NCBI RefSeq assembly: GCF_024979255.1
Contig: NZ_JANLCN010000006.1
Coordinates: 1-64,000 of the forward strand
Length of the DNA stretch: 64,000 nt
Reading direction: 5' to 3'
DNA from: Herbiconiux moechotypicola
Lineage (GTDB): Bacteria > Actinomycetota > Actinomycetes > Actinomycetales > Microbacteriaceae
The translations under genes and the position numbers were made by a program. Positions within the stretch are counted from its first letter, which is position 1, and each line of letters starts with the position of its first letter. The notes beneath the pieces are model-generated. The model was not told where the DNA came from and ran no database searches. It was given only the letters and a program-made list of their open reading frames with translations. Of the stretch, positions 1 to 64,000 are shown piece after piece.

Positions 1-6
1 GCATAA

Positions 7-315
7 TCAGAACAGCTGACCCGCACGGTGTCGAGAAACTCCACCACACAGCGGGACGTCACCCTCGCGTCTAGACCAGTAGGCGGCGGCCGCCGCAGCT
101 AAGGACCTCTCCGTGGTCACGTAGACCAGCCTGTCCGAGGTGGTGATGCGCCGAAATCCTGCTCTTTCTGAATCGCCCTTCATGCTCCTGACACCCGACT
201 CGGCTGGTGGAAGGAGCATGTCTCCCACAGCCAGGCCGGGAATTCCGCCGTGGTAGAGGCGTGTCTTTGCGGCGCGAACGTTCTCGTTCAAGGTGCGTAG
301 GGCTTCGGAGTCCAC
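7..315 (-). pseudogene. Probable frameshifted or partial gene, ADP-ribosyltransferase-like N-terminus
   Basis: The 102-codon frame shows YHGGIPGLAVGD at residues 21-32 and VYVTT at 64-68, followed by an Ala-rich helix. The order HG, GL.VGD, then a VYVTT strand recalls the N-terminal half of Arr-type ADP-ribosyltransferase folds; this is a resemblance, not a firm assignment. After GDV (residues 85-87, near base 56) the frame turns into SRHRAGQLF and stops. The neighbouring frame continues as CVVEFLDTVRVS and stays open to the window edge. One extra C in the run at bases 53-55 would explain this, so the gene is either frameshifted or carries a sequence error, and its real end lies outside the window. 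It is divergent from the gene at 405. Confidence 0.35.
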
Positions 316-404
316 GCATTCACGCTATCGGTCGCGCGGCGATGACTGCCGATGTCGGATGCCACCGGTATGGTCCGATCACGATCGAGTGAGAGACGGT
401 ATTC

Positions 405-1115
405 ATGTTTGCTGACGAGTATGCGTATCCTGTGGCCGTTTCGCAGGTGGGGGCGTCGGATTCGAGAGAAGCGCAGAGTGCCCGCGCGATCACCTGGCTG
501 CTGGAACAGCCAGGTGGCCCTGTGGTGGTTGTGACGCCGCAGAAGCAATTCGATTGCGACTCGCTTCGTCGCTTAGTCATGCTGCCGGGCACGCGTCATC
601 TCACCTGGAAGGGCTTGTCGGTCGGATCTTTCGCTGGCCGTCGCGTGATTCACGCGTGGCCGAGCCGGAAGCACTTGAATGAAATGTGGGGTGTACAGGC
701 TGATGCTGTCGTGGTGATCGAGTGGGGTTTTGAGGAGAGCGCCGAGTGGGTGGAGGATGCCAGACCGGTACGGCTGCTTCCGGGGCAGACCATCGCGCGT
801 GCAACTGCTCCGGTCGAGACTGCTCTTGTGGATTCGCTGCCGGCAGACGTGGAGCAGATCCTGGAAAGCATCGCCCGATGGGCGGCGGGCTATGACTCGG
901 GACTGAAATGGAACGAGGAGGACAAACTCAAGGCCGACATGATGAATTGCCCCGAGCGATGGGTGCCGGTGACAGTGGAGCAGGTGCGAACGAAGTGTCG
1001 GGAGCTCAAGATGCGTCCTGACGATGTCGACACGGTTGCAGGGTTCTTGGAGCGTCGAAAGCAAGGGCGCCGCTTCAACGTGCGTGGTAGCTATCGCGAC
1101 TTCCGGTTCTCCTGA
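405..1115 (+). CDS. Hypothetical protein, 236 aa
   Basis: I do not recognise a family. Residues 39-46 (VVVVTPQK) and 101-106 (AVVVIE) look like buried beta strands around a possible Rossmann-like core. The C-terminal 90 residues are charged and helical (WNEEDKLKADMM, then VTVEQVRTKCRELKM) and end in a basic tail. No signal peptide or membrane segment is visible. The start ATG follows GAGAGACGG at a usable distance. Third codon positions are clearly less GC-rich than in the genes from 1167 onward, so this gene and its divergent neighbour may belong to an acquired segment that begins off the left edge. Nothing in the context fixes a role. Confidence 0.6.
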   Translation: MFADEYAYPVAVSQVGASDSREAQSARAITWLLEQPGGPVVVVTPQKQFDCDSLRRLVMLPGTRHLTWKGLSVGSFAGRRVIHAWPSRKHLNEMWGVQADAVVVIEWGFEESAEWVEDARPVRLLPGQTIARATAPVETALVDSLPADVEQILESIARWAAGYDSGLKWNEEDKLKADMMNCPERWVPVTVEQVRTKCRELKMRPDDVDTVAGFLERRKQGRRFNVRGSYRDFRFS

Positions 1116-1166
1116 GAAACGGTAGATCTGTGGGCGTAACTATCCCCGCCATCACGACGATCCAGG

Positions 1167-1619
1167 TCATAGGGGGAGTGGGCGGTCGTCGACGATGCTC
1201 TTCATCACGAGGGTGGAGGTGAGGCGCTGTACGCCGGGTAGGGCGGAGAGTGAGTCGTCGTAGAGGCGCTGGAACGCGTCTAGGTCGCGGGTGATCACCC
1301 GCAGGAGATAGTCGGGGTCGCCGAACAGTCGCTGGGCGTGGATGACGTGCGGGATGTCGGTCACAGCGGCCTCGAAGTGGTTGAGCACCTCGCGGCCGCC
1401 CTCGCGCATCGTGACGAAGAGGAGGGCTTCGAAGCCCAGACCGAGGGCCTCGGCGTCGAGGTGGGCGCGGTACCCGGCGATGACGCCGGAGCGTTCGAGT
1501 TCGCGGAGTCGGCGGTGAGCGGGCGAGAGGCTGAGGTTGACACGATCCGCCAGTTCGGTGATGGTCAGGCGAGCATCCTGCTGCAGCTCAGTGAGGATCT
1601 TGCGGTCAATCGCGTCCAT
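1167..1619 (-). CDS. Lrp/AsnC family transcriptional regulator
   Basis: This 150-aa protein has the standard two-part Lrp layout. An N-terminal helix-turn-helix opens with MDAIDRKILTELQQDARLT and continues through the recognition helix near residues 30-50. A RAM ligand-sensing domain follows from about residue 65 to 145 (FVTMREGG, then FGDPDYLLRV). Family members bind DNA as octamers or dimers and respond to amino acids. It is divergent from the LysE-type exporter that starts at 1715, the classic arrangement of an Lrp-type activator (LysG/BkdR type) controlling an amino-acid exporter. That regulatory link is inferred from position. GGGAGA lies just upstream of the ATG. Confidence 0.93.
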   Translation of the reverse strand: MDAIDRKILTELQQDARLTITELADRVNLSLSPAHRRLRELERSGVIAGYRAHLDAEALGLGFEALLFVTMREGGREVLNHFEAAVTDIPHVIHAQRLFGDPDYLLRVITRDLDAFQRLYDDSLSALPGVQRLTSTLVMKSIVDDRPLPL

Positions 1620-1714
1620 GAGGTGGATTCTCCCTCAATGACCGCCCAGGCCGCAAAAATCAGCAAGCGTCTTCCGGGCCGGCCCGCCTAATCTCCTAGG
1701 CGGAGGTGGTGAGC

Positions 1715-2329
1715 GTGGCATTCGGGTCGGTCGTGGCGTTCTGGGGGATCTCGCTCCTCTTCGTCATCACTCCGGGCGCGGACTGGGCCTACGAGATCAC
1801 GGCGGGGCTGCGGAACCGGGTGCTTCCGGCGACGGCCGGCCTACTGCTCGGGCACGTCGTGGCGACGCTCGTCGTCGCGGCCGGGGTCGGGACGCTCGTC
1901 GCCGGCTTGCCCGTGGTGCTGACGGTGCTCACGGTGGCGGGGGCCCTCTACCTGGTGTGGTTGGGAGTGACGACGTTCGTTCGGCCCGCGGTGCCGCACG
2001 TGGCATCCGGACAGGTCGATGGGGCGTGGTGGCGGTGGATGCTGAAGGGGTTCGGGGTGAGCGGGCTGAACCCGAAGGTGTTCCTTCTGTTCCTCGCTCT
2101 GTTGCCGCAGTTCACCCAGTCGGGCGCGGACTGGCCGCTGGCGGCTCAGATCGTCGTGCTCGGTTTCGTGCATGTGGCGAGCTGCGCCGTCGTCTACACG
2201 GCCGTCGGGCTCGGGGCGCGCGCCGTGCTCGGCACGAGACCTGCCGCAGCTCGGATCGTGAGTCGCGTGTCGGGGGCGGCGATGGTGGCGATCGGTGTGT
2301 TCCTGATCGTCGAACGCCTGCTGCTGTGA
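1715..2329 (+). CDS. LysE/RhtB family amino-acid exporter
   Basis: Integral membrane exporter of about 204 aa. It opens with a hydrophobic helix carrying the family hallmark FVITPGADWAYEI (the TPGP-type motif of LysE/RhtB permeases), has about six transmembrane segments, and contains GLNPKVFLLFLALLPQF, the second conserved family block. These proteins expel amino acids or their analogues across the cytoplasmic membrane. Three in-frame GTG codons lie at 1706, 1709 and 1715; GGAGG at 1702-1706 is correctly spaced only for 1715, so that start is chosen. The divergent Lrp-type gene is the likely regulator. The substrate cannot be told from sequence; branched-chain amino acids are a guess based on the Lrp pairing. 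Confidence 0.88.
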   Translation: MAFGSVVAFWGISLLFVITPGADWAYEITAGLRNRVLPATAGLLLGHVVATLVVAAGVGTLVAGLPVVLTVLTVAGALYLVWLGVTTFVRPAVPHVASGQVDGAWWRWMLKGFGVSGLNPKVFLLFLALLPQFTQSGADWPLAAQIVVLGFVHVASCAVVYTAVGLGARAVLGTRPAAARIVSRVSGAAMVAIGVFLIVERLLL

Positions 2330-2380
2330 TCGTCCTATGGTGGAGCGCGGTCACGCGCCCGACAGCGAAGAGAGAGTTCC

Positions 2381-3232
2381 ATGAGTGAGCAACCCGCCCC
2401 CTACGGCGGCACCCCCGCAGTCGAAGCCGATGAGTCCCGTGAGCGGGTGCGGATCGGCCACCTGCGCGAGATGAAGCAGCGGGGCGAGAAGTGGGCGATG
2501 CTGACCGCCTACGACATGTACACCGCGGCCACCTTCGACCAGGCGGGCATCCCGGTGCTGCTGATCGGAGACTCCGCGTCGAACAACGTCTACGGCAACG
2601 AGACCTCCCTGCCGGTCACGGTCGACGAGCTGATCCCGCTCGTGCGCGCGGTCTCGCGGTCGGCCCGGCGCGCACTGATCCTCGCCGATCTGCCGTTCGG
2701 CTCGTATCAGACCTCAGCCGAGCAGGCTTTCACCACCGCGGCGCGGTTCATGAAGGAGGGCGGGGCGCACGCGGTGAAGCTCGAGGGCGGTCTCGAGATG
2801 CTGCCCCAGGTGGAGACGCTGACCCGGAGCGGCATCCCCGTCATGGCACACATCGGCTTCACCCCGCAGGCCGAGCACGCCCTCGGCGGGTACCGGGTGC
2901 AAGGCCGCGGCGAGGAGGCGCAGCGCCTTGTCGACACCGCGATCGCGTTCGAGCGGGCCGGGGCGTTCGGCATCCTGATCGAGATGGTGCCGGGGGAGGT
3001 CGCCGCCCGAATCACCGAAGCGGTCGGCATCCCCACGGTGGGGATCGGCGCCGGGAATGGCTGCGACGCTCAGGTGCTCGTGTGGCAGGACATGGCAGGC
3101 CTCCGCACCGGTAGGCTGCCCCGCTTCGTGAAGCAGTACGCCGACGTTCACGGGGTACTGCACCGAGCGGCCCTCGACTTCGCCGCCGACGTCGAAGCCG
3201 GCACTTTCCCCGGCCCCGAGCACACCTTCTGA
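2381..3232 (+). CDS. panB: 3-methyl-2-oxobutanoate hydroxymethyltransferase
   Basis: Catalyses the first committed step of pantothenate synthesis, transferring a hydroxymethyl group from methylene-tetrahydrofolate to 2-oxoisovalerate to give ketopantoate. The 283-aa protein is full length and has the family blocks [21 protein letters not shown] (metal ligand Asp64), [10 protein letters not shown] (Asp103), AVKLEGG (Glu135) and EMVPGEVA (Glu201), then the substrate-binding [14 protein letters not shown]. The first 20 or so residues are a variable extension typical of actinobacterial PanB. The start ATG follows AAGAGAGAG. No panC or panD is near, so it appears to be a single-gene unit behind the LysE exporter. 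Confidence 0.96.
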
Positions 3233-3364
3233 TGGCCAACAATGCTCGGCCCGTCGGGTTCACCTGGCTCGGGGTTATAGGGCAGAAGATGGCCGTAGGC
3301 AGTTCTCCCGGACGCGTGTCGCACCCACCGTTTACCCACAAGTGGAGCGATTGAGACATGATCG

Positions 3365-3468
3365 AGCAGGGTCGCCATGATCCAAGAAGCGCTAGATTCC
3401 GGGCTTCCTAGGCCTATTCCCACACCTCGCAGGCGAGGCATTCGGCTTCGAGTCCCAGTGGGGGTACG
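3365..3468 (+). other. Possible decayed tRNA-Leu-like sequence in the panB downstream spacer
   Basis: The 278-base spacer between panB and the next minus-strand gene has no convincing ORF. Inside it, AAGAAGCGCTAGATTCCGG resembles the D-arm to anticodon part of a leucine tRNA with a CCG anticodon. GGCTTCGAGTCCC followed by GGGGGTAC resembles its T-arm and 3' acceptor strand. The expected 5' acceptor partner is absent and the stems do not pair properly, so this is not a working tRNA. It could be a relic or coincidence. Confidence 0.17.
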
Positions 3469-3510
3469 CCGTCGGCGGCCGCTGGAGCCTGCCTGACGCG
3501 CGGCCGCCGC

Positions 3511-3840
3511 TCAGACGTCGAAGAAGTCGTCGAACGAATCGTCCAACGCGGTGGGGCGCACGACCCGGTCGGCGGTGTGCGCCTCCATCTGCGATCGGAG
3601 ACGGTCTGCGGCGACGCTGAAGTCCGGACCGTCGCCATCGAAGTCGATCGGAATCGAGAGCACGTCGTTTCCGACACCGATGACGAGCTCTGCGTCGCGC
3701 ACCTCGCCCTCGAGGAGGATCGGGATGGACACTGCCTCCGCCAGCCCTTTCCTCGCCAGACACGCGGTCAACTCCACGAGAGCCGACCCGACATCGTCCG
3801 TGGTCAGCACGGAGTCACCGGCGTACGTGATCTGCTTCAT
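3511..3840 (-). CDS. Hypothetical acidic protein, 109 aa
   Basis: The frame is open further upstream, but the natural start is the ATG at 3840 giving MKQITYAGDSVLTTDDV; the residues before it (MDRNRHRRRG...) look like noise. The protein is acidic and ends in a run of Asp and Phe (DDSFDDFFDV). It has alternating hydrophobic strands (AVSIPILLEG, AELVIGVGNDVLSIPIDF), suggesting a small alpha/beta fold. No known domain is recognised. It lies 14 bases downstream of the small membrane protein gene at 3855-4013 on the same strand and may be co-transcribed with it. Confidence 0.65.
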   Translation of the reverse strand: MKQITYAGDSVLTTDDVGSALVELTACLARKGLAEAVSIPILLEGEVRDAELVIGVGNDVLSIPIDFDGDGPDFSVAADRLRSQMEAHTADRVVRPTALDDSFDDFFDV

Positions 3841-3854
3841 GATCCACCCGGCAC

Positions 3855-4013
3855 TCAGACGTTGCGCCGGATGAAGCGGAGCAACGCCAGGATGATCGCC
3901 ACGACGACGATGACGATTCCGATCCACAGAAGGAACTTGGCGGCCTCGACGAAGAATCCGACGAACAGGAGCACGAGGCCGATGACGAACACGAGGACAG
4001 CTGCAGCGATCAT
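3855..4013 (-). CDS. Small membrane protein, 52 aa
   Basis: Starts MIAAAVLVFVIG and consists of two hydrophobic helices (about residues 2-21 and 28-47) joined by the short polar link EAAK, ending in RFIRRNV. This is a typical small actinobacterial membrane protein of unknown role. The longer open frame around it is not the gene. The ATG at 4013 is preceded by GGAGGAGGG, a strong ribosome binding site, which settles the start. The basic C-terminus suggests a cytoplasmic tail. Confidence 0.7.
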   Translation of the reverse strand: MIAAAVLVFVIGLVLLFVGFFVEAAKFLLWIGIVIVVVAIILALLRFIRRNV

Positions 4014-4100
4014 GACCCCACCCTCCTCCCGTGCACCGATCCGCGCTGGGGGGTTGGACAATCGGGCGAGGCGCGGTAGGGAGTGGATGAGGAGGTCATC

Positions 4101-4367
4101 ATGCCCAGACGAGGAACGAACAGCCTGAAAGACCCCGAACTCTACGAGCGCCTGCGAGACGAGGGCGACTCGAAGGAGAAGGCGGCACGCATCTCGAACG
4201 CCGCGGCCGCGCAGGGTCGCGAGTCCGTCGGCCGGCGAGGGGGAGAGTCGGGTTCGTACGACGACTGGACGGTCGCCGAGCTGCGGGCCCGGGCGAAGGA
4301 ACTCGGTCTGTCGGGATACTCGGGCAAGCGCAAGAGCGAGCTGATCTCGATGCTGCGGAATCACTGA
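4101..4367 (+). CDS. DUF7218/Rho N-terminal-like small protein, 88 aa
   Basis: The N-terminal half (GTNSLKDPELYERLRDEGDSKEKAARISNAAA) matches the short Ku/plasmid-stabilisation-associated family annotated as DUF7218. The C-terminal half (DDWTVAELRARAKELGLSGYSGKRKSELISMLRNH) is a SAP/Rho-N-type helix-extended-loop-helix expected to bind nucleic acid. The frame opens at 4083, but GAGGAGG at 4089-4095 is placed for the ATG at 4101. Basic proteins of this type are often stress-linked in actinobacteria; that is family knowledge, and the role here is inferred. Confidence 0.75.
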   Translation: MPRRGTNSLKDPELYERLRDEGDSKEKAARISNAAAAQGRESVGRRGGESGSYDDWTVAELRARAKELGLSGYSGKRKSELISMLRNH

Positions 4368-4381
4368 ACCGGCGACCGCCG

Positions 4382-6223
4382 TCACTCCAGGGCGACGGCG
4401 GCGTTGATGAGTGCGAGGTGGCTGAGGCCCTGCGGGAGGTTGCCGAAGAAGCGGTGGGTGCCGGGGTCGATCATTTCGGCGAACAGCCCCACGTCGTTGG
4501 CTTCTGCGACCAGCGCCGACATGCGGGCGGTGGCGTCGTCGCGTTCGCCGAGCGTGGCGAGTGCCTGGACGAGCCAGAACCCGCACGCCACGAAAGCGGC
4601 CTCCTCACGATCGACGCCGGTGTAGCGGTAGAGGTGCGGGCCGGTGCCGAGTTCGGAGCGGATGCGCTCCACTGTCCCGCGCATCCGCTCGGGCGGTCCG
4701 AACGGTGCGGAGGCGTGCAACAGGATCGATGCGTCGAGCGCCGTGGACCCCTTCGACATCACGTAGGCCTGCCGCTTCTCCGACCACCCGTGTTTCGCGA
4801 TCCAGTCGGCCAGCAGGCCGCGGTTCTTCTTCCACAGCGCCAGTGAGTCGGGATGCGGGCGCAGCTCACCGAGGTCGACGAGGCGCAGAGCGTCGTCGAG
4901 CGCTCGCCAGCAGCCGATCTTGCTGGAGACGTAGTGGCGCTTCTTCGGGAGCTCCCACATCCCGGAGTCCTTCTCCGGCCACCGTCGGCAGGCGCTGTTC
5001 GCGAACTCTTCGAGCAGATCGGCGGTGCTGCCGTCGAGGATGTTCCCCGCCTCGACGTAGAGCCGCATGATGCCGACGACGTCGGCGTAGACACCGAGCT
5101 GGAGTTGGCCGGCAGCCTGATTGCCGCTGTCGACCGGGCCGATCCCGTTCCACCCCTCTGCGGCGGTGCGACGCACCGGATCGGGGGTCGCGCCGTCGAG
5201 GGTGTAGAAGATGCCGAGCTCGCCGTCGTGCCGCTTGAGGGTCTTCAGCGCCCAGGACACGGCGGCGTGGGTCTCTTCGCGCAGCCCGAAGCGGGTGAGT
5301 GCGCCGACGGTGTAGGCGAGGTCGCGCACCCAGGCATAGCGGTAGTCGTAGTTCTTGGTACCCCGCTCGTTCTCGGGCAGCCCGGTGGTGGCGGCCGCCG
5401 CGATGGCGCCGGTCGGGGAGTGGATGAGGAGCTTGAGCGCGAGCGCGCTGCGCTGCACGGCCTCCGGCCAGGGGCCGTCGTACGAGAACTCGCGCGACCA
5501 TGTCGCCCAGTTCTCGATCGACCGGTCGACCCCCTGATCGACGATGCGGGGATCGGGCAGGTGGATGGGCTCGTCGTCGGTGCCGCAGAGCGCGATCAGG
5601 TGGCGGGAGCCGGGAGAGGTGCGGAAGGCGCCCTCGAAGCGGGCCGGGGCACCGCTCGCGCCGGGCAGGCCGCGCGAGGCGGCGGAGGCGGATGCGGGGT
5701 CGTGCGGATCGGTGCGGCCGTGCTCGAAGCCGACCAGCACGAGGTCGACCGTGCCGGCGCGCAGCAGCGGGCCGTGCACGGTATCGATCCGCTGCACCGG
5801 ATCGCCGGTGAACGCCGACCCGGGCTCGACGCTCCAGGTGAACTCGATCGAGCCGGCGACCCCGTCGATGCGGCGGGCGAGTTCGGCCCAGGGCAGGCGG
5901 CCGGCGACGCCGGTGACCAGCGCATCCGTCACCACCGCCTCCGCCCCGTCGAGGGTGCGGAAGGTGGTGCGCAGCACGTTCGTGCCCGGAACGTACTCGC
6001 GGCGCGACTCGAACTCGCCGACCGGTCGCAGCGCGAAGTGGCCGCCGTGTCGGGAGTCGATGAGCGCCGCGATCACCGGCGGGGTGTCGAGCGCGGGCAG
6101 CGGCAGCCAGTCGATCCGCCCGTCGGGCGCGATCGCGGCGACCGTGCGACCGTCGCCGATCACCGCGTAGTCGCGCAGCTCGGCGTAGCCGCCCGGGGTG
6201 CGGATGCGCTCAGATGGTCGCAA
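4382..6223 (-). CDS. Glycoside hydrolase family 15 protein (glucosidase or trehalase)
   Basis: A 613-aa (alpha/alpha)6-barrel enzyme. The N-terminal beta domain starts GGYAELRDYAVIGDGRTVAAIAPDGRIDWLPLP, the usual opening of bacterial GH15 proteins. The catalytic barrel carries NYDYRYAWVRDLAYTVGAL, PVDSGNQAAGQLQL and CGFWLVQALATLGERDDA. GH15 enzymes remove glucose from alpha-glucans; several actinobacterial members of this exact layout are trehalases, so trehalose is an equally likely substrate. No signal peptide is seen, so it should be cytoplasmic. Its start overlaps the end of the SDR gene upstream by 14 bases, implying translational coupling in a minus-strand carbohydrate operon (8834 to 4382). 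Confidence 0.92.
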   Translation of the reverse strand: MRPSERIRTPGGYAELRDYAVIGDGRTVAAIAPDGRIDWLPLPALDTPPVIAALIDSRHGGHFALRPVGEFESRREYVPGTNVLRTTFRTLDGAEAVVTDALVTGVAGRLPWAELARRIDGVAGSIEFTWSVEPGSAFTGDPVQRIDTVHGPLLRAGTVDLVLVGFEHGRTDPHDPASASAASRGLPGASGAPARFEGAFRTSPGSRHLIALCGTDDEPIHLPDPRIVDQGVDRSIENWATWSREFSYDGPWPEAVQRSALALKLLIHSPTGAIAAAATTGLPENERGTKNYDYRYAWVRDLAYTVGALTRFGLREETHAAVSWALKTLKRHDGELGIFYTLDGATPDPVRRTAAEGWNGIGPVDSGNQAAGQLQLGVYADVVGIMRLYVEAGNILDGSTADLLEEFANSACRRWPEKDSGMWELPKKRHYVSSKIGCWRALDDALRLVDLGELRPHPDSLALWKKNRGLLADWIAKHGWSEKRQAYVMSKGSTALDASILLHASAPFGPPERMRGTVERIRSELGTGPHLYRYTGVDREEAAFVACGFWLVQALATLGERDDATARMSALVAEANDVGLFAEMIDPGTHRFFGNLPQGLSHLALINAAVALE

Positions 6224-7010
6224 CGGAACCGGAGTCGACGCGATAGTTGGACCCGTTGACGAACGAGGCCGCGTCGGAGCAGAGGAAGGCCACGACGTTC
6301 GCGACCTCGTCGGGCTCGCCGCGGCGTTTCAGCTCCATGTAGGGGCGTTCCTCGTCGAGGAACGACTCGATCGCCTCCTTCACCGGCACCCCGAGCTCGT
6401 CGCCGCGCTTGGCCATCATGGCATCGGTCATCGGGGTGTGGATGAAGGCGGGCGAGACCGCGTTCACCAGCAGACCCTCGAGCGCGTATGAGCGCGACAG
6501 CCCCTTGGCCAGCGCCAGGATGCCCGCCTTCGCAGCGCAGTACGGCAGCTCGTCGTCATAGGGTTGCACCGCATCCTCCGAAGCCAGATAGACCAGTCGG
6601 CCCCAGCCGCCTTTCCGGAGGTCGGGGAGGAACTCGCGGGTGAGCCGCACCGGGCCGATGAGGTCGGTCTCGATGGTCTTCGTCCACCCCTCGTCGCTGA
6701 TCTCGTGGAACAGCCCCTGCGCGCCGGTGACGCCGGCGGCCTGCACCAGGATGTCGATCTCGCCCACCGCCTCGGCGACGCTCGCGTGCAGCGCGGCGAG
6801 CGAGTCGACGCTCGTGATGTCGGCGGCGAAGGCGTGCAGCCTGTTCTTCGGGGCGTCGAGCTCGGCCGCCGCCTTGTCGAGCTCGTCCTGGGCGCGGTCG
6901 GAGAGCACGACGGTCGCGCCCTCGGCGAGCAGCAGCCGGGCGGTGTGCCAGCCGATGCCGGAGTCTCCGCCGGTGATGAGGGCCTTCTTGCCGGTGATGC
7001 CGAGGTCCAT
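6210..7010 (-). CDS. SDR family oxidoreductase
   Basis: Classical short-chain dehydrogenase of 266 aa. The NAD(P)-binding TGGDSGIG is at residues 13-20, catalytic Ser144 lies in LASED, and YCAAK gives Tyr157 and Lys161. The C-terminus has the usual GEPDEVANVVAFLCSDAASFVNG block. Cofactor preference is not clear, though SDR at the end of strand beta-2 allows NADP. Substrate unknown. It overlaps the GH15 gene downstream and lies 41 bases after the SMP-30-like gene, so a role in oxidising a sugar-derived alcohol is plausible but inferred. Confidence 0.93.
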   Translation of the reverse strand: MDLGITGKKALITGGDSGIGWHTARLLLAEGATVVLSDRAQDELDKAAAELDAPKNRLHAFAADITSVDSLAALHASVAEAVGEIDILVQAAGVTGAQGLFHEISDEGWTKTIETDLIGPVRLTREFLPDLRKGGWGRLVYLASEDAVQPYDDELPYCAAKAGILALAKGLSRSYALEGLLVNAVSPAFIHTPMTDAMMAKRGDELGVPVKEAIESFLDEERPYMELKRRGEPDEVANVVAFLCSDAASFVNGSNYRVDSGSVATI

Positions 7011-7051
7011 GGTGATCCTTTCGAGAGGGAAGGGTGGGCGGGTTCGAATCG

Positions 7052-7930
7052 TCAGCCGAAGAGGTGCACGGGGTATCCGTGCACGCCCAGGCCGTCGAGG
7101 GCGAAGATGCCGCCGCTGTGCGGGTGCGCGACCAGGTCGGCTTCGGCGAGTTGTTCGCGAGCCGATCCGACGAACAGCGTGCCGAGGTCGTCGCCGCCGA
7201 AGGCGACGGAGGTGATGTTCGGGGCGGGCAGCTCGATCCGGTGCGTGACCGTTCCGTCGGCCGTGCGCCGCACGACCGCCCCGTCGCCGTAGAGGCCGCT
7301 CCAGAAGCCGCGGTCGGTGTCACGGGCCAGGCCGTCGGACGGGAGGCCGGTGAGGCACGGCTCGGGTGCACCCAGGGGCCCGTCCGGGTCGTATGCCGCG
7401 CGGTAGACGCATCCCACGGGTGTGTCGGTGAAGTAGAACCAGGCGCCGTCGTCGCTCCACTCGAAGCCGTTGGCGACGGAAAGACCGCCGAGCAGCGTCT
7501 CCAGACGCCCGTCGGGACGTACCCGGTAGAGGGCGCCATCCGGTGACTCGTCGCGGAGGTTCATCGAACCCACGACGAACGATCCGAAGGGGTCGCACTT
7601 GCCTTCGTTCAGCCGCAGCTCGCCGTGCCGGTGCGCGATCTCGGCGAGCGTGCGCGTGATGCGGCATTCGCCGTCGAGCAGCACCACCCGGTCGCCGAAC
7701 GCGGCGACGAAGCCTCCGTCGCGCGTGGGCTGGAAGGAGGCCAGTGGCGGGCGCAGCTGCGCGCGGGCGTCGGCCGAACCGTCCGCCGGCCCATCGAGCG
7801 GGCCGGAGGTGAGCGTACCGGTCGAGATGTCGGTCCAGCGCATGCTGCGCCGGGCGGCGTCCCACCAGAGGCTCTCGACGAGGATGGCCTTCGCGTCGCG
7901 CCAGAGGGCGGGCGAGTGGTGTTCAGTGAT
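7052..7930 (-). CDS. SMP-30/gluconolactonase-like protein, apparent ATC start
   Basis: A six-bladed beta-propeller lactonase-type protein. Conserved blocks are LNEGKCDPFGSFVVGSM, LSVANGFEWSDDGAWFYFTDT and NITSVAFGG. These enzymes hydrolyse sugar lactones such as gluconolactone with a bound divalent metal. The first in-frame ATG (7843) would delete the opening propeller strand LVESLWWDAARRSMRWTDI, which is clearly homologous to the family. Reading upstream finds no ATG, GTG or TTG; the best candidate is an ATC at 7930 giving (M)TEHHSPALWRDAKAILVES, 13 bases after the stop of the preceding SDR gene and behind GGGACGGA. Either ATC is used, or an ATG has mutated or been misread. Length from there is 292 aa, normal for the family. 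Confidence 0.8.
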   Translation of the reverse strand: MTEHHSPALWRDAKAILVESLWWDAARRSMRWTDISTGTLTSGPLDGPADGSADARAQLRPPLASFQPTRDGGFVAAFGDRVVLLDGECRITRTLAEIAHRHGELRLNEGKCDPFGSFVVGSMNLRDESPDGALYRVRPDGRLETLLGGLSVANGFEWSDDGAWFYFTDTPVGCVYRAAYDPDGPLGAPEPCLTGLPSDGLARDTDRGFWSGLYGDGAVVRRTADGTVTHRIELPAPNITSVAFGGDDLGTLFVGSAREQLAEADLVAHPHSGGIFALDGLGVHGYPVHLFG

Positions 7931-7943
7931 CGTCGTCCGTCCC

Positions 7944-8834
7944 TCAGTGCGTGGGCATGCCGCCGGTGACCGCGATGGTCTCGCCGCTGATGTAACTGGC
8001 CTCCTGCGAGGCGAGCAGCACGAACGGCGGGGCGAGCTCGGCGGGCTGGCCGGGTCGGCCGAGCGGCGTCTGCTCGCCGAACGACTCGATCTTCTCGTTG
8101 GGGACGAAGGCGGGCTGCAACGGCGTCCAGACCGGGCCGGGCGCGACCCCGTTCACCCGGATGCCGCGCTCGGCGAGCTGCTGCGCCATCGCCCGGGTCC
8201 AGTTCGCGATCCCCGCCTTCGACACCGCGTACTCCGCCAGCTGAGGCGAGGGCAGGAATCCCTGGATGCTCGAGCAGGTGATGATGGAAGCCCCCGGCTT
8301 CAGATGCGGCGAGGCTGCCCTGGTGAGCCAGAACAGCGGGTAGATGTTCGCCTTCAGCACGTGGTCGAGCGACTCGGTCTCGAAGTCGTCGATGCTGTCG
8401 ACGGTCGGCATGGTGCCGGCCACGATCGCGAGGATGTCGAGCCCGCCGAACGCGCCCACGGCGGCCTCGATCAGTTCGGCATTCGTCGACTCGTCTTGCA
8501 GGTCGCCCGGGAACAGGAGCGACTTCTGGCCCGCCTGCTCGACGAGCGCGGCGACCTCCTCGGCCTGCGCCTGCTCCTCCGGAAGATAGGAGAGCGCGAC
8601 GTCGGCGCCCTCGCGCGCGTAGGCGATGGCCACGGCGCGACCGATGCCGGAGTCGGCTCCGGTGACGACGGCCTTGCGCCCGGCTAGGCGTCCGCTGCCG
8701 AGGTAGCTCTCCTCGCCGTGGTCGGGAGCAGGGTCCATCTCATGGATGTCGCCGGGGCCGTCCTGCTGCTGGGGCGGAAACGGCGGGCGCGGGTACTGGG
8801 TGGTCGGGTCCTGGGGGGTGTACATGGTCGACAT
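7944..8834 (-). CDS. SDR family oxidoreductase (YhxC/general-stress type)
   Basis: A 296-aa short-chain dehydrogenase with the long Pro- and Gln-rich head typical of the general-stress SDR group (YPRPPFPPQQQDGPGDIHEMDP). It has TGADSGIG at residues 58-65, ITCSSIQGF, EYAVSKAG with the catalytic Tyr and Lys, and a C-terminal ISGETIAVTGGMPTH. The frame continues upstream to 9467, but that part is an antisense shadow of dps. A TACCGT -10-like element lies seven bases before the ATG at 8834, suggesting a leaderless transcript. First gene of the minus-strand set that ends with GH15, and divergent from dps, which fits a stress-linked promoter region. Confidence 0.9.
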   Translation of the reverse strand: MSTMYTPQDPTTQYPRPPFPPQQQDGPGDIHEMDPAPDHGEESYLGSGRLAGRKAVVTGADSGIGRAVAIAYAREGADVALSYLPEEQAQAEEVAALVEQAGQKSLLFPGDLQDESTNAELIEAAVGAFGGLDILAIVAGTMPTVDSIDDFETESLDHVLKANIYPLFWLTRAASPHLKPGASIITCSSIQGFLPSPQLAEYAVSKAGIANWTRAMAQQLAERGIRVNGVAPGPVWTPLQPAFVPNEKIESFGEQTPLGRPGQPAELAPPFVLLASQEASYISGETIAVTGGMPTH

Positions 8835-8940
8835 GCCCAACACGGTAGGACGGCCCCGGATCTGCGGCACCCCCCTTCCCACACGCCGACAGGGGGCGTA
8901 CTGTCCCCCGTGAATTCCGATCTCGACGAGAGGACACCTC

Positions 8941-9483
8941 ATGACCACCACGCTCGATCGCCACGTCGAAGCCCCCGCCGACGCCGGCGCCCGCAAGACG
9001 CGCCGCCAGAACGCCGAGCGCGGCTTCGTCGCCCCCAAGGAGCTCACCGACGCGATGCAGCGCGTGCTCGTCGACCTGATCGAGCTGCACCTGCAGGGCA
9101 AGCAGGCGCACTGGAACGTCGTCGGCAAGAACTTCCGCGACCTGCACCTCCAGCTCGACGAGATCATCGACGCGGCCCGCGAGTTCAGCGATGTGGTCGC
9201 CGAACGTCTGCGCGCCCTGCACGCCACCGCCGACGGCCGCAGCGACACCGTCGCCGCCACGACCACCCTGCCCGAGTACCCGGGCGGCGAGATCGACACC
9301 GCCGAGACCGTCGACCTCATCACCGCGCGCCTCGAAGCCACCGTCGCGACCATGCGCGACGTGCACGACACCGTCGACGACGCCGACCCCACCAGCGCCG
9401 ACATCCTCCACGGCATCATCGAGAAGCTGGAACAGTTCGCCTGGATGGTCTCCGCGGAGAACCGCACCCCCGCGAAGAAGTAG
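8941..9483 (+). CDS. dps: Dps family DNA-protection/ferritin-like protein
   Basis: Stores iron as ferric mineral in a 12-subunit shell, using hydrogen peroxide as oxidant, and protects DNA. Ferroxidase ligands are visible with Dps spacing: His57 in KQAHWNV, His69 and Asp73 in DLHLQLDEI. The 180-aa length is normal. The Lys/Arg-rich N-terminal tail (ARKTRRQNAERGF) could bind DNA, as in other Dps proteins. GAGAGGA lies upstream of the ATG. The upstream spacer has a GGGGG...CCCCC hairpin around a TACTGT -10-like element at about 8891-8908. Divergent from the general-stress-type SDR. Confidence 0.95.
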   Translation: MTTTLDRHVEAPADAGARKTRRQNAERGFVAPKELTDAMQRVLVDLIELHLQGKQAHWNVVGKNFRDLHLQLDEIIDAAREFSDVVAERLRALHATADGRSDTVAATTTLPEYPGGEIDTAETVDLITARLEATVATMRDVHDTVDDADPTSADILHGIIEKLEQFAWMVSAENRTPAKK

Positions 9484-9488
9484 CTCGT

Positions 9489-10259
9489 TCAGGGGAGTGC
9501 ACGGAGGTAGGCGGCGAACCCGTCGGGAGCGCGGCCGACACGGCGGGCCGAGGTCTCGACGACTCCGCTCTGGAGGTCGACGATGTGACCCGCCGCATCC
9601 GGCAGGAGATCGCCGAGGGCGAGAACCGCTCGGTAGAGACCGACGTCTTCGCTGGTGCGCAGGCGCGGGAACCCACCCGCCGAGAGGTAGGCGTCGGCGC
9701 GCACGCCCAGGTTGGCGCCGAACACGTGGCGCGCGTGGGGGTCGGCGTGGGCGCGGTGCCAGGCCTCGTGCGTCCCCGATCCGGGTGACGACTCATCCGC
9801 TGCGGGATGCACTCGGCCGAGGGCCAGCCAGGCACCGGATCGTGCGGCGGCGAGGTGCGTGAGGAGCCAGTCGCGCGGAACCCGGGAATCGGCGTCGGTG
9901 GTGCACAGCCAGTGTCGGTCGTGGCGCACGCCGCCGATGGTGGCCCCGGTGGCGCGACCGGGGGACGGAGAGGGCGGATCCCCCGGATCGAGCAGGCGCT
10001 CGACCCCGGCGCCACGGGCCATGCCCACGTTGCCGAAGGGCACCTCGATCCACTCGATCCCCGCGTCTCTGGCCGAGGCCGCGCGCGCGATGTCCGCTGA
10101 TCCGTCGGAGCACCCGTCGAGAACGACCAGGACACGGCAGCCGACCGAGGGATGAGCGCTCAGCAGCTCGTCGCGCGCGGCGACGAGTGCGTCGATGCAG
10201 CCGGCCAGCAGATCCTCTTCGTCGCGTGCCGGCACGACGACGTCGATCCGCTCGATCAC
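9489..10259 (-). CDS. Glycosyltransferase family 2 protein
   Basis: A 256-aa GT-A fold protein. IDVVVPARDEEDLLAGCIDAL begins the nucleotide-sugar domain, VVLDGCSDGS lies at residues 45-54, and TTDADS at 120-125 supplies the metal-binding DxD. The C-terminal half carries GANLGVRADAYLSAGGFPRLRTSEDVGLYRA, the acceptor-side ED motif of family 2. No transmembrane anchor is seen. The start is a GTG at 10259 overlapping the stop of the PIG-L/methyltransferase gene (GTGA), so the two are translationally coupled. Sugar donor and acceptor are unknown. Third gene of a conserved-looking set with acyl-CoA dehydrogenase and PIG-L. Confidence 0.9.
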   Translation of the reverse strand: MIERIDVVVPARDEEDLLAGCIDALVAARDELLSAHPSVGCRVLVVLDGCSDGSADIARAASARDAGIEWIEVPFGNVGMARGAGVERLLDPGDPPSPSPGRATGATIGGVRHDRHWLCTTDADSRVPRDWLLTHLAAARSGAWLALGRVHPAADESSPGSGTHEAWHRAHADPHARHVFGANLGVRADAYLSAGGFPRLRTSEDVGLYRAVLALGDLLPDAAGHIVDLQSGVVETSARRVGRAPDGFAAYLRALP

Positions 10260-11686
10260 AGGATGCCCTCCCTGCGCGCGATCGAGACCGGCGCAGGGTG
10301 CACCCCGTCGCATCCGGGTGACGTGCGCGCGAACACCTCGAGCACGAAATCCTCTTCGAGGTGGTGCACGAGTGTCTGCAGGCCGGGACACGCGCGGAAC
10401 GCCTCGTGCACGTGATCGCCGCTGAACGGGCGGCCGTCGACGGGGTGCCGCCAGTGGCAGCACACCACCGTGCTGCCCGGAGCCGACTCCAGGACGCGGT
10501 CGGCCAGGCGCTCGAGCTCGTGATCGTCGAGGTAATAGCCGACCTCCGAGACGACGATGAGGTCGAACGCGCCCTCCGGCCACTCCTCGGGCACGAACAG
10601 CCGATCGAAGGTGGCGTGCGAGAGATCCTTCAGGCGGTCACGGGCACGTTCCAGGGCGAGAGACGAGACATCGATCCCGACGAAGTCGTCGCAGCGCTCG
10701 GCCAGCGCGCGCGAGAGCACGCCCGTCGAGCACCCCACCTCGAGAACGCGCCCGAACCGGCGATCCGGCAGCGAAGCGAGCAGGATGTCACGCTTGCGCT
10801 GCTCGTACCAGCGCGTCTCGAAGCCCCAAGGGTCGTCACCGGTGTGCACGAGGTCGAATCGCTCGGCGGCCTCCTGCGCCCGCGATCGAGACGGCGGGAG
10901 CGCCGACGCGTCGACGAACAGCTCGTGATCGCGCTCGAAGTGCCGCAGCATCTCCGAGTTCAGCAGCACCTCGTCGCCTGCGGCGTCGCTGAGCGGCGCG
11001 ATCTGGCTGAGGTGCATCCGGAGCGCCTTGACCTTCGCCTCGTGGGTGTCCGCATCCAGCACGAGGCTGGTCATCCCCTCCCACGGAACCCTCGGATCAT
11101 CGGGATCGGCCCAGTGCCAGAGCCAGATCGGGTAGGCCAGGTGCCGCACACCACGGCCGGTCGCCACGCGAGCGGCGGCCTCCGCGGCGGCGGCGTGGTC
11201 GGGGTGGCCGTCGCCGGCCCAGGGCGACACGATCACGGCGTTCTCGTCGCCGGCCGACGCCGATGCGAGACGTGCATCGATCCGATCGACCAGCACGGCG
11301 AGCTGCGCGGGCTCCTTGAGACGGCCGTCGGGAACCCGGCAGAACTCGACCGAGGCCTCCGGAGCCAGTTCGGCCAGCGCCGCCACCGTCTCGATCTCGC
11401 GCAGCCGGGCGAGCTGCGCCGGGGTGTGGGTGGGGGAGTGCGGATGCGACGCCTCTCCGGAGGTGGCGACCACCACCGTCACGTCGTGCCCGGCTCGCGC
11501 GGCGTGCGCGATCAGCCCGCCCGCTCCCAGGGTCTCGTCGTCGGGATGTGCCGCGACCACCACCAGCCGCCCTCCGCCGGACAGCAGCCCATCGATGTCG
11601 AGGCGCGGCACAGCAGGCACGTGATCCGACAGGGCGCGCTCCCACGAGGCTTCCGGCGACCCTGCGTCGAGATGGGAGAACGTCAC
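10256..11686 (-). CDS. PIG-L deacetylase fused to a SAM-dependent methyltransferase
   Basis: Two enzymes in one 476-aa chain. Residues 40-235 form a PIG-L/LmbE zinc amidase with AHPDDE at 46-51 and GHPDH at 160-164, the metal-site motifs of N-acetylglucosamine deacetylases. Residues 285-470 are a Rossmann methyltransferase of the NodS-like type with VLEVGCSTG at 314-322 and FDLIVVSEVGYYL. The predicted joint action is N-deacetylation of an amino-sugar followed by methylation; this is inference. The start is a GTG at 11686 overlapping the stop of the acyl-CoA dehydrogenase (GTGA). The larger frame upstream is a shadow. No signal peptide. Confidence 0.9.
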   Translation of the reverse strand: MTFSHLDAGSPEASWERALSDHVPAVPRLDIDGLLSGGGRLVVVAAHPDDETLGAGGLIAHAARAGHDVTVVVATSGEASHPHSPTHTPAQLARLREIETVAALAELAPEASVEFCRVPDGRLKEPAQLAVLVDRIDARLASASAGDENAVIVSPWAGDGHPDHAAAAEAAARVATGRGVRHLAYPIWLWHWADPDDPRVPWEGMTSLVLDADTHEAKVKALRMHLSQIAPLSDAAGDEVLLNSEMLRHFERDHELFVDASALPPSRSRAQEAAERFDLVHTGDDPWGFETRWYEQRKRDILLASLPDRRFGRVLEVGCSTGVLSRALAERCDDFVGIDVSSLALERARDRLKDLSHATFDRLFVPEEWPEGAFDLIVVSEVGYYLDDHELERLADRVLESAPGSTVVCCHWRHPVDGRPFSGDHVHEAFRACPGLQTLVHHLEEDFVLEVFARTSPGCDGVHPAPVSIARREGIL

Positions 11687-12837
11687 CACGTCGAGATCCG
11701 TTCGGCGAACCAGCCGTCGTCGAATCGCTCGTCCGCGAGGAGGCGGCCGGCGCGGGCCTCGTCGCGCTCGCCGTGGTCCTGCCTCAGGTAGAGGTCGAGA
11801 TCGGCGACCCGGGCGGCGAATGCACGGTCGCGGGTGAGTGGCCCGGGGCCGAGCCCGTGCGCGGTTTCTCGCAGGACGGTCTCGCAGCTGCCGCGAACGA
11901 CGCTTCGGGTGAGCTGCGCGAGCAGCGCCGCTCTCGCGGGGGTGAACGCGGCGGCGGTGCCGGCGCCATCGATCGCTCGGGCGGCCTCCGCCAGCGCGGA
12001 GCGCGCGGCGTGCAATGCGATCCCCGCGCGCCCCAGGTGCAGATCGGAGAGCGGATCGACGCTCGCGCCGTTCGACGCGGCGTGCAGGTGCCGAACGAGA
12101 CCGACCGCTCCGCCGAACCAGCAGGCCGCCACACCGATGCCACCCGCGGCGAACCCCGGCCGGCGCAGGTACCACCCCGGCTCCCCGACGGGCACGGCAG
12201 GGCAGTCGTCGAACTCGGCCGGGCCGCTGGGAACGGTCGGGAATCCGCGCGCCACCCACAGGGAGGTGTCGACAGAGACTCCGGGATGCCGAAGGCTCAC
12301 CGCGAACAGCCGCCGGCCGTCTTCGGTGTGCGCCGTGATTAGTGCGTGGGTGAGGGTGCCGGCGAGCGAGCACCACGGCTTCGTGCCGGAGAGAAGCCAC
12401 GCGCCGTCCACCCACCCGGCGTCGAGACGTACGTCGGAGGACTCCGCCGCGAACACGCCCCAGGTGCTCCGTGGCGTCACACCGAGCGGCCCCAGATCGA
12501 GCGGTTCGCCGAGCTCCGCCAGGATGGCGAGGGCGTCCAGATGCGGTTCGGCGATCCTCGCGACCGTGACGTCGGCCGCCGCCAGGGTGGCGAGCACGTC
12601 CAGCCGTCGAGCGAAGGTCGCCGGTGCGAGCGCATCGCCGCGGTCCGCTCCGTCGGCGAGCCGCTCGGCCACATCGACCGCCAGGAGCAGCGCTGCGTCC
12701 ACCGAGCCGCCCGCCTCTCCGGCGCGGTGCGCGAGGTCGACGACCCCGCCGTCTATGCGCCGCCTCCGGTCTCGGCGGGAGTCCGGTGTGCGCCGATCAC
12801 CTCGTCTCGGTCTGAGTCGTTCGCCATCGGATTCCAA
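11683..12837 (-). CDS. Acyl-CoA dehydrogenase-like flavoprotein
   Basis: The body from about residue 75 has the acyl-CoA dehydrogenase pattern: FAD-side blocks TWGVFAAES and WLLSGTKPWCSLAG, a beta-barrel middle, and a helical C-terminal domain (LHLGRAGIALHAARSALAEAARAI). The enzyme would oxidise an acyl or amine substrate using FAD. The expected catalytic Glu is not obvious, so activity is uncertain. The start is unclear. The TTG at 12837 gives an Arg-rich head that looks out of frame, while a neighbouring frame reads MANDSDRDEVIGAHRTPAE before a stop. A GTG at 12702 is a shorter alternative. First gene of the overlapping three-gene set. Confidence 0.75.
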   Translation of the reverse strand: MESDGERLRPRRGDRRTPDSRRDRRRRIDGGVVDLAHRAGEAGGSVDAALLLAVDVAERLADGADRGDALAPATFARRLDVLATLAAADVTVARIAEPHLDALAILAELGEPLDLGPLGVTPRSTWGVFAAESSDVRLDAGWVDGAWLLSGTKPWCSLAGTLTHALITAHTEDGRRLFAVSLRHPGVSVDTSLWVARGFPTVPSGPAEFDDCPAVPVGEPGWYLRRPGFAAGGIGVAACWFGGAVGLVRHLHAASNGASVDPLSDLHLGRAGIALHAARSALAEAARAIDGAGTAAAFTPARAALLAQLTRSVVRGSCETVLRETAHGLGPGPLTRDRAFAARVADLDLYLRQDHGERDEARAGRLLADERFDDGWFAERISTW

Positions 12838-12938
12838 TCCGTCGTTCCTGCACTGACCTCACTGTGCACCCGACCCCGACACGACGCCGTGGGGGTTGAC
12901 ATGCCGCGCTCTGCCAGGGAAGCACCCCGGCTTGCGTC

Positions 12939-13472
12939 TCAGTGCACCAGCGCCTTGAGGATGACGAAGACCAGACCGAAGGATGCGGTGGCGAGAGTGC
13001 CCAGGATCCGGATCACGAGAGGGCTTCGCCGACGGAGGAAGGCGACGTAGCCGAGGAACCCCAGAATGACGACACCCGACCAGAGAGCGACGTAGTTGGC
13101 GATCCCATCGGGAATGATTCGCGTGGTGCCGGCCAGGAGAATCAGCGCGGGCACCGCCGACGACGTGAGCAAGCCGAGCGACTCTCTCAGCGAGGCCCGG
13201 AATGCGGCCCGCAGGCCCATCCCCGACTCGCGGTGCTCATGATCTCCGAAACGTGCGAGGACTCCGGCGAAGACGTGGGCGCCCCAGAACACCACCACGG
13301 TGACGGCGACCGTGATCAGCACGGCGACCGAGGTCTCATCCTTGGTGGAGGCCACCGCGATGAGGCCGCTGACCAGGATGGTGCCGTACACGGCGGATTC
13401 GGTGCCGAAGCCGGGGCGCAGGGCGCGGTGGAATCGGAGGATGCCCTCCTGGGCGGGTGACGTCTCGCTCAT
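12939..13472 (-). CDS. Hypothetical four-helix membrane protein
   Basis: 177 aa with about four or five hydrophobic segments (AVYGTILVSGLIAVA, VAVLITVAVTVVVFWGAHVFAGV, SSAVPALILLAG, YVALWSGVVILGFLGYVAFL, and a C-terminal ILGTLATASFGLVFVILKALV). The N-terminal 25 residues are soluble (MSETSPAQEGILRFHRALRPGFG). I recognise no catalytic motif; it resembles uncharacterised integral membrane proteins common in Microbacteriaceae. The start ATG at 13472 follows GAAGG. It is divergent from the HerA-like ATPase at 13563. Confidence 0.72.
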   Translation of the reverse strand: MSETSPAQEGILRFHRALRPGFGTESAVYGTILVSGLIAVASTKDETSVAVLITVAVTVVVFWGAHVFAGVLARFGDHEHRESGMGLRAAFRASLRESLGLLTSSAVPALILLAGTTRIIPDGIANYVALWSGVVILGFLGYVAFLRRRSPLVIRILGTLATASFGLVFVILKALVH

Positions 13473-13562
13473 CGCCTTCAGCATAGGAGCCGCGTGGGCG
13501 AGAACGCACCCTCGGTAGTCTTGTCGGCGTCGGCGCAGCCGATAGGAGACGAGGAGGTCAGA

Positions 13563-14966
13563 ATGACCGGTGACGAGCCGAGCGCGTTCTCGCTCGACGG
13601 ACGGCTGTTCCAGTTCGAGGCGCCGGTGCAGGCCGGTCTCGGGGCAGGCGCCCTGGTGCACCTGGTCGATCCGGAGCGCACCCAGGTGGCTCAGATCGAG
13701 GCCCTGAGCACCGTCGCGGGTGACCGCGTGTCCGGATCGGGGACGATCCTCGGGGTGCTCGTCACGTCGCACGAGCTCGACACCCGTCGCAGCCACCCCT
13801 TCTCCTGGGCTGCCGTCGCCGGCGCAACGCCGGACACCAGCGCTCTCGTGTACGGCGATTCCTCGACCGGCCTGCGGATGGGAACCCTCCTGGGCAACCC
13901 GTCGAGCGAAGCGCGCGTGCTCGCGCACCGCTTCAACCGGCACACCTTCTGGTGCGGCCAGAGCGGTTCCGGCAAGACCTACGCGCTCGGGGTGCTCCTA
14001 GAGCAGCTGCTCGTGCACACAGCGCTGCCCCTGCTGATCCTCGACCCGAACTCCGACTTCGTGCGCCTGCGCGAGCACCGCCCCGGCCAGGTCGACGAGG
14101 TGTCGGCGGCCGATCGGAACGCTCTGGCCGGCCGCGACATCCGGGTGCTGCGGCCGACCTCCGACGACGGCCCCGACGCGCTGCGGGTGCGGTTCGTGAC
14201 GTTGCCGCTGACCGCGAAAGCCGCGGTGCTCCGGCTCGACCCGGTGGTCGACCGTGAAGAATACGGCGAGTTGATCAGAACCGACGTCAGCTCCGTGAGC
14301 CGCGAGTCCGCGAACATCCTCGAGCGTCTGCGCGAGCGCGGCACGTCAGCGGCGCACGCTCTCGCCGACCGCATCGAGAACCTCGGTGTGCTGGACTGGA
14401 GCGTCTGGTCGTACGGCCACGGGACGGTGACGGACATCGTCGACGAGCGCCCCGACGCCACCGTGCTCGACCTCGGCGGCTTCGACCACCCCGACGAGCA
14501 CCTCGTGGTCGCCCTCGCCGTGCTCGACGACCTCTGGGCGAAGCGGGAACAGCGCCGGCCCCTCCTGATCGTCATCGACGAGGCCCACAACCTGTGCTCA
14601 CCCGACACCCGCTCGCCGCTGCACGACGCGGTGCGTGAGCGCATCATCCAGATCGCCGCCGAGGGCCGCAAGTTCGGCCTCTGGCTGCTCCTGTCGACGC
14701 AGCGGCCCTCCAAGATCCACCCGAACGTCCTGAGCCAGTGCGACAATCTCGCCCTCCTGCGGATGAGCTCGCCCTCCGACCTCGCCGAGATCGGCGACGT
14801 CTTCGGCTTCGCGCCCGCGGCGATGCTCGCCCGCTCGCCCCGCTTCCGCCAGGGCGAGGCACTCTTCGCCGGCGGCTTCGTCGCCGCCCCGACACTGCTG
14901 CAGGTCGGCGACCGCCTCACGGTCGAGGGCGGCATCGACGTCCCCGTCCCCCGGCGCCCCACCTGA
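13563..14966 (+). CDS. HerA-like ATP-binding protein (DUF87)
   Basis: 467-aa P-loop ATPase of the HerA/FtsK group. An N-terminal beta-barrel (HAS-barrel-like, residues 8-75) precedes Walker A GQSGSGKT at 132-139, Walker B LLIVIDE at 334-340 with AHN next to it, and the sensor block LLLSTQRPSKIHP. HerA proteins translocate DNA, usually with the nuclease NurA; no nurA is seen here. Bacterial stand-alone homologues are common in actinobacteria and poorly studied. The frame opens at 13494, but GAGGAGG before the ATG at 13563 decides the start. Divergent from a membrane protein gene. Confidence 0.88.
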   Translation: MTGDEPSAFSLDGRLFQFEAPVQAGLGAGALVHLVDPERTQVAQIEALSTVAGDRVSGSGTILGVLVTSHELDTRRSHPFSWAAVAGATPDTSALVYGDSSTGLRMGTLLGNPSSEARVLAHRFNRHTFWCGQSGSGKTYALGVLLEQLLVHTALPLLILDPNSDFVRLREHRPGQVDEVSAADRNALAGRDIRVLRPTSDDGPDALRVRFVTLPLTAKAAVLRLDPVVDREEYGELIRTDVSSVSRESANILERLRERGTSAAHALADRIENLGVLDWSVWSYGHGTVTDIVDERPDATVLDLGGFDHPDEHLVVALAVLDDLWAKREQRRPLLIVIDEAHNLCSPDTRSPLHDAVRERIIQIAAEGRKFGLWLLLSTQRPSKIHPNVLSQCDNLALLRMSSPSDLAEIGDVFGFAPAAMLARSPRFRQGEALFAGGFVAAPTLLQVGDRLTVEGGIDVPVPRRPT

Positions 14967-15089
14967 CTCGATCCGCGACGGGATGCGCGCTATCCGCGCA
15001 TCCCGGGTGCCGGATCGGCCGCGGCTGTGTAGGGTCTGTGTCACACCGGCGCGTGACGGGGCGCGCCGGCGGAAGGGCGTACCACTCCC

Positions 15090-15443
15090 ATGACCACTTC
15101 ACACACCACCACGGTCGGCCTCTTCGACGCCGACCCGGGGTCGCTCGCGGCCAAGTCGCGGGTGCTGCGGCAGGTGCCGGGAGTGGACCTGCGGATGGCG
15201 GCGGAGTCGCTGGGGCAGATGCTCACCGACCCGGCGTTCCCGCCGGAGGTCGTCATCCTCGAGCAGAGAGCGGGCGAGCGGGTCTCGATCAACTACAAGA
15301 TCAGGGTCTGCCGACTCGCCGACTCGCGGGTGATCGTGGTCGACAGCGGGCGGGCGAACTCGCCGCTGGCCGCCGATGTGGGCTCGATGATGACCCCCGT
15401 GCACAGCTTCGACGAGGCGATCGAACTGCTCGCCGCCGGGTGA
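15090..15443 (+). CDS. Degenerate response-regulator receiver-like protein, 117 aa
   Basis: The order of strands and helices follows a receiver domain: VGLFDADPGSL (acid pair Asp13 and Asp15), then PPEVVILEQ at 52-59 where the phosphorylated Asp is replaced by Glu58, RVIVVDSG at 80-87 in place of the Thr strand, and a final helix DEAIELLAAG. The conserved Lys is missing and there is no output domain. This suggests a pseudo-receiver that cannot be phosphorylated; the Glu may mimic the active state. It is otherwise unknown. It is preceded by a 123-base spacer after the HerA-like gene and has no obvious histidine kinase partner. Confidence 0.6.
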   Translation: MTTSHTTTVGLFDADPGSLAAKSRVLRQVPGVDLRMAAESLGQMLTDPAFPPEVVILEQRAGERVSINYKIRVCRLADSRVIVVDSGRANSPLAADVGSMMTPVHSFDEAIELLAAG

Positions 15444-15494
15444 GTTCCGGATGCGCGCCGACAGCCCCGGCAGCCGGCACTGCGCCGGCCCCGC

Positions 15495-16091
15495 TCAGTC
15501 GATCTTCGAGTGGTCGCCCAACCGGTGCCAGGTGCGGTTGTGGTAGACCAGCGGCTCCGCGCTCGACGCGTCGGCCGAGGGGTCTCCCGCGGGCGGGGCG
15601 TGCGTCTCGAGGGCCTGCACCGCGACCACGGTTGAGCCGCCCGCCTCCATCTTGTTCACGACCCGTCCGCGGATCCACGCGTGCGCCGCCGGGAAGTACG
15701 GCTCGCCGGTGGGCAGCCGCCGCCAGATCGAGGTGTCGGCGAAGCGGTCGATCCCGCTGGTGGCACCGAGCTTCGCGATGGAGAGCTGGTCGGCGCCGAG
15801 CAGGTGCACCACCACGGTGTCGGCCTTGCGGATGGTGGGGGTGCTCGACGAGAGCTCCGACACCGAGAACACCAGCAGCGGCGGCGCGACGCTCACCGAG
15901 AACACCGAGGTCGCGGTGAGGGCCACGGGCCCGTCGCCGGCGTCGGCGGTGATGACGGCGACCCCCGCCGGGTGGTTGCGGAAGGCGGCCTTGAACTCGT
16001 CGGGCGTCACGGTGGGTGACGCCGTGTGGGCGAGCAGCTCGCCCGAGGGCTGGTCGTCGGAACGGTCGTCGGGTCGGGCGTTCGCGGTCAT
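15495..16091 (-). CDS. Flavin reductase family protein
   Basis: 198 aa, split-barrel FMN-binding fold: FRNHPAGVAVITAD, then VALTATSVFSVSVAPPLLVFSV, the flavin-binding block of the flavin reductase-like family, and PYFPAAHAWIRGRVV. Members reduce FMN with NAD(P)H to feed a two-component monooxygenase, or are monooxygenases themselves. No monooxygenase partner lies nearby. The first 25 residues are a variable acidic tail. A TAGGGT element sits exactly six bases before the ATG at 16091, implying a leaderless transcript. Confidence 0.9.
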   Translation of the reverse strand: MTANARPDDRSDDQPSGELLAHTASPTVTPDEFKAAFRNHPAGVAVITADAGDGPVALTATSVFSVSVAPPLLVFSVSELSSSTPTIRKADTVVVHLLGADQLSIAKLGATSGIDRFADTSIWRRLPTGEPYFPAAHAWIRGRVVNKMEAGGSTVVAVQALETHAPPAGDPSADASSAEPLVYHNRTWHRLGDHSKID

Positions 16092-16097
16092 GTCTCC

Positions 16098-16103
16098 ACC
16101 CTA
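16098..16103 (-). promoter_or_regulatory. Leaderless -10 element, flavin reductase gene
   Basis: TAGGGT on the minus strand, followed by six bases and the ATG at 16091. Confidence 0.5.
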
Positions 16104-16155
16104 ACCGCGGCCCGAGCACCCCTGGCCGCTGCCGTAACAGAGACGTAACAGCGTC

Positions 16156-18570
16156 TCAGCCGGCCGACGGATCAGGGTCGTGCGGCCGGATGAACCTGCT
16201 CCACAGCCAGGTCGACACCGCCACCGCCGCGAAGCCGCCGGCGGTCACGAGCAACGGCAGCAGCACTCCCGACCCGGCCGCCTGCAGCAGGGCGGGAACG
16301 TAGAGCAACCCGAGCGCGGTGAACGCCGCGGATGCGGTGAGCAGCCAGGTGGCGGGCGACCAGTCGAGCAGGCGCCGGCCCGGCGAGTGGCCGATGGGCA
16401 CGATGAGGAAGGCCGCCGCGCCGAGCGACCCGAGGGCCGCCACTGTGGCGAACTCGGTGAGCGCCGACAGCACGAGGCCACCGCCGTCCATCGACCCGAG
16501 ACCGAGCGCCAGCAGCCAGGCGAGTGCCCCTGTCACCAGTAAGCAGAGCGACTGCACGACGGCGAGCAGCCCTCGCGCGGCACGGCCGGCCGTCTCGGCG
16601 AGGCCGAGCGCCGTGACCAGCCCGAACACGAGGGCCGGGTCGAGCTCGGCGAGCCGGGAGACGACGGCGCACACGGCGGTGACCACGAGCAGCCATGGCC
16701 GGATGCGCACCTCGGCGACGATGCCGAACACCCTCCGGGCCAGCAGCGCCGGCACGACCGCGCCCGCAACCCCCACGAGGGCGAGCGCGGCGAAGGCGGC
16801 GACCGCGAGCCGCAGGTAGGCGGGCTGACCGAACACCGGCCCGGAGAGCGTGACGATGGCGGCGGCTGCGGCCGTCGCGAGCGCCGCCCGGGCGAGGGGC
16901 CCGACGGTCACCTGCGGTGCCTGCTCGAACTCCACGGCGCTCCGGTTGCGCCCGGTGACTCGGGCGCCCCAGTGGCGCAGCGCGGTTCCGGATGCGGAGC
17001 CGCCGAAGGCCCCGACGGCGGCGGTGAGCAGGCGGCCGGGCAGTGCCACCAGCACGATGACGAGCGCGGCGACGGCCACCGCGGCGATCCAGAGCCCGTT
17101 GCCGGTGACCGAGAACACGGGTTCGAGCGCACCGGTGAAACGGGTGGCGTCGACCCACCCTCCCCCGGAGGAGCTGCCGCCATCACCGGAGCCCGATTCG
17201 GTGCCCGGCGTGGGCGAACCCGACCCGTCACCGGGTGTCGCCGGCGACGGGCCCGGCGCATCCGGGGCCGGGGCGGCCGGTGCTGAACCGTCGGCGGGAC
17301 TGGTCGCCGAGGGATCGGGGCCTCGGGTCGCCGTGGGCGTGGGGGTGGGGGAGAGCGTGCCGCTCTGGAACTGCACCATGGTGGCCGCGGACTGCACGCT
17401 CACGTTGCCCGCCGCATCCTGTTGCAGCACCGCCAGCCGGTACCGCCCCGCGGTGACCGTGCCCGCCGTGCAGGCCCACGATCCGTCACCGGCCACGACG
17501 ACGTCGCAGAGCACCTGCGCCCCGGCGAACACCGACACGGTCGCGCCGCTCTCGCCCGTGCCGGCGAACCGAGCGCCGCTCAACGGGAGGCGCGCCCCGC
17601 CCACGGGCGAACTGAGCCCGGGGGCCGCCGGCACCGTGGCGTCGACGGTGACGATCAGCGGCGCGCTCGAGGGCGAGGAGGCGCCGTCGCTGAACGAGGT
17701 GGACTGCGTGGCGGTCACGGCGTGCTCGCCGTCGGTGATGCCCTCGAGCGGGCAGGTCCAGGCACCGGTGGCGTCGGCGGTGGCGGTGCAGTCCGAGCCG
17801 GCGGTCGCGGCCGACACGGTGGCTCCGGGGTAGGCGGTGCCGCGCACCACGCCGTTCGTGAGCAGGCCGCGGGGCCCGCCGGTGACGACCGGGGCGGTGA
17901 GCACCCGTACGACCACCGTCGTCTCGATCGTGGAGTCGTCCGCCTGCTGCACGGCGCGGATCTGGGTGGACGGCGAGCTGGGGAGCCCGTCGATCGAGCA
18001 GCTCCACGTGCCCGACTCGCCGACCTCGACGATGCAGAACGGCTCGTCGCTGCCCTCGACGAGCACCTGCAGCGTGCTGCCGGGCTCGGCGCTGCCCTCC
18101 GCGATGACGGTGCCGGCGGTGAGCTCGCCGCCGGCGGGTGCGGTGATCACCGGTGGATCGGGGTCGGGTGCCGGCGGTTCGGTGGGGTCGGGGGTCGGCG
18201 ACGGGTCGGGGGTCGGGGTCGCGGGCTCCGTCGGCGTGGGACTCGGCGCGAGGGTGGGGTCGCCCGGGCCGCCGGGCTCGCCGGGCTCGACCGGGTCGGC
18301 GGAGGGCTCCGGTGTAGGCGTGGCAGTGGGGGTGGTGGTGGGAGTGGGGGTGGCCTCGGTCGCCGCCACGGCGACGGATGCGCGCGCGGGCGCGAGCTGC
18401 GTCGCCAGCGGAGAGAGCGCCACGGCCAGCACCGCCAGCGCGACGGCCGCCGCTCGGGTCGTTCGCGCCACGCGGCCGTTCGGGGTCGTGGCGGGGGTGC
18501 GGGATCGGCTGTCCGCGCCGTCGCGTCTCCGCGACGACGCCCCATTCCACCCGTTGCGTAGACCCGTCAC
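16156..18570 (-). CDS. Large Ig-repeat protein with polytopic C-terminal membrane domain
   Basis: 804 aa. Residues about 38-65 form a hydrophobic export signal or anchor, then a Thr/Pro linker (TPTPTTTPTATPTPEPS). Three bacterial Ig-like domains follow at roughly 140-222, 223-310 and 312-400, each with a paired Cys and a GTW or GSW strand (GTWSC, GAWTC, GSWAC). A second Pro/Ser/Gly linker runs to about 480. The last 310 residues hold about eight membrane helices, including LWIAAVAVAALVIVLVALPG. The N-terminus should lie outside the cell on a flexible stalk. The start is a GTG at 18570 behind GGAGTGAG. Function unknown; surface sensing or adhesion are guesses. Divergent from the TetR operon. 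Confidence 0.75.
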   Translation of the reverse strand: MTGLRNGWNGASSRRRDGADSRSRTPATTPNGRVARTTRAAAVALAVLAVALSPLATQLAPARASVAVAATEATPTPTTTPTATPTPEPSADPVEPGEPGGPGDPTLAPSPTPTEPATPTPDPSPTPDPTEPPAPDPDPPVITAPAGGELTAGTVIAEGSAEPGSTLQVLVEGSDEPFCIVEVGESGTWSCSIDGLPSSPSTQIRAVQQADDSTIETTVVVRVLTAPVVTGGPRGLLTNGVVRGTAYPGATVSAATAGSDCTATADATGAWTCPLEGITDGEHAVTATQSTSFSDGASSPSSAPLIVTVDATVPAAPGLSSPVGGARLPLSGARFAGTGESGATVSVFAGAQVLCDVVVAGDGSWACTAGTVTAGRYRLAVLQQDAAGNVSVQSAATMVQFQSGTLSPTPTPTATRGPDPSATSPADGSAPAAPAPDAPGPSPATPGDGSGSPTPGTESGSGDGGSSSGGGWVDATRFTGALEPVFSVTGNGLWIAAVAVAALVIVLVALPGRLLTAAVGAFGGSASGTALRHWGARVTGRNRSAVEFEQAPQVTVGPLARAALATAAAAAIVTLSGPVFGQPAYLRLAVAAFAALALVGVAGAVVPALLARRVFGIVAEVRIRPWLLVVTAVCAVVSRLAELDPALVFGLVTALGLAETAGRAARGLLAVVQSLCLLVTGALAWLLALGLGSMDGGGLVLSALTEFATVAALGSLGAAAFLIVPIGHSPGRRLLDWSPATWLLTASAAFTALGLLYVPALLQAAGSGVLLPLLVTAGGFAAVAVSTWLWSRFIRPHDPDPSAG

Positions 18571-18685
18571 CTCACTCCATTCAGCACGAGGTCGGCCCGG
18601 ATTCCAAGCCCGGAGCCGGTGTTTCGGGCGAATTCAGACCTTCGTGCTGGACGCGCGAGCGCCGGATCGGGCATACTGACGCAAC

Positions 18686-18701
18686 TGGGTCATCTGACCC
18701 A
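18686..18701. promoter_or_regulatory. Palindromic operator, probably for the TetR regulator
   Basis: TGGGTCATCTGACCCA is a 7-bp perfect inverted repeat with a 2-base centre. It lies 34 bases before the tetR-type ATG and just after a CATACT -10-like element at 18672-18677, a position where a bound repressor would block transcription. Ownership by the adjacent TetR protein is inferred. Confidence 0.6.
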
Positions 18702-18735
18702 CTTCTGTCCACTCCGACGGAGAGCCGGGGGAGCG

Positions 18736-19458
18736 ATGCCCAGGATGCCGGTCGCGGAGCGCCGCGCACAGCTGCTCCACGCCGCCTTCGTCGTGATCGC
18801 CCGCTCGGGGGTGGGCGGAGCGACCACGCGGGCCGTGGTCGACGAGGCGGGGATGAAGCTGGCGAGCTTCCACTACGCCTTCACCTCGCGCGAAGAGCTG
18901 CTCTCAGAGCTCGTCGAGGACGTGCTGCACGGCCAGGAGACCCTCCTCGACCTGCCGGCGCTCGACGCCCTCGACGGTCCCGACGATCTGGAGACGCTGC
19001 TCGCGGTCGGCCTCCTGGGGTACTTCGAGGGAGTGCGTGCCGATCCGCTGCGCGAGCGGGCGATGTTCGAGCTCACCCAGTACGCCATGCGCACGCCGGG
19101 ACTCGAGCCGCTCGCCGCCCGCCAGTACGAGCGCTACCGCGCCCTGGCGAGGGCGGCGCTGGAGGAAGCGGCCCGCCGCGCCGGCCGTCGGTGGAGCCGC
19201 CCGGTCGACGAGATCGCCGGTCACCTCGTCGCCCTCACCGACGGCGCCACCCTCGCCTGGCTCGCCGACCCCGACGACACCCGCGCTCGCGCCACCCTCA
19301 CCTTCGCCGCCCGATCGCTGGCCGCGCTCGCCGCTCCGTACTCTCCCTCCACCCCGGCCGCTCTCCCCGATGCCTCCGCCACCTTCACCTCCGCCGCCCT
19401 ACCCTCCGCCGCCCCACCCACCCGATCCGGATCCACCGAGCAGAGGAGCCGCGCATGA
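18736..19458 (+). CDS. TetR/AcrR family transcriptional regulator
   Basis: 240 aa. The N-terminal helix-turn-helix spans about residues 5-50 (RRAQLLHAAFVVIARSGVGGATTRAVVDEAGMKLASFHYAF), with the TetR signature FHYAF at the end of the recognition helix. The rest is an alpha-helical ligand-binding domain, and the last 35 residues are a low-complexity Ala/Pro/Ser tail. GGGGGAG precedes the ATG at 18736. Its stop overlaps the MFS start (ATGA), so it heads a five-gene operon. It probably represses its own operon through the palindrome at 18686; the ligand is unknown. Confidence 0.92.
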   Translation: MPRMPVAERRAQLLHAAFVVIARSGVGGATTRAVVDEAGMKLASFHYAFTSREELLSELVEDVLHGQETLLDLPALDALDGPDDLETLLAVGLLGYFEGVRADPLRERAMFELTQYAMRTPGLEPLAARQYERYRALARAALEEAARRAGRRWSRPVDEIAGHLVALTDGATLAWLADPDDTRARATLTFAARSLAALAAPYSPSTPAALPDASATFTSAALPSAAPPTRSGSTEQRSRA

Positions 19459-20753
19459 CCGCCGCCCCCGATCCGCACCACCCGAACTCCGCAGTCCCCG
19501 CACCGGCGGCACCCGCCGCCCTCGCCGAACCCCTCCGCCGGGTCGGCGGCGCCTGGATCGCCCTGTTCGGCACCGCCTGGCTCGGCATCTGGATGGCGCA
19601 GCTCACACCGGTGCAGCTCCTGCTTCCCCTGCAGATCGAGCAGCGTCTCACCTCCTCGCACTGGACCGACTCCGTCGTCGCCTTCGGCGTCATCTCCGCC
19701 ATCTCGGGCGTCTTCGCCCTCATCGCGTTCCCCGTCACCGGCGCCCTCTCCGACCGCACCACCTCCCGCTTCGGCCGCCGCCGCCCCTGGATCGCCGCCG
19801 GCGCCCTCCTCTTCGCCGTCTCGCTGTTCGTGCTCGGGCTCCAGTCCGAACTCGTCGGCGTCGGCGTCTGGTGGACGCTCGCCATCCTCGGCTTCTGCGT
19901 GCTCTCCTCGGCGCTCACCGCCGCCATCTCCGACCAGGTGCCGGTCAACCAGCGCGGTCTCGCGTCGAGCTTCATCTCGGCCCCGCAGGCCGTGGGTCTC
20001 ATCCTGGGCGTCCTGCTGGCCACCACGCTCTTCACCGGCCAGTTCCTCGGCTACACCTCCATGGCGGTGCTGCTGGTGGTGCTCGTCGCGCCGTTCTGCC
20101 TCTGGATGCCCGACGCCCGCCTCGATCCCGCCGACCGGCCGCCGCTCACCCTGCGCGCGCTCGTCGAGAGCATGTGGGTGAGCCCCCGCGAGCATCCGGA
20201 CTTCGGCTTCACCCTCACCAGCCGCATCCTGGTGAACATCGGCAACGCCCTCGGCACCACGCTGCTGCTCTACTTCCTCATGTTCGGCCTGCACGACCCG
20301 AACGCCGAAGACGACCTGCTGCTGCTCATCGTCATCTACACCGTCTTCGTCGTGCTCTCCTCCATCGGCGCGGGCGCTCTCAGCGACCGGCTGGGGCGCC
20401 GCAAGCTGTTCGTGCTGCTCGCCTCGGTGCTCCAGGCGCTCGCGGCCCTGCTACTGGCCTTCGTGCCCGACCTCGGGGTCACCATGGTCGCCGCGGCACT
20501 CCTCGGCACCGGCTACGGGTGCTTCCTCTCGGTCGACCAGGCGCTCGCCACCCAGGTGCTGCCCGACCCGGCCTCCCGGGGCAAAGACCTCGGCATCATG
20601 AACATCGCCACCGCCGTGCCCCAGGCCATCGCGCCGCTGCTGGGCGCCGCGGTGGTCACCTGGCTGGGCGGCTTCCCCGCCCTGTTCCTGCTCTCGGCCC
20701 TGTTCGGCTTCGCCGGCGCGGCGGCCGTCTCGCGCGTGAGGAGTGTGCGGTGA
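19455..20753 (+). CDS. MFS transporter
   Basis: 432 aa with about 12 transmembrane helices. The MFS loop motif appears as GALSDRTTSRFGRRRPW between helices 2 and 3 and again as GALSDRLGRRKLF between helices 8 and 9. The layout resembles the GPH/SLC45-like sugar-transporter branch of MFS (SDRTTSRFGRRRPWI). The N-terminal 30 residues are Pro/Ala-rich and cytoplasmic. ATGA overlap with tetR upstream and GTGA overlap with the PLP enzyme gene downstream. Because a beta-glucosidase closes the operon, uptake of a glycoside or disaccharide is a reasonable inference. Confidence 0.9.
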   Translation: MTAAPDPHHPNSAVPAPAAPAALAEPLRRVGGAWIALFGTAWLGIWMAQLTPVQLLLPLQIEQRLTSSHWTDSVVAFGVISAISGVFALIAFPVTGALSDRTTSRFGRRRPWIAAGALLFAVSLFVLGLQSELVGVGVWWTLAILGFCVLSSALTAAISDQVPVNQRGLASSFISAPQAVGLILGVLLATTLFTGQFLGYTSMAVLLVVLVAPFCLWMPDARLDPADRPPLTLRALVESMWVSPREHPDFGFTLTSRILVNIGNALGTTLLLYFLMFGLHDPNAEDDLLLLIVIYTVFVVLSSIGAGALSDRLGRRKLFVLLASVLQALAALLLAFVPDLGVTMVAAALLGTGYGCFLSVDQALATQVLPDPASRGKDLGIMNIATAVPQAIAPLLGAAVVTWLGGFPALFLLSALFGFAGAAAVSRVRSVR

Positions 20754-22009
20754 CCATCACGATCGGCCTCGAAGCGGCGGCCGGGGCGCCCGCCGTCTGG
20801 CGCGACGAGCAGCGCTACTGGCGCGGTCTCACCGCCGCCACCGCGCACCTCGACCCGCCCGTGGCCGTCATCGGTCTCGAGGCGCTCGCCCACAACGCCC
20901 GCTCCATGCTCGACCGGGCGCACGGCCGACCCATCCGGGTGGCGTCGAAGTCGATCCGGGTGCGGGCGGTCCAGGATGCGGTGCTGGCGCTCCCGGGGTA
21001 CGCGGGTGTGCTCGCCTACACGCTGGCGGAGGCGCTCTGGCTCGCCGAGACGGTCGACGACGTGGTGGTGGGCTACCCGACCGCCGACCGCGAGGCGCTC
21101 CGCCGCCTCGTCGCCGACGAGCGGCTGCTCGTGCGGGTCACGCTCATGGTCGACTCCACCGCGCACCTCGACCTGCTCGACGCCACCGCGCCCGTCGCCT
21201 CGAGGGCGGGCGAGGTGCGGGTCGCGCTCGAGCTCGACGCCTCCTACCAGGCGCCCGCGCTCGGCCGACTGGGCGTGTGGCGCTCGCCCGTGCACACCCC
21301 GGCCGAGGCGCACTCGCTCGCCGTGGCGATCGCCCGGCGGCCGGGCGTGCGACTGGTGGGCATGATGGCCTACGAGTCGCAGATCGCCGGCGTCGGCGAC
21401 CGCCCGTCGGGCTCGCGCCTCCGTTCGGCCGTGATGGGCCGCGTCATCGGTCGGATGCAGACGGCCTCCTCCGCCGAACTCGCCGAGCGACGCGGCGCCG
21501 CGGTCGAGGCGGTGCGCACGGTCGCGCCGCTCGAGTTCGTCAACGGAGGCGGCACCGGATCGCTCGAGTCGACCTCGGCCGACCCCTCCGTCACCGAGAT
21601 CGCCGCCGGCAGCGGCCTGTTCGGCGGTCACCTCTTCGACACGTACTCCCGCTTCCAGCCCGCACCGGCCGCCGTCTTCGCGCTGCCCGTCGTGCGCAAG
21701 CCCACCCCGCGCATGGCGACCCTCCTCGGCGGCGGCTGGGTCGCATCCGGACCTCCCGCCCTCGACCGGCTGCCCGAAATCGTGTGGCCGCTCGGCACCC
21801 GGATGCAGGCGCGCGAGATGGCGGGCGAGGTGCAGACACCGCTGTCGGGGCGAGGGGCGGCGGCGCTCGCCGTGGGCGATCGGGCGTGGCTGCGGCACAC
21901 CAAGTCGGGCGAGCTGTCCGAGCACGTGAACGAGTTCCAGGTGGTCTCGGGCGGAGACGTCGTCGACGTCGTGCCGAGCTACCGCGGAGAGGGGAAGGCC
22001 TTCCTGTGA
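20750..22009 (+). CDS. PLP-dependent amino-acid deaminase/aldolase (D-threonine aldolase-like)
   Basis: 419 aa, alanine-racemase-type TIM barrel followed by a C-terminal D-serine-dehydratase-like beta domain. The PLP lysine is Lys67 in IRVASKSIRV, and the phosphate-binding region is EFVNGGGTGSLES. C-terminal HTKSGELSEHVNEF with VVDVVPSYRGEG matches the metal-binding end of this family. Characterised relatives cleave D-threonine-type beta-hydroxy amino acids or deaminate D-serine. The start GTG overlaps the MFS stop and its stop overlaps the next GTG. The natural substrate is unknown, and pairing with a sugar-acid-type oxidase is unusual. Confidence 0.85.
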   Translation: MTITIGLEAAAGAPAVWRDEQRYWRGLTAATAHLDPPVAVIGLEALAHNARSMLDRAHGRPIRVASKSIRVRAVQDAVLALPGYAGVLAYTLAEALWLAETVDDVVVGYPTADREALRRLVADERLLVRVTLMVDSTAHLDLLDATAPVASRAGEVRVALELDASYQAPALGRLGVWRSPVHTPAEAHSLAVAIARRPGVRLVGMMAYESQIAGVGDRPSGSRLRSAVMGRVIGRMQTASSAELAERRGAAVEAVRTVAPLEFVNGGGTGSLESTSADPSVTEIAAGSGLFGGHLFDTYSRFQPAPAAVFALPVVRKPTPRMATLLGGGWVASGPPALDRLPEIVWPLGTRMQAREMAGEVQTPLSGRGAAALAVGDRAWLRHTKSGELSEHVNEFQVVSGGDVVDVVPSYRGEGKAFL

Positions 22010-23316
22010 CGGCGTTGAACGGAACCTGGCGCAACTGGGCGCGCACCGAGAGCGTGAAACCGGTGCGGGTCGAGCGGCCCGCCACCATCGGCGCCGTGCA
22101 GCGGGCCGTGCTCGGGGCCACGCGGGCCGGTCTCCGCGTGAAGGCGGTCGGCGCGGGTCACAGCTTCACCGGGATCGCGGTGGCCGACGGCGTTCTGCTC
22201 GAGCTCGACGAGCTCTCGGGCATCGTGCGCGTCGACCGGGAGCGGCAGCGGGTGACCCTCCTCGGCGGCACCCGGCTGTTTCAGCTGCCGGCGCTGCTGC
22301 GGCCGCACGGGCTCGCGCTCGAGAACATGGGCGACATCGACCGGCAGTCGATCTCGGGCGCGATCTCCACCGGGACGCACGGCACCGGCGCGCGCTACGG
22401 CGGCATCGCCACCCAGGTCGTGGGCGTCACCCTGGTGACCGCCGACGGCGAGCTGCTCACGGTCGACGAGGAGTCGAACCCCGAGCTGCTGCCGGCCGTC
22501 GCGCTCGGGCTCGGGGCGCTCGGCGTGATCGTCGAGGTCACGCTGCAGTGCGTGCCCGCCTTCGTGCTCGAGGCCGTCGAGCGCCCGCTGCCGCTCGACG
22601 ACGTGCTCGAGCACCTCGACCAGCACAACGAGGCCGACCACTTCGAGTTCTACTGGTTCCCGCACACGAGCACCGCGGCGACCAAGACGAACACCCGTCG
22701 CGTGACGGGATCACCCACCCGCCCCCTGCATCCGGTGCGCGCGTTCGTCGACGACACCGTCATGGCCAACGGGGTCTACCGCGTCACCTGCGCGGCCGGC
22801 CGCATGGCGCCCGCCATCGTGCCGCGGGTCAACGCGCTCGCCGAGAAGCTATGGTCGAACCGCAGCTTCTCCGACCAGTCGCACCGGGTGTTCGTCACCA
22901 GCCGCACCGTGCGCTTCCGCGAGATGGAGTACGCGGTGCCTGCGGCCGACGTTCCCACGGTGCTGCGCGAGCTCGACGCGCTCGTCGAGAGCAACGGCTG
23001 GCGCATCTCCTTCCCCGTCGAGGTGCGCTTCGCGGCCCCGGATGCGCTGTGGCTGTCGACCGCATCCGGCCGGCAGAGCGGCTACATCGCCGTGCACCGC
23101 TACTTCAGAGAGAATCATCGGGAGTACTTCGAAGCCGCCGAGGAGATCATGACCCGCCACTCCGGCCGACCGCACTGGGGCAAGCTGCACACCCGCACGG
23201 CGGCGCACCTCGCCGAGGTGTATCCGCACCACGCCGACTTCGTCGCCCTGCGCGACCGGCTCGACCCGTCGCGGGCGTTCACGAACGCCTACCTCGATCG
23301 CGTGCTGGGGGAGTGA
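22006..23316 (+). CDS. D-arabinono-1,4-lactone oxidase/GULO-type FAD oxidase
   Basis: 436 aa, VAO/PCMH-fold flavoprotein. The FAD domain has VKAVGAGHSFTGIA with His52 placed like the histidine that binds FAD covalently in alditol oxidase, then GAISTGTHGTG. The C-terminal ALO domain ends PHWGKLHTRTAAHL, the family signature (HWGK). Relatives oxidise alditols or aldonolactones with oxygen, making hydrogen peroxide. No signal peptide, so cytoplasmic. GTG start overlaps the upstream stop; the TGATG junction leads into the GH1 gene. The operon context suggests oxidation of a polyol or lactone released from a glycoside. Confidence 0.9.
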   Translation: MTALNGTWRNWARTESVKPVRVERPATIGAVQRAVLGATRAGLRVKAVGAGHSFTGIAVADGVLLELDELSGIVRVDRERQRVTLLGGTRLFQLPALLRPHGLALENMGDIDRQSISGAISTGTHGTGARYGGIATQVVGVTLVTADGELLTVDEESNPELLPAVALGLGALGVIVEVTLQCVPAFVLEAVERPLPLDDVLEHLDQHNEADHFEFYWFPHTSTAATKTNTRRVTGSPTRPLHPVRAFVDDTVMANGVYRVTCAAGRMAPAIVPRVNALAEKLWSNRSFSDQSHRVFVTSRTVRFREMEYAVPAADVPTVLRELDALVESNGWRISFPVEVRFAAPDALWLSTASGRQSGYIAVHRYFRENHREYFEAAEEIMTRHSGRPHWGKLHTRTAAHLAEVYPHHADFVALRDRLDPSRAFTNAYLDRVLGE

Positions 23317-24773
23317 TGGCCGCCGCATCCGGCTCGTCCCGCGGCCCGTCGCGCGCCTCCCTTCCCGAGGAGCGCCGCGAGCGCGCCCGTGACCTCGCCT
23401 CCCGCCTGCCCGCCGGGTTCGAGCTCGGCGTCGCCACGAGCGCGTTCCAGATCGAGGGCGCCACCCATGAGGGCGGCCGGGGTGAGTCGGCCTGGGACGC
23501 GTTCACCGCGGTGCCCGGGCGCGTGATCGACGGCTCGACCGCCGACGTCGCCGCCGATCACTGGCACCGCATGCCGGAGGACGTGGAGCTGATGCGTCAA
23601 CTCGGCGTCGACTCCTACCGCTTCTCGTTCGCCTGGCCGCGCCTGCAGCCCGAGGGCAAGGGGGCGCTGCGGCGCGAGGGGGTCGACTTCTACGAGCGGC
23701 TGCTCGACCGGCTCGAGGCCGCGGGCATCCGGTCGTACGCCACGATCTACCACTGGGACACCCCGTCGGCGCTCACGGGCGGCTGGTTCTCGCGCGACAC
23801 CGCGCTGCGGTTCGGTGACCTCGCCCACGCGCTGGGGGAGCGGTTCGGCGAGCGCATCGACCGCTGGGCCACCATCAACGAGCCCGCGACCGTCACGCTG
23901 AACGGCTACGCGCTCGGGCTGCACGCCCCGGGTGCGACGCGCCTGTTCAACGCCCTGCCCGCGGCGCACCACCAGCTGCTGGCCCACGGCATCGGGGTGC
24001 AAGCGCTCCGGGCCGCGGATGTGCGGGGCGAGGTGGGCATCGTCAACGTGCACTCGCCCGTGGTTCCGGCCACCGAGTCGGAGCCCGACACGGCGTTCGC
24101 GGCGCTGTTTGACGTGCTGCACAACCGCATCTTCGAAGACCCGGTGCTGCTCGGCCGCTACCCGACGGCACCGGAGGGCTTCGAACCGCTGTTCTCCGCG
24201 CTCACCGAGGCCGATCCCGCCGATCTCGCGCTGATCGGCCAGCCACTCGACTTCTACGGGCTCAACTACTACATGCCCACGCGCATCGCCGCGGGCTCGG
24301 GCGGTGACGAGACGCCCGACGGATCGTCGGCCGCCATGGCCTCGCTGCCGTTCCACCTCGCGGAGTGGCCCGAGTTCCCCCGTACGGGCTTCGGCTGGCC
24401 GGTGGCCCCGGAGTTCTTCGGCGTCGCGCTCGCCGAACTGGCCTCGCGCTACGGCGACGCGCTGCCACCGGTGGTGGTGAGCGAGAGCGGGGCGAGCTTT
24501 CCGGATGCGGTGGAGCCCGATGGCGAGACGGGGGAGCGCCGGGTGCACGACGGGCGCCGCATCGACTACCTCGCCGCGCACCTGGAGGCCGTGCTGGCGT
24601 CGCCGGTCGACGTGCGCGGGTACCACGTGTGGTCGCTGCTCGACAACTTCGAGTGGGCGGCGGGCTACACGCAGCGGTTCGGGCTCGTGCACGTCGATTT
24701 CGCCGAGCCCACGCGCACGCGCACACCGAAGGACTCCTACCGCTGGCTGCAGCTGGTGGCCGACTCGCGCTGA
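23316..24773 (+). CDS. GH1 family beta-glucosidase
   Basis: 485-aa TIM-barrel glycosidase that cleaves beta-linked glucose or galactose with retention. FELGVATSAFQIEG begins the barrel. The acid/base is Glu189 in RWATINEP. The nucleophile is Glu390 in VVVSESGASF, where the usual TENG is SESG. YHVWSLLDNFEWAAGYTQRFG is the standard C-terminal block. The first 30 residues are an extra basic head. No export signal, so it acts on imported substrates, fitting the MFS gene three genes upstream. The ATG overlaps the previous stop (TGATG). Last gene of the operon. Confidence 0.94.
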   Translation: MAAASGSSRGPSRASLPEERRERARDLASRLPAGFELGVATSAFQIEGATHEGGRGESAWDAFTAVPGRVIDGSTADVAADHWHRMPEDVELMRQLGVDSYRFSFAWPRLQPEGKGALRREGVDFYERLLDRLEAAGIRSYATIYHWDTPSALTGGWFSRDTALRFGDLAHALGERFGERIDRWATINEPATVTLNGYALGLHAPGATRLFNALPAAHHQLLAHGIGVQALRAADVRGEVGIVNVHSPVVPATESEPDTAFAALFDVLHNRIFEDPVLLGRYPTAPEGFEPLFSALTEADPADLALIGQPLDFYGLNYYMPTRIAAGSGGDETPDGSSAAMASLPFHLAEWPEFPRTGFGWPVAPEFFGVALAELASRYGDALPPVVVSESGASFPDAVEPDGETGERRVHDGRRIDYLAAHLEAVLASPVDVRGYHVWSLLDNFEWAAGYTQRFGLVHVDFAEPTRTRTPKDSYRWLQLVADSR

Positions 24774-24860
24774 GCCGGGTGCGGGAGCCGGCGCCGCGCA
24801 TCCGTCGCCCTCTTGCTGTGAGCATGCCTCGGCAGCCGTGACCCCGCGCGGCGCAGCCGA

Positions 24861-24866
24861 TAGAGT
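24861..24866 (+). promoter_or_regulatory. Leaderless -10 element, lemA
   Basis: TAGAGT followed by six bases and the lemA ATG at 24873; no ribosome binding site is present. Confidence 0.5.
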
Positions 24867-24872
24867 GGCCTC

Positions 24873-25439
24873 ATGGAATGGCTGATCCCGGTTATCATCG
24901 TCGTCGCTGTCGTCGTCGTCATCGGCATCTACCTGTGGGCGACCTACAACTCCCTCGTCACGCTCAACGTGCGGGTCGACGAGGCCTGGAGCGACATCAC
25001 GGTGCAGCTGAAGCGCCGTGCCGACCTGCTGCCCAACCTCATCGAGTCGGTGAAGGGCTATGCCGCGCACGAGAAGGCGGTGTTCGAGAACGTCACGAAG
25101 GCGCGCGCCGAGACGCTCTCGGCGCAGGGCCCGGCCGAGGCGTCGGTGGCCGAGAACCACATGCAGACCGCGCTGAAGTCGATCTTCGCGGTCGCCGAGG
25201 CCTACCCCCAACTGCAGGCCAGCCAGAACTTCCTGCAGCTGCAGGCCGAGATCGTCGACACCGAAGACAAGGTGCAGGCCTCGCGCCGCTTCTACAACGG
25301 CGGGGTGCGCGAGCTCAACACCAAGATCAAGGTCTTCCCGAATAACATCTTCGCCCGCCAGCTGGGCTTCAGCGAGCGCGAGTTCTTCGAGGTGTCCGAC
25401 GTCGCGGCCATCGCCGAGCCGCCTCGCGTGCAGTTCTGA
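24873..25439 (+). CDS. lemA: LemA family protein
   Basis: 188 aa with one N-terminal membrane helix (IPVIIVVAVVVVIGIYLW, residues 5-22) and a long cytosolic or periplasmic four-helix bundle. The LemA hallmark YNSLVTLNVRVDEAWSDI is followed by LKRRADLLPNLIESVKGY and YNGGVRELNTKI near the C-terminus, then FPNNIFARQLGF. Function is not settled; the family is tied to membrane proteolysis. It sits 32 bases before htpX, a pairing seen in many bacteria. A TAGAGT element six bases before the ATG implies a leaderless mRNA. Confidence 0.94.
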   Translation: MEWLIPVIIVVAVVVVIGIYLWATYNSLVTLNVRVDEAWSDITVQLKRRADLLPNLIESVKGYAAHEKAVFENVTKARAETLSAQGPAEASVAENHMQTALKSIFAVAEAYPQLQASQNFLQLQAEIVDTEDKVQASRRFYNGGVRELNTKIKVFPNNIFARQLGFSEREFFEVSDVAAIAEPPRVQF

Positions 25440-25471
25440 CGCTGCGCGGCGACCCGTTCTAGTCGACCTCC

Positions 25472-26344
25472 ATGTACTCTGCGATAGCCAAGAACAAGCG
25501 CAACACCGTCGTCATCATCGCCCTGTTCCTGCTCATCATCGGCGGGCTCGGGTGGCTGGCCAGCTACATCTACGGCAACCTGTCGATCGTCATCATCACC
25601 GTCGTGGTGTCGATCGCCTACGCGCTCATCCAGTACTTCGCGGCCTCGGGGCAGGCGCTGGCGATGAGCGGGGCCCGGCAGATCGAGAAGCGCGACAATC
25701 CCAGGCTCTACCGCATCGTCGAGAACCTCTCCATCACCACCGGCACGCCGATGCCGAAGGTGTACATCATCGACGACCCGGCGCCGAACGCGTTCGCGAC
25801 GGGTCGTGACCCGCAGCACGCGATCGTCGCCGCCACGACGGGGCTGCTCGACATCATGGACGATGCCGAGCTCGAGGGCGTGATGGCCCACGAGATCGGG
25901 CACGTGCGCAACTACGACATCCGGGTGTCGATGATCGTGTTCGGGCTGGTCGTGGCGGTCGGTTTCATCGCCGACATGTTCTTGCGCATGGCCTTCTTCG
26001 GGCGCAACAACAACAACCAGAACCCGGTCGTCATGATCTTCGGTCTGGTCGCCATCCTCATCGCCCCGCTCGTGGCCACCGTGGTGCAGCTGGCCGTGTC
26101 GCGCCAGCGCGAGTACCTCGCCGACGCCACGGGCGCGCTGACCACCCGCCACCCCGACGCCCTCGCCAGCGCCCTCGAGAAGCTCGCTGCCTACGGTCGC
26201 CCCATGAAGCGGCAGAACACGTCGATGGCCCACATGTGGATCGCCGATCCCAACAAGCCGGGCGTTATCGACCGCCTCTTCGCCACCCACCCGCCCATCC
26301 CCGAGCGCGTCGCCCGCCTCCACAAGATGGGCGGCAGCTTCTAG
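25472..26344 (+). CDS. htpX: HtpX-type M48 membrane metalloprotease
   Basis: 290-aa zinc protease that degrades damaged membrane proteins. Two N-terminal helices (about 12-33 and 37-57) precede the catalytic domain. The active site HEIGH gives His140, Glu141 and His144; the third zinc ligand is the Glu of REYLAD near residue 214. Two more helices surround VVMIFGLVAILIAP. An Asn repeat (NNNN) sits in the loop near residue 178. C-terminal THPPIPERVARLHKM is the family ending. Likely co-transcribed with lemA. Confidence 0.95.
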   Translation: MYSAIAKNKRNTVVIIALFLLIIGGLGWLASYIYGNLSIVIITVVVSIAYALIQYFAASGQALAMSGARQIEKRDNPRLYRIVENLSITTGTPMPKVYIIDDPAPNAFATGRDPQHAIVAATTGLLDIMDDAELEGVMAHEIGHVRNYDIRVSMIVFGLVVAVGFIADMFLRMAFFGRNNNNQNPVVMIFGLVAILIAPLVATVVQLAVSRQREYLADATGALTTRHPDALASALEKLAAYGRPMKRQNTSMAHMWIADPNKPGVIDRLFATHPPIPERVARLHKMGGSF

Positions 26345-26377
26345 CCCGTCCAGGGGTGCTCTCGGGCAGCACCGGCT

Positions 26378-26383
26378 TAGAGT
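26378..26383 (+). promoter_or_regulatory. Leaderless -10 element, gene at 26390
   Basis: TAGAGT, six bases, then the ATG at 26390. Confidence 0.5.
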
Positions 26384-26389
26384 GGTGAA

Positions 26390-26764
26390 ATGAATACTGC
26401 TCGTGTTTTTTGCGAACGGTGGCAGTTGGATTGCTGCGGCAACGACTTCGCGGTCGGAGAGGCAGTCCAGTGGTCCGTGGTCCGCGCAGACCGCCTCACT
26501 GTGGTCGAAACGTTTTCGCGCACTGTCTTCGCAGTCGACACGTTCTACGAGAACCACTGGGCTCCGTCGGACCTGATCGATATGACGGCTCTCGTAGAAC
26601 GGATCTGGGCGGTCGAACGGCCAAGGGATGCACCTTTCGGTCCCGGCGGATGGGGGCCGCTGAGGGCAGTGGAGCACACGGACAAGGCGTCCTTCGATGA
26701 CCCAAAGGCAGAGTACGACTGTGATGGTTTCATCGTCGAAGTGAGGCTGACGGACATTCGATGA
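26390..26764 (+). CDS. DUF6578-like hypothetical protein, 124 aa
   Basis: Small soluble protein starting VFCERWQLDCCGNDFAVGEAVQWSVV. The WQ..CCG..F.VGD.V.W pattern is that of the uncharacterised actinobacterial family DUF6578. The remainder alternates short strands and loops. Codon usage is less GC-biased than in htpX, so it may be a recent arrival. TAGAGT lies six bases before the ATG, giving a leaderless start. It is convergent with the YcaQ-type gene across a 116-base spacer in which I see nothing else. Confidence 0.7.
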   Translation: MNTARVFCERWQLDCCGNDFAVGEAVQWSVVRADRLTVVETFSRTVFAVDTFYENHWAPSDLIDMTALVERIWAVERPRDAPFGPGGWGPLRAVEHTDKASFDDPKAEYDCDGFIVEVRLTDIR

Positions 26765-26880
26765 CAAAGCCACCAGCGCGGAGTTGTTCTGTTCCCACCT
26801 TGGCATGATCCGTTGTCTCCCAAGCGGGCGTATTCCAGCTCGAGTCGTGTGTTCCAGGGCGGCATCGAATGGCGGAGCGG

Positions 26881-28083
26881 TCAGGCTGTCGCGAGGGCCG
26901 TGCGGAGGGCGGGGGCGAGGGTGCCGCGGTCGGCGACGGCGATGTCGGTGAGGCCCTGCCAGGTGGCGGCGGAGCGGAGCAGCGCGGCGATGCGGGGCAC
27001 GTCGTCGGGCACGAGCGACGGCTCGGCCCAGGCAGCCTGCACGCGCAGCACGCCTGACTGGCGGTCGTTCTTGAGGTCGAGGCGGGCGGGGATGCGGTCG
27101 TCGAGGAGCACCGGCAGCACGTAGTAGCCGTATACCCGCTTCGGCGCGGGGGTGTAGATCTCGATGCGGTAGTGGAAGTCGTACAGGCGCAGCGCCCGCG
27201 CCCGCTCCCACACCACAGGGTCGAACGGAGACAGCAGCGCCGCGGTCTCCAAGCGCCGCGGCAGCCGTGCATCCCGGTGCAGCCAGGCCGGCTTGCCCCA
27301 GCCGGACACGGTCACGGGCAGTAGTTCGCCCTCGTCGACCAGCCGTGAGATCGCCGGTGCGACCTGCGCGCTCTTGAGCCTGAAGTAGTCGGCGATGTCG
27401 CTCAGCGTGCCCACCCCGAGCGCCCTCGCCGAGTGCGCCACCAGCTGTGCCACGGCCTCCTCCTCGGGCACCACGGTCTCGAGCACCGACGCGGGCAGCA
27501 CCTGCTCGGGCAGCGCGTACACCCGCTCGAACCGCGTGCGCCCGGCCGACACCACGTCGCCCTGCCGGAACATGGTCTCGAGCCCTCGCTTGACGTCGCT
27601 CCACCCCCACCAGGGCCCCTGCCGCCGGTTGGACTCGTGCTCGATCTCGCTCGCCCGCATCGGGCCCTTCGCGGCCAGTTCGGCCTTCAGCCACTCGATC
27701 GTGCCGTGAGCGGAGGCGCCCCACGAGTCGGGATGGGTGCGGTACCACTCGCGGTAGTACTCCTTGCGCCACGCGAACAACGGCAGCGACTCGAGCGGGA
27801 GGAACGACGCCTCGTGCGCCCAGAACTCGGTGACCCCCTTGCCGTAGGTGACACGGTCGAGCGCCGACTTGTCGTACGCGCCGAGGCGCGCGAACACCGG
27901 GAGGTAGTGGCTGCGCTCGAACACGTTCACCGAGTCGATCTGCAGCAGGCCCAGTCGCCGCAGCAGCAGGTTGAACTGGCGTGTACCCGGCACGCCCACG
28001 CCCGAACCAGCTCCACCGGTGCCGAACCCTTGCGCGGCGAGCGCGACACGACGGGCCAGGGCGGGGGAGAGAGTATCGACCAC
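26881..28083 (-). CDS. YcaQ-type winged-helix DNA glycosylase
   Basis: About 400 aa, HTH_42/YcaQ superfamily. SPALARRVALAAQGF begins the domain; QIDSVNVFERSHYLPVFARLG, WAHEASFLPLE and LLSPFDPVVWERARA are its conserved blocks, and YYVLPVLLDDRIPARLDLK is the C-terminal signature. E. coli YcaQ unhooks interstrand DNA crosslinks; related AlkX-type enzymes repair nitrogen-mustard adducts. The frame is open further upstream, but that Gly-rich head is not coding. GTG at 28083 is chosen because TACGCT stands six bases before it. Divergent from the ABC importer operon. Confidence 0.9.
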   Translation of the reverse strand: MVDTLSPALARRVALAAQGFGTGGAGSGVGVPGTRQFNLLLRRLGLLQIDSVNVFERSHYLPVFARLGAYDKSALDRVTYGKGVTEFWAHEASFLPLESLPLFAWRKEYYREWYRTHPDSWGASAHGTIEWLKAELAAKGPMRASEIEHESNRRQGPWWGWSDVKRGLETMFRQGDVVSAGRTRFERVYALPEQVLPASVLETVVPEEEAVAQLVAHSARALGVGTLSDIADYFRLKSAQVAPAISRLVDEGELLPVTVSGWGKPAWLHRDARLPRRLETAALLSPFDPVVWERARALRLYDFHYRIEIYTPAPKRVYGYYVLPVLLDDRIPARLDLKNDRQSGVLRVQAAWAEPSLVPDDVPRIAALLRSAATWQGLTDIAVADRGTLAPALRTALATA

Positions 28084-28089
28084 GTCGCC

Positions 28090-28095
28090 AGCGTA
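28090..28095 (-). promoter_or_regulatory. Leaderless -10 element, YcaQ-type gene
   Basis: TACGCT on the minus strand, six bases, then GTG at 28083. Confidence 0.45.
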
Positions 28096-28160
28096 CCCAC
28101 CACCCCCGACGCCCCGACCGCCCCGCGCATCCCGACCGCCCCCACACCCCGACACCGACC

Positions 28161-28178
28161 GTTCATCGCCGGTTCACA
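28161..28178 (+). promoter_or_regulatory. PHO-box-like direct repeat upstream of ABC importer
   Basis: GTTCATC at 28161 and GTTCACA at 28172 repeat with an 11-base period (7 conserved plus 4 spacer), the structure of PhoP-binding units in actinobacteria (GTTCACC-like). It lies about 118 bases before the importer's first gene. PhoP control is an inference. Confidence 0.45.
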
Positions 28179-28295
28179 GCCACGTCGAAGACCCGCCGCC
28201 CGAGCCGCCTACCGTGCAGGAGTCGGACGGCCGGGCACCAGAACTGCCCGCACACAGCGCGGGCGGCCCCCGCCGACGCACCAGGAGGACATCCC

Positions 28296-29438
28296 TTGCT
28301 CACCAAGCGCATCGCGATCGCCGGCACCGCCGTCGCCGCCGCCCTTGCCCTCGGCCTCGCCGGCTGCTCGGCCGACGCCACCGCCTCGTCGGCGACCGGC
28401 GCGGCCGCCGTCGTCGCCGCCACCGCCACCAGCCTCAACGCCTTCGGCGGCCTCTCGGGCCTCGAGGAGGCCGCGAAGGCCGAGGGCGCGCTCAACGTCA
28501 TCGCCCTGCCCCGCGATTGGGCCAACTACGGCGCCGTGCTCGACGCCTTCGCCGAGAAGTACCCCGAGATCACTATCAACGAGGCGAGCCCCGACGCCTC
28601 CAGCGCCGAGGAGATCCAGGCCGCGCAGAACCTCGCCGGTCAGGACACCGCCCCCGACGTGTTCGACGTGGGTGCCGCGGTCGCGCTCGCCAACACCGAC
28701 CAGTTCGCCCCCTACCAGGTGGCCACCTGGGACGACATCCCGGATGCGCTCAAGGAGCAGACCGGCCTCTGGGTGGGCGACTACGGCGGTTACATGGCCA
28801 TCGGCTACGACCCCGACGCCGTACCCGAGCCCACCAGCCTCGACGACCTGCTGGGTGCCGACTACAAGGGCAAGGTCGCCATCAACGGCGACCCGACCCA
28901 GGCCGGCGCCGCGTTCGCCGCCGTCGGCCTCGCCGCGGTGCAGAACGGCGGCTCGGTGGCCGACTTCCAGCCCGGCATCGACTTCTTCGCCGAGCTGCAG
29001 AAGGCCGGCAACTTCGTGAAGATCGACCCGACCCCCGCCACCATCGCCTCCGGCGAGACTCCCGTCGTCTTCGACTGGGATTACCTCAACGTGGGCTACG
29101 GCGCCGACCTCGAGGGCCAGCGCAACTGGGAGGTCACCATCCTCCCCGGCACCGCCTACGCCGGCTACTACAACCAGGCCGTGAACGTCGACGCGCCGCA
29201 CCCGGCCGCAGCTCGCCTCTGGCAGGAGTTCCTCTACAGCGACGAGGCGCAGAACCTGTGGCTCGCCGGCGGTGCCCGCCCGGTGCGCGCCGACGCCATG
29301 GCCGAGGCCGGCACGATCGACGAGGAGCTCTTCGCGGCGCTCCCCACGATCGACGGCGAGACCGTGGTGCCCGACGCCGAGCAGGCCGAGGCCGCCTCGA
29401 CCCTCCTCGGCCAGAACTGGGCCGCCGCCGTCCAGTGA
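28296..29438 (+). CDS. ABC transporter substrate-binding lipoprotein
   Basis: 380 aa. The signal peptide ends in a lipobox LAGC with the lipidated Cys24, placing it on the outer face of the membrane. The mature part is a type II periplasmic-binding fold of the PotD/AfuA/PhnS cluster (EGALNVIALPRDWANYGAVLDAFAEKYPEI). The start is a TTG at 28296 behind AGGAGG. Its stop overlaps the permease GTG. Relatives bind polyamines, ferric iron or 2-aminoethylphosphonate. The PHO-box-like repeat upstream favours a phosphorus-linked ligand, but this is not proven. Confidence 0.9.
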   Translation: MLTKRIAIAGTAVAAALALGLAGCSADATASSATGAAAVVAATATSLNAFGGLSGLEEAAKAEGALNVIALPRDWANYGAVLDAFAEKYPEITINEASPDASSAEEIQAAQNLAGQDTAPDVFDVGAAVALANTDQFAPYQVATWDDIPDALKEQTGLWVGDYGGYMAIGYDPDAVPEPTSLDDLLGADYKGKVAINGDPTQAGAAFAAVGLAAVQNGGSVADFQPGIDFFAELQKAGNFVKIDPTPATIASGETPVVFDWDYLNVGYGADLEGQRNWEVTILPGTAYAGYYNQAVNVDAPHPAAARLWQEFLYSDEAQNLWLAGGARPVRADAMAEAGTIDEELFAALPTIDGETVVPDAEQAEAASTLLGQNWAAAVQ

Positions 29439-30394
29439 GCGACGAAGCCCTCCTGAGCCCCGCAGCGAACACCTCGCTGCGGGGCTCGGGGGCGCCTCGC
29501 GCGGCAGACCGCCCGCGAAGCCCCCGCCCGGTCCGACGCTCCCGCACCCTGCTCTCGGGCAGCGTGCTCGGCCTCGTGCCGTTCACCGCCTACATCATCC
29601 TGTTCCTCGCGCTGCCGACCGTCATCGCCCTGGTCACCGGTTTCCTCGACGGCGACGGCGCGTTCACGCTCGACAACCTGGTCGCCCTCGGCGACCCCGT
29701 CGTGCTCTCCACCTTCGGCAACTCGCTCTGGCTCTCCGCCCTCACCGCCGCCGTCGGCGCCGTCGTGGGCGCCCTGTTCTGCTACGCCCTCATCGGCACG
29801 AAGCCCACGGGCGTGCTGCGCTCCGTGGTCGACGCCGCGAGCGGCGTGCTCGCCCAGTTCGGCGGCGTGATGCTCGCCTTCGCCTTCGTCGCCACCATCG
29901 GCATCCAGGGCATGGTGACCGTGTTCCTTCGCGACAGCCTGGGCTACGACATCTTCGCGAACGGGGTGTGGCTCTACGACACGCCAGGCCTCATCCTGCC
30001 CTACATCTACTTTCAGGTGCCCCTCATGATCATCACGTTCCTCCCGGCCCTCGAGGGGCTGAAGCCCCAGTGGGCCGAGGCCAACGCGATGCTCGGCGGC
30101 AGCGGTCTCGGCTACTGGCGTCACGTGGGCGTTCCGGTGCTGCTGCCCTCGTTCGTCGGCTGCCTGCTGCTGTTGTTCGCCAACGCGTTCTCGTCGTTCG
30201 CCACGGCGGCGGCGCTCACCAGCCAGGGCTCGCAGATCGTGCCGCTGCAGATCCGCGGCGCGCTCACCAGCGAGACCGTGCTCGGCCGTGAGAACCTCGC
30301 CGGCTCCCTCGCCCTCGGCATGATCGTGGTGATGGTGATCGTCATGGCGATCTACTCGGTGCTCATGCGCCGCGCCGCCAGGTGGCAGCGATGA
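29435..30394 (+). CDS. ABC transporter permease (first)
   Basis: 319 aa, six core membrane helices after a 38-residue basic head. The EAA loop that contacts the ATPase reads AEANAMLGGSGLGYWRHVGVPVLLP near residues 211-235. Binding-protein-dependent importer of the PotB/PhnU type. GTGA overlap with the binding protein gene and ATGA overlap with the second permease, so the four genes form one translationally coupled operon. Confidence 0.92.
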   Translation: MSDEALLSPAANTSLRGSGAPRAADRPRSPRPVRRSRTLLSGSVLGLVPFTAYIILFLALPTVIALVTGFLDGDGAFTLDNLVALGDPVVLSTFGNSLWLSALTAAVGAVVGALFCYALIGTKPTGVLRSVVDAASGVLAQFGGVMLAFAFVATIGIQGMVTVFLRDSLGYDIFANGVWLYDTPGLILPYIYFQVPLMIITFLPALEGLKPQWAEANAMLGGSGLGYWRHVGVPVLLPSFVGCLLLLFANAFSSFATAAALTSQGSQIVPLQIRGALTSETVLGRENLAGSLALGMIVVMVIVMAIYSVLMRRAARWQR

Positions 30395-31218
30395 GCGCCC
30401 CGGTGCGGATGCGCGGGGTGCACCCCGGCCCGGGCCCGGTCGCCCGATGGGTCATCGTCGGCGTCATCGGCCTCCTCTTCCTCGTGCCGATCGCCGCGAT
30501 GGTCGAGTTCACCCTCCGTCGCGGACTCGACGGCGGCTACGACCTCAGCCGCTGGGCCGCCGTGTTCGGGGGTGGCCTGACCGGCGACTACAAGCCCATC
30601 CTCACCGGCCTCACGAACTCGCTCGTGCTCGCCGTGGTGACGGTGATCGTCATGCTGGTGCTACTCGTGCCCACGATGGTGCTGGTGCGCATCCGGTTCC
30701 CCTCGTTGCAGCGGGCACTCGAGTTCGTGTGCCTGCTGCCCATCACCATCCCCGCGATCGTGCTCGTGGTGGGCCTCGCCCCGGTGTACTCGGTGGTGGC
30801 GCGCATCTTCGGCTCGGGGGTGTGGCCGCTCGCCTTCGCCTACGGGGTGATCGTGCTGCCCTACGCCTACCGCGCCATCCAGGCCAACCTGCAGGCGGTC
30901 GACGTGGTCACGCTCAGCGAGGCGGCGCGGTCGCTCGGGGCGGGCTGGCTCACCATCCTGCTGCGGGTGGTGGTGCCGAACATCCGCCGGGGTCTGCTCG
31001 CCGCCGCGTTCATCTCGGTGGCCGTGGTGCTCGGCGAGTACACCATCGCCGCGCTGCTCAACCGGGTCAACCTGCAGACGGCCCTCGTGGTCGTGAGCAA
31101 GGCCGACCCGTTCGTCTCCATCATCTTCGCCCTGCTCGCCCTCGCCTTCGCCTTCGTGCTGCTCCTGGTCATCGGGGTGGTCGGCGGCCGCAGGCCCGCT
31201 CAGAAAGCCTCCTCATGA
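30391..31218 (+). CDS. ABC transporter permease (second)
   Basis: 275 aa, about six membrane helices. The EAA loop is LSEAARSLGAGWLTILLRVVVPNIRRG near residues 173-199. PotC/PhnV-type partner of the preceding permease. An ATG at 30391 overlaps the upstream stop (ATGA), preferred over the GTG three codons earlier. Its own stop overlaps the ATPase ATG. Confidence 0.92.
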   Translation: MSAPVRMRGVHPGPGPVARWVIVGVIGLLFLVPIAAMVEFTLRRGLDGGYDLSRWAAVFGGGLTGDYKPILTGLTNSLVLAVVTVIVMLVLLVPTMVLVRIRFPSLQRALEFVCLLPITIPAIVLVVGLAPVYSVVARIFGSGVWPLAFAYGVIVLPYAYRAIQANLQAVDVVTLSEAARSLGAGWLTILLRVVVPNIRRGLLAAAFISVAVVLGEYTIAALLNRVNLQTALVVVSKADPFVSIIFALLALAFAFVLLLVIGVVGGRRPAQKASS

Positions 31219-32306
31219 CGATCTCGCTCGACCGCACCACCCGGCAGCAGCCCGCCGCCGACACCGCGCGCGAGGGCGCGCGGGTCGAGCTCCGCGGCAT
31301 CGAGAAGGAGTTCCCCGGCGGCGCCCGCGGACTCGACGGCATCGACCTCGTCATCGAACCCGGCGAATTCGTGGCCCTCCTCGGCCCCTCGGGCTGCGGC
31401 AAGACCACGGCGCTGCGGGTGCTCGCGGGCCTGGAGACCTCGACCGGCGGTCAGGTGCTGGTCGACGGCGCCGACGTCTCGGGCGTGGCCGCGCGGCACC
31501 GCGACATCGGCATGGTCTTCCAGTCGTACTCGCTCTTCCCCCACATGACGGCGCAGGCCAACGTCGAGTTCGGGCTCCGGATGCGCAAGGTCGCCGCGGC
31601 GGAGCGCCGCTCCAAGGCGGCCGACGCGCTCGAGATGGTGGGTCTCGGCGGCTTCGGGGGCCGTTTCGCCCACGAGCTCTCGGGTGGCCAGCAGCAGCGC
31701 GTGGCGCTGGCGCGTGCGCTCGTCACCGAGCCGCGCGTGCTGCTGCTCGACGAGCCGCTCTCCGCCCTCGACGCCCGCGTGCGGGTGCAGCTGCGCGACG
31801 AGATCCGGCGCATCCAGCGTGAGTTCGGCATCACGACCGTGTTCGTCACGCACGACCAGGAGGAGGCGCTCGCCGTCGCCGACCGGGTGGCGGTCATGCG
31901 GGCGGGACGGATCGAGCAGATCGGTGCGCCCGAGGAGCTCTATGGGCGGGCGGCGACGCCGTTCGTGGCCGAGTTCGTGGGGCAGAGCAACCGCCTGCCC
32001 GGAGTGGTGGCGGGCGGCGTCGTGACGGTGCAGGGGGTGCGCCTGCCGCTCATCGACGCGCAGACCGCCGACGGCGAGGTGGTCGCGTTCGTGCGGCCCG
32101 AAGACCTGCGGTTCGGGCCGTCGGGGCTGCCGGCCGAGGTGGTGTCGACGAGCTTCCTCGGCTCGTACCGGCGCACGGCGGTGGCGCTCGACGACGGCAC
32201 CGTGGTCTCGGTGCAGCACGGGGCCGGGTTCGCCCCGGCGGTCGACGACCGCCTGCTGCTCGAGTTCGCCGGGGCACCGGTGGCGGTGGAGCGGCGCTCG
32301 CTGTGA
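31215..32306 (+). CDS. ABC transporter ATP-binding protein
   Basis: 363 aa. Walker A GPSGCGKT at 57-64, Q-loop in VFQSYSLFPHM, signature LSGGQQQR, Walker B VLLLDEP and H-loop VTHDQEEAL are all intact. The C-terminal 80 residues form a TOBE domain (VVAFVRPEDLRFG), as in the PotA, FbpC and PhnT group. Energises the importer encoded by the three genes upstream. The start overlaps the permease stop (ATGA). Confidence 0.94.
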   Translation: MTISLDRTTRQQPAADTAREGARVELRGIEKEFPGGARGLDGIDLVIEPGEFVALLGPSGCGKTTALRVLAGLETSTGGQVLVDGADVSGVAARHRDIGMVFQSYSLFPHMTAQANVEFGLRMRKVAAAERRSKAADALEMVGLGGFGGRFAHELSGGQQQRVALARALVTEPRVLLLDEPLSALDARVRVQLRDEIRRIQREFGITTVFVTHDQEEALAVADRVAVMRAGRIEQIGAPEELYGRAATPFVAEFVGQSNRLPGVVAGGVVTVQGVRLPLIDAQTADGEVVAFVRPEDLRFGPSGLPAEVVSTSFLGSYRRTAVALDDGTVVSVQHGAGFAPAVDDRLLLEFAGAPVAVERRSL

Positions 32307-32338
32307 TCTGCATGCGAGCGGGCGCATACACCCGCTCC

Positions 32339-32344
32339 TAGACT
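32339..32344 (+). promoter_or_regulatory. Leaderless -10 element, AI-2E family gene
   Basis: TAGACT, six bases, then the ATG at 32351. Confidence 0.5.
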
Positions 32345-32350
32345 TGGCAC

Positions 32351-33583
32351 ATGTCTCCGAGCGAGAGTCCGCGCCGCAAGCTGTTCTCCCGGCGTTCCGG
32401 CGCGCCCGCCGACGCAGCCGCAGCCGTCTCGGAGACGAGGCACGGCGCATCCGTCGCCGGCGTGCCCTTCACGGATGCGCCCACCACCGACGCCCTCGAC
32501 TCGGTGCCGCTCGGTATGCGCATCGCGGGTGCCTGGTCGTGGCGCATCCTCGTGGTGCTGGCCGTGCTCGCCGTGCTCGGTTTCCTCATCGTGCAGCTAC
32601 GGCTGCTCGTCATCCCGCTCATGGTGGCGGTGGTGCTCTCGGCGCTGCTGGTGCCGTTCAAGAACTTCCTGGTCAAGCACCGCTGGCCGCGGTGGCTGGC
32701 CATCACGGTGGCCGAGGTGGGCACCCTCGTGGTGGTGGCGGGCCTGCTCTTCCTCGTCGCGACGCAGGTCTATTCCGGCTTCGACGACCTGAGGGCCCAG
32801 ACCGTCACCTCCTACAACGACCTCAAGGCCTTCCTCGCCCAGTCGCCGCTGCAGATCTCCGAAGACGACTTCAACGCCTACGTGGCGCAGCTCTGGGCGG
32901 CAGTGCAGCAAGACAGCCAGGTGCTCATCTCGGGTGCGGCGGCCGTGGGGTCGAGCATCGGACACGTGCTCGCGGGCGTGCTGCTGACGCTGTTCTCGAC
33001 CCTGTTCATCCTCATCGACGGCGAGCGCATCTGGTCGTGGATCGTGCGCATCTTCCCGCGCAAGGCGCGGGCCGCCACCGACGGGGCGGGCAAGGCGGGC
33101 TGGCGCACGCTGCAGAACTTCGTGAAGGTGCAGATCCTGGTGGCGTCGATCGATGCCGTCGGCATCGCGGTCGGCGCGGCGATCCTCGGGGTGCCTCTGG
33201 CCATCCCGATCGGCGTGCTCGTGTTCCTCGGTTCGTTCATCCCGATCATCGGAGCCGTGGTCACCGGTGCCGTGGCCGTGTTCATCGCGCTGGTCTACAA
33301 CGGCTGGGTGATCGCGCTCATCATGCTCGGCGTGGTGCTGCTCGTGCAGCAGATCGAGGGGCACGTGCTGCAGCCGCTCGTGATGGGCACCGCGGTGCGC
33401 GTGCATCCGCTCGCCGTCGTGCTGGCCGTGGCCGGCGGATCGATGGTGGCGGGGATCGCCGGGGCCTTCTTCGCCGTGCCGGTGGTCGCCACCCTCAACG
33501 TCATGATCAACTACGTCGCCGGGGGAACCTGGCGCACATCCGTCTCCACCCCTGCCCTGAAGGAGTCCTTGCCCGATGCCTGA
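32351..33583 (+). CDS. AI-2E family transporter
   Basis: 410 aa, with a 60-residue soluble head then about seven or eight membrane helices. LVIPLMVAVVLSALLVPFKNFLVKH and the C-terminal block PIIGAVVTGAVAVFIAL with QQIEGHVLQPLVMG are the family signatures. The family was named for autoinducer-2 export (TqsA), but many members are Na+/H+ antiporters or of unknown substrate, so the name should not be read literally. TAGACT six bases before the ATG indicates a leaderless transcript. It overlaps ilvA by eight bases. Confidence 0.9.
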   Translation: MSPSESPRRKLFSRRSGAPADAAAAVSETRHGASVAGVPFTDAPTTDALDSVPLGMRIAGAWSWRILVVLAVLAVLGFLIVQLRLLVIPLMVAVVLSALLVPFKNFLVKHRWPRWLAITVAEVGTLVVVAGLLFLVATQVYSGFDDLRAQTVTSYNDLKAFLAQSPLQISEDDFNAYVAQLWAAVQQDSQVLISGAAAVGSSIGHVLAGVLLTLFSTLFILIDGERIWSWIVRIFPRKARAATDGAGKAGWRTLQNFVKVQILVASIDAVGIAVGAAILGVPLAIPIGVLVFLGSFIPIIGAVVTGAVAVFIALVYNGWVIALIMLGVVLLVQQIEGHVLQPLVMGTAVRVHPLAVVLAVAGGSMVAGIAGAFFAVPVVATLNVMINYVAGGTWRTSVSTPALKESLPDA

Positions 33584-34820
33584 CACCGGAACCACGTTCG
33601 CGGGCCCTGCGCTCGCCGACATCGAGGCGGCCCGCACCCGCGTCTCGGCGGTCGCGCAGGTGACGCCGATGGAGAGCTCGCGCTTCCTCGCCGAGATCAT
33701 CGAGTCGCCGGTGTACCTCAAGTGCGAGAACCTGCAGCGCACCGGCTCGTACAAGATCCGCGGCGCGTACAACCGCATCTCGAGCCTCTCCGACGAGGAG
33801 AAGGCGCGCGGGGTCGTGGCGGCCTCCGCCGGAAACCACGCCCAGGGCGTGGCGTTCGCAGCGCGCGAGCTCGGCATCAAGGCCACCATCTTCATGCCGA
33901 TCGGCGTGCCGCTGCCGAAGCTGCAGGCCACCCGCAACTACGGCGCCGACGTGGTGCTGCGCGGGCACTCGGTGGAGGAGGCGCTGCGGGCCGCCGCCGA
34001 GTTCTCGCAGGCGACCGGGGCCGTCGTCATCCCGCCCTTCGACCACCTCGACGTGGTGACGGGGCAGGCGACGCTCGGTCTCGAGATCCTCGACCAGGTT
34101 CCGGATGTGGACACCGTCGTCGTGTCGATCGGCGGCGGCGGGCTCATCTCGGGCATCGCGAGCGCGGTGAAGCAGCGGGCCGCGGCGGAGGGGCGCAGCA
34201 TCCGGGTGATCGGCGTGCAGGCCGCGAACGCGGCCGCCTACCCGCCCTCGCTGGTGGCGGGGGAGCCGGTCGAGATCACGACCGCGCCCACCATCGCCGA
34301 CGGCATCCACGTGTCGAAGCCGGGCATCCTCAACTTCGAGATCATCAGCGAGCTGGTCGACGAGGTCGTGACGGTCTCCGAGGCCGACATCGCCCGGGCC
34401 CTGCTGCTGCTGCTCGAGCGGGCGAAGCAGGTCGTGGAGCCGGCCGGTGCGGCAGGGGTCGCGGCGATCCTGGCGGGCAAGATCGTCGACGCGGGAACGA
34501 CCGTGGTGGTGCTCTCGGGCGGCAACATCGACCCGCTGCTCATGCAGCGCGTCATCAGCCACGGGCTCGCGGCGTCTGACCGCTACCTGAAGCTGCGCAT
34601 CATGCTGCCCGACCGTCCCGGCCAGCTGGCGCGCACCGCCGAGCTCGTGGCCGAGGCGAACGCGAACGTGGTGGAGGTGCAGCACACGCGCCACGGCAAG
34701 GGGCTGCAGATCAGCCAGGTCGAGCTCGAGCTGCACATCGAGACGCGGGGCCCCGAGCACCGCGACCAGGTCGTCACCAAGCTCCGCGACGCCGGCTTCG
34801 AACTCCGCGTGGAGCAGTAG
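33576..34820 (+). CDS. ilvA: Threonine ammonia-lyase
   Basis: Deaminates L-threonine to 2-oxobutanoate, the entry step to isoleucine. 414 aa: PLP fold with Lys60 in TGSYKIRGAYN, the Ser/Gly phosphate loop IGGGGLISG near residue 187, and VVVLSGGNID. A single ACT domain occupies residues 330-412 (LKLRIMLPDRPGQLARTAELVAEA), as in the shorter actinobacterial or catabolic-type enzymes; the biosynthetic E. coli form has two ACT-like modules. The ATG overlaps the end of the AI-2E gene. Convergent with greA. Confidence 0.95.
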   Translation: MPDTGTTFAGPALADIEAARTRVSAVAQVTPMESSRFLAEIIESPVYLKCENLQRTGSYKIRGAYNRISSLSDEEKARGVVAASAGNHAQGVAFAARELGIKATIFMPIGVPLPKLQATRNYGADVVLRGHSVEEALRAAAEFSQATGAVVIPPFDHLDVVTGQATLGLEILDQVPDVDTVVVSIGGGGLISGIASAVKQRAAAEGRSIRVIGVQAANAAAYPPSLVAGEPVEITTAPTIADGIHVSKPGILNFEIISELVDEVVTVSEADIARALLLLLERAKQVVEPAGAAGVAAILAGKIVDAGTTVVVLSGGNIDPLLMQRVISHGLAASDRYLKLRIMLPDRPGQLARTAELVAEANANVVEVQHTRHGKGLQISQVELELHIETRGPEHRDQVVTKLRDAGFELRVEQ

Positions 34821-34840
34821 CCCGTCCGGGCGTCCGGGCC

Positions 34841-34874
34841 CGGATGCGCGGTGTACCCGGACGCGCGGTGCACC
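34841..34874. repeat. Two-copy 17-base tandem repeat between ilvA and greA
   Basis: CGGATGCGCGGTGTACC (34841-34857) is followed directly by CGGACGCGCGGTGCACC (34858-34874), with two mismatches. It fills most of the 71-base convergent spacer, flanked by CCGGG runs that could fold back. Confidence 0.7.
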
Positions 34875-34891
34875 CGGGTCGGCGGGGTGCC

Positions 34892-35380
34892 TCAGCCGGT
34901 GAAGGTCTCGACGTCGGTGATCTCGACGGAGATGTCGCGGCCGTTGGGGGCCGTGTAGGTGGTCTTCTCTCCGATCTTGAGGCCGATGATGGCGGCGCCG
35001 AGCGGGCTCTGCTCGCTGTAGACGTCGAGATCGGTGTTTCCGGCGATCTCGCGCGAGCCGAGCAGGAACTTCTCTTCGCCGCCGGCGACGAGCGCGGTCA
35101 CGACCACGCCGGGCTCCACGACACCGTGGCTCTCGGGCGTCTCGCCCACCTGGGCGGTGCGCAGCAGCTGCGTGAGCTGACGGATGCGGGCCTCGATCTT
35201 GCCCTGCTCGTCTTTCGCGGCGTGGTACCCGCCGTTCTCCTTGAGGTCGCCCTCCTCGCGCGCGGCCTCGATGCGCTTGGCGATCTCGATGCGCGCCGGA
35301 CCGCTCAGCTCCTCGAGCTCGCCGGCGAGGCGGTCGTAAGCCTCCTGCGTGAGCCAGGTGATCTGCGTGTCTTCAGCCAT
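34892..35380 (-). CDS. greA: Transcription elongation factor GreA
   Basis: 162 aa. The N-terminal coiled coil (WLTQEAYDRLAGELEELSGPARIEIAKRIEAAREEGDLKENGGY) reaches into the RNA polymerase secondary channel; the acidic tip is in REEGDLKENGGYHAAKDEQ. The C-terminal FKBP-like domain ends SVEITDVETF. GreA stimulates cleavage of backtracked RNA. TAATCT lies six bases before the ATG at 35380, a clear leaderless arrangement. Nine bases separate it from the DUF4307 gene upstream on the same strand. Confidence 0.96.
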   Translation of the reverse strand: MAEDTQITWLTQEAYDRLAGELEELSGPARIEIAKRIEAAREEGDLKENGGYHAAKDEQGKIEARIRQLTQLLRTAQVGETPESHGVVEPGVVVTALVAGGEEKFLLGSREIAGNTDLDVYSEQSPLGAAIIGLKIGEKTTYTAPNGRDISVEITDVETFTG

Positions 35381-35386
35381 CCGACA

Positions 35387-35392
35387 AGATTA
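35387..35392 (-). promoter_or_regulatory. Leaderless -10 element, greA
   Basis: TAATCT on the minus strand, six bases, then the ATG at 35380. It overlaps the last codon of the upstream DUF4307 gene. Confidence 0.55.
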
Positions 35393-35800
35393 GGTGAGCC
35401 AGCAGTCGTAGATCAAACCCGTGGTCGCCAGCTCGCTCGTGCGCACGATCTCCGAGAACGAACGGGTCGCGGCCTCGGAGGCGGGCAGGTCGATGACCTT
35501 CCAGCCCACCACCGCGAACTTCTCACTGAGCGCCTGCACCACGCAGCTGGCGGTCGACCCGCGCGGCACCGTGACGTCGAAGTCGACCCGAACGCTGCGC
35601 GCGTCGATCACCTGGTGCGCCGTGTCCTGCGTGTCGACGGTGGCGTTCACGCCGTCGAGGCCGGCCCACACCACCCACACCACCATCACGACGGCCACCG
35701 CGATGCCGGCGACCCACGCCACGACCTTCCCGCGCAGGCGCCGCGAAGGGGTGCGCCCGTACCGCTCGGCGAGCACCTCGGCGGCGCTGTCGTCGCTCAC
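35390..35800 (-). CDS. DUF4307 family membrane protein
   Basis: 136 aa. Starts (V)SDDSAAEVLAERYGRTPSRRLRGK, has one membrane helix at about residues 26-48 (VVAWVAGIAVAVVMVVWVVW), and an extracytoplasmic beta domain ending ASCVVQALSEKFAVVGWKVIDLP. This layout matches DUF4307, an actinobacterial family of unknown function usually found next to mca and greA, as here. The GTG at 35800 behind GAGG is preferred to longer frames. Divergent from mca. Confidence 0.85.
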   Translation of the reverse strand: MSDDSAAEVLAERYGRTPSRRLRGKVVAWVAGIAVAVVMVVWVVWAGLDGVNATVDTQDTAHQVIDARSVRVDFDVTVPRGSTASCVVQALSEKFAVVGWKVIDLPASEAATRSFSEIVRTSELATTGLIYDCWLT

Positions 35801-35898
35801 GGCGTGCACCTCACTGCAGAATTCTCCCGGGATCGAACGATTAGGCTTGGAAGGCCTTGAGATCAAGGCTAGCTGCACAACCTGAGGAGTTGAGACCG

Positions 35899-36765
35899 GT
35901 GACGCTGCGCCTCATGGCCGTCCACGCGCATCCTGACGACGAGTCGAGCAAGGGCGCCGCCACCTACGCCTACTACCTCGACCGCGGAGTCGAGGTGATG
36001 GTCGTCAGCTGCACCGGAGGTGAGCGCGGCTCCATCCTCAACGAGGCCCTCGAGCCCCGGGCCTGGGCCGAGCGCGACATGGCGGGGCTCCGCCGGGTCG
36101 AGATGGCCGCTGCGCAGTCGGTCGTCGGCTTCGAGCACCGCTGGCTGGGCTACGCCGACTCGGGCTACCAGGAGCCGGGTTCGGGTGATCCCGTGCCCGC
36201 CAACTCCTTCGGCGACATCCCGGTCGAGATCTCGGCTGCCCCGCTGGTGAAGCTGGTGCGCGAGTTCAAGCCCCAGGTGCTGGTCACCTACGACGAGAAC
36301 GGCGGCTACCCGCACGCCGACCACATCCGCTGCCACGAGGTGTCGGCACTCGCCTTCGAGGCCGCGGCCGACCCCGAGGCCTACCCCGGGCTGGGCGAGC
36401 CGTGGGAGGTGTCGAAGCTCTACTACGACGCCATCATGAACCCGGCCCGCTTCGAGGCCATCTTCGAGCTGTTCTCGGTCGAGGAGCCCGACAACCCCTT
36501 CCTCGCCGATCTCACCCAGATGCGCGAGCGGATGCGCGACCGCGAGAACCCGACGACCGTGAGCATCCCCTCGGGCGAGTTCTTCGCCGTGCGCGACGCC
36601 GCTCTGCGCTCGCACGCCAGCCAGGTCGCGCCCGAGCATCCGTTCTTCTTCGGCCCCAACGACCTGCACCGCCGCGCCTGGCCCTACGAGGACTTCCAGC
36701 TGGCCCGGACGCGCATCCCGGTGCCCGACACCGAGCACGACCTGTTCGACGGGGTGACCGCGTGA
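35899..36765 (+). CDS. mca: Mycothiol S-conjugate amidase
   Basis: Zinc amidase that cleaves mycothiol conjugates so that toxins leave as mercapturic acids; a marker of mycothiol-making actinobacteria. 288 aa with the PIG-L fold: HAHPDDE at 9-15 (zinc ligands His11 and Asp14), GGERG, and PHADH at 138-142 with His142 as the third ligand. SNP-type neighbours seen in MshB are replaced by the Mca block DLHRRAWPYEDFQLA. TGAGGAG precedes the GTG at 35899, ruling out the earlier in-frame ATG. GTGA overlap with the next gene. Confidence 0.95.
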   Translation: MTLRLMAVHAHPDDESSKGAATYAYYLDRGVEVMVVSCTGGERGSILNEALEPRAWAERDMAGLRRVEMAAAQSVVGFEHRWLGYADSGYQEPGSGDPVPANSFGDIPVEISAAPLVKLVREFKPQVLVTYDENGGYPHADHIRCHEVSALAFEAAADPEAYPGLGEPWEVSKLYYDAIMNPARFEAIFELFSVEEPDNPFLADLTQMRERMRDRENPTTVSIPSGEFFAVRDAALRSHASQVAPEHPFFFGPNDLHRRAWPYEDFQLARTRIPVPDTEHDLFDGVTA

Positions 36766-37046
36766 TCGCGCTGCTCGCCGACGTCACCACGCCCGACCCC
36801 GACAGCGTCACCCCGGGGGTCATCGGCTTCATCGCCACCTTCTTCGTCGCGGTGGCCACACTGCTTCTCATCCTCGACATGGTGCGCCGGGTGCGGCGGG
36901 TGAACCTGCGGGCGCAGGTGCGCGCCGAGCTGGCCGAGGAGGTCGCGGCCAAGGAGGCCGCCGGGCAGGGCCAGGATGCGGAGGCCGGCACGAGCACGGG
37001 TGCCGCCTCGGACTCGGGCGAGCGGCCCGCGTCTCCTCGCGACTGA
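36762..37046 (+). CDS. Small single-pass membrane protein, 94 aa
   Basis: One membrane helix (GVIGFIATFFVAVATLLLILDMV, about residues 19-41) followed by a basic stretch (RRVRRVNLRAQVRAEL) and an Ala/Glu-rich charged tail. No known domain. The GTG overlaps the mca stop, so it is translationally coupled to mca, an arrangement common in Microbacteriaceae. Its job is unknown. Confidence 0.8.
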   Translation: MIALLADVTTPDPDSVTPGVIGFIATFFVAVATLLLILDMVRRVRRVNLRAQVRAELAEEVAAKEAAGQGQDAEAGTSTGAASDSGERPASPRD

Positions 37047-37048
37047 GT

Positions 37049-37783
37049 TCAGCCGTTGAACGGCGGGTCGATCGCCAGCAGCAGGATCGCCGTCCAGTGG
37101 CAGAGGAACGCGATGACGGTGAAGGTGTGGAACACCTCGTGGAAGCCGAACCGGCCGGGGAAGAAGTTGGGCCGCTTGAACGCGTACGCCAGAGCGCCCA
37201 CCGTGTAGGCCACCCCACCGACCAGCACGAGGATCATCGACGCCGCGTTGGCGTTGAGGATGTCGACGATGTACATCACCGCCGCCCAGCCGAGCGCGAG
37301 GTAGAGGATGACGTACAGCCAGCGCGGCGCCCCGATCCAGAACACGCGGAAGCCGATGCCGAGCAGCGCCCCCGCCCACACGATCGCGAGCAGCAGGATG
37401 CCCTTCTCGGGCGGCAGCGCCAGCACCGCGATGGGGGTGTAGGTGCCCGCGATGAGCAGGAAGATGTTGGAGTGGTCGATGCGCTTGAGCAGCAGCTTCG
37501 TCTTCGGCTTCCAGTTGAAGCGGTGGTAGAGCGCCGAGTTGCCGAACAGCATCATCGAGGTGAGCATGAACACCGCGCTCGACCATTTGGCCGCGGCCCC
37601 GTCGCCGAGGCAGATCAGCACGATGCCGGCGGCGATCGTGAACGGGAACATGCCCGCGTGGATCCAGCCGCGCCAGGTGGGTTTCGTCTCCACCGGCGGG
37701 TGGTCGAGCGCATCTTCGAGCAGCGGGAGCTTGGGCAGCTCGGGGCCCTCGTCGGAGACGCGGGCGAGCTCGGTTTCGGCCAT
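37049..37783 (-). CDS. trhA: Hemolysin III/TrhA family membrane protein
   Basis: 244 aa, seven-helix PAQR-type protein. The motif SALYHRF with downstream HSNIFLLIAGTYTPI and GFHEVFHTFTVIAFLCH supplies the Ser-His-His metal-site residues of the family. Such proteins affect membrane lipid balance; the hemolysin name is historical. The frame runs upstream to 38683 as an antisense shadow of the Z-isoprenyl synthase gene. The ATG at 37783 is chosen because TACTCT stands six bases before it. Confidence 0.92.
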   Translation of the reverse strand: MAETELARVSDEGPELPKLPLLEDALDHPPVETKPTWRGWIHAGMFPFTIAAGIVLICLGDGAAAKWSSAVFMLTSMMLFGNSALYHRFNWKPKTKLLLKRIDHSNIFLLIAGTYTPIAVLALPPEKGILLLAIVWAGALLGIGFRVFWIGAPRWLYVILYLALGWAAVMYIVDILNANAASMILVLVGGVAYTVGALAYAFKRPNFFPGRFGFHEVFHTFTVIAFLCHWTAILLLAIDPPFNG

Positions 37784-37789
37784 GAGGCC

Positions 37790-37795
37790 AGAGTA
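37790..37795 (-). promoter_or_regulatory. Leaderless -10 element, trhA-type gene
   Basis: TACTCT on the minus strand, six bases, then the ATG at 37783. Confidence 0.45.
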
Positions 37796-37828
37796 GACCT
37801 CCGCCCATGCGTGCTCGCTGAAAGCGGG

Positions 37829-37834
37829 TAACGT
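37829..37834 (+). promoter_or_regulatory. Leaderless -10 element, Z-isoprenyl synthase gene
   Basis: TAACGT, six bases, then GTG at 37841. The ATG at 37835 would lie directly against the -10 element and is less likely. Confidence 0.45.
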
Positions 37835-37840
37835 ATGCGT

Positions 37841-38626
37841 GTGCCGAATGGACAGAAGCGTGCCGCCAAGGGGCTGCTCTACCGCCTCTACCAGAGACGC
37901 ATCCGCCAGCACCTCGACGGTGCGGTGCTGCCCAAGCACGTCGCGATGATCCTCGACGGCAACCGCCGCTGGGCCAAACAGCGTCTCCTCGGCACGGCGG
38001 CGCACGGACACCGGGCCGGGGCGGCGAAGATCCGCGAGTTCCTGGAGTGGTGCGACGATCTCGGCATCGAGGTGGTCACCCTGTACCTCCTCTCCACCGA
38101 CAACCTCACCAACCGCGACGGCGAGGAGCTCACCGAGCTGATCGAGATCATCGCCGACCTCGCCGACGACCTCTCGCGCTTCCGTGACTGGCGGGTGAAG
38201 CACGTCGGTTCCACGGTCGGGCTGCCCGAGCCGCTCGTGGCGGCGCTCGACGGCGCCGAGGCGCGCACGGCGTCGAACACCGGGCTGCACGTGAACCTCG
38301 CGGTGGGCTACGGCGGCCGGTCGGAGATCGCGGATGCGGTACGCAGCATCATCCAGAAGCACCGCGGTCTCGGTCACGGGCTCGACGAGCTCGAGGCGGC
38401 CATCGACCAGGAGCTCATCGCCGAGCACCTCTACACCGGCGGTCAGCCCGATCCCGACCTGGTCATCCGCACCTCGGGCGAGCAGAGGCTCTCCGACTTC
38501 ATGCTGTGGCAGTCGGCGCACTCGGAGTTCTACTTCATGGAGGCGCTGGGGCCGGATGTGCGCGAGGTGGACTTCCTGCGCGCGCTGCGCGACTTCTCGC
38601 GGCGGCAGCGGCGCTTCGGCGGGTGA
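37841..38626 (+). CDS. Isoprenyl transferase (cis-prenyltransferase, UppS family)
   Basis: 261 aa, makes Z-polyprenyl diphosphate for cell-wall carrier lipid. Catalytic Asp39 lies in PKHVAMILDGNRRWA; HGHRAGAAKIREFLEWC, TLYLLSTDNLTNR, RTSGEQRLSDFMLWQSAHSEFYF and the C-terminal FLRALRDFSRRQRRFGG are all family blocks. Actinobacteria have two such enzymes (short-chain Z-farnesyl type and decaprenyl type); the YRLYQRRIRQHL head resembles the short-chain Rv1086 type, though length alone does not prove it. The start GTG is chosen by the leaderless -10 spacing. Confidence 0.93.
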   Translation: MPNGQKRAAKGLLYRLYQRRIRQHLDGAVLPKHVAMILDGNRRWAKQRLLGTAAHGHRAGAAKIREFLEWCDDLGIEVVTLYLLSTDNLTNRDGEELTELIEIIADLADDLSRFRDWRVKHVGSTVGLPEPLVAALDGAEARTASNTGLHVNLAVGYGGRSEIADAVRSIIQKHRGLGHGLDELEAAIDQELIAEHLYTGGQPDPDLVIRTSGEQRLSDFMLWQSAHSEFYFMEALGPDVREVDFLRALRDFSRRQRRFGG

Positions 38627-38819
38627 ATTACACGCGTGTAACACAGCGTTAATCTGATGGGTCGCGTGTCGTAACCCACGCATCCTGGTTCAGACGTAGG
38701 TTCAGTTGCATCAGGCATGGCGCCTGATCGAGACGGCCACACAAGTACGTTTCGACCGACCTCACCGTGGCCCGATCGCCTACTGATCCGAGCGCCGCGC
38801 GCTCGGGGTTGGAGTGGAT

Positions 38820-40202
38820 GTGGCCGAGCCCATGACTCAGAAGACCAGTCAGAACAGCACCGGAGAGGATGCACGAAGCACCACCCAGACAGCGCACGCG
38901 AATTCGACGGCCGAGGTGACCTACGTACTGGACACCTCGGTTCTTCTGTCTGATCCGAAGGCCATCTTCCGTTTCGCCGAGCACGCCGTGGTTCTCCCGG
39001 TGGTGGTCATCAGCGAGCTGGAGGCCAAGCGCAACGACCCCGAGATCGGGTACTTCGCTCGGCAGGCCCTGCGCAACCTCGACGAGCTGCGCATCCAGCA
39101 CGAGCGACTCGACTTCCCGATCGCGGTCGGCACGGAGGGGGGAAGCCTCCGTGTCGAGCTCAACCACTCCAACACCTCGGTGCTGCCGTCGGGGCTTCAG
39201 CTGAGCGGCAACGACACGCGCATCCTGGCCGTGGCCCAGAACCTCGCCAACGACGGTCTGTCGGTGACCGTCGTGTCGAAAGACCTGCCGCTGCGCGTCA
39301 AGGCGGCCTCGATCGGCCTGGCCGCCGAGGAGTACCGCGCCGAGCTCGCCCCCGACTCCGGATGGACGGGGCTGGCCGACATCACCCTCGGCTCCGACGA
39401 GATGGCCGACCTCTACGACCAGGAGCAGCTGACGACCCCGCTGGTGGCCTCGCTGCCGGTGAACACGGGGCTCGTGGTGCACTCCGACCGCGGGTCGGCC
39501 CTCGGCCGGGTGACCGGGCGCGATACCTTCCGGCTGGTGCGCGGCGACCGCGACGTGTTCGGGCTGCACGGGCGTTCGGCCGAGCAGCGGGTGGCGATCG
39601 ACATGCTTCTCGACCCCGAGGTGGGGATCGTGTCGCTGGGTGGGCGAGCGGGGACGGGGAAGTCCGCTCTCGCCCTCTGCGCCGGTCTCGAGGCGGTGCT
39701 CGAGAAGCAGCAGCACAAGAAGATCATGGTGTTCCGTCCGCTGTACGCGGTGGGCGGCCAGGAGCTCGGCTTCCTGCCGGGCGACGCGGCCGAGAAGATG
39801 AACCCGTGGGCGCAGGCGGTGTTCGACACGCTCGGGTCGCTGGTGTCGCAGAACGTGCTCGACGAGGTGATCGACCGCGGGATGCTCGAGGTGCTGCCGC
39901 TCACGCACATCCGCGGGCGCTCGCTGCACGATGCGTTCGTGATCGTCGATGAGGCGCAGTCGCTGGAGCGCAACGTGCTGCTCACGGTGCTCTCGCGCAT
40001 CGGCCAGAACTCGCGGGTGGTGCTCACGCACGACGTCGCGCAGCGTGACAACCTGCGGGTGGGCCGGCATGACGGGGTCGCGTCGGTGATCGAGACGCTC
40101 AAGGGGCACGCGCTGTTCGGGCACATCACGCTCACCCGGTCGGAGCGGTCGGCGATCGCCGCCCTCGTCACCGAGATGCTGGAGTCGAACGAGCTGGCGT
40201 AG
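38820..40202 (+). CDS. PhoH family PIN-domain ATPase
   Basis: About 460 aa. An N-terminal PIN nuclease domain (residues about 33-165: [19 protein letters not shown], then [13 protein letters not shown]) is fused to a PhoH RNA-helicase-like ATPase with Walker [12 protein letters not shown] near 275-282 and Walker [17 protein letters not shown]-PhoH proteins unwind and cut RNA; this architecture matches mycobacterial PhoH1/PhoH2-like proteins. Possible starts are GTG 38814, GTG 38820 and ATG 38832; GGAG at 38811-38814 best suits 38820. The 190-base spacer upstream holds no gene that I can see. Confidence 0.93.
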
Positions 40203-40294
40203 CCGGTCTGCTCGACTCGTCCTGCACACGCTCAGGACGGGCCGTCTTCCTCCCCAACGGGGCGGGATGCGGCCCGTCCGTGTCCGGGGCATCC

Positions 40295-40300
40295 TACGGT
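40295..40300 (+). promoter_or_regulatory. Leaderless -10 element, prepilin peptidase gene
   Basis: TACGGT, six bases, then GTG at 40307. Confidence 0.45.
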
Positions 40301-40306
40301 TGCCGG

Positions 40307-40879
40307 GTGCTCACGCTGGTGCCGCTCCTCCACCTCGCCGCCGCGACGGCTCCGTTGATCGTGGCCGACCTCCGCACGCTGCGGCTTCCCGATCGGATCG
40401 TGCTGCCGGGCCTCGCCGTGCTGGCGTGGGCGATCGTGTCGCTGGCGGTGTGTGGCGCGCCGGAGACCGCTCTGCGCGGCCTCGGCGGGGCCGCGTGCGG
40501 GGGAGTGGCCCTGGGTGTGGCGTGGGCGCTCGGCGCGGTCGGCCTGGGCGACGTGAAGCTCGCCCTCTGGCTCGGCGGCCTCGCCGGACTGTTCAGCTCG
40601 CCCGCGGGGGCGACGGGGACGCCGGCGCTCGGAGCAGCGGTGGCCGTGGGGATGACGGGGACACCGGCGATTGCGGCGGCGGTGGTCGCGGGAGTGATCG
40701 CGGTGGCGGCCACGGCCGTCCTGTGGCGGCCACTCCCGCGCCTCTCCGCGCTCCAGGGGTGCCACCTGCATCCCTCGTCCTCCCCGCTGCTGGCCCACCT
40801 GCCGGGTGGTGGCGTGCCCTTCGGCCCCGCGCTTCTGGCCGCGTTCTGGGCCTGGGTTCTCGTGGGTGCTCTCTCGTGA
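40307..40879 (+). CDS. A24 family prepilin peptidase
   Basis: About 190 aa, six or seven membrane helices. Type IV prepilin peptidase motifs are visible: APLIVADLRTLRLPDRIVLPG (first Asp), VGLGDVKLALWLGG (GxGDxKL with the second catalytic Asp) and GGVPFGPALLAAFW (PxGPxL). It lacks the N-terminal methylase, as in TadV/CpaA-type enzymes. It would trim pilin signal peptides at the inner face of the membrane; no pilus genes are in this window. An in-frame GTG at 40280 is possible, but TACGGT placed six bases before 40307 favours the shorter form. Confidence 0.88.
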   Translation: MLTLVPLLHLAAATAPLIVADLRTLRLPDRIVLPGLAVLAWAIVSLAVCGAPETALRGLGGAACGGVALGVAWALGAVGLGDVKLALWLGGLAGLFSSPAGATGTPALGAAVAVGMTGTPAIAAAVVAGVIAVAATAVLWRPLPRLSALQGCHLHPSSSPLLAHLPGGGVPFGPALLAAFWAWVLVGALS

Positions 40880-40901
40880 GGGAGTCGCCACTGCGAGACG
40901 C

Positions 40902-40938
40902 AAAAAGTCGTCCATCCGAGGGGAATGGACGACTTTCT
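40902..40938. terminator. Bidirectional hairpin terminator between prepilin peptidase and fumC
   Basis: AAAGTCGTCCAT (40904-40915) pairs perfectly with ATGGACGACTTT (40925-40936), a 12-bp stem with a 9-base loop, flanked by an A run on one side and TTTC on the other. It serves two convergent genes. Confidence 0.88.
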
Positions 40939-40989
40939 GGCGGATCGTGCGCAGCAGGCGCGCAGCGGGCGCGTGGGCCGAAGGGCGCG

Positions 40990-42405
40990 CTACTTCGCGG
41001 CGGGCGGGCGGGTCATCGAGAGCACGTCGAGGGCCGAGTCGAGCTGTTCGAGGGTGACCTCGCCGCGCTCGACGAAGCCGAGGTCGATGACGGCGTCGCG
41101 CACGGTGATGCCCTTGGCCACGGAGTGCTTGGCGATCTTCGCGGCCGCCTCGTAGCCGATGACCCGGTTGAGCGGGGTGACGATCGAGGGCGACGACTCG
41201 GCCAGCGCGCGGGCCCGGTCGAGGTTGGCCTCGAGCCCGGCGACCGTCTTGTCGGCGAGCAGCACCGCGGAGTTCGAGAGCAGACGGATCGACTCGAGCA
41301 GCGCCGTGCCCATGACCGGGATCGCCACGTTGAGCTCGAACGCTCCCGACGCACCCGACCAGGCGATCGACGCGTCATTGCCGATGACCCGTGAGCACAC
41401 CATGAGCACGGCTTCGGGGATGACCGGGTTGACCTTGCCGGGCATGATCGACGACCCGGGCTGCAGGTCGGGGATGTGCAGCTCGCCGATGCCCGTGTTC
41501 GGGCCCGAGCCCATCCAGCGCAGGTCGTTGCAGATCTTCGTGAGCGACACCGCGAGCACGCGCAGCGCACCCGAGGCCTCGACGAGGGAGTCGCGGGCGC
41601 CCTGCGCCTCGAAGTGGTCGCGCGCCTCGGTGATGGGGAGGCCCGTCTCCTCGGCGAGGAGCGAGATGACGAGCTGGGGGAAGCCTGCCGGGGTGTTGAT
41701 GCCGGTGCCGACGGCCGTGCCACCGAGCGGTACCTCGGCCACGCGGGGGAGCGCCGACTGCACGCGCTCGATGCCGAGGCGGATCTGCATGGCGTAGCCG
41801 CCGAACTCCTGGCCGAGCGTGACCGGCGTGGCGTCCATGAGGTGGGTGCGGCCCGACTTCACCGCCGTGGCCCACAGTGCGGCCTTCGCCTCGAGCGCCT
41901 CGGCGAGGTGCTCGAGCGAGGGGATGAGGTCGTGGATGAGCGCACTCGTGACGGCGACGTGAACCGAGGTGGGGAACACGTCGTTCGACGACTGCGAGGC
42001 GTTGACGTGGTCGTTGGGGTGCACCTTCGAACCGAGCGACTCGGAGGCCAGCGAGGCGAGCACCTCGTTCATGTTCATGTTCGACGAGGTGCCCGACCCG
42101 GTCTGGTAGACGTCGATCGGGAAGTGCTCGTCGAGCTCGCCCGTCACCACCCGGTCGGCCGCCGAGGAGATGGCGTCGGCGATGGCCTGGTCGAGCACGC
42201 CGAGGCGTGCATTCGCGATCGCCGCGGCCTTCTTGATGCGCGCGAGCGCCGCGATCTGGGCCGACTCGAGTCCGTCACCCGACACGGGGAAGTTCTCGAC
42301 CGCCCGCTGCGTCTGGGCGCCGTAGAGCGCGGAGGCGGGAACCCGCACCTCGCCCATGGTGTCGTGCTCGATGCGGAACTCGGTCTCGGAGGCGTTGTCC
42401 ACCAC
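40990..42405 (-). CDS. fumC: Class II fumarate hydratase
   Basis: TCA-cycle enzyme interconverting fumarate and malate, homotetramer, no iron-sulfur cluster. 471 aa. [14 protein letters not shown] opens the protein; [28 protein letters not shown] and the catalytic loop [16 protein letters not shown] (about residues 325-340) are intact. [18 protein letters not shown] supplies the proton-shuttle His. A near-full-length antisense frame is a shadow. It lies 72 bases after the carbonic anhydrase gene on the same strand and ends at a strong terminator. Confidence 0.97.
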
Positions 42406-42477
42406 TGTGTGGTCGTCCTTTCGTCGTGCCGCGCGGGTGCGCGGTGGGAGGGGGTGTGAAGTCGGTTCGGGCGGCGG

Positions 42478-43137
42478 TCAGATCTCGCCGACGACCATGT
42501 CGGGAACGGCGCGGCCCTCGGCGAGACGGTAGTTCGCCCCCACGATGGCCAATCTACCGTCGGCGACGGCCGCGGAGATGATCTCGGAGGACTCGAGGAG
42601 CTTCGACACCGTCGAGCGCAGGTGCACCCTGCCCACCTCGCCGGCGTCGGGCGCGCTGAGGAGGCTGCCGTCGTCGGCGCGCTCGGCGTGCACATGGTCG
42701 AGCGCGGGCACGATCTGCTCGACGAGGCCGCGGATGTGGCCGGGCAGCGGCGGGGCGTCGGGCAGCTGCGAGTCGATCGCCGCGCGCACCGCACCGCAGG
42801 CGTCGTGACCGAGCACGACGATGAGCGAGACGCCGAGCACCTCGACCGCGTACTCCAGGCTGCCGAGCACCGAGTCGGAGACCACCTGGCCGGCGTTGCG
42901 CACCACGAACAGGTCGCCGAGGCCGAGGTCGAAGATGATCTCGGCGGCGAGGCGGGAGTCGCTGCAGCCGAAAAGGGCGGCCCGAGGAGTCTGCAGCTCG
43001 GCGAGGCCGGCCCTCGTCTCGACGTCTTGCCGGGGGTGCTTCGGGGTGCCCTCCACGAACCGCGTGTTGCCGCGCGTCATCGTGGCCCACACCCGCTGGG
43101 GCGTGGTGGCCTCTGGCTCGTCGATCTCGGTGCTCAT
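42478..43137 (-). CDS. Beta-class carbonic anhydrase
   Basis: 219 aa. Zinc ligands Cys58, His111 and Cys114 lie in FGCSDSRLA and GHDACGAVRAA; Asp60 and Arg62 form the conserved dyad. Reversibly hydrates CO2, probably supplying bicarbonate for carboxylases. No signal peptide. 72 bases upstream of fumC on the same strand, so co-transcription is likely. Confidence 0.95.
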   Translation of the reverse strand: MSTEIDEPEATTPQRVWATMTRGNTRFVEGTPKHPRQDVETRAGLAELQTPRAALFGCSDSRLAAEIIFDLGLGDLFVVRNAGQVVSDSVLGSLEYAVEVLGVSLIVVLGHDACGAVRAAIDSQLPDAPPLPGHIRGLVEQIVPALDHVHAERADDGSLLSAPDAGEVGRVHLRSTVSKLLESSEIISAAVADGRLAIVGANYRLAEGRAVPDMVVGEI

Positions 43138-43227
43138 GCTCCCTGTTCCGTCTTACTCGGTTCCGTCGTGCTCGTCGGTGGTCTGGTCGGTCACGCCCTG
43201 GTCAGTGACGCGCCGGGCGGTCGTGCC

Positions 43228-43935
43228 CTACTCGGTCGTGCCGTCTGTCGACGTGCCGCTCGTGCTGCCGAGCGGCACCTCGGCGACCGCCGGCTGCTCG
43301 AGCACGTTGCCGGCGATCGCGGTGGCGACCTCGGCGATCTCGGCCTCGCTGGCCGTGCCGAACACGATGTAGGTGGTGGCACCCGACTCGGCGGTGAGCG
43401 CGTACTCCACGTTGCCCAGGTCGGTGCCGCCGGTCGCCCGGTTGTCGTAGACGGTCCACTCGACGCCGTCGAGCTCGACCGTGCCGCTCGCGAGCCCCCG
43501 CCCCACCTGCTCCGAGAGCCAGCTCGGGTTCGACCCGATCGCCTGGGTGAGGCCCACGTACTCGTTCGACGGCGTGATGAGCCCGACGTACCACGACACC
43601 ACCTGGTCGGCGCTCGAGGTGCGGAGCTCGGCCGCGTTGGACTCCCAGGTGTCGGGAAGATCGGGCACGGCCAACGGGATCGGCATGGAGCTCTGGGCGC
43701 TCACCGCCACCGACCGGTAGTCGATCGGCTCGAGCAGCGACTGCTCGGGCCGCGGCACGGCGAAGACGATCACCCCCACGAGGGCCACGGAGACCAGCAG
43801 AGCGTAGAGCAGATTGCGCAACGTCTTGCGGTCGCGGTATAGCCGCGACTGCTCGGCCTTGCGGGCCGCGGTCTCAGAGGGGGTCTCCGGCCGGCCGAGT
43901 TCGGCGACGATCGGCTTCTCGGTGGTCTTGGCCAC
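43228..43935 (-). CDS. DUF4245 family membrane-anchored protein
   Basis: 235 aa. A soluble head with AARKAEQSRLYRDRKTLRNLLYALLVSVALVGVIVF includes one membrane helix near residues 42-60, followed by an extracytoplasmic beta-rich domain and a Ser/Thr/Gly tail. This is the layout of actinobacterial DUF4245, often beside xseB and xseA as here. Function unknown. The GTG at 43935 is preferred; the longer frame is not coding. Two bases separate it from xseB. Confidence 0.85.
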   Translation of the reverse strand: MAKTTEKPIVAELGRPETPSETAARKAEQSRLYRDRKTLRNLLYALLVSVALVGVIVFAVPRPEQSLLEPIDYRSVAVSAQSSMPIPLAVPDLPDTWESNAAELRTSSADQVVSWYVGLITPSNEYVGLTQAIGSNPSWLSEQVGRGLASGTVELDGVEWTVYDNRATGGTDLGNVEYALTAESGATTYIVFGTASEAEIAEVATAIAGNVLEQPAVAEVPLGSTSGTSTDGTTE

Positions 43936-43937
43936 GG

Positions 43938-44192
43938 CTACTCGCCCTCCTCGACCGTGACGCCACCGGTGACGCCGCCCGTGCCTCCGGTGCGCGCCGC
44001 CTCGAGCCGCGCCTTCGCGCCGAGCAGCCACTCCTCACAGCGCGAGGCCAGCGCTTCACCGCGCTCCCAGAGGGCGAGCGACTGCTCGAGCGTGGCCGAC
44101 CCCTGCTCCAGCTCGCCGACGACCCTGATCAGCTCGTCGCGGGCTTCTTCATAGCTCAGCGCCTGGATGTCGGTGGTGGACGTCGAAGGCAT
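43938..44192 (-). CDS. xseB: Exodeoxyribonuclease VII small subunit
   Basis: 84 aa, of which residues 13-67 (LSYEEARDELIRVVGELEQGSATLEQSLALWERGEALASRCEEWL) form the characteristic helical hairpin; the glycine-rich acidic tail is extra. With XseA it degrades single-stranded DNA from both ends. TAGGAT lies six bases before the ATG, so it may be transcribed separately from xseA 94 bases upstream. Confidence 0.95.
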   Translation of the reverse strand: MPSTSTTDIQALSYEEARDELIRVVGELEQGSATLEQSLALWERGEALASRCEEWLLGAKARLEAARTGGTGGVTGGVTVEEGE

Positions 44193-44198
44193 GCCCCA

Positions 44199-44204
44199 AT
44201 CCTA
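44199..44204 (-). promoter_or_regulatory. Leaderless -10 element, xseB
   Basis: TAGGAT on the minus strand, six bases, then the ATG at 44192. Confidence 0.5.
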
Positions 44205-44286
44205 CCGAGGCACCGCCCGGCTCGCGGCCGGGGGAGCAGTCTGTGGACAACTCCTCAGCGCGCCGCGTCGGTGCAGGAGAAGACCC

Positions 44287-45525
44287 TCACCCGTCGCGAT
44301 GGGTCTCGCCCGCCACCGCGTCGAACGCCCCCTCGGCGACCGTCACCGTGAGCGCGCTTCCCGGCCGCGCATCCGCCGCCGCCCGCACGATGTGCCCGTC
44401 GGCGCCCTGCACGATCGCGTACCCGCGATCGAGGGTGCGCTGCGGCGACAGCGCTCGAAGGTGCCCGGCGAGCTCGCGCACGCGGTCTCCCTCGCGCTCG
44501 ACGGCGCGCGTGACGAGCTCGTCGCCGCGCGCCACGAAACGCGTCAGCTCCTCCGACCGCGACGAGACGATCCAGCGGGGATCGGCCAGCGCGGGCCGCG
44601 AACGGATCTGCGCCACGCGATCGCTCTGCACCGTCACCAGGTGCGCGATGCGGCTGCGGATGCGGAGACGAGCCTGATCGGCCCTGGCCAACTCCTCGGT
44701 GACGTCGGGCACCACCCGCTTCGCCGCATCCGTCGGCGTCGACGCCCGCAGGTCGGCCACCAGATCGAGCAACGGCCGGTCGGCCTCGTGACCGATGGCG
44801 CTCACGATCGGCGTGCTCGCGGCGGCCGCGGCGCGCAGCACCCGTTCGTCGCTGAAGCCCAGCAGGTTCTGGAAGTCGCCGCCGCCGCGCGCCACGATGA
44901 TGACGTCGACCGCCGGGTCGGCGTCGAGCCGCTCGATGGCCCGCGCCACCTCGCGCGCCGTGCGGTCGCCCTGCACCGCCGTGTGCACCACGTGGAACGA
45001 CACCGACGGCCAGCGCAGATGGGCGTTGCGCAGCACGTCTTTCTCGGCATCGCTGTCTTTGCCCGTGATGAGACCGACGCCGGTCGGCAGAAAAGGCAGC
45101 GGCTTCTTGCGGGCCGGGTCGAACAGCCCCTCCGCAGCCAGCTGGGCGCGCAGCCGCTCGAGCCGCTCGAGCAGGTCGCCGAGGCCGACGTGCCGCATGT
45201 CGAACACCTGCATGGTGAGGGTGCCGCCACGCACCCAGTAGTTCGGCTTGATGAGCGCGAGCACGCGGTCGCCCTGCTTGAGGTCGGCCGGGATCTTCGC
45301 CTTGACCGACGACCAGATGGTGAAACCGATGGTGGCGTCGACCGCGAGGTCTTTCAGCTTGCCGTAGACGTTGCCGCCCGACACGCCCCACTGCGTGATC
45401 TCGCCCTCGACCCACGCGGTGCCGAGACGCTCGATGTAGCCGCGCACCTTCTGGGCCAGCTCGGCCACGGGCCACGGGTTCTCGAGGGTGGGCGGGCCGC
45501 TCGAGAACGACGGCGTCTCGCTCAT
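44287..45525 (-). CDS. xseA: Exodeoxyribonuclease VII large subunit
   Basis: 412 aa. The N-terminal OB-fold (residues 15-115: VRGYIERLGTAWVEGEITQW, then GNVYGKLKD) binds single-stranded DNA. The catalytic block is VIIVARGGGDFQNLLGFSDERV followed by PIVSAIGHEADRPLLDLVADLRASTPTDAA, which holds the conserved His and Asp residues. The coiled-coil region that docks XseB subunits follows, ending TLDRGYAIV. Upstream lies a short tandem repeat and the divergent ispH gene. Confidence 0.96.
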   Translation of the reverse strand: MSETPSFSSGPPTLENPWPVAELAQKVRGYIERLGTAWVEGEITQWGVSGGNVYGKLKDLAVDATIGFTIWSSVKAKIPADLKQGDRVLALIKPNYWVRGGTLTMQVFDMRHVGLGDLLERLERLRAQLAAEGLFDPARKKPLPFLPTGVGLITGKDSDAEKDVLRNAHLRWPSVSFHVVHTAVQGDRTAREVARAIERLDADPAVDVIIVARGGGDFQNLLGFSDERVLRAAAAASTPIVSAIGHEADRPLLDLVADLRASTPTDAAKRVVPDVTEELARADQARLRIRSRIAHLVTVQSDRVAQIRSRPALADPRWIVSSRSEELTRFVARGDELVTRAVEREGDRVRELAGHLRALSPQRTLDRGYAIVQGADGHIVRAAADARPGSALTVTVAEGAFDAVAGETHRDG

Positions 45526-45536
45526 CCTGACCTCCT

Positions 45537-45576
45537 CGGTGCGGGCGACGCGTGCCCGGTGCGGGCGACGCCCGCG
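45537..45576. repeat. Two-copy 20-base tandem repeat between xseA and ispH
   Basis: CGGTGCGGGCGACGCG plus four bases (45537-45556) is repeated directly as CGGTGCGGGCGACGCC plus four bases (45557-45576). It lies in the divergent promoter spacer. Confidence 0.6.
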
Positions 45577-45616
45577 GGATGCGGCCGCCTTCGGCCCTCA
45601 CCCAGCCCGCCCGACG

Positions 45617-45622
45617 TAGACT
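45617..45622 (+). promoter_or_regulatory. Leaderless -10 element, ispH
   Basis: TAGACT, six bases, then GTG at 45629. Confidence 0.5.
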
Positions 45623-45628
45623 CGTGGG

Positions 45629-46693
45629 GTGAGCAATGCGACGACCATCAGCCTGCCGATGCCGAGAATGCCCGGCACGCGCTCCAGGCTAGAGGACAAA
45701 CCGGTGACCGGTCGCAAACGTGTGCTGCTCGCCGCCCCCCGGGGCTACTGTGCAGGAGTAGACAGGGCCGTGGTCGCGGTCGAGAAGGCCCTCGAGAATT
45801 ACGGCGCCCCCGTCTATGTGCGCAAGCAGATCGTGCACAACGTGCATGTGGTCTCCACGCTGGAGAAGCGCGGCGCCATCTTCGTCGACGAGGTCGACGA
45901 GGTGCCCGAGGGCGCCCACGTCGTCTTCTCCGCCCACGGCGTGTCTCCCGCCGTCGTGCAGGGCGCCGCCGATCGCGGACTCCAGGCCATCGACGCCACC
46001 TGCCCGCTCGTCACCAAGGTGCACCGCGAGGCCGTGCGCTTCGCCAAGAGCGACTACGAGATCCTGCTCATCGGCCACGAGGGCCACGAAGAGGTCGAGG
46101 GCACCGCGGGCGAGGCGCCCGAGCACATCACGCTCGTGAACAGTCCGGATGCGGTGGCCGACATCGAGGTGAAAGACCCCGAGAAGGTGGTGTGGCTCTC
46201 GCAGACCACGCTCTCCGTCGACGAGACGATGGAGACCGTGCGGCGCCTGCGCGCCAAGTTCCCGAAGCTGCAAGACCCGCCGAGCGACGACATCTGCTAC
46301 GCCACGCAGAACCGCCAGGTGGCCATCAAGAAGGTGGCCCAGGATGCAGACCTCGTCATCGTCGTCGGCTCCGCGAACTCGTCGAACTCCGTGCGCCTGG
46401 TGGAGGTGGCGCTGGAGTACGGCGCGAAGGCCGCCTACCGCGTCGACTACGCCCACGAGGTGAAGCAGGAGTGGCTCGACGGCGTGGAGACGATCGGCGT
46501 CACCTCGGGCGCATCCGTTCCCGAGGTGCTCGTGCAGGAGCTTCTCGACGACCTCGCGGGCGCCGGCTACGACGACATCGAGACCGTGCAGACTGCCGAG
46601 GAAGACCTCGTGTTCTCGCTTCCGAAGGAACTGCGCCGCGACACCTCGGGCAAGAAGGACGCCCGCGCGCTCGGAGGCCGCCACCGCGCCTGA
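45629..46693 (+). CDS. ispH: 4-hydroxy-3-methylbut-2-enyl diphosphate reductase
   Basis: Last enzyme of the MEP isoprenoid pathway, reducing HMBPP to IPP and DMAPP with a [4Fe-4S] cluster. 354 aa. Cluster cysteines are Cys41 (PRGYCAGV), Cys125 ([11 protein letters not shown]) and Cys223 ([10 protein letters not shown]). FSAHGVSP and [16 protein letters not shown] are the other substrate-binding blocks. The first 27 residues are an extra head. TAGACT six bases before the GTG implies a leaderless message. Confidence 0.97.
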
Positions 46694-46752
46694 CGTCGCG
46701 CCCGGCCGCGAGTGCGGCAGGGCTGCTACCGCACTCGCAGCGACCGTACTCG

Positions 46753-47319
46753 CTACGGCTGCACCGACCCCAGGATGCTCGGGTCGGCCAGCAGCGCGAC
46801 GAGCACCACCACCAGGTTGGTGGCGAAGCTCAGCGCCGCGCCGATGAGCGGCACGAAGAAGCTGAGCTTCTGCGCCCGCATCCGCTGGATCGACCACACC
46901 AGCGTGAGGGCGAAGATCACCACGAGCACGGTCGCGCCGACGGCTCCCGCCGACGAAGCCTGGGCATCGGCGCCGTAGGTGCCCGAGATGCCCTGCATCT
47001 GCATGAACTCGTTCATCACGTCGGGCAGCACGAGGAAGCTCGACACCATGTTGACCGTCGCGAGCAGGCCCGCGGCGAGCAGGAGGATCGTGGCGATGCG
47101 GTCGCCCGAGCGGTTCTTCGGGGTGGCGGGGCCGGGCGCGCCGGGATCGGGCGTCCCGGCGATCGGAGCCGCCGGGGAGGCGGGAGGTGCGGGATTCGCG
47201 ACAGCGGCCGCGCTCGCGGGCGTCGCCTCGGACTCGGGCTCCTCCTGCTGCGGAGGCTTCCAGCTCCAGCCCTCGGGAGCGAGCTCCCCGTACTTCGGCT
47301 TCGGTCGTTCGTCGCTCAT
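46753..47319 (-). CDS. DUF6264-like membrane protein
   Basis: 188 aa. MSDERPKPKYGELAPEGWSW followed by a Pro/Ala/Glu linker and three membrane helices (about 73-95, 128-148 and 158-180). The opening and layout fit the Microbacteriaceae family DUF6264, whose function is unknown. Convergent with ispH across a 59-base spacer. Confidence 0.8.
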   Translation of the reverse strand: MSDERPKPKYGELAPEGWSWKPPQQEEPESEATPASAAAVANPAPPASPAAPIAGTPDPGAPGPATPKNRSGDRIATILLLAAGLLATVNMVSSFLVLPDVMNEFMQMQGISGTYGADAQASSAGAVGATVLVVIFALTLVWSIQRMRAQKLSFFVPLIGAALSFATNLVVVLVALLADPSILGSVQP

Positions 47320-47414
47320 GGCTGGTCGCGCATCCTAGATTCTGGAGGTGGGTGACGGTGCGGGGCCGTCGATGACGTGCCCCGCACCCCGTGGTTCCTG
47401 CGGTGGTGCCGGCG

Positions 47415-48458
<1,044 letters not shown>

Positions 48459-48541
48459 GTCATCTCCTTTGGTGGGCGCGCCTCGCGGGCGCGGCAGCGC
48501 GCCGGCCGGTGCCGTTCGCCCCCGAGTCTAGCGAGACCGAC

Positions 48542-48570
48542 TTGACAGACCGTGAACATCCGCACATGAT
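48542..48570 (+). promoter_or_regulatory. Promoter of the SAF-oxidoreductase operon
   Basis: Perfect -35 TTGACA at 48542-48547, 17-base spacer, and CATGAT as -10 at 48565-48570. The transcription start would fall near 48577, just before the operator. Confidence 0.55.
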
Positions 48571-48581
48571 GATGAAAGACA

Positions 48582-48596
48582 GATGGTCTGACCATC
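48582..48596. promoter_or_regulatory. FadR/GntR-type operator 1
   Basis: GATGGTCTGACCATC is a perfect 7+1+7 palindrome containing TGGTCTGACCA, the kind of site bound by FadR-subfamily GntR repressors such as LldR. It lies directly downstream of the predicted -10, a roadblock position. Confidence 0.75.
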
Positions 48597-48649
48597 AGTC
48601 CTCATGTCAACGAGTGGCGGCACGGCCGTCTACAAAGGAGTAGTCCTCG

Positions 48650-50011
48650 ATGAACCTCTACCCGCTTCTCCAGAAGCGCACGGCGGCCGCAGGCCCCATC
48701 CGAGTCGGCGTCATCGGCGCCGGCAAGTTCTCGTCGATGTTCCTCACCCAGGCGGTGGGCAGCGACAACATCCACGTCGTCGGCGTCGCCGACATCAACG
48801 TGCCGAAGGCGAAGGATGCGCTGGCCCGCACCGGCTGGCCGGCCGAGCGCTACGCCGCCGGCAGCCTCGACGAGGCGCTGCGCACAGGCGGCACGCACGT
48901 GCTGGAGAGCGCCGACCGTCTGCTCGAGCACCCCGCCATCGAGGTCGTGCTCGAGATCACCGGCAACCCGATCATCGGCACCTACCACGCGGTGAAGGCC
49001 ATCGACAACGGCAAGCACATCATCATGGTGAACGTCGAGGCCGACTGCATGGTGGGCCCCATCCTGCAGCGCCGCGCCGAGGCGGCCGGGGTCGTCTACT
49101 CGATGGCCTACGGCGACCAGCCCGCGCTCATCTCCGAGCTCGTCGACTGGTGCCGCACCGTCGGCTTCGACGTGGTCGCCGCCGGCAAGGGCACCAAGTA
49201 CCTGCCGGAGTACAACTACTCCACGCCCGACACGGTCTGGAACTACTACGGCTTCACCGACGAGCAGCTGGCCACGGGCGACTTCAACCCGAAGATGTTC
49301 AACTCCTTCCTCGACGGCACGAAGTCGGCGATCGAGATGGCCGCCGTCGCCAACGGCACCGGCCTCATTCCGCAGACCGAAGGCCTCAACTTCACGCCCG
49401 TCGGCGTCGACGACCTGCCCCAGATGCTCAAGGAGCGCGAGAAGGGCGGCACGCTCTCGCGCCGCGGCACCGTGGAGATCATCTCGAGCCTCAACCGCGA
49501 CGGCAGCGAGGTCTACCGCGACCTGCGCTGGGGTGTCTACGTGACCTTCGAGGCCACCACCGATTACGCCGCGCAGTGCTTCGCCGAGTACGGCGTGAAG
49601 ACCGACGACTCGGGCCGGTACGGCTCGCTCTACCGGCCGTATCACATGATCGGTCTCGAGCTCGGGGTGTCGATCGCCTCCGCCGTGCTGCGGGGCGAGG
49701 CCACCGGCGCGCCGACCGGCTTCCGTGGCGACGTGGTGACCACCGCCAAGAAAGACCTCAAGGCCGGCGAGACGCTCGACGGCGAGGGCGGCTACACCGT
49801 CTTCGGCAAGCTCGCCCCCGCCGAGCTCTCGCTCGAGCGCCGGGCGCTCCCGCTCGGTCTCGCCCACGGCATGAAGCTCGTCCGCGACGTGCCGAAAGAC
49901 CAGACCGTGTCGTGGGACGACGTGGACGCCGACGAGACCCTGCACGCGGTGCGCATCCGTCGCGAGCTCGAGAACGAGTTCCGCGCGGAGCACCTCGCGG
50001 TGGGCGTCTGA
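48650..50011 (+). CDS. NAD(P)-dependent oxidoreductase with SAF domain
   Basis: 453 aa. The N-terminal Rossmann fold begins PIRVGVIGAGKFSSMFLTQ (residues 16-34), then EVVLEITGNPIIGTYHAVKAI, close to homoserine-dehydrogenase or Gfo-like enzymes. The middle part (YGDQPALISELVDWCRTVGFDVVAAGKGTKYLPEY) is the typical partner domain. The C-terminus from about 350 is a SAF-type beta clip (TTAKKDLKAGETLDGEGGYTVFGKLA), found in acid-sugar enzymes. AAAGGAG precedes the ATG. The substrate is unknown; with a DUF1537 kinase in the locus, a short acid sugar or ketose is likely. Under operator 1. Confidence 0.85.
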   Translation: MNLYPLLQKRTAAAGPIRVGVIGAGKFSSMFLTQAVGSDNIHVVGVADINVPKAKDALARTGWPAERYAAGSLDEALRTGGTHVLESADRLLEHPAIEVVLEITGNPIIGTYHAVKAIDNGKHIIMVNVEADCMVGPILQRRAEAAGVVYSMAYGDQPALISELVDWCRTVGFDVVAAGKGTKYLPEYNYSTPDTVWNYYGFTDEQLATGDFNPKMFNSFLDGTKSAIEMAAVANGTGLIPQTEGLNFTPVGVDDLPQMLKEREKGGTLSRRGTVEIISSLNRDGSEVYRDLRWGVYVTFEATTDYAAQCFAEYGVKTDDSGRYGSLYRPYHMIGLELGVSIASAVLRGEATGAPTGFRGDVVTTAKKDLKAGETLDGEGGYTVFGKLAPAELSLERRALPLGLAHGMKLVRDVPKDQTVSWDDVDADETLHAVRIRRELENEFRAEHLAVGV

Positions 50012-50030
50012 GACGCGATTCACAGGTACG

Positions 50031-50044
50031 ACGGTCAGACCATC
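50031..50044. promoter_or_regulatory. FadR/GntR-type operator 2
   Basis: ACGGTCAGACCATC carries GGTCAGACC, a perfect 4+1+4 palindrome and the reverse-complement form of operator 1. It lies about 77 bases before the regulator's own start, consistent with autoregulation. Confidence 0.65.
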
Positions 50045-50120
50045 ACGCCCATGAAAACTACACTGGAGAGAGGCGGCGCGGGCGATGTCCGGCGGCCGTT
50101 CTCGACGAAGTGGGGGCACG

Positions 50121-50867
50121 ATGACGATCGGCAACGGCTGGGAGCCCGTGCAGCGGGTTCGCACCTACGAGCAGGTGATGGCCCAGATCGAGGAGCGGAT
50201 CCTCGACGGCAGCCTGAAGGCGGGAGACCATCTCCCCTCGGAGCGCGACCTGTCGGCGATGCTCGGGGTGTCCCGGCCGTCGCTGCGGGAGTCGCTCCGG
50301 GTGCTCGAGGCGCTCGGCGTGGTGGACATCCGGCGCGGGGGAGGTGCCGACGGGGGAGCCGTCCTCCTCGGCACCCCCGGCCCCGGCTTCGTCAACCTCC
50401 TCAAACTGCAGGTGGCCCTCGGCCACTTCAGCCACAACGACGTGCTCGAGACGCGAATCGCGCTGGAGAGCTGGTCGGTCGCGGAGGCCGCCTATCGATC
50501 GACTGACGACGACATCCGCGATCTGCACGAGATCCTCGACCAGATGGACGACGAGCAGATCGACGCCCCCGAGTTCAACCGGCTCGACGCCGCGTTCCAC
50601 GTGAGGATCGCGTCCTCGACCGGGAACGCCCTCACCGCGCACCTCATGGGTTCGCTCCGGGTGGCGATCAACCGCCAGATGCACGAGGCCTACGAACGGC
50701 TCGAGAACTGGCGCGAGACCGCCAAGACCGTCCGGGCCGAGCACCATCGCATCCTCGATGCCATCGAGGCCCGCGACGCCGACGCGGCCGTGCGCCTCGT
50801 GCGCGACCACATCAATGACTTCTACACGATCGGAAACGTCGGAGGGGTCGTCCCCACCACGCGATAG
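50121..50867 (+). CDS. FadR-subfamily GntR transcriptional regulator
   Basis: 248 aa. Winged helix at about residues 12-85 (YEQVMAQIEERILDGSLKAGDHLPSERDLSAMLGVSRPSLRESLRVLEALGVVDIRRGGG). An FCD helical effector domain follows, with Asp/His metal-site residues in LDAAFHVRIA and RAEHHRILDAIEARD. FCD regulators bind carboxylates such as lactate or sugar acids. The ATG at 50121 after GGGGGCACG is preferred over the frame opening at 50085. It should bind TGGTCTGACCA-like sites at 48582 and 50033. Confidence 0.92.
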   Translation: MTIGNGWEPVQRVRTYEQVMAQIEERILDGSLKAGDHLPSERDLSAMLGVSRPSLRESLRVLEALGVVDIRRGGGADGGAVLLGTPGPGFVNLLKLQVALGHFSHNDVLETRIALESWSVAEAAYRSTDDDIRDLHEILDQMDDEQIDAPEFNRLDAAFHVRIASSTGNALTAHLMGSLRVAINRQMHEAYERLENWRETAKTVRAEHHRILDAIEARDADAAVRLVRDHINDFYTIGNVGGVVPTTR

Positions 50868-50933
50868 CGCTCGGAGCCCGGGCGCCGTCGCCGGACGGCA
50901 CCCACGGCATATCAAAGGAGATACGAGCTTCAG

Positions 50934-52259
50934 ATGACTGCAGTAGCCAGCACCCCCACCGCCCGGCAGGCCGCGGAGGGTTCCCCCGACAAACTCAAGG
51001 TCGCCATCGGCTCCGCCGTCGGCACGACTGTCGAGAACTACGACTTCCTCGCCTACGGCACCGCCGCCGCCCTCTACTTCGGGCCGCTCTTCTTTCCCGG
51101 GGACGACCCCGTGGTCGGAGTGCTCCTCGGCTTCCTCACCTTCGGCATCGGCTTCGCCATGCGGCCCCTCGGCGGCATCATCGGCGGATACCTCGGCGAC
51201 AAGTACGGCCGCAAGCCCGTGCTCGTCGGTGCGCTGTTCGTGATGGGCATCTCGACGGTGCTCATCGGCTTCCTGCCGGCCTACGCGCAGGTGGGCATCT
51301 TCGCCCCGCTGCTGCTCACCCTCATCCGCATCGTGCAGGGCCTCGCCTTCGGAGCGGAGTGGGGCGGCGCCATCCTGATGACCTTCGAGCACGCGCCGTG
51401 GAAGAAGCGGGGCAAGTACTCCGCCATCCCGCAGGTCGGCGTGCCGCTCGGCGTGTTCCTGGCGAACATCGCGTTCCTCGCGACCGCGGGCCTCGACAAC
51501 GACTGGGCCTGGCGCCTGCCGTTCGTGTTCAGCGCGGTGCTCATCTTCGCGGGCATGATCATCCGGCTCAAGGTGTCGGAGTCGCCGGAGTTCGAAGAGA
51601 CCAAGGCCAAGGGCGAGCTCGTCAAGAACCCCATCCTCACGGTCATCAAGAACGACTGGCGCACCGTGCTGCGCGTCATCGCGCTCCGCCTGGCCGAGAC
51701 TGGTGGTTTCTACGTGATCGTCACCTACATGATCAGCTACATCACCTCGAACGAGATCGCCTCCCGTGAGACCGCCCTCACCGGCCTCATCATCGCCACC
51801 GCGATCGGCGTGGGCACCACCATCATGTGGGGTGCGCTGAGCGATCGGTTCGGGCGGCGGCGGATGTACCTCATCGGATCGATCCTCACCGTGCTGTTCG
51901 GGTTCCCGATGTTCCTGCTCATCAACACCGGGTCGCCGTTCCTCATCGTGACGGTCTACATCATCGGTCTTGCGGTCATCCACGACATGCTCGCCGGCAC
52001 CCAGGGCGCCTACTTCAGCGAGCTGTTCGCCACGAACACCCGCACCTCGGGTGCCTCGCTCGGCTACCAGTTCTCGGCGGCCATCTCCGGCTTCATCCCG
52101 TTCATCGCCACCGCGGCGGCGATCGGAATGGGCTGGGGCGGCGTGGCCTGGATCTACGTGGCCGTCGGTGTGATCGGCTTGATCGGTGTCGCGGTCACCC
52201 GCGAGACCTGGGGGCGCAAGGAGCGTGCCGAGGTCGACGCGCTGATCGCAGGGTCGTGA
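50934..52259 (+). CDS. MFS transporter, metabolite:H+ symporter (MHS) type
   Basis: 441 aa, 12 helices. VAIGSAVGTTVENYDFLAYGTAAAL at the start and GYLGDKYGRKPVLVGALFVMG are hallmarks of the MHS group (ProP, ShiA, KgtP), which import small carboxylates or betaines. QGLAFGAEWGGAILMTFEHAP is another family block. AAAGGAG lies upstream of the ATG. The 66-base leader contains GCCGTC/GACGGC, a small hairpin. Placed between the FCD regulator and the DUF1537 kinase, it is likely to import the sugar acid the locus consumes. Confidence 0.93.
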   Translation: MTAVASTPTARQAAEGSPDKLKVAIGSAVGTTVENYDFLAYGTAAALYFGPLFFPGDDPVVGVLLGFLTFGIGFAMRPLGGIIGGYLGDKYGRKPVLVGALFVMGISTVLIGFLPAYAQVGIFAPLLLTLIRIVQGLAFGAEWGGAILMTFEHAPWKKRGKYSAIPQVGVPLGVFLANIAFLATAGLDNDWAWRLPFVFSAVLIFAGMIIRLKVSESPEFEETKAKGELVKNPILTVIKNDWRTVLRVIALRLAETGGFYVIVTYMISYITSNEIASRETALTGLIIATAIGVGTTIMWGALSDRFGRRRMYLIGSILTVLFGFPMFLLINTGSPFLIVTVYIIGLAVIHDMLAGTQGAYFSELFATNTRTSGASLGYQFSAAISGFIPFIATAAAIGMGWGGVAWIYVAVGVIGLIGVAVTRETWGRKERAEVDALIAGS

Positions 52260-52281
52260 CCCGCACCGGCCGCCCCGCTTC

Positions 52282-52315
52282 CGTGCAGACCGGTCCTGTC
52301 CGGCCGGTCTGCACG
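52282..52315. terminator. Strong GC hairpin 1 between MFS and kinase genes
   Basis: CGTGCAGACCGG (52282-52293) pairs perfectly with CCGGTCTGCACG (52304-52315), a 12-bp stem and 10-base loop. There is no U run, so it may be a non-canonical terminator or an mRNA-stabilising structure. Confidence 0.65.
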
Positions 52316-52346
52316 GCCTGGCGGGCGCGGCCGGGCCCCGTCCTCC

Positions 52347-52377
52347 CGGGTGGGCGGTGCCAGGTGCCGCCCACCCG
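52347..52377. terminator. Strong GC hairpin 2 between MFS and kinase genes
   Basis: CGGGTGGGCGG (52347-52357) pairs with CCGCCCACCCG (52367-52377); G-T pairs can extend the stem inward to a 3-base loop. Together with hairpin 1 it fills the spacer upstream of the kinase. Confidence 0.65.
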
Positions 52378-52379
52378 AT

Positions 52380-52423
52380 CCCGTCCAGTCCCGTCCCCTC
52401 CAGTCCCGTCCAGTCCTCTCCAG
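52380..52423. repeat. Short CCAGTCCCGTCC repeats before the kinase gene
   Basis: CCAGTCCCGTCC occurs exactly at 52385-52396 and 52400-52411, inside a run of CCCGTCCAGT-like units ending just before the kinase ribosome binding site. Confidence 0.55.
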
Positions 52424-52433
52424 GAGAGCACCC

Positions 52434-53711
52434 ATGAAGACCGTCATCCTCGACGACGACCCCACCGGCACGCAGTCGGCCTCGAACGTGCCCGTGCTGC
52501 TCGCCACGAGCGCCGAGCTGCTCACGGCGGCGTTGCGCGAGCACGACAGCGTGTACGTGCTCACCAACTCGCGCGCGATCACGGAGCCGAACGCGGTCGA
52601 GCTGGTCGCGCGCATCCGGCGGGAGAGCCTCGAGGCAGGACGGGCGCTCGGTGAAGCGGTGCAGTTCGTGCTCCGCGGTGACTCCACTCTGCGCGGCCAC
52701 GTCTTCGCCGAGACCGAGGCGTTTCTCGACGACGACGGTGTGATGATCTTCGTGCCCGCCTTCCCCGACGGAGGCCGCACCACCCTCGGTGGCGTGCACT
52801 ACGTGACCGTCGCCGGGGTCACCTACCCCGCCGACGAGACCGAGTTCGCCGACGACCCCGTGTTCCCGTTCAGCACCGCCCGGCTGATCGACTACGTCGC
52901 CGAGAAGTCGGGCAGGGCCGGGGTCGGGTTCGCGCTCGAGTCACTTCGTGCCGACGGGGGAGTGGCCGCTCTCGCCGAGGTGCTGTCGCAGGCCCCCGCG
53001 GGGGCGGTGGTGGTTCCGGATGCGGAGACCAACGACGACATCCGGCTCATCGCCCGGGCGATCGTGGCTGCCCGGGGTTCCGGCCGGGCTGTCGTGGTGC
53101 GGAGCGCGGCCCCGCTGGCGGCGGCGCTCGCCGGAGTGGAGTCGGTGGGACTGTTGCCCGTGCCGCTGCTGCCCGAGCCGGTCGACACCCTGCTCGTGTG
53201 CGGATCGCACACGGCGGGGGCGACCGCTCAGCTCGCCGAGGTGGAGAGCCGGTGGGGCGGGTTCAGCGTGATCGACACCGAGCGCGCGCTCGTGTCGCCC
53301 GCTGAGGAGGGGGTACGTGCGGCCGAGGCGGCGCGGCCGCAGCTCGCGGCGCGCTCGCTCGCCGTCGTGACGACGGAGCGGGCGCGCTCGGCCGCGCACA
53401 ACACACTGGGGCACGGCGAGCGGGTGATGGACGCGCTCACCACGAGTGTGCGCGCGCTGCTGCCGTCTGTGGGGGTCGTGGTCTCCAAGGGCGGCATCAC
53501 CTCGGCCGACGTGGCGCGCATCGGGCTGGGGGCCTCGTCGGCGACGGTGCTGGGCCAGGTGCTGCCCGGGGTGTCGGTGTGGCGGGTGACCGCGATCGAC
53601 GGGCGGGAGCTGCTGTACGTGGTGGTGCCGGGCAACGTGGGGTCGGCGTCGACGCTGGTGCAGGTGCTGGAGGCGCTGGGGCTGCAGGCGCCGGCGGCAG
53701 TGTCGGCGTGA
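52434..53711 (+). CDS. Four-carbon acid sugar kinase family protein (DUF1537)
   Basis: 425 aa. The N-terminal domain opens VILDDDPTGTQSASNVPVLL, the DDDPTGTQ signature of DUF1537 (OtnK/DtnK/LtnK) kinases, with LRGDSTLRGH as the second substrate block. The C-terminal nucleotide-binding domain has VSKGGITSADVARIGLGA and VVVPGNVGS. Known members phosphorylate erythronate, threonate or related acid sugars at O-4. The ATG at 52434 follows AGGAGAG; the longer frame is repeat-derived. No PdxA-, aldolase- or isomerase-type partner for the known OtnK pathways is adjacent, so the pathway is incomplete or different here. Confidence 0.92.
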   Translation: MKTVILDDDPTGTQSASNVPVLLATSAELLTAALREHDSVYVLTNSRAITEPNAVELVARIRRESLEAGRALGEAVQFVLRGDSTLRGHVFAETEAFLDDDGVMIFVPAFPDGGRTTLGGVHYVTVAGVTYPADETEFADDPVFPFSTARLIDYVAEKSGRAGVGFALESLRADGGVAALAEVLSQAPAGAVVVPDAETNDDIRLIARAIVAARGSGRAVVVRSAAPLAAALAGVESVGLLPVPLLPEPVDTLLVCGSHTAGATAQLAEVESRWGGFSVIDTERALVSPAEEGVRAAEAARPQLAARSLAVVTTERARSAAHNTLGHGERVMDALTTSVRALLPSVGVVVSKGGITSADVARIGLGASSATVLGQVLPGVSVWRVTAIDGRELLYVVVPGNVGSASTLVQVLEALGLQAPAAVSA

Positions 53712-53712
53712 A

Positions 53713-53825
53713 TCGGCTGCTGCCCGCCTGAGCCGGCTGCCCGCGTGTCTGGCTGCCTACGTGTGCCGGCTGCAGCCCGCGTGAGCCGGGTGCTGCCCGC
53801 GTGAGCCGGCTGCCCGCGTGAGCGC
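53713..53825. repeat. Degenerate 17-20-base tandem repeat upstream of glpX
   Basis: About six copies of a unit close to GGCTGCCCGCGTGAGCC, some with an extra TGC or AGC, follow each other from the kinase stop codon to the glpX promoter. Copies at 53779-53825 are the most alike. A TAGGCT -10-like element follows at about 53832. Confidence 0.8.
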
Positions 53826-53870
53826 TGGGGATAGGCTGAATACATCACTCCCGGAAGGATCTCCCTCGCC

Positions 53871-54854
53871 ATGACCTCTGACAGCGCCGTCCTCTACGAG
53901 CACCCCGACCGCAACCTCGCGATGGAGCTGGTGCGTGCCACCGAGGCGGCCGCGATCCGTGCTCAGCCGTGGATCGGCAAGGGCGACAAGAACGCCGCCG
54001 ACGGCGCGGCCGTCGACGCCATGCGCAAGTTCCTCGGCACGGTCGACTTCGACGGCGTGATCGTGATCGGCGAGGGCGAGAAAGACCAGGCGCCGATGCT
54101 CTTCAACGGCGAGCACGTGGGCACCGGGCTCGGGCCCTCGTGCGACATCGCCGTCGACCCCATCGACGGCACGTCGCTCACCGCAGCGGGGCGGCAGAAC
54201 GCCATCTCGATGCTCGCGGCCTCCGACCGGGGCACCATGCTCGACGCGTCGTCGGTGTTCTACATGAACAAGATCGTGACGGATGCGGACGGCATCGGCG
54301 TGATCGACATCGATCGGCCGATCGGCGACAACATCCGTGCCCTCGCGAAGGCGAAGGGCAAAGAGGTCGGCGACGTCCGGGTCGCCGTGCTCGACCGGCC
54401 GCGGCACGCGCAGCTCATCGAGGAGATCCGGGCCGCCGGGGCCGGCACCCGGCTCATGCTCGACGGCGACGTGGCGGGCGGCATCAACGCGGCGCGGTAC
54501 GGCACCCGCATCGACATGTGCGTGGGCACCGGCGGCAGCCCCGAGGGTGTGGCGACGGCCTGCGCGATCAAGGCGCTGGGCGGATTCATCCAGACCAGGC
54601 TCGCGCCGAAAGACGACGAGGAGCGCCAGAAGGGCATCGACGCCGGACTCGACGTCGACAAGCTGTTCGAGGCCGACGACCTGGTGTCGGGCGACAACAC
54701 CTTCTTCGTGGCGACCGGCGTGACCGACGGCGGACTCGTGGCCGGCGTGAAGCGGCTCGGGCCCGTCATCCGCACCGAGTCGATCGTGCTGCGGTCACAC
54801 TCGGGCACCATCCGCCGCATCGAGGCCGACCACCTCATCGAGAAGTGGCTCTGA
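53871..54854 (+). CDS. glpX: Class II fructose-1,6-bisphosphatase
   Basis: Gluconeogenic phosphatase, the only FBPase type in most actinobacteria. 327 aa. Metal and catalytic residues lie in VIVIGEGEKDQAP (IGEGEKD at 66-72) and DIAVDPIDGTSL (DPIDGT at 96-101); GDVAGGINAARYGTRIDMCVGTGGSPEGV is the substrate loop. GGAAGGA lies upstream of the ATG. Both flanks of the gene carry tandem repeats, and the downstream array begins within its final codons. Confidence 0.96.
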   Translation: MTSDSAVLYEHPDRNLAMELVRATEAAAIRAQPWIGKGDKNAADGAAVDAMRKFLGTVDFDGVIVIGEGEKDQAPMLFNGEHVGTGLGPSCDIAVDPIDGTSLTAAGRQNAISMLAASDRGTMLDASSVFYMNKIVTDADGIGVIDIDRPIGDNIRALAKAKGKEVGDVRVAVLDRPRHAQLIEEIRAAGAGTRLMLDGDVAGGINAARYGTRIDMCVGTGGSPEGVATACAIKALGGFIQTRLAPKDDEERQKGIDAGLDVDKLFEADDLVSGDNTFFVATGVTDGGLVAGVKRLGPVIRTESIVLRSHSGTIRRIEADHLIEKWL

Positions 54855-54945
54855 CCGCCGCGACTCGGCCCCGTCCGGCGCCGAGTCGGCCCGGACCGGC
54901 GGTGAAGCGGCTCTGACCGGCGCCGAAGCGGCCCTGTCCGGCGCC
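54847..54945. repeat. Imperfect 21-base tandem repeat overlapping the glpX stop
   Basis: Five units begin at 54847, 54867, 54888, 54909 and 54930; a consensus is GGCTCTGACCGGCGCCGAAGC. The first unit contains the last two codons and stop of glpX, so the array looks like serial duplication of the gene's 3' edge. Confidence 0.82.
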
Positions 54946-55453
54946 TCGCCTTCCCACGGGCGCTGAGCCCGTCCTCAGGTTCACCCACGCAAGAATCCGC
55001 CCCACCGCCCCGTCCTGTGGGCTGCTCGGATTCATTCTTGCGCGAGCGAACCGCTGCGACGCACCGGATGCGCGAACCGCGGCCTACGCGGCGTGATGCG
55101 TCGGCCGCGGCCGCGCTGTGGGCGCGGCGGATGGCCGGTGGGCCGGCCGCGTGGATGCGGGAGTGGGCGTGGCGCGCCGCGACCCCGAGTCGGTGCGCGT
55201 CGGGCCTTGATTGGCGCTGCGAGTAGCGGTGCGGGTTGCTGGTGTGCTGCCTGCGCGGACCCGTGGGGCCTCTGTCACATAGCGCGCCGCGACCACGAGC
55301 CGAGCGTGGAGTGGCGCGGACATCAGCGGTCACGCGCCGGGCATGGTGGCCACGAGCCGGCGGTGTGTCGGGCCGGGCGCTGCGAGTGGGCGCCGCCCCG
55401 TGGAAGGTCGCGCGGGGCCGCCTCGCCCGGTGGGTGGGGGCTGTGGGGTGGGG
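54946..55453. other. Gene-free spacer between glpX and rmuC
   Basis: About 510 bases with no convincing ORF on either strand. It holds a fold-back pair, GCAAGAATCCG (54989-54999) and CGGATTCATTCTTGC (55027-55041), with a 4-base bulge, which could end glpX transcription. A partly repeated GCGCGCCGCGACC motif occurs near 55170 and 55280. Otherwise I see nothing recognisable. Confidence 0.5.
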
Positions 55454-57163
55454 TCAGCGGGTGGTGCCGGTGTCGAGATCGTCGTCGAGGGTGATCTCGA
55501 GTTCGATGACGCGGGAGTGCTCGTGGTCGAGGTAAGCGTCGTCGCGGCGCGCGGAGCCGCCGCCCAGGGCGTCGAACTCGGCGATGGTGCGCTCGACCTC
55601 GGCCTCGCGGGCCGCGTCTTCGGCGGCGTCGAAGTCGGCGTCTGGCTCGCCGTCGGAGCGGGTGACCGAGGCGCCGGCACGGCCCGCAGCCGCCCCCGCG
55701 AGCGCTCCGTCACCGGCGCGACGCTCCGCGAGTTCGTCGGCTCCGACGGGGGCCGCCTCGAGCTCGGCGAGCAGCTCGTGGCTCGAGAGCTCGCGAGGCG
55801 ACTCCTCGAGTGTTCCCAGCTCGGGGAAGAGGCTGTCGCTCGACAGCGCGCCGAGCTTGCGGGCGGTGGGGAACACCTGCCGCTCGAACGAGCCGATGAA
55901 GGCGTTGTAGTCCTTCACGGTGCGGTCGATGGTGCGACCGAGCTTCTCGATGTGCGTCGCCGTCTTGCCGAGCCGCGTGTAGAGCTGCTGGCTCAGGTCG
56001 AACAGCTGGCGCGCCTCCTGGGTGAGCACGTCCTGCTGCCACGAGAACGCCACCGTCTTCAGCACCGACCACAGCGTGACCGGCGAGGCCAGCGCCACCT
56101 TGCGGCCGAAGGCGAACTCCATGATGGCCGGGTCGGCCTCGAGCGCGCTCGAGACCAGCGACTCGCTCGGGATGAACGCGATCACGAGTTCGGGTGAGGC
56201 CTCGAGTCCGTTCCAGTACCCCTTGGTGCCGAGCGCCGTGATGTGGTCGCGCAGCGCTTTCACGTGCCGCTTCATCAGCTGTGCGCGACGCTCGCCCTCG
56301 GCACCCGTGGCCGAGGCGGGGATGGCCGACGCTTCGAGGTAGGCGTCGAACGGCACCTTGGCGTCGACCGCGATGTTCTTGCCACCGGGCAGGTGCACGA
56401 CCATGTCGGGTCGGCCTGCGCCCGAGTCGCTCACGATCGAGGTCTGCACGTCGAAGTCGACCCGCTCGATGAGCCCGGCCGCCTCGACGACGCTGCGCAA
56501 CTGGGTCTCACCCCACACCCCGCGGGTGCTGTTGGAGCGCAGCGCCGAGGCGAGCGACTCCGCCGTGGAGCGCAGCCGCTCCTCCGACTCCGTGGCCGAC
56601 TTCAGCTGCTGGGAGAGTTCGCCGTACTGCTGCTGCCGCTGGGTCTCCAGCTCCACGACCTTCGCCTGCACCGCCTTGAGGCTCTCCTGCACGGGGCTCA
56701 GCGCCACGAGCACCTTGCCGTCCTCCTCGATGCGGGCGGCCTCCGCCTCCTTCAGAGCGCGCAGTCGCTCTTGGAACTCGGCGAGCCGATCCTCCTGCGC
56801 CGCGATCTGCGCCCGGTACTGCTCGTCTTGGGCCGAGAGCCGCTCGCGCGCCTGCTCCGTGGCGAATTCCAGGCGCTCGCGAGAGACGGCCGCCGAGGCC
56901 TCGGCCTGCTCGCGCAGGGCCGTGGCGGTCGCCTCGACCCCGGCCAGCCGCGACTGCAGCTGTGCCCGCTCCTCGACCAGCTGCTCGACGCGCCCGCGCA
57001 CCTGCACCAGGTCGGCGGTTCGCTCAGCCAGCGCCGACTCGACGGCCGGATCGACCGTGCCACGCGCATCCGTCTTTCGTGCCCTGGCGACCAGCAGCCC
57101 GCCTGCCACACCGAGGGCGAGGCCGAGCACGAGGCCGATGACGAGGGGGAGCAGTGCGTCCAT
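55454..57163 (-). CDS. rmuC: DNA recombination protein RmuC
   Basis: 569 aa. One N-terminal membrane helix (PLVIGLVLGLALGVAGGLLVA, about 6-26), a long coiled coil to residue 190 rich in Gln, Glu and Arg, then the RmuC nuclease-like domain: RGVWGETQLRSVVEAAGL, PDMVVHLPGGKNIAVDAKVPFDAYLEA and ELVIAFIPSESLVSSAL. Limits recombination at inverted repeats. The C-terminal 100 residues are an acidic Ala-rich extension. The start lies behind CACACT, a weak -10 placed six bases before the ATG. Confidence 0.95.
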   Translation of the reverse strand: MDALLPLVIGLVLGLALGVAGGLLVARARKTDARGTVDPAVESALAERTADLVQVRGRVEQLVEERAQLQSRLAGVEATATALREQAEASAAVSRERLEFATEQARERLSAQDEQYRAQIAAQEDRLAEFQERLRALKEAEAARIEEDGKVLVALSPVQESLKAVQAKVVELETQRQQQYGELSQQLKSATESEERLRSTAESLASALRSNSTRGVWGETQLRSVVEAAGLIERVDFDVQTSIVSDSGAGRPDMVVHLPGGKNIAVDAKVPFDAYLEASAIPASATGAEGERRAQLMKRHVKALRDHITALGTKGYWNGLEASPELVIAFIPSESLVSSALEADPAIMEFAFGRKVALASPVTLWSVLKTVAFSWQQDVLTQEARQLFDLSQQLYTRLGKTATHIEKLGRTIDRTVKDYNAFIGSFERQVFPTARKLGALSSDSLFPELGTLEESPRELSSHELLAELEAAPVGADELAERRAGDGALAGAAAGRAGASVTRSDGEPDADFDAAEDAAREAEVERTIAEFDALGGGSARRDDAYLDHEHSRVIELEITLDDDLDTGTTR

Positions 57164-57320
57164 GCAGACAGTGTGTCATCGACCTCAGACATCGGAGGGC
57201 GCGGCACGTCGCGTCGGAGTTATCCACAGGCTTCGAACCACGACTCCCGCTGCCCGACACCACCCCCTAGGCTGGCAGGCAAGCACACGAACACGTCTCC
57301 CCACAACGAAGTCAGGAACC

Positions 57321-58820
57321 ATGTCAGAGTCACTCCCCGTCGTGAACCACTGGATCGCGGGCGCCGAGCTCGCCAGCACGAGCGGCCGCACCGCCCCCGT
57401 CTTCGACCCGGCCCTCGGGGTGCAGACCAAGAGCGTCGCGCTCGCGAACGGCGCCGAGATCGACGCTGCCGTCGCCGCAGCGAAGGCTGCTTTCCCGGGG
57501 TGGCGCGACACGAGCATCACGAAGCGTCAGCAGGTGATGTTCGCGTTCCGCGAGCTGCTCAACGCGCGCAAGGGCGAGCTGGCCGAGATCCTCACGAGCG
57601 AACACGGCAAGGTACTCTCCGACGCGGCGGGCGAGATCACTCGCGGCCTCGAGGTGGTGGAGCTCGCGACCGGGTTCCCGCACCTGCTGAAGGGGGAGTA
57701 CTCCGAGAACGTGTCGACGGGCGTCGACGTCTACTCGCTCAAGCAGCCGCTCGGTGTGGTGGGTATCATCTCGCCCTTCAACTTCCCGGCGATGGTGCCG
57801 ATGTGGTTCTTCCCGATCGCGATCGCGGCTGGCAACACCGTGGTGCTGAAGCCGAGCGAGAAAGACCCGAGCGCCGCCAACTGGCTCGCCGCCCTGTTCA
57901 AGGAGGCCGGGCTGCCCGACGGTGTCTTCAACGTGCTGCATGGCGACAAGGAGGCCGTGGACGGCCTGCTCGAGCATCGCGACGTGAAGTCGATCTCGTT
58001 CGTGGGCTCCACCCCCATCGCCCACTACATCTACGAGACCGCGGCCCGCAACGGCAAGCGCGTGCAGGCGCTCGGTGGCGCGAAGAACCACATGCTCGTG
58101 CTGCCCGACGCCGACCTCGACCTCGCCGCCGATGCGGCGATCAACGCGGGCTTCGGCTCGGCGGGTGAGCGCTGCATGGCGATCTCGGTCCTCGTCGCCG
58201 TCGACACGATCGCCGACGAACTCGTCGCGAAGATCCAGCAGCGCATGGCCACCCTGAAGACCGGCGACGGCCGCCGCAACTGCGACATGGGCCCGCTGGT
58301 CACCGAGGTGCACCGCGACAAGGTCGCGTCGTACATCGACATCGCGGGCGCCGACGGCGCCGAGGTGGTGGTCGACGGCCGTGGCATCGAGGTCGACGGC
58401 GCCGCCGACGGCTTCTGGCTCGGCCCGACCCTCATCGACAAGGTGCCCACCACCTCGAAGGTCTACCTCGACGAGATCTTCGGCCCCGTGCTCTCGGTGG
58501 TGCGCGTGCACTCCTATGAGGAGGGCGTCGACCTCATCAACAACGGCGCCTACGGCAACGGCACGGCCATCTTCACCAACGACGGCGGGGCGGCCCGCCG
58601 CTTCCAGAACGAGGTGGAGGTGGGCATGATCGGCATCAACGTGCCCATCCCGGTCCCGGTGGCGTACCACTCCTTCGGTGGTGTGAAGGACTCCATCTTC
58701 GGTGACACGAAGGCCTACGGTCTCGCGGGCTTCCGGTTCTTCACGCAGGAGAAGGCGGTCACCAGCCGCTGGCTCGACCCCTCGCACGGCGGCATCAACC
58801 TGGGCTTCCCGCAGAACTAG
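57321..58820 (+). CDS. mmsA: CoA-acylating methylmalonate-semialdehyde dehydrogenase
   Basis: 499 aa aldehyde dehydrogenase of the MMSDH class, converting methylmalonate or malonate semialdehyde plus CoA to propionyl- or acetyl-CoA in valine, inositol or beta-alanine breakdown. Nucleophile Cys285 is in GSAGERCMA. GGAKNHMLVLPDADLD replaces the ELGGK block of other ALDHs, as expected for the CoA-dependent class, which lacks the general-base Glu. ISPFNFPAMVPMWFFPIAIA is the family hallmark. GTCAGGAACC precedes the ATG. No valine or inositol genes are adjacent. Confidence 0.95.
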   Translation: MSESLPVVNHWIAGAELASTSGRTAPVFDPALGVQTKSVALANGAEIDAAVAAAKAAFPGWRDTSITKRQQVMFAFRELLNARKGELAEILTSEHGKVLSDAAGEITRGLEVVELATGFPHLLKGEYSENVSTGVDVYSLKQPLGVVGIISPFNFPAMVPMWFFPIAIAAGNTVVLKPSEKDPSAANWLAALFKEAGLPDGVFNVLHGDKEAVDGLLEHRDVKSISFVGSTPIAHYIYETAARNGKRVQALGGAKNHMLVLPDADLDLAADAAINAGFGSAGERCMAISVLVAVDTIADELVAKIQQRMATLKTGDGRRNCDMGPLVTEVHRDKVASYIDIAGADGAEVVVDGRGIEVDGAADGFWLGPTLIDKVPTTSKVYLDEIFGPVLSVVRVHSYEEGVDLINNGAYGNGTAIFTNDGGAARRFQNEVEVGMIGINVPIPVPVAYHSFGGVKDSIFGDTKAYGLAGFRFFTQEKAVTSRWLDPSHGGINLGFPQN

Positions 58821-58850
58821 CCTCCTCGCTGGAAGCTAGGATGGACGACC

Positions 58851-59924
58851 GTGGCTCTGACTATCGCGATCGTAGGACTCCCCAACGTGGGCAAGTCCAC
58901 CCTCTTCAACGCCCTCACGAAGAACCAGGTGCTGGCGGCGAACTACCCGTTCGCGACCATCGAGCCCAACGTCGGTGTGGTGAACCTGCCCGACCCACGG
59001 CTCGACAAGCTGGCCGAGATCTTCGGGAGCGAGCGCATCCTGCCCGCCCCGGTGTCGTTCGTCGACATCGCCGGCATCGTGCGTGGTGCGAGCGAAGGTG
59101 AAGGCCTGGGCAACAAGTTCCTCGCCAACATCCGTGAGGCGGATGCGATCGCGCAGGTCATCCGCGGCTTCACCGACTCCGACGTGGTGCACGTCGACGG
59201 CCGGGTCGACGCCGCGAGCGACATGGAGACCATCAACACCGAGCTGATCCTCGCCGACCTGCAGACCCTCGAGAAGGCCGAGGCCCGCTACGAGAAGGAG
59301 GTTCGGGGCAAGAAGCTCGAGCCGGTCGTGCTCGAGACCGCGAAAGCCGCCCGCGAGTTCCTCGACTCGGGCAAGCCCCTGTCGGTCTCGTCGATCGACC
59401 TCGAGCCCATCAAGGAGCTCGGCCTCCTCACCGCGAAGCCGTTCATCTACGTCTTCAACGTCGACGAGGAGATCCTCACCGACCAGGCCCGCAAAGACGC
59501 GCTCGCGGCCCTCGTCGCCCCGGCGCAGGCCGTCTTCCTCGACGCCAAGCTCGAATCCGAGCTCATCGACCTCGAGCCCGAAGACGCCGCCGAGTTGCTG
59601 GCCTCGACCGGCCAGGAGGAGAGCGGGCTCGACCAGCTCGCCCGCATCGGCTTCGACACCCTGGGACTGCAGACCTACCTCACGGCCGGCCCCAAGGAGT
59701 CCCGCGCCTGGACGATCGGCAAGGGCTGGACGGCACCGATGGCCGCCGGCGTCATCCACACCGACTTCCAGAAGGGCTTCATCAAGGCCGAGATCATCTC
59801 CTTCGACGATCTCGTCGAGACCGGTTCGATCACCGAGGCCCGCGCCAAAGGCAAGGCCCGCATCGAGGGCAAGGACTACGTCATGCACGACGGCGACGTC
59901 GTCGAGTTCCGCTTCAACAACTGA
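58851..59924 (+). CDS. ychF: Redox-regulated ATPase YchF
   Basis: 357 aa Obg-family P-loop ATPase that binds ribosomes and prefers ATP. G1 is GLPNVGKS at residues 9-16, G3 DIAGIVRGASEGEGLGN, then the coiled-coil insertion and a C-terminal TGS domain ending KDYVMHDGDVVEFRFNN. The start is a GTG; TAGGAT lies eight bases upstream. The final 24 bases or so are repeated at 62600-62623, so the 3' end of this gene appears to be the attachment site of an inserted segment. The insertion restores the coding end. Confidence 0.97.
   Translation: MALTIAIVGLPNVGKSTLFNALTKNQVLAANYPFATIEPNVGVVNLPDPRLDKLAEIFGSERILPAPVSFVDIAGIVRGASEGEGLGNKFLANIREADAIAQVIRGFTDSDVVHVDGRVDAASDMETINTELILADLQTLEKAEARYEKEVRGKKLEPVVLETAKAAREFLDSGKPLSVSSIDLEPIKELGLLTAKPFIYVFNVDEEILTDQARKDALAALVAPAQAVFLDAKLESELIDLEPEDAAELLASTGQEESGLDQLARIGFDTLGLQTYLTAGPKESRAWTIGKGWTAPMAAGVIHTDFQKGFIKAEIISFDDLVETGSITEARAKGKARIEGKDYVMHDGDVVEFRFNN
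59899..59922 (+). repeat. Left attachment-site-like direct repeat (3' end of ychF)
   Basis: TCGTCGAGTTCCGCTT, one variable base (C), then AACAACT. Matches 62600-62623 at 23 of 24 positions in the same orientation. Confidence 0.8.
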
Positions 59925-59945
59925 CCATTGTGTCTAGTCGATTGA

Positions 59946-60797
59946 CTAGCGTACGACTATTCCTGCCGAGAACCACTGCACGAGTGCTGAGGCCAACTGC
60001 ACGTGTCCCTGAGCTTCGACCACTGTCGGTGCAGCACCGCCATGCCTATCGGCCTGCGCGATGATAAGTGTTTCTAACATTCCGACTAGTACCGCTTTGT
60101 GGTCTGGGTGGCCGTCGTCTCGTGTTGGAAACGCAAGAGTCCACCCAGACTGATCCTTGATGGTCTGAGTAATCATGCCGAGGCGGACCTTTCGCGCGGT
60201 GGGACTCACAACGGGATGCGCCGCTGCCTCGACAGCTTTGATTGCCTCGGTCATGACGAGACTAGTGTTCGGTGTCAATGCATATGCTTCCGTCCATGCC
60301 TTCCCCAGATGTTGACCGGCGAGCGTGGGCGCGGATTGCCTGCTTGCCTCCGCGAGTTCGTCCACGCCCTCAGGAACTCGTCGCTGCAGCCGGTACACAC
60401 CGTCTCGAAGTGCGATGACAGCCGCGGAAGGAGCGTTATCGAAGTGCCACATCAACGACTTCACATTGCTTGGTGTATTGCCCGAGTCGTCCTCCTCGTA
60501 CGCAGACAGGAAGAAGTCGATCACGCGTGCCACGAATTGATCACCCGCCTGCGTGATCGTGCGTACCATGTCGTCCGCCTCTACATATCGATTCTCCAGT
60601 CGGAAATCGACCTGGAGGCCGCTCTGAAGCTCATGCACACGGCTCATATCGACGTAGGCATAGGCGCCTCTCGGGCGAAGCTCTCTGCGTATCCACGCCA
60701 GGACGGGGGGATAAAGGGTAGATGGGAGCAACTCGCGGATCAGCGAGCGCTCTTCGTACTCGTCGTCATCAGCATCCCAAGGTCGCCAAACACTCAT
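59946..60797 (-). CDS. Hypothetical protein, possible Abi/HEPN-like C-terminus, 283 aa
   Basis: Starts MSVWRPWDADDDEYEERSLI. The middle has LENRYVEADDMVRTITQAGDQFVARVIDFFL. The C-terminal third (QHLGKAWTEAYALTPNTSLVMTEAIKAVEAAAHPVVSP then LGMITQTIKDQSGW) has the helix, AIKAVEA, then LG pattern seen in abortive-infection C-terminal domains; this is a similarity judgement only. The GTG at 60827 opens the frame, but TATGCT placed six bases before the ATG at 60797 favours that start. Its stop lies in a CTAGTC-GATT-GACTAG hairpin (59934-59949) shared with the end of ychF. First gene inside the mini-island, divergent from the pair at 61039. Confidence 0.65.
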   Translation of the reverse strand: MSVWRPWDADDDEYEERSLIRELLPSTLYPPVLAWIRRELRPRGAYAYVDMSRVHELQSGLQVDFRLENRYVEADDMVRTITQAGDQFVARVIDFFLSAYEEDDSGNTPSNVKSLMWHFDNAPSAAVIALRDGVYRLQRRVPEGVDELAEASRQSAPTLAGQHLGKAWTEAYALTPNTSLVMTEAIKAVEAAAHPVVSPTARKVRLGMITQTIKDQSGWTLAFPTRDDGHPDHKAVLVGMLETLIIAQADRHGGAAPTVVEAQGHVQLASALVQWFSAGIVVR

Positions 60798-60803
60798 AGG
60801 GCG

Positions 60804-60809
60804 AGCATA
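60804..60809 (-). promoter_or_regulatory. Leaderless -10 element, gene at 59946-60797
   Basis: TATGCT on the minus strand, six bases, then the ATG at 60797. Confidence 0.45.
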
Positions 60810-61038
60810 GAAGGGCCCGTCTGACACTGGTGCGATTTGCGGCTGTGGTGTGCAGATGCTGCCAGGGTTGATTCCGCGGATCTACGCGATCCTCCCGACA
60901 CAGGCCCGGTACTGAACGGACCATACTGTCGCCCGCAGTGACGAACTATGCGAATGGGTCATGTCGGGTGGTGTGTTGAACACGCCTTCTCTGAGTCTGA
61001 TGAGAGAATCAACCATCCGAACGATGGAGGTTCGTCTG

Positions 61039-61644
61039 TTGGACGCAAATGAGGTCTTGTCGAAAGCATGGTCGGAAGTTCAAGCATCAGGCGTGCCTGA
61101 GAGCCTGTACGAGGTCGCGTTTCGTGAGGCCATCACCCTAGTTGTGGGCGCACGGCCAGTTTCGGTTCCTTCCGCCGTCCAAGGGCGAGCCACGGTGTCG
61201 TCCGACGCGCCAGACGAAGCCGCTGCTAACGGCGGCGAAATCGACACCGAGGCGTTGATAAGGACTTTCGCCGAGGAGTCCGGCGTCGACGTCGCTGAGC
61301 TTGTCGAGGTGTTTTACTTCGAGTCCGACGGGTCAGCTCACCTGAACGTGTCAGGCCGCAAGCTTGGCGAATCGACCGCCGCAAAGGCGAAAGCCGTCGC
61401 AACCGCTATCGCTGCGGCCTACCACTTCGCGGACGATGAGCCTACCGTTTCCGTTGAAGTCATCCGTGCGGAGTGCGTGCGGCTAAAATGCTTCGACAAG
61501 AAGAACTTCTTCACTCACATGGGAGCGGCCCCGGGCACAGTTCTGTCGGGCTCGGGCAGTAGCCGAGTGCTCAGAATCAAGTCCAATGAGATAAAGGCGG
61601 CGCTTCAAGGTGTCGTGACCGTGGCGCGCGGCACGAAGGAGTAG
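61039..61644 (+). CDS. Hypothetical protein, first gene of island pair, 201 aa
   Basis: No family recognised. The frame is open from 60961, but GGAGG at 61026-61030 is spaced eight bases before a TTG at 61039 (MDANEVLSKAWSEVQASGVPESLYEVAFREAI), which reads like a true N-terminus. The first 40 residues are helical, then an acidic Ala-rich linker. A C-terminal alpha/beta part (ELVEVFYFESDGSAHLNVSGRKLGESTAAKAKAVATAIAAAYHF) ends in a possible winged-helix segment with SSRVLRIKSNEIKAAL. Six bases separate it from the next gene, so the two are surely co-translated. It may be the partner (antitoxin, adaptor or effector) of the HEPN-like protein. Confidence 0.65.
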   Translation: MDANEVLSKAWSEVQASGVPESLYEVAFREAITLVVGARPVSVPSAVQGRATVSSDAPDEAAANGGEIDTEALIRTFAEESGVDVAELVEVFYFESDGSAHLNVSGRKLGESTAAKAKAVATAIAAAYHFADDEPTVSVEVIRAECVRLKCFDKKNFFTHMGAAPGTVLSGSGSSRVLRIKSNEIKAALQGVVTVARGTKE

Positions 61645-61650
61645 GCCAGC

Positions 61651-62433
61651 TTGGCGCAGCTTCTTGACGTTACAGCGCTCCGGCAAGAGTTCGTCAACGC
61701 AGGAGTGCCCGAGGAACTCGCTGGTGAAGCTCTAGGTGCCTTTGTCGGCGCGAAGCGTCGCTTCCATCTCGGCGACTTTCGACCCAACGCGGTGGAAGGA
61801 GGCCGATTCTCGGAGGCAGTGCTTCGAATTCTTGAGTGGCAGACTACTGGCACCTACACGCCTCTTTCCGACCCGAAGTTCAAGGCCGACGCCGTCATTA
61901 CAAGACTTGGCCAACTCTCAGCGGGATCGCATCCAGAAAGTGTGAGGCTTCACCTGCCGCGTGCAGTGCGTGTGGTCTACGACATTCGGAACAAGCGAAA
62001 CGCCGCACACTTGAGCGATGGTATCGACCCGAGCATGCAAGACGCGTCGATTGTGGTCGCGACGCTCGACTGGATCCTGGCGGAACTCGTCAGGCTGAAC
62101 CATACCGTCTCTGCGACTGAGGCTCAGCGCGTCATCGAGGCGTTGGTCCGTCGCGAAGTTCCGATGATTCAGGAGTTCAACGGCAGACCGAGGATCCTCA
62201 AGACCCTCAGCCATGCTGATCACCTCCTGGTGCTGTTGTACTGGTGGGGCGATCGACCGATAGCGCGGTCCATTCTGAACTCCTGGCTCCCCGCGAACAT
62301 GCGGAAGAATTCCACCCGGGTATTGCGCACGCTTCATGACGGATACTTGATCACTTTGTCGGATGACGAGGCACACATCACCCAACTTGGCCTACGGTCT
62401 GTGGAAGAACGTCAACTAATCGGTTCGCTTTAG
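61651..62433 (+). CDS. HEPN-like plus winged-helix protein, second gene of island pair, 260 aa
   Basis: Residues 105-150 read VRVVYDIRNKRNAAHLSDGIDPSMQDASIVVATLDWILAEL: a helix pair around RNKRNAAH (113-120), which fits the R-x(4-6)-H motif of HEPN ribonucleases. Residues 188-256 (HADHLLVLLYWWG through TRVLRTLHDGYLITLSDDEAHITQLG) form a likely winged helix. The N-terminal 70 residues are helical (FVNAGVPEELAGEALGAFVGAKRRF). The start is a TTG at 61651 behind AAGGAG. Nuclease activity is inferred from one motif and is not certain; the family is uncharacterised as far as I know. Confidence 0.65.
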   Translation: MAQLLDVTALRQEFVNAGVPEELAGEALGAFVGAKRRFHLGDFRPNAVEGGRFSEAVLRILEWQTTGTYTPLSDPKFKADAVITRLGQLSAGSHPESVRLHLPRAVRVVYDIRNKRNAAHLSDGIDPSMQDASIVVATLDWILAELVRLNHTVSATEAQRVIEALVRREVPMIQEFNGRPRILKTLSHADHLLVLLYWWGDRPIARSILNSWLPANMRKNSTRVLRTLHDGYLITLSDDEAHITQLGLRSVEERQLIGSL

Positions 62434-62599
62434 GCGAAAATCGCTCGATCATACTGACATTGCTCGGGACCTTGGCGTGTGACGTCTTCGCCAGCCCAAA
62501 TCCGGAACCGCCCCAGTTCGTGCCAATTCGACACGCGATATATTTCTCTGTCCTGCTGGAGAAGCACGCGTCGGTCGCTGGACAGTCTGTAAATTAGCT
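62434..62599. other. Right-end spacer of the mini-island
   Basis: 166 AT-richer bases between the HEPN-like gene and the right repeat. A 63-codon minus-strand frame crosses it but has no supported start and overlaps the repeat, so I do not call it a gene. No integrase remnant is visible. Confidence 0.4.
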
Positions 62600-62623
62600 T
62601 CGTCGAGTTCCGCTTGAACAACT
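62600..62623 (+). repeat. Right attachment-site-like direct repeat
   Basis: Same 24-base sequence as 59899-59922 with G in place of C at position 17. Followed by AGACACAAAG, which was probably the original chromosomal sequence after ychF. Confidence 0.8.
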
Positions 62624-62673
62624 AGACACAAAGCCGACTGTACGTGGCGCACCGAGAACCAGAAGGACACCCG

Positions 62674-63132
62674 ATGACCACGACCACCACCGCCCTCCGC
62701 CGCACCGGAACGCTCGCACTCGCCGCCGGCTCGCTGCTCGTGGCCGGGGGAGCGGGCGCCTGGGTGGCGGTCACGCAGCAGCTCCGCGCCGAGAAAATCA
62801 CGGTGCCGGGCAACGCCCCCGCGCTGAAGGGCAAACTGGTGCAGGGCCCGGCCACGGCCTATGTGGAGGCCCTCGTCATCAAGGGCAACGCCGAGCGCGG
62901 TGCCGGCGGCCGCACCTTCGCCGACATCAGTGAGGCCCTCCGTCACGTGGAGCCGGGCTCCGACGAGGAGCGCGCCCTGCGCGGCCAGAGCATGTCGCTC
63001 TCGACCGCCGCGTCGCTGCGCACCTCGCTCATGACCTCGGTACTCGCCTTCGGCGTCAGCGCCCTCGTCACGGGCCTCGGCGCCCTCTTCGTCGTCACCG
63101 GGGCCCAGCTCCGCCGAGTCGACCCGAAGTAG
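62674..63132 (+). CDS. Two-helix membrane protein (often misannotated LigA-like)
   Basis: 152 aa. N-terminal membrane helix (LALAAGSLLVAGGAGAWVAV), then an extracytoplasmic stretch with AEKITVPGNAPALKGKLVQGPATAYVEALVIKGNA, and a C-terminal helix (SVLAFGVSALVTGLGALFVVTGAQL). This arrangement is a widespread actinobacterial family, frequently mislabelled aromatic ring-opening dioxygenase LigA; no dioxygenase residues are present. AAGGAC precedes the ATG at 62674. First chromosomal gene to the right of the mini-island. Confidence 0.82.
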   Translation: MTTTTTALRRTGTLALAAGSLLVAGGAGAWVAVTQQLRAEKITVPGNAPALKGKLVQGPATAYVEALVIKGNAERGAGGRTFADISEALRHVEPGSDEERALRGQSMSLSTAASLRTSLMTSVLAFGVSALVTGLGALFVVTGAQLRRVDPK

Positions 63133-63138
63133 TTTCTC

Positions 63139-63492
63139 TCAGCGAATCCCGGCGGCCCGGCGGGCGTTGATGGTCTTCGTCTGCGAGGGCAGCGTGAAGA
63201 GGTCGACGATGGTGCCGATGCCGAGCAGCCCGAAGGTGAGCAGCCACAGGATGCCGCGGCCGATCTTGCCGAGATAGAAGTGCTGCACCCCAGCCACGCC
63301 GATGAGTGTGAAGAGCATGAATGCGTACGCCGCAGCCACGTCCTTCGGCGGCAAAGCGGCGTTGTAGGCCGAAGCCGGAGCCCCGACACCCGGCGCGCCC
63401 GCGGGCGCCGCATAGTGCCCCCACGCCGCGCCGTCCCACCACCGCTGCCGGCCCGTGCCGTCGTCATACCACCCTGCGGGCTGTGCTGTCAT
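63139..63492 (-). CDS. TM2 domain protein with DUF2510 head
   Basis: 117 aa. QPAGWYDDGTGRQRWWDGAAWGHY is a DUF2510 motif (residues 3-27). The C-terminal half is a TM2 domain: two membrane helices around HFYLGKIGRGILWLLTFGLLGIGTIVDLF. Function unknown. The ATG at 63492 gives the natural start; the longer frame is spurious. Convergent with the gene at 62674, six bases apart. Confidence 0.85.
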   Translation of the reverse strand: MTAQPAGWYDDGTGRQRWWDGAAWGHYAAPAGAPGVGAPASAYNAALPPKDVAAAYAFMLFTLIGVAGVQHFYLGKIGRGILWLLTFGLLGIGTIVDLFTLPSQTKTINARRAAGIR

Positions 63493-63626
63493 GGCTGCCT
63501 CCGAGTCGCTCGATCGCCGTCGCGTCGAGCATAGCGGCGCGACCTGGACGCGCCACGCCCGTTCGGGGGTGAGCGCCCGCCCGCGCGCGAGCGGTACAGT
63601 CAGGCGCCGGCACACGAGGAGACCCC

Positions 63627-64000
63627 ATGGACTGGATGCCCCGCACCGAAGACCTCCCGCTCGGCCTCTCGCGCGACGACGACGGATTCGCCCAGGTGAT
63701 CACGGCCGGACTGTTCAACCCCCTCGACGCCGCTCTCGACACCGCGCCCGGCACCGACCCGGCCCTCCCCGAGGAGATCGTCTTCCCCCGATCCGAACGC
63801 GACGTGCTCGAGATCGTGCGCCTCGCCCGCGAGACCGGACGCCGCGTGGCGGTCCGCTCCGGCGGCCACAGCTGGGTGGCCTCCAGCGTGCGCGGAGACG
63901 GCATCCTCATCGATCTCGCCGCCCTCGACCACGTCCGGTTCGACCTCGCCGACCCCGCGCATCCCACCGCCACCGTCGGCCCCGGCGTGCGCGGCCAGAA
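63627..64000 (+). CDS. FAD-binding (BBE-type) oxidoreductase, 3'-truncated by window edge
   Basis: Begins MDWMPRTEDLPLGLSRDDDGF behind GAGGAGA and stays open to the end (124 codons). EIVFPRSERDVLEIVRLARETGRRVAVRSGGHSWVASS is the PCMH-type FAD domain; the His of GGHSW is the usual covalent flavin site. Relatives are berberine-bridge-like oxidases of sugars or alkaloids. The rest, including any BBE C-terminal domain, lies outside the window. Confidence 0.85.
   Translation, partial: MDWMPRTEDLPLGLSRDDDGFAQVITAGLFNPLDAALDTAPGTDPALPEEIVFPRSERDVLEIVRLARETGRRVAVRSGGHSWVASSVRGDGILIDLAALDHVRFDLADPAHPTATVGPGVRGQ

Follow-up and report, generated by a model that had tools for sequence, protein, structure and literature searches.

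A recombinase-less cargo island behind ychF in Herbiconiux moechotypicola and a candidate gene-cassette system in Microbacteriaceae

The mini-island found directly behind ychF in the analyzed DNA (64,000 nucleotides of the Herbiconiux moechotypicola contig NZ_JANLCN010000006.1, hereafter the window) is likely a recombinase-less cargo cassette that was site-specifically recombined into the ychF 3' end, a docking site that is likely to be family-wide. With somewhat less assurance, we favor a broader proposal, that in Microbacteriaceae, and probably in other families of the order, a gene-cassette system based on serine recombinases is anchored at the 3' end of ychF. Such a system would consist of short recombinase-less cassettes, many of them with defense genes, that carry an attP arm of the type found in phage large serine recombinase (LSR) loci. 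The cassettes would be integrated by LSRs acting in trans from phages or larger elements, and would form ordered arrays with the newest member next to ychF, providing an integron-like function without an integron.

The island in the window

The ychF gene (58851..59924, plus strand) encodes an intact GTPase of 357 aa (Pfam YchF-GTPase_C, E = 3.8e-37), the 3' end of which is the predicted docking site. The initial annotation had described here a 24-base direct repeat with one mismatch and a spacing of 2,701 bases, and this description holds: the left copy (attL, 59899..59922, plus strand) and the right copy (attR, 62600..62623, plus strand) are identical in 23 of 24 positions. The left copy lies within the end of ychF and stops on the first base of its stop codon (59922-59924), with the frame kept through the copy (FNN, then stop), so that the gene is left intact, as had been noticed. 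To the question whether the repeat is widespread elsewhere in the genome, a search of all 4,277,819 bases (at most three mismatches) gives a clear answer, as it finds just these two copies, and the backwards control gives no match. A 23/24 match within 2.7 kb is expected by chance at about 1e-9 (an order-of-magnitude estimate). A chance origin of the repeat was rejected, the repeat being unique in the genome and tail repeats exceeding the controls in the family survey described below.

The enclosed island (59925..62599) has a GC content of 58.3% overall, with 57-60% in windows inside it versus 65-76% outside. It contains three genes, g1 (59946..60827, minus strand, 293 aa), g2 (60961..61644, plus strand, 227 aa), and g3 (61651..62433, plus strand, 260 aa), as well as a doubtful 63-aa ORF (62430..62621, minus strand) that overlaps the right repeat and has no family above cut-off. 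None of the genes g1-g3 has a match above cut-off or significant in Pfam, PADLOC, PHROGs, or NCBIfam, and in the same searches no family of recombinases, transposases, or phage proteins passes the cut-off in the island, nor did family searches find a tyrosine integrase gene or an integrase remnant there. The interval is thus AT-richer, filled with unfamiliar genes, and without a recombinase, in agreement with the initial annotation. Its further suggestion of a satellite-like element is not borne out, since phage-like genes are absent from the island in PHROGs; the best PHROGs match of the window (E = 0.041) is to an entry of unknown function, and the search returned no phage structural, packaging, or replication genes. 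Rfam and tRNA searches of the window were negative, including for tRNA genes, a promoter and terminator scan gave nothing above shuffled sequences, and no ccr genes were found in the window. No LSR was detected in the genome of the window strain, which has no PF07508 match.

The ychF loci of the genus and the family

The gene at 62674..63132 (plus strand) is the chromosomal gene that directly follows ychF in empty-site relatives, as seen from the same-genus comparison. In two genomes of the genus, G002 and G013, the ATG of its homolog is found 41 and 39 bases downstream of the ychF stop, respectively. Thus the predicted empty site was observed with respect to gene order, but the exact 10-mer AGACACAAAG expected at the junction is not conserved there. 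The expectation that other strains would carry different cargo proved correct in G005 and G003. The former has 4.7 kb of other DNA between ychF and the 62674 homolog, with two tail copies, the second of which directly precedes the homolog; the latter has an insert of 1.9 kb and a degenerate tail remnant, TTCAACAACTAG, before the homolog. Behind ychF of three further genomes (G006, G014, and G004) lie other genes, with no tail copies among them. Empty sites and varied cargo therefore coexist in the genus. Among 13 same-genus loci besides the window, the locus of G005 is the only one with a site above the 20-bit line introduced below.

For the family survey, the DNA behind ychF (at most 20 kb) was taken from 120 genomes (20 + 100) and combined with 4.1 kb of the window, giving 121 loci, eight of which have less than 17 kb. 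The genomes came from ychF searches that were positive in 60/60 and 193/199 genomes, and the sample is not random, because only genomes with listed coordinates and usable contigs were taken. The 20-mers of a locus's own ychF tail are repeated with at least 16/20 identity in 27/121 loci; the counts are zero for the reversed tail, five for its reverse complement, and ten for one shifted 20-mer. At 18/20 or better, own-tail repeats are present in 17/121 loci versus 2/121 for each of three control 20-mers. A 31-base weight matrix, seeded from the hits in the same loci and applied to each locus with its own hits left out, identifies a site of at least 20 bits in 34/121 loci, with 0/121 for the reversed sequence and 1/121 for the reverse complement. 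Two to five sites in tandem are carried by 16/121 loci, and such arrays of recombinase-less cassettes occur in genera other than that of the window. The window, with its single cassette, has a site of 35.6 bits downstream of ychF (own locus left out).

When 12 cassette-bearing genomes were searched whole (at most three mismatches), all 27 matches fell at the ychF locus, seven of them being native ychF tails, and the backwards control had no match in the same genomes. In other families of the order, two of ten loci (5 kb each) have such sites, G047 and G042; in G042 the ychF end went unrecognized by the script. The tail duplication and the empty sites of relatives support insertion at the ychF 3' end. 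Likewise, the notion of ychF as a hotspot is supported by the tail-derived sites downstream of it in 34/121 loci, and that of a cargo slot by the recombinase-less island and by the other cargo found at the same place in relatives.

Some sites stand apart. The one of G092 (276 bases, 22 bits), included in the 34 loci, may be due to chance, and those of G105, G178, and G217 resemble longer ychF copies more than they do the cassette type.

The LSR arm and the recombinases at the ychF tail

To the left of the core, the cassettes share conserved bases, approximately c..a.gTT..TCgG...CG.AACGTGG, and similar bases are seen in LSR loci. The matrix for this arm was built from 12 LSR flanks only, all of which pass when left out, and the line was set at the 99th percentile of random positions; 56 cassette sites were scored, with two LSR elements removed and the window kept. 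Over the full 30 bases, 38/56 cassette sites are above the line and 18/56 below it. Native ychF sequences pass in 18/121 cases, because the last seven arm bases resemble ychF. When only bases -30 to -8 are considered, 31/56 cassette sites and 11/12 LSR flanks pass, versus 0/121 native ychF sequences, and therefore an LSR-type arm is present in most cassette sites. The window arm does not match it (score -8.9, distal part -9.5, inside the null), and both sites of G005 fail too. The right-end arm of the window recurs, with three mismatches, in one of 397 other family genomes (search with at most three mismatches), the left-end arm in none of 19 other genomes, and comparison of the two arms with other loci yields just short matches at chance level.

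Scanning IMG/VR for the ychF tail returned 16 stretches. Five of them (L066, L070, L071, L074, and L076) have an LSR gene next to the tail. A tyrosine integrase of 250-258 aa lies beside it in L065 and L067, which represent the same element, and in L079; in L073 a longer tyrosine integrase comes after ychF, and a tyrosine integrase is also encoded in L076. The remaining stretches are apparently unrelated coding matches (L068, L069, L077, and L080) or ychF or its end (L072, L075, and L078). Relatives of the L071 LSR occur in 175/398 family genomes, and in seven of 30 such loci fetched (G126, G177, G351, G071, G293, G113, and G361) a tail copy is found by the LSR start. As in actinophages with serine integrases, the LSR gene lies beside attP: the distance from the site to the ORF start is 10-45 bp in 11/12 loci, and in L074 the ORF, as called, extends across the site. 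One viral contig, L222, has the same arm at its site with no ychF tail behind it and with LSR ORFs beside or over the site. The larger LSR elements at ychF measure 7.7 kb in G113, 12.8 kb in G071, and about 40 kb in G126, the last having an integrase and an HNH endonuclease named by PHROGs among eight ORFs. The LSRs with the cassette-type arm come from predicted viral contigs and from larger elements at the same site. The isolated Microbacterium phages SuMoo, UtzChips, and Gretchen encode related LSRs (40-43% identity) and differ in having no ychF-like site near the LSR gene; they were rejected as helpers, as no 9/11 match to GTGGAGTTCCG is found within the ~300 bases preceding the LSR gene.

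Within the islands themselves, three recombinase profiles that were made from contigs of the present analysis detect an LSR in only two of the 34 loci, G071 and G113. In G017 a weak LSR match lies 16 kb off, and in G168 a tyrosine integrase is encoded right behind ychF, but that locus has no site above 20 bits. For the recombinase-less cassettes, mobilization in trans is the best account that we can infer.

The initial annotation had ascribed the insertion to a tyrosine recombinase. Placement of the window island by such an enzyme, the gene of which was lost or never present, is a possible, if doubtful, explanation. The repeat, nearly perfect over 24 bases, is longer than expected for a serine-recombinase core, and this length speaks for it, as do the window arm without a match to the LSR arm and the tyrosine integrases near the ychF tail in IMG/VR (L065/L067, L079, and L073) and beside ychF in G168. 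However, the ychF sequence copied in L065, L067, and L079 extends further upstream than in the window, and the island has no integrase remnant. Considering also the LSR arm of 38/56 cassette sites, we regard the tyrosine recombinase as not supported as the expected agent; on the window island, the arm of which lacks such a match, either class of recombinase may have acted.

Content and order of the cassettes

The sites delimit 62 stretches with a median length of 1512 bp (10th-90th percentile, 462-4520 bp). By simple ORF calling, 41 of them contain one to three ORFs of at least 60 aa, 19 contain more, and two contain none. The GC content is under that of the downstream DNA in 27 of 32 islands and on average 4.4 points lower over all 32, two of the 34 islands being left out as too short. 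In several loci the YchF end itself has been swapped, as in G071, G113, G105, and G076, where it reads EFRHS, and in G005, where it reads EFRFQTDKSK. The cargo was scanned using 74 hand-picked proteins, namely, 72 of 153 ORFs of at least 90 aa plus two from G028. Among the 25 commonest families listed in each table, those of defense type are AbiD/Abi_2 (two members), AbiLi, TIR, type I restriction subunits with PrrC, and a type IV Mrr enzyme; AAA_21, HipA, and HTH proteins are also listed. Non-defense cargo in the same set includes a permease, an epimerase, a cell-wall binding protein, and IstB of an insertion sequence.

Such units could also be decayed prophages or islands, that is, full elements with a recombinase at ychF that eroded until att sites and a cargo gene or two were left. 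We consider this unlikely. Larger LSR elements do sit at ychF (G113, G071, and G126), viral contigs with an LSR and the ychF tail exist, and not every array is small, that of G122 spanning 17.7 kb. Against decay stand the 16 loci with two to five tandem sites, most units of which are short, and the fact that stretches common to several genomes start at or near sites. Phage structural families, moreover, are absent from the 25 commonest families listed for the 74 cassette proteins, and from the window. Duplication of the ychF tail by homologous or illegitimate recombination, without a site-specific enzyme, would suit the sites of G105, G178, and G217 that look like longer ychF copies but is very improbable, given the same site in many genera and nowhere else in the 12 genomes searched, and the LSR arm in 38/56 sites.

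According to the site-specific cassette model, a circular cassette would recombine with the ychF tail, using a recombinase supplied in trans. The cassette end, imitating the ychF tail, would restore the reading frame as well as the docking site, and arrays would therefore grow on the ychF side. Three comparisons can be made. The sole cassette of G232 corresponds to a G119 cassette (93% over 1102 bp) that starts 23 bases after the second site of G119, which has two further cassettes on the ychF side of the matching stretch. In the first cassette of G106 and G228, the first ~610 bases match the stretch directly behind the G184 site (86% and 84%, respectively), and a similar stretch (71-74%) lies behind the G023 site. 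Finally, the last cassette is common to G213 and G065 (85%, ending within two bases of the ends of the sites), and the preceding cassettes differ in number. All three comparisons, few as they are, fit a gain of cassettes at the ychF side. The DNA further downstream is also similar in G213/G065 (77%) and G232/G119 (87%), and therefore the old cassette was possibly inherited vertically in these two pairs.

Relation to known systems

The ychF cassettes resemble integrase-less integron arrays or SCC elements, of which they would be a serine-recombinase counterpart. SCC islands include recombinase-less tandem copies. The ychF system, as proposed here, shares with SCC/ECC elements the use of LSRs, the 3' end of a conserved gene, direct repeats, and variable cargo, as far as the passages on these elements in PMC6222049 go, where large serine recombinases are described to target the 3' end of the conserved rlmH gene. 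The two differ in the site, rlmH there and ychF here, with no ccr-type recombinase found in the window; in the size of the units, at least 21 kb in those passages (PMC6222049) versus mostly 0.5-4.5 kb here; and in that LSRs sharing the cassette arm here include ones from predicted viral contigs. Membership of the window in SCC was rejected, as the site is ychF and the genome has no PF07508 match.

The passages of PMC11389934 that deal with CALINs describe tandem gene cassettes without an integrase, mobilized in trans. Tandem cassettes without an integrase are likewise present in the 16/121 surveyed loci with at least two sites, the window itself having one cassette, and growth at one end is suggested here. 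The ychF system differs from CALINs in that its sites are gene-end copies with an LSR-type arm and its anchor is a protein-coding gene. A pneumococcal prophage uses the ychF neighborhood; however, the 14-bp site described in the relevant passage of PMC6375853 lies in the ychF promoter region, not at the 3' end, of an unrelated bacterium. The main text of the LSR target-site survey PMC10083194 contains neither "ychF" nor "DUF933", and no paper on ychF 3'-end cassettes is among the matches listed from the open-license PMC literature.

If the proposed system is real, bacteria can stock single defense genes in ordered arrays by a non-integron chemistry, with integrases borrowed from the host's phages or larger elements. 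New defense systems could then be read cassette by cassette just behind ychF. A further lead from the proposal is to LSRs that have natural multi-insertion sites and would be useful as genetic tools.

Cargo genes of the window island

The g1 family has a patchy distribution, with homologs in 16/299 family genomes, its own included, and none in viral contigs. One homolog belongs to a ychF cassette of G179 (37.5% identity over 168 aa to L195 498-1433). A single-sequence structure model of g1 reaches a pLDDT of 36. Relatives of g3 were found in 6/398 family genomes, its own included, and elsewhere in Leucobacter, Pseudarthrobacter, Gordonia, two Bradyrhizobium, and one planctomycete MAG. The g2 gene directly precedes g3 in Leucobacter, Pseudarthrobacter, Gordonia, and G069; the g2-g3 order is seen in L033/L040 (truncated at the contig edge), L034, L036, and L041, and three g2 proteins were aligned. 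No ychF-type site of at least 16 bits was detected near other g3 homologs in 14 loci. In Pseudarthrobacter sp. Fe7, the pair lies within a 19/20 direct repeat, TACATCGAYCCGCCGCTGTG, the copies of which are 1779 apart; this repeat copies the start of the next gene, which we take to be a DUF4031 gene, and no recombinase was recognized by eye among the enclosed ORFs. The Fe7 pair sits in a second mini-island, at another site.

The HEPN motif is R-x4-6-H. In g3 it corresponds to RNKRNAAH, the R113 and H120 of which, with six residues between them, are invariant in 6/6 aligned sequences. The AlphaFold model of g3 (pLDDT 79.9) consists of a helical bundle and a C-terminal winged helix, and its best Foldseek matches in PDB are HEPN domains (probability 1.00, TMt 0.64), with a weak E value of 0.17 and none reaching 0.001. 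The cargo is probably an anti-phage module, in which g3 combines a HEPN-type RNase with a winged helix, g2 is its partner, and g1 is separate. We infer that g2-g3 may represent an RNase-type abortive-infection pair.

Additional Sites and Cassettes

Sites resembling the ychF tail were also found in two genomes from other families of the order, G047 (locus L252) and G042 (locus L249), and thus the ychF hotspot, as judged from these sequences, may not be restricted to Microbacteriaceae. The genome G016 contains, in addition to an intact ychF, further ychF fragments (C1:1-789 and C2:979-2015) located at or near contig starts. In G201 (locus L127), the 8.4 kb after ychF are occupied by a single ychF cassette with five large ORFs, to which the type I restriction and PrrC matches among the cassette proteins probably belong.

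In Pseudarthrobacter sp. Fe7, direct repeats matching at 19 of 20 positions bound a 1.8-kb stretch (L036:7143-8941) holding the g2-g3 pair, the g3 copy being split into two frames. The gene at whose 5' end these repeats lie encodes a protein with YIDPPLWPAHG close to its N-terminus, and this place may be a further docking site for cassettes that lack a recombinase.

At the ends of the window island, within 59922-59949 and 62619-62630, an inverted match of 11 bases is formed by TTGTGTCTAGT, 3' of the left repeat copy, and ACTAGACACAA, spanning the end of the right one; the left end also carries an imperfect palindrome, CTAGTCGATTGACTAG. The right-hand flanks common to some sites (loci L143 and L185) contain the hairpin-like GGCCCCGTCTGCTTCGGCAGGCGGGGC, perhaps a terminator borne by the cassette start.
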